DNA from: a virus
Virus record (IMG/VR): IMGVR_UViG_3300035157_000430
Span: 1-21,476 of that record
Direction: 5' to 3' (one strand)
DNA length: 21,476 nucleotides
The translations under genes were made by a program, and so were the position numbers. The notes under the pieces were generated by a model. That model worked only from the letters and a program-made list of their open reading frames with translations, did no database searches and was not told the DNA's origin. Shown here piece after piece: positions 1 through 21,476 of this stretch. Numbering within the stretch: position 1 is the stretch's first letter; the number at the start of each line of letters is the position of its first letter.

Positions 1-585
1 CCCTCCAAGGGAACCGTGGTTACCTATCACCCAATGTACTTCTACTTCATTAAAATTAGCAAGTAATATGTCAAAGAATTGTGTCAATATTCTTGGTCCA
101 TCTATTGTCACTTGGTTATATAGACTCTCGTCTATTAGATGTGTTTGACCAGGGAATATAAGCTCTCCTTCTACAATATCACCTGCAGCTAGTACTACAC
201 ACTTGTTTACTGGATGAGAGTGACGCTGCACTGAAGCTAGTTCTACTATCTTATGTGCGTACTCTACGACTCTTTCCTCAGCTACTTGTGTGTTATAATC
301 CGGTGTTACTTTAGCTAACTGTACATCTGATAGTATTGCTACCGCTACTTCTTCATTCTTATTGCGCTTATGCAATGTAGGTTTAGGGATATTAGGTTTG
401 TCCCATGTACGAAGGTTGGTATTTACTGCTTGATATACAGCTTCAATCAAATCGGCTTTCTTATTTTTGGCTTTGTCTAACTGCCTAAGTAACCTTAGAT
501 TATCTGCTTTAAGCTCTTGGATTTTACTTGATTCAGCTTCTGCTATAAGCTTATCTACTTTGTCGCTAGATTTCTTTTTACTCAT
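1..585 (-). CDS. Calcineurin-like metallophosphoesterase, 3' end beyond window
   Basis: The open frame starts at ATG 585-583 and is still open at base 1, giving the first 195 residues. Residues 1-45 are lysine- and glutamate-rich and look like a coiled coil. The phosphoesterase fold follows with the usual metal-binding motifs in order: SDVQ (86-89, in place of the common D-x-H), GDIVEG (135-140) and GNHG (188-191). Enzymes of this family (SbcD/Mre11-like nucleases, phosphatases) hydrolyse phosphodiesters or phosphomonoesters with two metal ions. In phages they are usually taken to act in DNA processing, but the substrate here is unknown. The start overlaps the end of the upstream HTH gene by 8 nt, so the two are probably translationally coupled. 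The His of motif I is Gln, and the C-terminal metal ligands lie outside the window. Confidence 0.82.
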   Translation of the reverse strand, partial: MSKKKSSDKVDKLIAEAESSKIQELKADNLRLLRQLDKAKNKKADLIEAVYQAVNTNLRTWDKPNIPKPTLHKRNKNEEVAVAILSDVQLAKVTPDYNTQVAEERVVEYAHKIVELASVQRHSHPVNKCVVLAAGDIVEGELIFPGQTHLIDESLYNQVTIDGPRILTQFFDILLANFNEVEVHWVIGNHGSLGG

Positions 586-820
586 CTTCAACGACCCGTA
601 TAAAATAATTTCTTATAGCGGATTCTGATATTCGAACGCCATACTCTTCTCGTAATAGTCTGTGTACTGTGTAAGGTTTTACTTTCCTACCAGCTTTTAA
701 TCTTTCGATACAGCCTTCCCAGAAAGGCATAGCTTCTTCTGTGATTCTTTCAGATACTGAACTAGTCTTACCTGTTTCAGCCTCTTCAAGAAGTTTTTTG
801 ATATCTTTCATACGATTCAT
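578..820 (-). CDS. Small helix-turn-helix-like protein
   Basis: 80 residues. The N-terminal half is charged and helical. The C-terminal half (about residues 48-75) reads as a helix-turn-helix or small winged helix: YTVHRLLREEYG, then RISESAIRNYF. This suggests DNA binding, as a regulator or small-terminase-like protein, but no family was recognised. No strong ribosome binding site precedes the first ATG; a second ATG at codon 4 is possible. The stop overlaps the start of the metallophosphoesterase gene, so the two form a cotranslated pair. The 600 bases upstream hold no intact gene. Confidence 0.6.
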   Translation of the reverse strand: MNRMKDIKKLLEEAETGKTSSVSERITEEAMPFWEGCIERLKAGRKVKPYTVHRLLREEYGVRISESAIRNYFIRVVEDE

Positions 821-879
821 TCTACATTCATTTATATAAATGTAAAGGACCTAATTGCCGGGAGTGAATGCTATCAATT

Positions 880-1040
880 CTACTTGCCTACTAGCAAAAG
901 GCTGATGTCACGGTTTAATAGTAGGGATACCTCGGTACAGCTACTAAATATATCACGCACATCCGGTGACCACTTTATACAGTGCCAAGCTGTCTCATGG
1001 TCGCACTCCCGATTACAATCGGTTTTATGCCATACTACAT
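880..1040 (-). pseudogene. Frameshifted small Cys/His-rich ORF
   Basis: A well-placed GAAAGG ribosome site lies 5 nt before ATG 1040-1038, the same spacing as at several intact small genes, but the next codon is TAG. One frame over, an open stretch runs from about 1035 to the TAG at 882-880 and reads as plausible protein. It has a Cys/His cluster (CNRECDHETAWHC) and then SPDVRDIFSSC. No start codon exists in that frame. Adding one base after the ATG would restore a protein of about 53 residues. This is therefore either a recently broken gene, an assembly indel or chance. The Cys/His spacing is compatible with zinc binding, but no family was recognised. Confidence 0.33.
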
Positions 1041-1042
1041 AA

Positions 1043-1244
1043 TTACCTTTCTATTTGTTCCTCATCTTTTCTCAAAGTCTTCTCTCCAGAAATTTTATTT
1101 TTATACACGGCACGAACTGCCTTCTTGTAATTTCTTCGCTCCACCTTTTCCAAAAGATTTCGACTTTAACAGCCCTACTGGCAGCCGCTCTTCGCTTCTC
1201 CCTCACTTAGAAACTAGTTCGTATCGCTTCATCGCTATTGCCAT
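1043..1244 (-). pseudogene. Possible broken gene upstream of the Cys/His-rich ORF
   Basis: Three adjacent minus-strand fragments in different frames look like pieces of one basic, helical protein. The first starts at ATG 1244 (MAIAMKRYELVSK, then stop). The second starts at GTG 1206 (REKRRAAASRAVKVEIF). The third ends at TAA 1045-1043 (ERRNYKKAVRAVYKNKISG, then a charged tail ending EEQIER). The last fragment ends right at the ribosome site of the next ORF, as intact neighbours do. Two frame changes would be needed to join them, so this is an inference. Chance or a structured RNA are alternatives. Confidence 0.22.
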
Positions 1245-1422
1245 CCGGCTGTTAATACTTTTAGTAGGTATGTGTGGAAGTGTTCACTATAGGTTGATTG
1301 TTGACATTTGAAGTATACCCGTTGCAAGTTCTCCTTGCACTCTATTCTTCCACTGAATATAGCTTAACTAGTGGAAAGGAACACTAGCGTACGAATGTAT
1401 TGTACTACTTTATTCCATACCA

Positions 1423-2874
1423 CTATACTACATTTAGTTTTAATGCATGCTCCTTTACTTCATCTATATCTTTTAGATTTATAATCTTATGTTTAGTACA
1501 TAAGTCATAACATTCTTTCAACAAATTGTAACCATCAGTTGCACCGTATGCTCCGAACACATACATATCAGATACCCATATACGCCTAGCTGGCATAGTT
1601 GCCAACCATTCTAATGCTGGACCGTCTATGACATTACCAGCACCACTATGGTCATCCATATATTGTTCACTTACTCTCATACCATTCTTGGCAATGATAT
1701 GTAAATCACCAGTTAAATGACTACCGTTATACATAGCTATGTTAACAGCAGGTAATAACTGCATAATTTCTAGTATGTCTTCACCTGAAAAGGACATAGA
1801 ACCAGAAGCATCAATTAATATTGTGCCACCTTTAACATTCTGTTTTTGTTTAAATACTTTCTTATCAACACACCACCTATTCATATACTTTGGATTAACT
1901 CCATAGTCCATAGGTCTGTAGTTTCTAGAGTTCTTTAATCGTCCTTGTAAGTTAACGGTCATTGGGGGATTATGTATCTTCATTTCTCCCCACTTACCTA
2001 TACCAGTACTAGATGAGTAGTTCATTTTTTCTATTAAATCACCACGCATTCTCTTTTCAAGAGTAGAAACAGTATCTTCTAAAGTTGTTTGTCCTTCAGA
2101 CTCACCTTCAGTTGACTCTTCACCTTTACCTTCTTCACCTTCACCACCACTACTAGGTTGTGGTGCTGGTTTAATAACATCTTCAGGTTTCGGTTTATCA
2201 ATAAACTGATTAAGAATAAAAGATAACTTTTCAGCTAGCTTCTGTACTTTACGATAACTAGGTATTTGATTATATCTATGACTTAATAAATCATGTTGAA
2301 ATTTATTAGCTATACCCATAGCATAATTTAATTCTGATTTCCTTAAATCAGATAAATTATTAAGTTCACTATCAATAGCATCTCTAAATTTTTCTTTTAC
2401 ATGTGCAAAGTGTGGACTATCTGAATGACCATATCTTTCTGCAACAACAGAATAAGATGCTAATAGATATAATATTGCATCTGCTATTGAACCATTATAT
2501 ATTAATTGTTGTATGTCCATGTCAAGTTTATCTTTACATAACATCCAACTATCCATATCTAATTTAGCTTTAGCAGTAAGTAAGTAATTAATTCTTACTT
2601 CTTCTAGTGCTTCAACAGCATCACTTCTTGTACCCCTAAGTAGCTTACCCATAGTTTTCGGACTCCACTTGGCGTGACCAAGTTCATGTCTTCTAATCAT
2701 GCGACTATGATTGATACCACAATATTCACAAGCCCTATCCATAGGAACATACATTTGTCTATTCAAATTATCTGTTCTAGGTTGTGGGTCCTGTTCTGTG
2801 GTTTCCATCACATGCCACGAATCATCTTTTGTGACAATTTGTGGATATGGGTAGGCTTTAGGTTCGTTAGTCAT
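1423..2874 (-). CDS. CobT-like protein with HExxH motif and C-terminal VWA domain
   Basis: 483 residues. Near the N-terminus a CEYC pair (49-52) is followed by HELGH (63-67) and then EEVRIN (91-96). This is the arrangement of a zinc metallopeptidase of the HExxH...E type, with E91 or E92 as a possible third ligand. A helical middle part leads to an acidic, glycine- and serine-rich linker (about 241-264). The C-terminal von Willebrand A domain carries the metal-dependent adhesion motif DASGSMS (355-361) and a later WVSD strand. The gene start overlaps the end of the AAA+ gene by 8 nt, so the two products are made together. MoxR-type ATPases with VWA partners act as chaperone-like remodelling machines; the phage versions are often labelled cobaltochelatase CobS/CobT. 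No cobalamin gene is nearby, so a remodelling or proteolysis role is more likely than chelation. The target is unknown. Confidence 0.78.
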   Translation of the reverse strand: MTNEPKAYPYPQIVTKDDSWHVMETTEQDPQPRTDNLNRQMYVPMDRACEYCGINHSRMIRRHELGHAKWSPKTMGKLLRGTRSDAVEALEEVRINYLLTAKAKLDMDSWMLCKDKLDMDIQQLIYNGSIADAILYLLASYSVVAERYGHSDSPHFAHVKEKFRDAIDSELNNLSDLRKSELNYAMGIANKFQHDLLSHRYNQIPSYRKVQKLAEKLSFILNQFIDKPKPEDVIKPAPQPSSGGEGEEGKGEESTEGESEGQTTLEDTVSTLEKRMRGDLIEKMNYSSSTGIGKWGEMKIHNPPMTVNLQGRLKNSRNYRPMDYGVNPKYMNRWCVDKKVFKQKQNVKGGTILIDASGSMSFSGEDILEIMQLLPAVNIAMYNGSHLTGDLHIIAKNGMRVSEQYMDDHSGAGNVIDGPALEWLATMPARRIWVSDMYVFGAYGATDGYNLLKECYDLCTKHKIINLKDIDEVKEHALKLNVV

Positions 2875-3586
2875 CAGCTCTACTTAATGTAATAGCATCA
2901 ACTAATTCTTCAGACTTATGACCGAATACTAAACGACCAGCAGTTTCTGGTGTAAATCCTTCATCTTGTAATTGAAAGAATTCAGACCAAGCACGAACAG
3001 ATATTCGTTCTTCTGGGTCGTCTACCATTGTTGTATCGTGTATTACTTCGTGCCATTCATCAGGGAATTTTTCCATTGCCTGTGGATGTATTGTATCGAC
3101 ATGTATTTTAACAGGAAATCTGTCTTTCAACGCAAGTGGCAATGATTCCGGGGGACTGTTAGTAGTAGCAACTACTTGAAAACCTTCTGCAGGTCTTACA
3201 GTTTCCTTTTCGTCATTGTTTAATGTCAACATTGCTATGTCTTGGTCATCCAAAATGGCATGCAAGAATGTCATTGCGTCTGGTGATGCGTGGTCAATTT
3301 CGTTAATAACTAACCTACCACCATTACGCCATGCTTGTATTGCAATACCGTCATGCCATGCGAAACTACCGTCCTTACTTGGCTTGTAAAAACCTTCCAA
3401 GTTAGCAGAAGCAGTATCTTCTGTCATGGTTATTTGATAAACATTAGCGTTACCGTTAATGTCTAATGGTGTGCCTTGTTTTACAGCACTATATGTTTTA
3501 CCTGTACCTGGGGGACCGAAGAGTAACACTCTTCTAGACCTACCTAGCACAGATTGTATTAATTTCCAACAATCTATTTCTGACAT
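2867..3586 (-). CDS. MoxR/CobS-like AAA+ ATPase
   Basis: 239 residues with the expected motifs in order: Walker A GPPGTGKT (24-31), a Walker B strand LVINEID (92-98), sensor 1 VVATTNS (138-144), and LKDRF (153-157) holding a likely arginine finger. The protein is short for the family, with a small C-terminal lid. Where most members have Asp-Glu in Walker B this one reads Asn95-Glu96; the catalytic Glu is kept. A strong ribosome site (GAAAGGAAC) lies 6 nt before the ATG. It probably forms a ring that works on the VWA protein encoded directly downstream, with which it overlaps by 8 nt. The pair resembles MoxR-VWA and CobS-CobT systems. The substrate is unknown. Confidence 0.85.
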   Translation of the reverse strand: MSEIDCWKLIQSVLGRSRRVLLFGPPGTGKTYSAVKQGTPLDINGNANVYQITMTEDTASANLEGFYKPSKDGSFAWHDGIAIQAWRNGGRLVINEIDHASPDAMTFLHAILDDQDIAMLTLNNDEKETVRPAEGFQVVATTNSPPESLPLALKDRFPVKIHVDTIHPQAMEKFPDEWHEVIHDTTMVDDPEERISVRAWSEFFQLQDEGFTPETAGRLVFGHKSEELVDAITLSRADD

Positions 3587-3597
3587 GTTGTTCCTTT

Positions 3598-3903
3598 CTA
3601 TATTATTATTTCTTCTTGATTAGGTACATATCGACAATAAATGTCAACAGTATCTAAACTATTTCTTCTTTGTTGTATCTCAAACTTACCTTTTTCAGCA
3701 AGATGAGATATATTTCTTTGAGTCATTGACTCTATATTTGCTTTAACACCACTAATCCACTTATCTCTTACGCCTATTATGAACCATTGTTCTGGCTGAT
3801 TTAGTAATCTTTTAACTACATCATCAGTTAATAAGCTAGGTTGTCTACCTTTTCTATTGCTATAAGGGGCTGGTGGTACAGCTGGCTTTATTTCATCCAT
3901 CAT
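3598..3903 (-). CDS. Hypothetical protein, 101 aa, upstream of the AAA+ gene
   Basis: Not recognised. The N-terminus is proline-rich and probably disordered. The rest alternates helices and strands (QPEQWFIIGVRDKW, then TQRNISHLAEKGKFEI) and ends in a strand-like stretch (VDIYCRYVPN); it could be a small winged-helix-like domain. It starts with two successive ATGs inside the end of the upstream 152-aa gene (11-nt overlap), and GAAAGGA sits just before. It ends 11 nt before the AAA+ start. The tight packing suggests that the 152-aa, 101-aa, AAA+ and VWA products are one translational unit with a shared job, which is an inference. Confidence 0.72.
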   Translation of the reverse strand: MMDEIKPAVPPAPYSNRKGRQPSLLTDDVVKRLLNQPEQWFIIGVRDKWISGVKANIESMTQRNISHLAEKGKFEIQQRRNSLDTVDIYCRYVPNQEEIII

Positions 3904-4351
3904 TTCCTTTCAAGAAATCAGCAACATCATCACTGATATCTTCTTTCATTGCTTCGATGTTTTCCATTGTTACTCCTAACAATCGTTCTTCATCTTCTAG
4001 TAAATGCACTTGAATAGAAGTAGGTTCTATAGCTAACCATGCTCTAAAGATACCTCGCTTTTGAGTCTCTTCTCTGATATGCTCTACTTCTGCTACAGTT
4101 ACTGTATCCTTACCATCCAACATAGGATGATTACTAAGAAAGTCAGTCATAATTTCTGCCCTAATACTTTGAACAGTTTCATATGCTTCTTGGATAGCCT
4201 GCATACTAGTACTAGCTTTAACTAATACTTTATATACATCTGGTTCTTCATTTAAGAAGTGACCTTTATCATCGTGACTATCAAATCCAGCATATGCAAT
4301 TACTACTGCGTATTCTTTATTTAATTTTTCTATGACTTCAATAACATTCAT
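3893..4351 (-). CDS. Hypothetical protein, 152 aa, first gene of the AAA+/VWA unit
   Basis: Not recognised. It is a soluble, acidic, mixed alpha/beta protein: an N-terminal helix (VIEVIEKLNKEYA), a strand and loop (VIAYAGFDSHDDKG), long helices around residues 50-75, and an acidic C-terminal helix. No membrane segment or catalytic motif was seen. The ribosome site AAAGGA lies 6 nt before the ATG and directly follows, partly inside, a strong intergenic hairpin (4357-4405), which could limit its translation. It is the first gene after the structured RNA at 4463-4612 and leads the unit containing the AAA+ and VWA genes. Confidence 0.72.
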   Translation of the reverse strand: MNVIEVIEKLNKEYAVVIAYAGFDSHDDKGHFLNEEPDVYKVLVKASTSMQAIQEAYETVQSIRAEIMTDFLSNHPMLDGKDTVTVAEVEHIREETQKRGIFRAWLAIEPTSIQVHLLEDEERLLGVTMENIEAMKEDISDDVADFLKGNDG

Positions 4352-4356
4352 AATTT

Positions 4357-4405
4357 CCTTTCTTTATTCAGCTTTGTGCATAGTCGGAAGCTGAATAAAG
4401 GAAGG
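4357..4405 (-). promoter_or_regulatory. Intergenic hairpin covering a ribosome binding site (shared-loop family)
   Basis: Perfect stem of 11 bp (4362-4372 with 4390-4400), extendable to 13, around a 17-nt loop that reads TTCCGACTATGCACAAA on the minus strand. After one mismatch four more pairs can form, and these include the AAAGG of the ribosome site of the downstream 152-aa gene. Two other leftward hairpins (7532-7574, 7691-7754) have different stems but loops of the same length and the same TTCCGA(C/A)TA start. No U-tract follows, so it is not a terminator. Likely roles are protein binding, RNase III cutting or translation control. Confidence 0.6.
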
Positions 4406-4462
4406 GGACTCCTCTATTCAGTTCCTTTCACCATTCTAACCTCAGCACGCTAAGGCATATAA

Positions 4463-4612
4463 ATAGCTAGGTACCTACTTTCAGTCGTATACAACAGGGC
4501 ATATGTTTTTAATACTCTTACTAATAGATACCTAGCTATCTACATACGGTTGTCTATTGCTAGACAGTTGATATTTATTATCACTTGCGTGATATACCAA
4601 CATGTAGATAGC
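4463..4612 (-). ncRNA. Structured intergenic RNA: three-way junction with two GCAA tetraloops and a competing helix
   Basis: Read on the minus strand, P1 is a perfect 11-bp helix (4602-4612 with 4535-4545). P2 follows with no gap (4594-4601 with 4567-4574, 8 bp with one G-U), then a 5-nt bulge and a 5-bp helix closed by GCAA (4580-4593). P3 follows with no gap (4551-4556 with 4561-4566), also closed by GCAA. Only 5 nt (4546-4550) lie unpaired before P1 closes. The G-U pair and the GCAA loops exist only on this strand. Bases 4529-4539, which share 5 nt with P1, form a second perfect 11-bp helix with 4463-4473, so the two helices compete. It lies between the 74-aa gene and the hairpin before the 152-aa gene. 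It does not match a known riboswitch or ribozyme that I can name. It could be a switch, a stable small RNA or a processing element. Confidence 0.6.
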
Positions 4613-4627
4613 ATGCTTGCGTTTCAA

Positions 4628-4852
4628 TTACTCATCGGTAATTAAATATGGTGATTTAGTAAATATACTAGGTGCATGTGCGACAAAATTTTCATATCCA
4701 TCGTTATCAGCTAGTGTTACTAGTTCATCTATATAGTCTATCGCTTGTTCTTTACTCACATTAGAAGAAAAGAAAAAATCTACTGTTAGTATATTTTCAT
4801 CTCTCTTCATATTATCGTCTACATATTCATAAACTTCAGTCACAACAATCAC
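4628..4852 (-). CDS. Hypothetical small acidic protein, 74 aa
   Basis: Not recognised. It is an acidic protein with a strand-rich N-terminus (VTEVYEYVDD), then LTVDFFFSS, then a helix (EQAIDYIDELVTLADND). No cysteine cluster or membrane segment is present. The start is uncertain: the GTG at 4852 is very close to the AGAGGA ribosome site, so the GTG at 4843 (three codons in) may be used instead. It overlaps the end of the Cys-rich 77-aa gene by 17 nt. It is the last gene before the large structured RNA. Confidence 0.62.
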   Translation of the reverse strand: MIVVTEVYEYVDDNMKRDENILTVDFFFSSNVSKEQAIDYIDELVTLADNDGYENFVAHAPSIFTKSPYLITDE

Positions 4853-5069
4853 ATCCTCTATCTAAAACTTGCATATTCACTTGTTCATGTAATGTAAATG
4901 CACCGACATGTTTCTCATGTCTTACACATCCAATTAATAATTGATTATCTATATTAATACCTATTTCTAAGTTACCATATTCTCTTGGTGACATATCATC
5001 AGGTAGTTCATTCATACATTCTTGACAGCTCATAAAAGCTATCATTTCAAGTGATTTAATTGCTTCCAT
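4836..5069 (-). CDS. Hypothetical Cys-rich small protein, 77 aa
   Basis: Not recognised. Cysteines and histidines are grouped as C15-x2-C18, C48-x2-H51, H54, and a C-terminal CDCC (73-76), so it could bind zinc or an Fe-S cluster. Between them is a strand-like segment (YGNLEIGINIDNQLLIG). The ATG overlaps the stop of the upstream 53-aa gene as TAATG, a typical coupled start. The C-terminus overlaps the next gene. Function unknown. Confidence 0.65.
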   Translation of the reverse strand: MEAIKSLEMIAFMSCQECMNELPDDMSPREYGNLEIGINIDNQLLIGCVRHEKHVGAFTLHEQVNMQVLDRGCDCCD

Positions 5070-5230
5070 TATTCTTCCTGTTCTTTGTTTATTTCAACAC
5101 CAGATAAGATTTTTAATAAATCATGGTGATGTGTCAATTGTTTTTGTAGTAATTCTAATGATTCAACTATGTCACCTACAATGTCCCATAGTTTATCAAC
5201 ATTCTTTTCAATCTTTGCCAATCTCGTCAC
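5069..5230 (-). CDS. Small coiled-coil protein, 53 aa
   Basis: A short gene with a GTG start at 5230-5228, preceded at 4-5 nt by GAAAGG, the standard ribosome site of this block. The stop (5071-5069) shares one base with the next ATG (TAATG). It overlaps the end of the YubB-like gene by 23 nt. The product is one long amphipathic helix with regularly spaced hydrophobic residues (KIEKNVDKLWDIVGDIVESL, then LELLQKQL), an HHH run and an acidic C-terminus. Probably a small oligomeric coiled coil; function unknown. Ribosome site, coupling and composition together support it as real. Confidence 0.62.
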   Translation of the reverse strand: MTRLAKIEKNVDKLWDIVGDIVESLELLQKQLTHHHDLLKILSGVEINKEQEE

Positions 5231-5792
5231 TTATCCTTTCTAAACTATCCATATCAGCAGACCAACCAGCTCGAATTGCTTCGTCTTCTTCTGGTTGCCA
5301 TGGGTAGGTAGATACTCCTTCTCCATTACCTAGTTCTATTTCATATGTATTAGTTATTTGTACATCATATTCAGTAGCAATATGTTGTAATAGTAGGAAT
5401 GGTTGTCCCCATGCACTATCAAATGCAATTGTTAATTCTTCATCGCATTGATTAAGTAATCTAGTATCACAATCACCCCATTTAGTTCCCCAGTTACGAT
5501 ACTGCCATTCAATTGGTTTATAAGAACCATATTTTTCCATGAGTTCATCTTTTACCATGTCCATCATAGGTCTAGGGCCGTCTTCATCTTCGTACCAAAC
5601 ATCTACTTGTACACTATCGATTTTTCTAAATCCTTCGTGTAATCCGTCCATTTCTTTTGGTACTGGCATACAATTAGTTAATGTATACTGAACACATTCT
5701 TTATCAGTATCATTAGTAATAGTATCTAATAACTTACTGATATTATCTTTACTACCAGTAATTTCTATAGTGTTATAACACCAATTAGGCAT
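5208..5792 (-). CDS. Api92/YubB-like (DUF1281-type) protein
   Basis: 194 residues from the chosen ATG (5792-5790). A GTG three codons upstream abuts the AAGGAAGG ribosome site, so the ATG is preferred. The N-terminus MPNWCYN (1-7) and the later NWGTKWG (100-106) are the signature of the Api92/YubB ferredoxin-like family, common in phages and plasmids: a start of the type M-x-N-W-C-x-N followed by a W-G-T-K-W block near the middle. The C-terminal part has an alternating strand pattern, then an acidic tail. The molecular role of the family is not settled. It overlaps the upstream 102-aa gene by 8 nt and is followed by the 53-aa coiled-coil gene. Confidence 0.75.
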   Translation of the reverse strand: MPNWCYNTIEITGSKDNISKLLDTITNDTDKECVQYTLTNCMPVPKEMDGLHEGFRKIDSVQVDVWYEDEDGPRPMMDMVKDELMEKYGSYKPIEWQYRNWGTKWGDCDTRLLNQCDEELTIAFDSAWGQPFLLLQHIATEYDVQITNTYEIELGNGEGVSTYPWQPEEDEAIRAGWSADMDSLERISDEIGKD

Positions 5793-6093
5793 CTTTATCA
5801 CCTTCCTTTTTCCATTGTTCTATATTTTCGTTGATGTCAATCATAAATGTTTTGACTGCATCAGCTTCTTTTACACCAAAGCCTCTATCTCCAAGAGTTT
5901 CAGTATATTCTTCGCCATTAAGCCATTCAGTAAAATCATCTCTGAATTTATCTACGGCTAATATTGAAGCCATTACTTTCATTTGTAATTCTTTATCATT
6001 TTCAGTAAGATGTGTAACCATTGTCATTTGTAAATTTCCAATGAGTTCTATCTTTCTTTGTAGATTCTTAACTATAGTATTAATGTCTGACAT
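5785..6093 (-). CDS. Hypothetical helical protein, 102 aa
   Basis: Not recognised. Largely helical: residues 1-45 form one or two long helices (VKNLQRKIELIGNLQMTMVT, then LTENDKELQMKVMASILAVD). After a short charged loop, another helix (ADAVKTFMIDINENIEQWKK) ends in a lysine/aspartate tail. No cysteine or membrane segment. The ATG lies 2 nt after the stop of the 77-aa gene and uses GAAAGGAAG inside the end of that gene. The stop overlaps the YubB-like start. Probably a small soluble early protein. Confidence 0.68.
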   Translation of the reverse strand: MSDINTIVKNLQRKIELIGNLQMTMVTHLTENDKELQMKVMASILAVDKFRDDFTEWLNGEEYTETLGDRGFGVKEADAVKTFMIDINENIEQWKKEGDKDA

Positions 6094-6095
6094 AT

Positions 6096-6329
6096 TTATT
6101 CTTCTTCCTTTCCAATATACTTACGCTCAGCCTTGTTTATCTGATGTATTACAGCTTCTTCTAGCATTGCACACCAGTTCTTAACTTTTTGGTCTAATGA
6201 ACTATAATTTTCAGAGTTACATGCATTATGTAAATCTATTAATGTCCAATGGACTACTTTTATTACCTCTTCTTTAGGTAGTTTCTCTAACTTTTCGATA
6301 CTTTTTAATATCTCATCGCTACTTATCAT
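6096..6329 (-). CDS. Hypothetical helical protein, 77 aa, after the attenuator
   Basis: Not recognised. A soluble, all-helical protein (SDEILKSIEKLEKLPKEEVI, then VVHWTLIDLHNACN, then KVKNWCAMLEEAVIHQINKA) ending in glutamates. The ribosome site AAAGGAAGGA precedes the ATG by about 10 nt and lies immediately after the U-tract of the terminator at 6349-6401. Its expression therefore depends on readthrough or on a start after the terminator. The 102-aa gene follows after 2 nt. Confidence 0.66.
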   Translation of the reverse strand: MISSDEILKSIEKLEKLPKEEVIKVVHWTLIDLHNACNSENYSSLDQKVKNWCAMLEEAVIHQINKAERKYIGKEEE

Positions 6330-6348
6330 TTACTAATTTCCTTCCTTT

Positions 6349-6401
6349 AAAAAAAACCAAAGTCGGCACTCTGCCGATGCATAGTCAAGCAGAGTGCAGA
6401 C
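6349..6401 (-). terminator. Intrinsic terminator or attenuator, leftward
   Basis: On the minus strand a 9-bp GC-rich stem (6366-6374 with 6389-6397), extendable past one mismatch by 3 bp (6362-6364 with 6399-6401), encloses a 14-nt loop. It is followed by TTTGG and eight Ts (6356-6349). This has the form of a Rho-independent terminator. The loop TTGACTATGCATCG shares GACTATGCA with the loop of the hairpin at 4357-4405. As the same-direction 77-aa gene starts just downstream, it probably reduces rather than ends transcription. Confidence 0.6.
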
Positions 6402-6415
6402 GATAGAGATTATAT

Positions 6416-6496
6416 TTATTTGTGGTATTGCAAATATATATAATCAGCGTTGTGAGTAGTGTCACATGCGTGACAATACATACTATCCGATTGCAT
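6416..6496 (-). CDS. 26-aa peptide with a CxxC...H motif
   Basis: Tiny gene: ATG 6496-6494, TAA at 6418-6416. It is preceded by GAAAGG with 5 nt to the ATG, exactly like the 22-aa membrane peptide at 6801-6869. The product contains YCHACDTTH (C8, H9, C11, H15), a plausible minimal zinc-binding loop, and ends YLQYHK. The reading frame also contains a perfect hairpin (TGTCAC/GTGACA), which may be coincidental. No family was recognised. The evidence is the ribosome site, the spacing and the Cys/His pattern; length alone would not support it. Confidence 0.48.
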   Translation of the reverse strand: MQSDSMYCHACDTTHNADYIYLQYHK

Positions 6497-6550
6497 AGTA
6501 TCCTTTCCACTATTTTCATACTCTCTTTGTGGTTAGGATTATTCAATCGT

Positions 6551-6778
6551 CTAGAAAGGTACATCCTCTGTTTCGAAGACATACTCATCAACATTATTAG
6601 TATTATCAAGACCTTCCAGTTCTAGAACTTCCAGGTCTTTCTTAGTACTAGTCGCAGCTTTATCATTGTTATAATCAATCACCGCTCCTTTTACCATTAA
6701 GTTAATAGAATTCATTTGAGTATCACTTAGGTAGTAACCTAGTTCCTTCAATGCATTCTTTAGTTTAACTATGTCCAT
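6551..6778 (-). CDS. Small protein with an SSB-like acidic C-terminal tail, 75 aa
   Basis: 75 residues from the ATG at 6778-6776, which has GAAAGGA 6-8 nt upstream; a TTG seven codons earlier lies upstream of that site and is not used. The N-terminal half is helical (MDIVKLKNALKELGYYLSD, then TQMNSINLMVKGAVID). The C-terminal half is acidic and disordered and ends TEDVPF. This closely resembles the D-D-D-I-P-F tip with which bacterial and phage single-stranded DNA-binding proteins recruit partners. There is no OB fold, so it is not itself an SSB. It may compete for SSB-tail-binding replication and repair proteins, which is an inference. Function otherwise unknown. Confidence 0.66.
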   Translation of the reverse strand: MDIVKLKNALKELGYYLSDTQMNSINLMVKGAVIDYNNDKAATSTKKDLEVLELEGLDNTNNVDEYVFETEDVPF

Positions 6779-6800
6779 TGTTTTCCTTTCTATAGACAAC

Positions 6801-6869
6801 TTATAAATAATATAAATTCATGGCAGTGAGTATTATCACTACCCATGCCAGCTTTAATAGATTATTCAT
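6801..6869 (-). CDS. 22-aa single-pass membrane peptide
   Basis: Tiny gene: ATG 6869-6867, TAA 6803-6801, with GAAAGGATA ending 5 nt before the start, matching the strong sites of its neighbours. After MNNLLK the sequence LAWVVIILTAMNLYYL is almost wholly hydrophobic and long enough to insert in a membrane. It fills the gap between the zinc-ribbon-like gene and the 75-aa gene. Small membrane peptides in phages can affect envelope functions or host defences; nothing here says which. The ribosome site and clean hydrophobic composition are the evidence. Confidence 0.52.
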   Translation of the reverse strand: MNNLLKLAWVVIILTAMNLYYL

Positions 6870-6883
6870 ACTATCCTTTCTTA

Positions 6884-7102
6884 TTATTTAAATAATGACA
6901 TCTGAGTGATATCATTAAGATTTTTAGCACTAACTTTCCATTCATTCTCGCCACTCATAATGACTTGGACACGACATTGTCTATCGTGAATATTTAATGG
7001 GTAGTCCTTGCCGTTCTTACTTTGTCGCCACCAAGCGTCATCGTAAAAAATAATAGGTTGTAAACATACTCTACATACCTTCTTTTTCTTGAATTTATCC
7101 AT
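6884..7102 (-). CDS. Small zinc-ribbon-like protein, 72 aa
   Basis: From the ATG at 7102-7100 the protein has a basic start (DKFKKKK), then C10-x2-C13 and, 25 residues later, H39-x3-C43. This is a likely zinc site of the kind found in small nucleic-acid-binding or HNH-related proteins. The WW pair at 24-25 and the following basic residues could contact DNA or RNA. A GTG three codons earlier lies too near the GAAAGGA site to be a good start but cannot be excluded. The C-terminus ends TQMSLFK. It is preceded by the long CUUG hairpin at 7130-7172. Confidence 0.64.
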   Translation of the reverse strand: MDKFKKKKVCRVCLQPIIFYDDAWWRQSKNGKDYPLNIHDRQCRVQVIMSGENEWKVSAKNLNDITQMSLFK

Positions 7103-7129
7103 GATTATCACATCCTTTCTACATAGATA

Positions 7130-7172
7130 TATTCTATAGTACCTACCTACAAGTAGATAGATACTAAGAATA
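7130..7172 (-). promoter_or_regulatory. Intergenic hairpin with CUUG tetraloop
   Basis: On the minus strand 10 consecutive pairs (7154-7163 with 7140-7149), two of them G-U, close a CTTG loop. Three more pairs (7164-7166 with 7137-7139), a 1-nt bulge and six pairs (7167-7172 with 7130-7135) extend the stem to 19 bp. The G-U pairs would be A-C mismatches on the other strand, so the structure belongs to the leftward transcript. It starts 3 nt after the 104-aa gene. No U-tract follows. A processing site or stability element is likely. Confidence 0.5.
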
Positions 7173-7174
7173 TA

Positions 7175-7489
7175 CTAGAAGGTTTCAGCCTTCTCTTGTA
7201 CTTCTACACCAGAAGTTTCACTTTCTGATGCCTCTGCCTTCACATTGGAAGGATGAGTAGGCGATGTTTTATGTAGTTCAAACAACGCATTAATAGTATC
7301 AGAGATAGTATCTGTCATCTCTTTAACTTCTGGTGCAGAGTTATCTAAAGCAAGGAAAGTAGTAACTACCTTTCTTTCTTTTCTACTGTACCAATTAACT
7401 GGAGTACATTCGTCCCAGTATATAAGTGATTTACCAGTGATAGCACAAACCATTGGACTATCCATAGCTTTTCTAGTTTTTTCTGACAT
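7175..7489 (-). CDS. Hypothetical protein, 104 aa, first gene of the leftward block
   Basis: Not recognised. The N-terminal part (residues 10-50) is compact and mixed, with a Cys pair 13 residues apart (C15 and C28, in VCAITGKSLIYWDEC) and a basic strand (WYSRKERKVVTTFLALD). The middle is helical (EMTDTISDTINALFELHK). The last 30 residues are acidic, serine- and glutamate-rich and disordered. Ribosome site GAAAGGA, 5 nt before the ATG. It is the first intact gene after the control region and so would be the earliest leftward product. Confidence 0.7.
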   Translation of the reverse strand: MSEKTRKAMDSPMVCAITGKSLIYWDECTPVNWYSRKERKVVTTFLALDNSAPEVKEMTDTISDTINALFELHKTSPTHPSNVKAEASESETSGVEVQEKAETF

Positions 7490-7531
7490 AATTTTCCTTT
7501 CTATCAGATGATATACATACTTTATATATAT

Positions 7532-7574
7532 CAGACTTTCTTCCGAAAGACATATTCGGAAGGAAGAAAGTCTG
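7532..7574 (-). promoter_or_regulatory. Leader hairpin, shared-loop family
   Basis: Perfect 13-bp stem (7532-7544 with 7562-7574) around a 17-nt loop reading TTCCGAATATGTCTTTC on the minus strand. It lies in the 5' leader of the 104-aa gene, 43 nt before its ATG. The stem differs from those at 4357 and 7691, but loop length and the TTCCGA(C/A)TA start are the same. No U-tract follows on either strand. Confidence 0.6.
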
Positions 7575-7690
7575 TTATATATCTAGTTGGAAAAGCTATG
7601 TAAGTACTCAATGGTATTGTTTATTATATATAGATATCATTTAAGACTAAAGGTATGTTAAATCACTATATATCGTACTTAAAACAGTGT

Positions 7691-7754
7691 ATATTGTACT
7701 GTATCTGTCCGACTTTCGTAGTCGGAAGGACAGATACTGTACTATGTACAATAT
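7691..7754 (-). promoter_or_regulatory. Long leader hairpin, shared-loop family
   Basis: Two stacked perfect stems: inner 10 bp (7701-7710 with 7728-7737) and outer 9 bp (7691-7699 with 7746-7754), with 1 and 8 unpaired nt between them. The 17-nt loop reads TTCCGACTACGAAAGTC on the minus strand and can form four more pairs inside. It lies downstream of the candidate leftward promoter, so it would sit at the beginning of the leader RNA. Confidence 0.6.
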
Positions 7755-7783
7755 AGATGTGTACTACCTATAAATAATCACAA

Positions 7784-7812
7784 TACATAAACTTATGACT
7801 ACCATATGTCAA
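7784..7812 (-). promoter_or_regulatory. Candidate leftward sigma70-type promoter
   Basis: On the minus strand a perfect TTGACA (7812-7807) is followed after 17 nt by TATGTA (7789-7784), a poor -10. It points into the leader of the leftward block and would put both leader hairpins in the transcript. It is supported only by consensus match and position. Confidence 0.35.
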
Positions 7813-7813
7813 T

Positions 7814-8070
7814 CTAAGGTTTTATAATTATATATGTATGTCTAGAAATATATGCTGGTAATTCCGGAAGACCCAATGATTCTGGGCGTAAGCGGGCATA
7901 GACTTTATTTCTTCTGACTAAACCTTTTCTTAGACCCTTGGGTACTGCCTTTGCGTTTCTACGTTATAGTTTTACCTATCAGCAGCTTTCTGCATCCCGA
8001 TTGCACCTTCACCTGTAATAAAATAGTTGGGTTTAGTGTTTGTAATATTGAATACTATAACATATAATTC
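7814..8070 (-). pseudogene. Possible remnant of a leftward gene
   Basis: Two open minus-strand fragments without usable starts. One (8070-7972) ends KPNYFITGEGAIGMQKAADR. The other (7963-7814, 49 codons) is basic and protein-like, with AVPKGLRKGLVRRNKVYARL followed by RPESLGLPELPAYISRH. The two lie in different frames, and neither has an ATG with a ribosome site that would give a full product. They could be the broken ends of one gene, a conserved RNA region or chance. The rightward promoter overlaps the first fragment. Confidence 0.25.
8040..8068 (+). promoter_or_regulatory. Rightward (late operon) promoter
   Basis: TTGTAA (8040-8045), 17-nt spacer, perfect TATAAT (8063-8068). Transcription would start near 8075, leaving a leader of about 30 nt that contains AAAGGAAG before the terminase ATG at 8106. 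It is the best sigma70 match noted in the control region. Confidence 0.6.
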
Positions 8071-8105
8071 TCACTATACAAACATCTAAAGGAAGTTAGT
8101 GAATA

Positions 8106-10028
8106 ATGGTAGATACCATATCCAACGTAATCTGTATCGCAGAGGGCTGTAGGAAGAAATTAAAAGGAAGACAAACAAAATTTTGCTCAGGTACATGTCA
8201 AAAAAGACAATTTGCTAGAGATAAGTCACACAACAAGACAGTTGACATAAAACCTATTAATATAGAACGTAAGTCTGACGAAGGCGACTACGCTTCTGTT
8301 AGACGAGGACAGTATTACCGAGCTTTCGTAAGTGAGGGAATGGCTGAACAAGTTGCAACTGGCGATATGGCGGTAGCTGAGGCAGCTTCCCTCCTTGGTT
8401 GCACTTCAGCTACTGTCAGCAGGATGCTTGCTGCCTACAAGATAGATACTAGAAACGAAGTAGCTGCAGAAGATTGGGAGTTATCCGAAGATGCGAAGGC
8501 CTCACTAAAAAATTTTTCTACCTTCCGACAACGCTATTTCAGAACCGAGCTTGGAAAGAAGTATGAAACTGCCGACTTTCATGTAAATTGGATAAATAAC
8601 ATACTTGATTCTATAAAGAACGGTAAAGAGTTATTAATACTGTCACCCCCACGACATGGAAAGACTGAATTATTAATACACTTTGCTGTTTACCATATAT
8701 GCAAAAACCCTAATACACGAATAATGTGGGTAGGTGGAAACGAAGACATAGCAAAGAACGCATTGTCTGCTGTATTAGATGTATTAGATACTAATGAAGA
8801 TTTACAAAATGACTTCTGTCCACCAGGTACAAACTTTAAACCAGATAACAGGTCAGGAAAGAACTGGTCACAGAATCAATTTACTGTTGGAACAAGAACA
8901 GTAGCAGGTATTAAATCACCTACTATGGTAGCTGTTGGTAAAGGTGGAAAGATATTATCAAGAGACTGTGACTTAATAATTGCAGACGACATTGAGGACC
9001 ATCAAACAACTATGCAACCTGCTGCAAGAGAATCAACAAGACAATGGTGGACAACAACATTATCAAGTCGTAAAGAGGAACATACTGCTGTAATAGTTAT
9101 TGGTTCAAGACAGCATCCTGATGATTTATATAATCATCTTTTAGAATCAGATAACTTTACTTCTATTGTTGAAACAGCACATAAGATAGAATGTGAAATA
9201 CCAGACCATATTGTAGAGGAACATGTTGAGTGTATGTTATGGCCTACTAAAAGAACTTACAAATGGTTACAGTCAAGATTAAACTCTGCTGAATCTACAG
9301 GTGGTAGACAAACATTCGAAATGGTTTATTACAATCAAGCATATGTAGAAGGTACACAAATCTTTACAATGAATATGATTGACCAATGTATGCGACCTGA
9401 TTTAGTTTTAGGACAAGTGTATAAGAATCTTCATTTAGTTGCTGGTCTTGACCCTGCATCAAGTGGATACCAAGCATGTGTATTGTGGGGTATAGACCAA
9501 TACAGAGGAGAACTGTATTTAGTAGATTTAGAAAATAGACGTGGTGGTGGTGTTAGAGCAGCACTTGACCAAATGTCTGATTGGGTACATAAGTATGATT
9601 GTAGACATTGGATAGTAGAAGAAAATGGTTTTCAAACTGCTATTAGACAAGATACAAACATAAAAGAATTTACATTACGTGCAGGTATACAAGTTCAAGG
9701 ACACATGACTGGAAAAAATAAACACGACCCTCTTTATGGTGTTGGTGCTATGGCAGATTTATTTGAGAATAGAAGAATACACCTTCCTGTTGGAGATGGG
9801 GAATCTAATGCTAAAGTACAGAAATATCGACAACAACTGTTATACTTTGATGGAAAACCTGTTTCTAAGAGAAATAAGGAAAAAACTGATATAGTTATGG
9901 CTAGTTGGTTTCCTATGAAGGTTTTTAGGCGGTTGCAAAAAGAGCATGCTGCTGATATGGGGTTAGATTATAAACCAAGTTACGGAGAGTATAAGATGGA
10001 TGAAAGTAGTAATGCACCATGGGCATAG
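8106..10028 (+). CDS. terL: Terminase large subunit with N-terminal zinc-finger/HTH extension
   Basis: 640 residues. The ATPase has Walker A SPPRHGKT (180-187) and Walker B DLIIADD (289-295). A GSRQHPDDLY block (333-342) lies beyond Walker B. The RNase H-like nuclease begins at GLDPASSG with D449, followed by EENG (505-508) and D595 in TDIVMASW. The protein cuts concatemeric DNA and drives it into the prohead through the portal. The first 120 residues are extra: a four-cysteine zinc-like knuckle (C10, C15, C27, C31) and a helix-turn-helix (about 89-112, VAEAASLLGCTSATVSRMLA). These could do the DNA recognition normally done by a small subunit; no separate small terminase gene is visible. The ATG follows AAAGGAAG. 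The stop overlaps the portal ATG by 10 nt. Confidence 0.93.
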   Translation: MVDTISNVICIAEGCRKKLKGRQTKFCSGTCQKRQFARDKSHNKTVDIKPINIERKSDEGDYASVRRGQYYRAFVSEGMAEQVATGDMAVAEAASLLGCTSATVSRMLAAYKIDTRNEVAAEDWELSEDAKASLKNFSTFRQRYFRTELGKKYETADFHVNWINNILDSIKNGKELLILSPPRHGKTELLIHFAVYHICKNPNTRIMWVGGNEDIAKNALSAVLDVLDTNEDLQNDFCPPGTNFKPDNRSGKNWSQNQFTVGTRTVAGIKSPTMVAVGKGGKILSRDCDLIIADDIEDHQTTMQPAARESTRQWWTTTLSSRKEEHTAVIVIGSRQHPDDLYNHLLESDNFTSIVETAHKIECEIPDHIVEEHVECMLWPTKRTYKWLQSRLNSAESTGGRQTFEMVYYNQAYVEGTQIFTMNMIDQCMRPDLVLGQVYKNLHLVAGLDPASSGYQACVLWGIDQYRGELYLVDLENRRGGGVRAALDQMSDWVHKYDCRHWIVEENGFQTAIRQDTNIKEFTLRAGIQVQGHMTGKNKHDPLYGVGAMADLFENRRIHLPVGDGESNAKVQKYRQQLLYFDGKPVSKRNKEKTDIVMASWFPMKVFRRLQKEHAADMGLDYKPSYGEYKMDESSNAPWA

Positions 10029-11800
10029 AAAATTTAGATATTAAGAGTTATCAAGAAATAGTCAAAAATGCTGCTGAACTTACATCAGGTAAATTAGTAC
10101 AAGAAAGACAAGTACAAAAAGCTAGAATTAAAGCTATTTTAAATGGTGGAGCAGATGGTATTAAAGCTTTACTTGGTAACACAATGGAAACCACAGATGC
10201 TGATTTATTACCAGCTCCTAACATGTTGCAGTCAGGTATTGACCGACTTGCACAAAAAGTATCTGGAATACCTCAAGTTAGGGTAGATGTTCCTAATGAT
10301 AACGATTCACAAGCAAGTAAAATACGTGCAGAGAAATTAGAACGAATTGTAACCAACTATGATGAGAAACAAAATTTATTAACTCAGTTGCAACAAGCAG
10401 CTAGATGGTTACCTGGTTATGGTTACTGTGCATGGGTAATAACAACTAAAAGAGATACTAATGGACATTACTATCCTAGTGCTGAATTAAGAGACCCATA
10501 TGATACTTTCCCAGGAAACTTTGGACCTGACCAACAACCAAGAGAATTAGCAGTACTACGTAGAGTACCTAGATATAAACTAGCTCAAATCTATCCTGAG
10601 TTTGCTAAAGAAATTTTAAAAGTAGATGATGATGAAGAAACTACACCAGATACTGCAACACCGTTTTTATCTTATGAAAATAACAGAGAACAAGGTTGGG
10701 AAGATAATACATACTCAGGTGTAAGAATAATTGAATACTATGACTTAGGTGGTACTTATGTAGTATTCCCAGAAAAGAATATGATTTTAGATTTCATTCC
10801 AAATGTTCTTTCTACTCCACCATTTGTATTTATGAAGAAAGTTTCCTTTGACCAGCTTAAAGGTCAATACGACCATGTGATTGGTCTTATGGCTATGATG
10901 GCAAAAATTAATATTATGTCAGCTATAGCTATGGAAGATTCTGTGTTTACAGAAACTAACATATCGGGAGAGATAGAATCCGGACAATACAGAAAAGGCA
11001 GATTTGCGGTAAATTATCTAGCTCCTGGTACAAATGTTTCTAAACCAATGAATAACATACCGTATCAGTTGTTCCAACAAATTGATAGATTAGAAAGACA
11101 ATTGCGTATGGTAGGTGGATATCCTGTTACTGATGACTCACAGTCACCTAACTCTTTTGTTACCGGTGCTGGGTTATCAGAATTGAATAGCACTATGTCT
11201 CTAATGATAAGTGAATATAGAGATGTAATTAAAAATGCTTTACAAGAAATGGATAGTAAGAGATTAGAGATGGATGTAGTTCTATCTTACTCTCAGGAGA
11301 TATCCAGAAAACCTATGGCAGGTTTCTTAAATGGTGCAGCTTTCTCTGAAAACTATTCTCCATTAAAAGATATTGGTGGTGACTTTAAGACCAGACGTAT
11401 CTATGGAGTTATGGCTGGATTTGATGAACCACAAAAAATAGTCACTGGCTTGCAATTGTTACAAGCAGGTGTTATAGACGTAGAAACCTTACAAGATAAC
11501 ATTGATGGTTTAGAAAACATAGCAAAAGTACAAGAACGAATTAGAAAAAATAAAGCTGAACAAGTATTGTTTGACAGTATATTAGCAAGGTCTGCCCAAG
11601 GTGACCCTGCGGCTACAATGGCTGCAATAGCTATTTATGAGTATCCATCTGCTATAACAGATATTATGAAGCAGTTCTATACTCCACAAGAGCCACAGAT
11701 GACACCTGAAGAAGAAGCTATGATACAACAACAAATGATGCAACAGCAATTAGGAGGACAAGGTGGAGTACCAACAATGGAACAAGCGTTTGGAATATAA
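10019..11800 (+). CDS. Portal protein
   Basis: 593 residues, starting inside the end of the terminase gene. Position directly after the large terminase, size, and the pattern of the N-terminal half (DADLLPAPNMLQSGIDRLAQ, then AARWLPGYGYCAWVI, then the LRDPYDTFPG loop) fit a portal, the dodecameric ring through which DNA enters and leaves the capsid. A long mid-region is mixed alpha/beta. The C-terminus ends in a glutamine- and methionine-rich disordered tail (EEEAMIQQQMMQQQ). No signal peptide or enzyme motif. Assignment rests on order and general features, since portals share little sequence. Confidence 0.82.
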   Translation: MGIENLDIKSYQEIVKNAAELTSGKLVQERQVQKARIKAILNGGADGIKALLGNTMETTDADLLPAPNMLQSGIDRLAQKVSGIPQVRVDVPNDNDSQASKIRAEKLERIVTNYDEKQNLLTQLQQAARWLPGYGYCAWVITTKRDTNGHYYPSAELRDPYDTFPGNFGPDQQPRELAVLRRVPRYKLAQIYPEFAKEILKVDDDEETTPDTATPFLSYENNREQGWEDNTYSGVRIIEYYDLGGTYVVFPEKNMILDFIPNVLSTPPFVFMKKVSFDQLKGQYDHVIGLMAMMAKINIMSAIAMEDSVFTETNISGEIESGQYRKGRFAVNYLAPGTNVSKPMNNIPYQLFQQIDRLERQLRMVGGYPVTDDSQSPNSFVTGAGLSELNSTMSLMISEYRDVIKNALQEMDSKRLEMDVVLSYSQEISRKPMAGFLNGAAFSENYSPLKDIGGDFKTRRIYGVMAGFDEPQKIVTGLQLLQAGVIDVETLQDNIDGLENIAKVQERIRKNKAEQVLFDSILARSAQGDPAATMAAIAIYEYPSAITDIMKQFYTPQEPQMTPEEEAMIQQQMMQQQLGGQGGVPTMEQAFGI

Positions 11801-11804
11801 CAAT

Positions 11805-11957
11805 ATGCAAGATTATTATGACGTAGAATTCTGGGATTTAGTTTACGAAGAATATGGAGTTATGGACGAAATAGATATTCTTAGTGAATCTGTAATACAA
11901 ATTATCACTCCGATGCCTGGAGTAATAGTTTTAATAACAAAGGAATTTCATGGGTAA
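11805..11957 (+). CDS. Small hypothetical protein between portal and the 150-aa gene, 50 aa
   Basis: The frame is open from 11763, inside the portal gene, but the ATG at 11805, 4 nt after the portal stop, is the likelier start. The N-terminus is acidic and aromatic (DYYDVEFWDLVYEEYG). The C-terminus is strand-like and hydrophobic (VIQIITPMPGVIVLITKEF). The stop overlaps the next ATG (ATGGGTAA), and the ribosome site of the next gene lies inside it, which supports coupled translation. The ribosome site of this ORF is weak. Function unknown. Confidence 0.5.
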   Translation: MQDYYDVEFWDLVYEEYGVMDEIDILSESVIQIITPMPGVIVLITKEFHG

Positions 11958-12402
11958 AATAAGACCAGGAAGAGGAGGAGCTAGACAACCAGCTAAACCA
12001 GCATTTGTAGCACCAACTGGTCCAGGAGCAGGACCTGGTGCAAACAGAACAGACGGTGGTCCAGCTAATGCTAAACAACCAATTAGACGTTTACCTGATG
12101 CTGATTATGGTGCTAACGCAGATTTTGTAGGAGGTCAACAAGCAGTTGATGGTTTACCTGCAGTACAACCTATTGAAGTACCAGGTCAACCAATGTCTGA
12201 AAAACTTTGGAGTCAAACCGAACTACCATATAGAAAAGCAACTACAGGAAATATGATTGATATTAATCGTGATGGTATTGCAGATGAAATGGTAGATGAT
12301 ATGGATATACTTCTAGAAAGAATGGATGCTAGAAATAGAGATAATCCTAATCCTTATTTAACAGCTTTGAGAAGTGCAAGGCAATCTCAACGGTTCCTCT
12401 AG
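11950..12402 (+). CDS. Hypothetical virion-region protein with a calcium-loop-like motif, 150 aa
   Basis: Residues 1-80 are rich in Gly, Pro and Ala and almost certainly disordered (APTGPGAGPGANRTDGGPAN). Residues 104-112 read DINRDGIAD, the D-x-N-x-D-G pattern of EF-hand and dockerin calcium loops, followed by acidic residues and a helix (DILLERMDARN). AAGGAA lies 4 nt before the ATG. The stop TAG shares a G with the GTG of the giant gene. It could be a small head-completion, scaffold or linker protein; nothing in the sequence decides. Confidence 0.66.
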   Translation: MGKIRPGRGGARQPAKPAFVAPTGPGAGPGANRTDGGPANAKQPIRRLPDADYGANADFVGGQQAVDGLPAVQPIEVPGQPMSEKLWSQTELPYRKATTGNMIDINRDGIADEMVDDMDILLERMDARNRDNPNPYLTALRSARQSQRFL

Positions 12403-15400
12403 TGTGGAACTTCTTAGAAGAAAAAAAGGTTGCACAAGAAGCAATTAGACAATCTCAAAGGATTGAACAAGCTGACGCATTCTTAGATAATAACCCTCAG
12501 TTTCAAATTAGATTTGAAGCATTAACAGAAAGATATCCTCAGTTACCTGCAGAGTTATTAATGCCTATGGCACAAGAAACTGCTACTCCTGTTGACTCAC
12601 AAGGTTTTCAAGACATAGTAGATGAGTATGTAAAATTACAAGTAACTCAACAAGCTAATGATTATAAGAATATAAAAGAACAACATCACTATAAACCATA
12701 TTCTGATGATATGTATAACAATTATTTTTCTACAACAAGTGGTAAAGAAGATGATAGATATCCAGTTCAAGAATATTTTGATGAAAGAAAAAAAGATATA
12801 AGAACTTTCTTTACTCCTGTAAGAACATTTACTTTGTGGACTATGGCTTTAGCTGAAGGTTTAAGTGAAACTTTAGTTAAATACACACCACACTTTATAG
12901 GTAAATATGAAAATGACCAGATTAAATATAATAAAGAAACTGGAGAATGGGACCTTCTAGAAGGAAATGTAGATGATTTAAACCCTATGCAAAAATTATT
13001 AGTTAATGTTCCTGGAGGTCAATTTTTATTACCAGATAATAAACCACAATTTGCAGGAAGAGTCTTTGCTTATGCACAACAAATGAATGCTTTAGATAGA
13101 TACATGGAAGAAGGTAAATCATTAGAGTACGCAAAAAAATATGTACCTATTGATTTTGATGATTCTGTGATATTAAAAGAAAGTCCTGATTTTGGTACTA
13201 AACAAAATTGGTTAGAAGAAACTAGAGAATGGATGAAATTTCTAGGAGAAGCTAAAGATGTTGGAGGTTCTCCTTACGTATTAGAAATGATGAATCAAGT
13301 TAAAAGAGGACAACCTGTAAATATAAATACAAAAAATTGGTTAACTGTTGAATCTGTTATGGCAGAAGGCTCTGAAGAAGTTGCAGAGTTAATGCAACAA
13401 GGTTTTTCAAAAGCAGAAGCAACTAGATTATTTTATGAATGGAAAGGAACTCCTATTGTTAAACCTAATGCTGAAGGAGAAATTAATTGGACATCTATAC
13501 AAAAACCTAATGAAATAGATATATGGTCAGGACGTAGATTTATATATACACCAGAACTAGCAGAAGCATATGAACAAAATCGTCAATATAATATTAATGA
13601 AATAATGGGAACTAAAGTTCCATTTTCTCATGGAAGATATCAAGCTGGTTTAAAATTTGAAGTTGGTTCAGACCAATACAATACAATGTCTGGTTGGATT
13701 GATGGAACATTAAGAATAGTTTCAGAATTAGGTTTTTATAAAGTTGTTAATACTTTAAAGAAAGCAAATAAATTATCTAAAACAAGAAATGTTTTAACAG
13801 AGTTTGATAAAGAAGAATTATTTAGTCCTGTTAAAAAGAAAAATATTATTCAAGATTGGGTTAAAAAGAATAAAGCTAATCCGGTAACAGGTAAACATAT
13901 AGATAATGTTGATGAATTTTTAGAAACATTTACTGATTATCAAGCAAAAATGACTAAGCCTTTAAGGAAACAAATTAAACAAGCTAGAAAAAAAACAGCT
14001 TCTTTAAGAAAAGAATGGGGTTTAATTGCTGGTTGGACTCCAAGAATGTTTGCAAAGACAGGAGACGACTTAGTAGATATTTTAGATAGTAGTGGTGATT
14101 TAGATAGGTGGGTTAATAATAAATCAAGTATGGCATTGTTACAAGATTCTTTTACTAGAAACTTTCCTGAAAAGATACACGAAATAATGATAAATATAGA
14201 TAACAAAGAATCTATGAGAAAGTTATTTCAAAGAATTTATGGAAATGGTATTCGTTTAAATAAAATGGATGAAGTATTTGCATTAAGTAAATTGCCTAAA
14301 GGTCGTTCATACTTAACACAAAATGTAGCAAGAAACATGACTGGTAAAGATGTAGTAATACCTAGCTTAGGTTCAATGGCTGGTAGAGCAATTAATACTG
14401 CTTTACGTACTACAGATGAAGCTTGGCAAAATATAAACAGACGTTATAAGTCATCAAATATAAATATGTCTAAAACAAAGATAACAGATGATTCAAAAGT
14501 TATAACTAAAGATGATTATAGATTATGGGAACAAACAGGAGAAATGGCTGTAGGAAGAGGATTAGGTTTTTATTCTGAATTAACACAAGGCATGAGTCCT
14601 TGGTGGAAGAAAAGATTTGCTATACAACCTCAAACATCTATATCTTATACAAATAGAAATGATGCTTATAGAACAATAGTAAATCATATGGTATCTACAG
14701 GATACGCAACTAGAACAGCTGACTTGTTGTTAAAAGAATTTTATAACATGAAACATACCATTAATAATGTAAATGATTTTGCTCAAAAATTGTTTATACA
14801 AGATATTGGAATGATAGGTAGGAGAAGAGGTATTGAGAAAGTTAAAATTATTCAAAGGTATGTAGAAAAGAAATTTAAAAAAGAAGGTAGAATTGCTAAC
14901 TATTTCAGTGACCCTAAAGGAAATATGATGCCTGATTCTTGGACTGCAAGAAGAGTAAACCCAGATAGTGGACAAATAGACTTTATACCATCTTTAACAA
15001 AGATATCAGATGCTGCTAATCAAGGAGCGCCACTTACTAATAACAGAGCATTAAATAGAGTTATGAGTGAAATATTTGATATTACTGAAGAATTAACAGA
15101 AGGTGGTGTATTTAGAGCAGCTAATGAAAAAATTAAAAATTTAAAGAAAGATGGTAAAGCTAACTTTAGAATACAAACATCAGGCGCAGAAGGTGGTTCA
15201 TTAGATTTTGTATTAGGTTTTTGGATGAATGATTTATTAAAACCTTTCTTAATTACTAAACCTGCCTTAACTTCTAGAGTACTACTTGAAGAACAATTAT
15301 TTTTTGCTGTGTTTCCACAACTTTATGGTGCATTAAGTCTTACACCTAATAGATATTTTGGCTGGTTACATAGTTATGGTTATATGCCTAAACGTAGTCC

Positions 15401-18323
15401 TATAAGAAAATTTACTGAGTGGTTAATTGATAGTGGTGAAGACATTGATGAGATTATGCAATCGCAATATTATTACGATGCTATAAATGCACAGTTTGCA
15501 ATAGACGGTTTTAGTACAGCAAGTATTAATAAAAACATGATAAATTATCTACCTATAAGTCCTGAAAATCCATTAGCTATAGATGGATATATATTTCAAT
15601 ATGTTCACTTGTTTAATGATGACATCATAAGAGCATTAGCAAGAATAGAAAATGGTGACCCTTCAAAAATTATTGCATGGTCTAAAACTCCTGAAGCTCT
15701 TAAATTAAGGGAAAAATTAATAGCTAAATCAGGACAACAATATATAGCTAATAAAGTTATAGATATACGTAAACAAGATAATTGGCTTAAATATTTATTT
15801 GCAAGAGAAAATGAAATACGTATGAGAACAGGTATGCCTATGAAAGAAGGTAATCATTATTTTTATATAGATGAAGGAATTAATGCTGGAGAAGCTATGC
15901 ATGATATTTCTTATCCTTATTTGGGTTCAGCTGAATTAAGAAAAGGTTTAGCTACTGGTAGGTTTACAGATATAAATGGAAATGTAGTTCAATTAGGTAA
16001 TAGGTGGGAAGATTTTGGAACATTTAATCCTTACGAAAAATCTAAACCAATGAATCAAAAAAAATTAAAAGAAGCTATTGAAGGATTTATTGGATTAACA
16101 GATGAAGTAACAGGTAATAAAATATATGATTTTGGTTATGCAATAACACCTAGCAAGTTAGCTCAAAGCAGGGTTCAAGATTTTGTTGATAATGTTAATG
16201 ATGTATATGGAAATTGGTTTGAATTTTTATTGCAATCTCCGACAGCAAGATTAAATAGAGGTCCTATATTTAAACAATATAGATGGTTATTGATATCCGG
16301 AAACTTTCATAAATTTACTAAAAAATTACAAGCTAAATTTATTGCAGAAGCTGAAGCTGCAAATATACCTAAATATATGTTAGATGATATAAAAGGAACA
16401 GCTTTATTAAAATCTGGAAATCAAAATAATTATGAAGGTTGGAGCAACTTTGCTAATTCTTTTGCAGTTCAGAACATGAAAGATATTTTATATGATACAA
16501 AGAATAGACATAGAATATCTGAAGTAACAAGAAATATATTCCCATTCCCAGAAGTATTTATTGAAATGGGTAAAAGGTGGGCTAAAGGTGCAATAGAAAA
16601 CCCTTATACACTTAGAGCAGTTAACAATGCTTCTCAGGGATTAGAAAGTATGGGTGGTACATACTCTTATTATGGACAAGGTAGATGGGAAGAAGACCCA
16701 TTAACAGGAGAAACTGTATTTGTTTATCCTTGGCAACCTATGCATTCTGATTTAGCTTTTGGTGATGATACTAGATTTAGAGCAACTGCTACTGGTTTTG
16801 CTGGTGGAGTTAACATGGTAAGTACACAAGGATTTCCTGCTTCACAACCTTTGATGCAATTTGCTATGAATAAATTATTTGATAGTAAATTTGGACAAAT
16901 GGTTGGATTTAATCAAGAATTTCAAGATGAATTTTTTGGTAACTTTCCTCCTCCTGAATCTTTTGCAGAAGCTTTTAAATTTTGGGATATTCCATGGATA
17001 CAAAAACTTGCTGCAGCAGGTGACCCAACAGATATAATAAGAGAAAAGATATCTGATACTTATGTAGACCCTGATAATAATTTCTTATATTGGGATATGG
17101 ATAATAAATTAAATTCAATGCGTGCCGAAACAACTATTGAGTTTTGGGAAAATGCTAAAATAACTGGTCAAGATAGAATATGGTTAGAAGAAGGAAAACT
17201 AGATAAATATATTAAACATTTAATGCCTAACTGGGATGGTGTTAGAGCAGTTAAAAGTACTGAAGAATTACAACAATGGTTCTTAGAAAATCAAAATAAA
17301 CCTTATGAATATGCTAAAGGTGAATTAAGTATGAAATTTTTAGATGAAGCATTAATGATGTACTCAGCACATGAAGCTAGATGGTTTGCTCTTACAAGAG
17401 GTTTAACTCAGTTTTCTCAAGTAACTTCTTTTGTATTAAGAAGTTCTGTACAAGATAAATCTGGTAAGTGGTGGTCAACAGCTGTATTAGCAAAAGAATA
17501 TGATGATTTAGTACAAAAATATGGTGGTAACCATAGAATGGCTGCTGAAGAGTTTGGTGTTAGATTTGGTCTTGACCATGGATATATTCTTACAAGTACT
17601 AAAGATAAAAGCCCAGAAGCTGCTGTCTTTAGTCAAGAATTAAAAATATGGAAAGATGAACATGAAGATGAGATTATCCAATTGCCTTTAACTTATCATA
17701 TGTTAAATCAAGAAAATCCTGAAGCAGAAAGAACATATGCAGATATGATATGGCAAGCTACATTAAATCCTAATGATTATTTATTAAGTGCAAATGATAC
17801 TGTTGCTTGGTTCAAATATGACCAATTTAAAAAACAAACAGAACAACAAGTAATAAATGGAGAGATTTCTGCAGCAGAAAAAGAGTATCTGGATAAAGCA
17901 TTTAGATTAGCTTTAACTGAATCACATCCTGGTTTCCAAGCATCTTACGGTCAAACTGAACCAGCTACAGTACAAGATAGATTTAAAGAAATGCGTGATA
18001 GATGGACAACATTAGATTTTCCAAAAGAATATGAAGCAGGTAGAGGATTTAATGAGTTTTATGAATATTGGTTAGAAGCTGAAGAAGCTTCTAGAGAGTT
18101 AAGCCAATCTAATTCTTCTACTTGGTGGTTAACATCTAATAATGAAGAAGCTTTTCTTTGGAGAAAAAGAATATCAGATGCAGCGTTTATGGTAATTGCA
18201 GAGTATCCTGATTTTATGCCTATATATCAAAATGTGATAATACGTATGTTTTCAGGCGATAGAGATATTTTAGAGTATAATAGTTATTTAGGTCAGCAAA
18301 GACAGAGATTTGGAGATAGTTAA
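12402..18323 (+). CDS. Giant virion-associated protein, 1973 aa
   Basis: GTG start overlapping the upstream stop (TAGTG); the first internal ATG is over 50 codons later. The nearly 6-kb frame is intact. I do not recognise an enzyme: no Walker, lysozyme or polymerase motif was found. It is lysine-, glutamate- and aromatic-rich and mostly helical. Hydrophobic stretches around residues 930-985 (FLITKPALTSRVLLEEQLFF, then AVFPQLYGAL) and near 1380 (NIFPFPEVFIEMGKRW) recall segments of phage large polyvalent and internal virion proteins, which are packed in or under the head and enter the host envelope at infection. A GGVNMVSTQGFPASQP stretch follows at about residue 1470. Its place right after the portal genes supports a structural, probably ejected, role. 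That is inference. Confidence 0.75.
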   Translation: MWNFLEEKKVAQEAIRQSQRIEQADAFLDNNPQFQIRFEALTERYPQLPAELLMPMAQETATPVDSQGFQDIVDEYVKLQVTQQANDYKNIKEQHHYKPYSDDMYNNYFSTTSGKEDDRYPVQEYFDERKKDIRTFFTPVRTFTLWTMALAEGLSETLVKYTPHFIGKYENDQIKYNKETGEWDLLEGNVDDLNPMQKLLVNVPGGQFLLPDNKPQFAGRVFAYAQQMNALDRYMEEGKSLEYAKKYVPIDFDDSVILKESPDFGTKQNWLEETREWMKFLGEAKDVGGSPYVLEMMNQVKRGQPVNINTKNWLTVESVMAEGSEEVAELMQQGFSKAEATRLFYEWKGTPIVKPNAEGEINWTSIQKPNEIDIWSGRRFIYTPELAEAYEQNRQYNINEIMGTKVPFSHGRYQAGLKFEVGSDQYNTMSGWIDGTLRIVSELGFYKVVNTLKKANKLSKTRNVLTEFDKEELFSPVKKKNIIQDWVKKNKANPVTGKHIDNVDEFLETFTDYQAKMTKPLRKQIKQARKKTASLRKEWGLIAGWTPRMFAKTGDDLVDILDSSGDLDRWVNNKSSMALLQDSFTRNFPEKIHEIMINIDNKESMRKLFQRIYGNGIRLNKMDEVFALSKLPKGRSYLTQNVARNMTGKDVVIPSLGSMAGRAINTALRTTDEAWQNINRRYKSSNINMSKTKITDDSKVITKDDYRLWEQTGEMAVGRGLGFYSELTQGMSPWWKKRFAIQPQTSISYTNRNDAYRTIVNHMVSTGYATRTADLLLKEFYNMKHTINNVNDFAQKLFIQDIGMIGRRRGIEKVKIIQRYVEKKFKKEGRIANYFSDPKGNMMPDSWTARRVNPDSGQIDFIPSLTKISDAANQGAPLTNNRALNRVMSEIFDITEELTEGGVFRAANEKIKNLKKDGKANFRIQTSGAEGGSLDFVLGFWMNDLLKPFLITKPALTSRVLLEEQLFFAVFPQLYGALSLTPNRYFGWLHSYGYMPKRSPIRKFTEWLIDSGEDIDEIMQSQYYYDAINAQFAIDGFSTASINKNMINYLPISPENPLAIDGYIFQYVHLFNDDIIRALARIENGDPSKIIAWSKTPEALKLREKLIAKSGQQYIANKVIDIRKQDNWLKYLFARENEIRMRTGMPMKEGNHYFYIDEGINAGEAMHDISYPYLGSAELRKGLATGRFTDINGNVVQLGNRWEDFGTFNPYEKSKPMNQKKLKEAIEGFIGLTDEVTGNKIYDFGYAITPSKLAQSRVQDFVDNVNDVYGNWFEFLLQSPTARLNRGPIFKQYRWLLISGNFHKFTKKLQAKFIAEAEAANIPKYMLDDIKGTALLKSGNQNNYEGWSNFANSFAVQNMKDILYDTKNRHRISEVTRNIFPFPEVFIEMGKRWAKGAIENPYTLRAVNNASQGLESMGGTYSYYGQGRWEEDPLTGETVFVYPWQPMHSDLAFGDDTRFRATATGFAGGVNMVSTQGFPASQPLMQFAMNKLFDSKFGQMVGFNQEFQDEFFGNFPPPESFAEAFKFWDIPWIQKLAAAGDPTDIIREKISDTYVDPDNNFLYWDMDNKLNSMRAETTIEFWENAKITGQDRIWLEEGKLDKYIKHLMPNWDGVRAVKSTEELQQWFLENQNKPYEYAKGELSMKFLDEALMMYSAHEARWFALTRGLTQFSQVTSFVLRSSVQDKSGKWWSTAVLAKEYDDLVQKYGGNHRMAAEEFGVRFGLDHGYILTSTKDKSPEAAVFSQELKIWKDEHEDEIIQLPLTYHMLNQENPEAERTYADMIWQATLNPNDYLLSANDTVAWFKYDQFKKQTEQQVINGEISAAEKEYLDKAFRLALTESHPGFQASYGQTEPATVQDRFKEMRDRWTTLDFPKEYEAGRGFNEFYEYWLEAEEASRELSQSNSSTWWLTSNNEEAFLWRKRISDAAFMVIAEYPDFMPIYQNVIIRMFSGDRDILEYNSYLGQQRQRFGDS

Positions 18324-19531
18324 TGCCATTAAGCCCAGAAGATAGACAAATAATAGAAGAATCACTTGGAGTAGAACTTGATAAAGTATTTGAAAGTCCA
18401 GGTAGCTTTAACTTAACAGTTGATAATGTAGATACTTTAAAAGGTATGTTAACTAGTTTAACTGAAGGTGAAAGTGGTCAAGCGTCATTTATAGCAACTT
18501 ATAATGGATTTCAATCAGTAAGTGGAGGGTCTGCTTATGGTGAGGATTGGAGAGGAAATGTTGCAGGAGGTACAAAAGATAAAAGAACTTTTGTAGCTAA
18601 AGATGAAAAAGGTGAAGTAATCTTTGAAAATGGGGAACCTAAAACTGTTGAATTTAAAATAGATGATTTTTTTGATTCTAATGATTTTTATGAATCTTTT
18701 TATGACACATTAAATAGAAATCAATTAGCAGCAATACAACAAAAAGCAATTGATTTTGGATATATAGATACAGAAGATTTAGGGATGGAAGTAAATGGTG
18801 TTAGAGGTCCTATTACCGAAGCATTAATATTAGAAGTTTTAAATTATGCAGTAAATGAAATGGAAGAATACTATCCCGGTAGTATACAAAGAAATAACTT
18901 TGTAGATAAAGTTAATGAAGCCAAAGTAGATGTAAGTAAAGGTCAAGGGTTAAATGCTTTATTAGGTGGACTTACTATGGATGAAGGTTTTAGTGATGCT
19001 TTTATTTCAGATAGACAAGTTTTTATTGTTGCTTTACAAAACTTTTTAGAACTTAAAAAATCAGAAGAAGCAACATTAGATAGAGAATCAGCTGAAGCAA
19101 TTCGTGCATCAAACGTAAGACCTTCAAATCTAGATTTAGAAAAAGATTTAGATGACTATTGGAGAGGGATATATGGTACAAATATGAGTGATGCCAGAAA
19201 ACAAGAATTTATAGATGAAATAGGAATAGGTTGGTCTGATTATGTTACAGCTTTAGTTGCACAAGATAAATATATAAGAGCAAATGAAGTATATAAAACA
19301 CATAAAGAAGTAGCTACAGTTGACCCTATAACAGAAGAACCAAGTACTAAATTTGTACAATTAGATGTTCCTGAATTACAAAGTGCTTTTAATGTACAAA
19401 ATCCAATTGAAGCTGCTAAAGATGAGATAGATGCAGAAGCAGAAAAAGATTCAGAATTTAGACAAAATGCAGCAACTTCTAGAGATGTTCAAGAACAATA
19501 CATGAAATATATTACTGGCCAACGTGGATAG
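18323..19531 (+). CDS. Virion-region protein with a peptidoglycan-binding-like segment, 402 aa
   Basis: The ATG shares one base with the giant gene's stop (TAATG), and TTTGGAGATA precedes it. Acidic overall. Residues 134-175 read QLAAIQQKAIDFGYID, then VNGVRGPITEALILEVLNYA. This follows the pattern of peptidoglycan-binding type 1 repeats (Q...L...GY...dG..Gp.T..A), though the match is loose. The rest is helical, with a disordered acidic stretch near residue 370 (AAKDEIDAEAEKDSE). No catalytic muramidase domain is visible. Together with the giant protein it may form part of an ejection or tail complex. Exact role unknown. Confidence 0.66.
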   Translation: MPLSPEDRQIIEESLGVELDKVFESPGSFNLTVDNVDTLKGMLTSLTEGESGQASFIATYNGFQSVSGGSAYGEDWRGNVAGGTKDKRTFVAKDEKGEVIFENGEPKTVEFKIDDFFDSNDFYESFYDTLNRNQLAAIQQKAIDFGYIDTEDLGMEVNGVRGPITEALILEVLNYAVNEMEEYYPGSIQRNNFVDKVNEAKVDVSKGQGLNALLGGLTMDEGFSDAFISDRQVFIVALQNFLELKKSEEATLDRESAEAIRASNVRPSNLDLEKDLDDYWRGIYGTNMSDARKQEFIDEIGIGWSDYVTALVAQDKYIRANEVYKTHKEVATVDPITEEPSTKFVQLDVPELQSAFNVQNPIEAAKDEIDAEAEKDSEFRQNAATSRDVQEQYMKYITGQRG

Positions 19532-19533
19532 AA

Positions 19534-21228
19534 GTGTTAAAGCAATTTAATGAGGCACTAGGTCAAAAATTTACGCCAGGTTATGACGATGAACTTTATC
19601 CTGAAAAAGAAAGACTTAGACGTGCTGCTAGAAAAGAAGAAGTTAAACAAAGAGTAGCAGCCAATAAAGCTAGAGCTTTAGCTGGTGAAGTTACTGAAGT
19701 TGTTCCTGATAAAACTTTTGAAGTATCTACTAAAGGTGATGATTTAGGTAAACAATTCTCAGCATTAAATGCTACCTTTCAAGAAGGACCATATGCTGGT
19801 AGAACTATAGAAGATGTATGGCAAAAAGAAATAAAAAAGTCTGGTAAAGGTAAACCTCCTTCAAGAAGAAGTATTTTATATGGTAAATCTTATACAGAAA
19901 GTAAAGCTGAATATGAAAAACTTTGGTCAATGTGGGTTGAACAAAATCCTGAAGCAGCTGCAAAATTAAAAGCCAAAGTAGATGAAGGTTATAAGTTAGT
20001 TGATTCATTTGCTGGTGACCCTAATAAAACAGTTAATCAAGCAGAAGCATTAACTAATGTTCTTAATAATATGGATACATCTACAAAAATAAAATTTAAT
20101 CAAGTAGACCCTAATCCAGATTATGTAAGTAGAACAAGGTATAATGCGTCTACTGCTGATAAGACTTATGATTTTACAAAAGGTGAAGTTGGTAGCGGAG
20201 CAACAAAAACTTCTGCTAAAGATGCTGGAAAATATTATGCTCAAGTAGTAGTTGATGATACTGGAAGAATGGTAAATTCTAAAGATGACTTAGCAAAAGC
20301 AATAGCACAAGATTTATTAGATGGTTTAACTGTAAACATTGCTGGTCATGGAGCATATAAATCTACTAGACGTGGTTCTGTAGGTTTTACAAAAGAAATA
20401 TCTCAAGTAGATATTGATAATGAATTAATTGAAGTATTCCAAAAAGTTAAAGAAATAATAGGAGACCAACCTATAACAGGAAAAGTTATATCTGGTGGAC
20501 AAAGTGGATTTGATGAAGCTGGAGTTAAAGCAGCAAATATGTTTGGTATTCCAAGTGAAGTGAATTATTCAGGACAAGGATTATATAGACCTTCTTGGGC
20601 TAGTGGTGCAAGAGATGATATTGATAACTTTGATGAATTTAAAGCAAGATTTGATACCTTTGGTTCAAATACTTTAGGTGCAGCAGAAGCACAAAATGTT
20701 CAAACTAATCTAAATAAACTACCTAAGTTGTTAGGAGGTAGTAAATTTAGTGACGAAATAATAAGAAATCTTCCTGGTTATGCCATAGTTCCTATGGAAC
20801 AATTTTTAGAAAGTGCTTTAAGAATGGCAGGTGTAGCTGGAGCAGCAAGATTAGCTTATTACTGGGTAAGATATGAACTTACAGTTCTTGCTGCAGCTTT
20901 AATAGGTAAAGGTTTTGCTGGTGGAATAGCTTCTTTAACTGTTCCTCAAACTGCACAAGCTATGTTATTAACAGGAGATACAGAAGGTTTTGAAAATCAT
21001 ATTGTAGATTTAGAAGAAAAAATGGAAACTAATCGTAAGGAAGCTGGCGATAAAGTATTTGATTTTATTATAAAAGCATCACCTGGATGGTGGAAAGATG
21101 AATGGTTACTTGAAAGATATCCTGAATTAGAAGGTTGGGAAAAGATGTTTCCTGACTTAGCCGTTACAAAAATGAAAATTTCTGATACTATAAGCAGGGG
21201 ATTTAATAAATTATTTGGAGATAAATGA
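19534..21228 (+). CDS. Virion-region protein with YpsA/SLOG-like domain and C-terminal hydrophobic segment, 564 aa
   Basis: GTG start 2 nt after the previous stop. Residues 1-180 are basic, helical and probably extended. The middle domain has VNIAGHG (267-273) and VISGGQSGFDEAG (318-330), followed by IPSEVNYSGQG. The second motif matches the ISGGQTG-x-D-x-A nucleotide-binding loop of the circularly permuted YpsA branch of the SLOG superfamily (Rossmann-like proteins that bind nucleotides or ADP-ribose-type ligands). Residues about 434-470 (VAGAARLAYYWVRY, then ELTVLAAALIGKGFAGGIAS) are hydrophobic and could span or sit in a membrane. The C-terminus is amphipathic and aromatic (SPGWWKDEWLLERYPE). 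It overlaps the next ATG as ATGA. A virion protein carrying a nucleotide-binding domain into the cell is the likely reading, by inference. Confidence 0.68.
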   Translation: MLKQFNEALGQKFTPGYDDELYPEKERLRRAARKEEVKQRVAANKARALAGEVTEVVPDKTFEVSTKGDDLGKQFSALNATFQEGPYAGRTIEDVWQKEIKKSGKGKPPSRRSILYGKSYTESKAEYEKLWSMWVEQNPEAAAKLKAKVDEGYKLVDSFAGDPNKTVNQAEALTNVLNNMDTSTKIKFNQVDPNPDYVSRTRYNASTADKTYDFTKGEVGSGATKTSAKDAGKYYAQVVVDDTGRMVNSKDDLAKAIAQDLLDGLTVNIAGHGAYKSTRRGSVGFTKEISQVDIDNELIEVFQKVKEIIGDQPITGKVISGGQSGFDEAGVKAANMFGIPSEVNYSGQGLYRPSWASGARDDIDNFDEFKARFDTFGSNTLGAAEAQNVQTNLNKLPKLLGGSKFSDEIIRNLPGYAIVPMEQFLESALRMAGVAGAARLAYYWVRYELTVLAAALIGKGFAGGIASLTVPQTAQAMLLTGDTEGFENHIVDLEEKMETNRKEAGDKVFDFIIKASPGWWKDEWLLERYPELEGWEKMFPDLAVTKMKISDTISRGFNKLFGDK

Positions 21229-21476
21229 GTTATAGCATAGATTACGGTCCAAAAGGTACCACATTAATACAAGTAGGAGAGGAATTATACCTAGCATATA
21301 CTGACCCTACTAGTGGAGTAGTGCTTTATTGGACATTAGGTGATGACATAAGTAATATATCTGATGCACCTACAGGAACTGACCCAAGTGAAGTAGAAGG
21401 GTACCAATTTTATTCCGAAGAACAATGGAAAGCTTTAGAAGATTCTGGACAAATTTGGTTTTCAGGAAGCATAATG
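21225..21476 (+). CDS. Start of a further late-operon gene, 3' end beyond window
   Basis: ATG overlapping the upstream stop (ATGA), with TTTGGAGATA directly before, the same site as at 18323. The 84 visible codons are open and encode an acidic, strand-rich sequence (YSIDYGPKGTTLIQVGEELY, then TDPTSGVVLYWTLGDD) with several aromatic residues, as in virion structural or fibre-related proteins. No family recognised. It may be a head, tail or fibre component. Confidence 0.6.
   Translation, partial: MSYSIDYGPKGTTLIQVGEELYLAYTDPTSGVVLYWTLGDDISNISDAPTGTDPSEVEGYQFYSEEQWKALEDSGQIWFSGSIM

Follow-up and report, generated by a model that had tools for sequence, protein, structure and literature searches.

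Attenuators and the expression platforms of riboswitches are built from mutually exclusive helices that share one common strand, one of the two states holding a terminator arm or a Shine-Dalgarno sequence (SD). In this work, we describe a leader with the same kind of competition, but with three to nine or more alternating arms, here called S and T, instead of one pair of alternatives, and with freely exchanged heads in the place of a conserved aptamer. It was found in the window, that is, the whole 21,476-base IMG/VR virus record analysed here, whose source is apparently an uncultured marine phage. Judged from its sequence, the modular array appears to be categorically new: it would work like an attenuator or a riboswitch expression platform, and it seems to fit no named family. 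We know of no described RNA class that joins fixed alternating complementary arms with a large repertoire of exchangeable heads, and a literature search (preprints and most subscription papers lay outside its scope) retrieved no prior description of such an array.

Other elements resemble it in part. The PeSL of T4-type phages are reportedly mobile intergenic cassettes of regulatory stem-loops, exchanged between genomes and marked by an early promoter beside the stem-loop. The array is likewise made of exchanged intergenic stem-loop cassettes of phages, whereas long competing arms and diverse heads are not known from PeSL. At the window site, sigma-70-type promoter-like sites numbered 4 against 6.2 expected, in a scan that leaves out phage-type promoters. 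GOLLD and ROOL are also structured, phage-borne RNAs from uncultured sources, but the array is much smaller, intercistronic and modular, and it has no Rfam match. Integron attC sites share with it the arrays of palindromic arms, the variable inner parts and the cassette exchange; unlike them, the array arm TGTGTTACAAGCTATC shows by inspection neither GTTRRRY nor RYYYAAC core boxes, no tyrosine integrase was recognised among the window ORFs scanned, and the G.U pairing is strand-biased. The ssNA-helicase RNA (RF03070) consists of a hairpin followed by UGUAGCAUGUAGCA, similar to the T arm GGUAGCUUGUAGCA, and sub-threshold matches to it land on T arms in the majority of tested records. The best of these scored 21.4 bits, below the gathering score of 41.5 bits, and RF03070 models a single hairpin without array or competing arms. 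Its weak resemblance may be that of a distant relative of one module.

Competing helices in the leader

The leader lies on the minus strand in a 276-nt gap between ORF 4628-4852 and ORF 3893-4351, and on its 3' side come, in order, the 152-aa ORF, a 101-aa ORF and the genes of AAA+ and VWA type (table 1).

Table 1. Features of the leader and of the genes downstream, in window coordinates
Feature	Position	Strand	Basis
P1 helix, 11 bp	4602-4612 with 4535-4545	minus	fold
Arm S1 (GCUAUCUACAU), 5' strand of P1	4602-4612	minus	P1 11/11 paired in 22 aligned loci
P2 hairpin, 8 bp plus 5 bp, GCAA loop	4567-4601	minus	fold; 4594-4601 with 4567-4574, top 4589-4593 with 4580-4584
P3 hairpin, 6 bp, GCAA loop	4551-4566	minus	4561-4566 with 4551-4556
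Linker ACCGU, 5 nt, closing the three-way junction	4546-4550	minus	sequence
Outer half of arm T, common to P1 and the competing helix	4535-4545	minus	joint changes with S1 and with S2 at T positions 5 and 10
Inner half of arm T, pairing with S2 only	4523-4534	minus	23-bp T:S2 helix
Arm S2, 3' strand of the competing helix	4457-4479	minus	23-pair T:S2 helix
Head on the competing helix: AGUA/GAA internal-loop module and GCCCUGUU terminal loop	4473-4527	minus	covariance model R1, 60.4 bits, E 3e-13 (the 39 training sequences include the window copy)
Small hairpin CCUUAG-CGUG-CUGAGG, 3' of the array	4440-4455	minus	sequence; relatives have homologous UAGCGUGCU hairpins
Strand u, pairs with v, SD then free	4409-4425	minus	u/v/w test
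Strand v, pairs with u or w	4387-4405	minus	u/v/w score 31, shuffle maximum 19
Strand w, holds the SD AAAGG of the 152-aa gene	4357-4374	minus	u/v/w test
152-aa gene, first after the leader, without known function	3893-4351	minus	ORF
AAA+ (MoxR/CobS-type) gene, farther downstream, same direction	2867-3586	minus	Pfam AAA_5, E 3e-20
VWA/MIDAS-type gene, AAA+ partner	1423-2874	minus	DxSGS sequence motif

An earlier note on this DNA had described a three-way junction on the minus strand, and its layout, including the 5-nt linker, is precisely as claimed. The junction (4535-4612) has a minimum free energy (MFE) of -31.6 kcal/mol (z -6.4), a value equalled by 0/200 shuffles. The choice of strand also holds, the whole 276-nt gap folding better in the sense direction (-93.7 kcal/mol, z -7.9) than on the other strand (-74.1 kcal/mol, z -4.4). 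The note could not match the junction to a named class, and the window and 25 related loci likewise gave no Rfam match at gathering score. Most sub-threshold matches were to microRNA hairpins; these were caused by the long stem and dismissed as chance. Compensatory changes, proposed there as a check, are present in homologous regions in all three helices of the junction and in the helix that competes with it. Five pairs of P1 changed on both sides in 22 aligned loci, a shorter homologous P2 shows compensatory change in four of its five pairs, and P3 has double changes in 3/6 pairs, with the GNRA loop kept in 13/13 sequences. The place of the linker is taken in most relatives by AACCATA, GTCCATA or GACCATA, and the junction itself varies among them or lacks P3. 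It is one exchangeable module of an array rather than a stand-alone class.

The competing helix had been read as 11 bp long, with five bases shared with P1, and both figures have to be raised. It comprises 23 continuous pairs, G-U included (z -6.3), which join 4523-4545 with 4457-4479 and are 23/23 paired in the window; because it spans 23 pairs of arm T, the entire 3' strand of P1, all 11 bases, is common to both helices. The claim of two mutually exclusive folds is upheld, with S1:T and T:S2 both conserved with covariation on one T strand. In 22 aligned triplets, S1:T was 100% paired with 5 double-changed pairs, and T:S2 93.5% paired with 13; these double changes do not count as independent events because S1 and S2 were placed partly by complementarity and the aligned sequences are related to each other, and the 100% pairing is partly built in, since the sequences of the alignments (A1 and A2) were chosen by complementarity. 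In cells paired, 0/500 shuffles did as well for either helix, and every slid register was exceeded too. Moreover, T positions 5 and 10 show triple changes across S1, T and S2, both TAT to CGC and CGC to TAT. When AAA+-anchored leaders were tested for two strong helices on one strand, most scored at least 28, while the highest of 74 shuffles reached 27. For a handful of loci the best-scoring pair came not from the array but from a competition farther downstream (u/v/w, see below).

The computed energy gap between the two states averaged -1.6 kcal/mol (range -6.7 to +8.0) on a total of about -47 kcal/mol. S1:T was part of the MFE structure in every shortened transcript (19/19), and T:S2 was computed as the more stable state in 14 of 19 loci, so that the role of S1:T may be purely kinetic. 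The inner half of T:S2 persists in both states and the switch would therefore be a branch migration.

The pairs of the arms also differ between strands. Over 115 elements among the matches listed, they hold 344 G.T and only 2 A.C when read in the gene-sense direction. Since a DNA palindrome is indifferent to which strand holds the wobble, this imbalance indicates selection on the gene-sense strand, which points to an element that acts as RNA.

Arrays and heads in related phages

We took 80 relatives through the AAA+ gene; a look-up by either gene flanking the leader found none. In most of the 80, the corresponding site is an untranslated gap about 250-350 nt long, and many gave an nhmmer match to the window element. 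In their arrays, S (GCUAYYUAYAU) is followed by T (AUGUAGGUAGCUUGUAGCACA), then by another S (UGUGUUACAAGCUAYCUAY), and the series continues in this way; each pair of neighbouring arms encloses a structured head. The window array is S-T-S, and arrays elsewhere reach nine or more arms.

A survey with one T-arm 16-mer returned at least 120 stretches. Among the matches listed, S and T alternate strictly in 102/119 arrays (shuffled mean 26, maximum 38), the first arm is S in 97/119 and the last in 89/119. Likewise among the matches listed, the flanking genes were both co-directional in 73 cases and both opposite in 2, ORFs covered only 5/115 elements, and clade proteins occurred in 81/119 loci, the arrays belonging to one phage clade where this was testable. 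The 152-aa gene of the window has homologues 3' of the array in 25 other entries. A genome usually has one or two copies, clustered, for which reason we rejected a dispersed repeat. Array sites differ in genome position and in the gene families downstream, many of them unrelated, and some clade members with the same gene neighbours have no array. The element has a sharp boundary and near-invariant arms, the 5' arm being preset by the search pattern; degenerate arms were seen in some loci (L018, L023).

In a search for a host, none of 84,980 genomes of bacteria and archaea contained the 19-mer arm. No cultured relative turned up either: blastn with a typical element against 50,697 sequenced phages gave no match. 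The terminase reached 27% identity at best with sequenced phages among the matches listed, and its closest counterparts outside the virus collection were on only two MAG contigs, marine going by their names. The MAG contig PBPX01000048 (54 kb; L202 and L204) has two terminase genes, and the same RNA head occurs on it twice, about 44 kb apart; it is either a concatemer or a contig that holds two phages, and its Actinomycetota label is insecure as host.

The head on the competing helix of the window overlaps arms T and S2. Its family of 39 sequences (alignment A5) was picked solely by the loop motif AGUARGA...CCCU...YGAA and thus provides an independent test of pairing: the outer helix is 100% paired, with two-sided change in 4/4 pairs, and no shuffle matches the model in cells paired or in covariation score. 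The model was positive in 13/32 records, with one copy each and three in a multi-contig MAG. We read the AGUA/GAA pattern as a putative sarcin-ricin or bulged-G motif. In this family (the window and 39 related loci) the terminal loop is almost invariant, and C-rich loops (CCCC, CCCU) recur in further leader hairpins. A second head family shows some compensatory changes, and the small hairpin 3' of the array shares its motif with a recurring head.

After halving, the original listing having held both strands, we counted about 126 distinct T..S heads in about 70 families and about 107 distinct S..T heads in about 48. As many as 18 unrelated T..S heads occur across 25 arrays that precede one gene family. 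Heads are exchanged in otherwise constant surroundings: 2 of 28 contexts, defined by flanks at least 90% identical across 260 nt on both sides, hold three unrelated heads each, and the 300-nt flanks of L040, L100 and L130, whose heads are unrelated, are 97-100% identical. Replacement was found in 0/274 control segments.

Ten heads contain a perfect tRNA-type T arm (5 bp, 7 nt), and it is possible that they are tRNA mimics or decoys. ARAGORN reported no complete tRNA in the window or in 38 loci. Examples of perfect arms, such as ATAGG-TTCGAAT-CCTAT, are found in the heads of L169, L060, L122, L108, L132, L156, L065 and L154, and one family of such heads also has a D-like arm and an 'anticodon' loop of 9-10 nt.

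Possible output sites and alternative readings

Among the matches listed, the last arm is S in 37/37 arrays with an SD and a start codon at most 70 nt away, at a median gap of 8 nt, and arrays of this kind precede many unrelated gene families. In one subclade, a D-type hairpin uses the final S arm as its 5' strand and has the features of an intrinsic terminator (-20 to -23 kcal/mol, ending in U5-U9; 8 loci with several different heads), and the same arm pairs with the upstream T as an antiterminator. Thus, 8 relatives present the arrangement expected of an attenuator, with a terminator arm that also pairs an upstream antiterminator strand. The U8 hairpin of L182 was passed over by the automatic terminator scan, its loop being above the scan's 8-nt limit.

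In the window copy no U-tract follows the array on the minus strand, hence there is no terminator, and about 105 nt separate S2 from the start codon. Farther downstream is a competition absent from the earlier note, in which strand v pairs either u or w. Scores at the SD were 21-32 in 13 loci (the window and 12 others), all above 114 shuffles (maximum 19), and part of the complementarity could come from composition because the strands are purine- and pyrimidine-rich. By these predicted pairings, u/v/w would sequester the SD in the manner of a translational switch. The array and u/v/w have no strand in common in the window. Four loci (L015, L030, L034 and L049) have a u/v/w-type competition (TTTCCTTTCTGTA / TACAGAAAGGAAG) for the SD at a gene start near the AAA+ gene, with no adjacent array.

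On balance, we think that the element is an untranslated leader within a polycistronic phage mRNA and acts in cis, its array of alternating arms with exchangeable heads being most likely a folding switch on the next gene. Each T would pair with the preceding or the following S, making adjacent hairpins mutually exclusive; an odd arm count would always leave one S unpaired, either at the start of the array or at its end. During transcription S1:T would form first and S2 would then compete by branch migration at almost equal energy, and for this reason the pairing register could be tipped by whatever stabilises one head, be it a ligand, a protein, the ribosome or the speed of the polymerase. The register would in turn set the state of the last S, and so act on the ribosome-binding site or terminator: this arm lies just 5' of the SD in many phages, forms the 5' strand of the terminator in one subclade, and precedes u/v/w in the window. 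Against this reading, heads without any link to the downstream gene would be odd for a sensor. We put forward more tentatively, as an idea that could well prove wrong, that the arrays are a hypervariable library of folded RNA domains on universal alternating arms, into which heads are plugged by recombination at the arms, and that an odd-armed array is a frustrated domino chain relaying the fold of any head to the next gene's ribosome-binding site or terminator. If such a relay is true, these phages have evolved an all-purpose mechanical socket that takes RNA sensors or effectors, and head swaps among near-identical phages would reveal what selects on regulatory or decoy RNAs. The array family is also a source of many new RNA domains ready for transcription and probing, among them the covariation-supported head whose AGUA/GAA internal loop and GCCCUGU terminal loop are highly conserved.

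The free exchange of heads means that they could also work in trans or as decoys. RNase III prefers double-stranded arms of 20-23 bp, and the arms have this length; the enzyme might cut them and free the heads as small trans-acting RNAs, for instance decoys against host defence, with the alternation picking the released set and the exchange of heads reflecting an arms race. The heads are indeed highly diverse, structured and unrelated to the downstream gene, some carry the tRNA-type T arm, and they are swapped between otherwise near-identical phages. We nevertheless regard this cassette array as unlikely, for it leaves unexplained the competing alternation of neighbouring arms, the position of the last S beside the SD and the shared terminator arm, and no head matches a known trans-acting RNA at Rfam threshold. 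The same exchange, with flanks about 90-100% identical in two contexts and none of the control segments replaced, would suit a mobile or recombination element at the DNA level, whose terminal inverted repeats or recombination seams would be the arms and whose folding would be a by-product; so would the sharp boundary, the near-invariant arms (the 5' one preset by the search pattern) and the varied genome positions with unrelated genes downstream. The strand-specific wobble pairs, the triple covariation of S1/T/S2 and the covarying head helices would hardly arise in this way, the scanned window ORFs included no recognisable integrase- or transposase-type gene, and copies are usually one or two per genome. 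We consider this reading rather improbable, the covariation and the G.U bias speaking against a DNA element as the sole explanation; arms used as seams for homologous recombination may be compatible with a role as RNA.

The earlier note had likened the locus to a riboswitch, a comparison that stands for the evolutionarily conserved exclusive helices and fails for the heads, which do not track the downstream gene and thereby argue against a classical metabolite riboswitch. Such a riboswitch with the three-way junction as its aptamer would account for the exclusive folds, the GNRA loops and outputs of the SD-hiding and terminator types, but it is very improbable given the exchangeable heads, of which many unrelated ones precede a single gene family, the variable junction and the lack of an Rfam match.

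Neighbouring genes and other features of the window

The VWA-type gene had no Pfam match, its sole match being an unnamed PHROG, and its protein carries an N-terminal CxxC...RHELGHAKW stretch that resembles a zinc protease motif. A Y RNA/Ro60 system, considered in view of this gene and the tRNA-like heads, was rejected: there is neither a TROVE domain nor a YrlA match, and the VWA gene pairs with the AAA+ gene. A retron and group I or II introns were also rejected, as neither a recognisable reverse transcriptase nor an Rfam match was found.

A short conserved GAAACGCA motif lies right after the upstream stop codon (4613-4630, minus strand) in the window and relatives; it is also kept in three relatives without an array at that place (L033, L043 and L063). 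The 1973-aa ORF at 12402-18323 (plus strand) has no PHROG match and shows low identity to relatives, whereas the terminase and portal are well conserved. At about position 7500, GC skew and gene direction switch together, from a leftward block to the rightward structural block.
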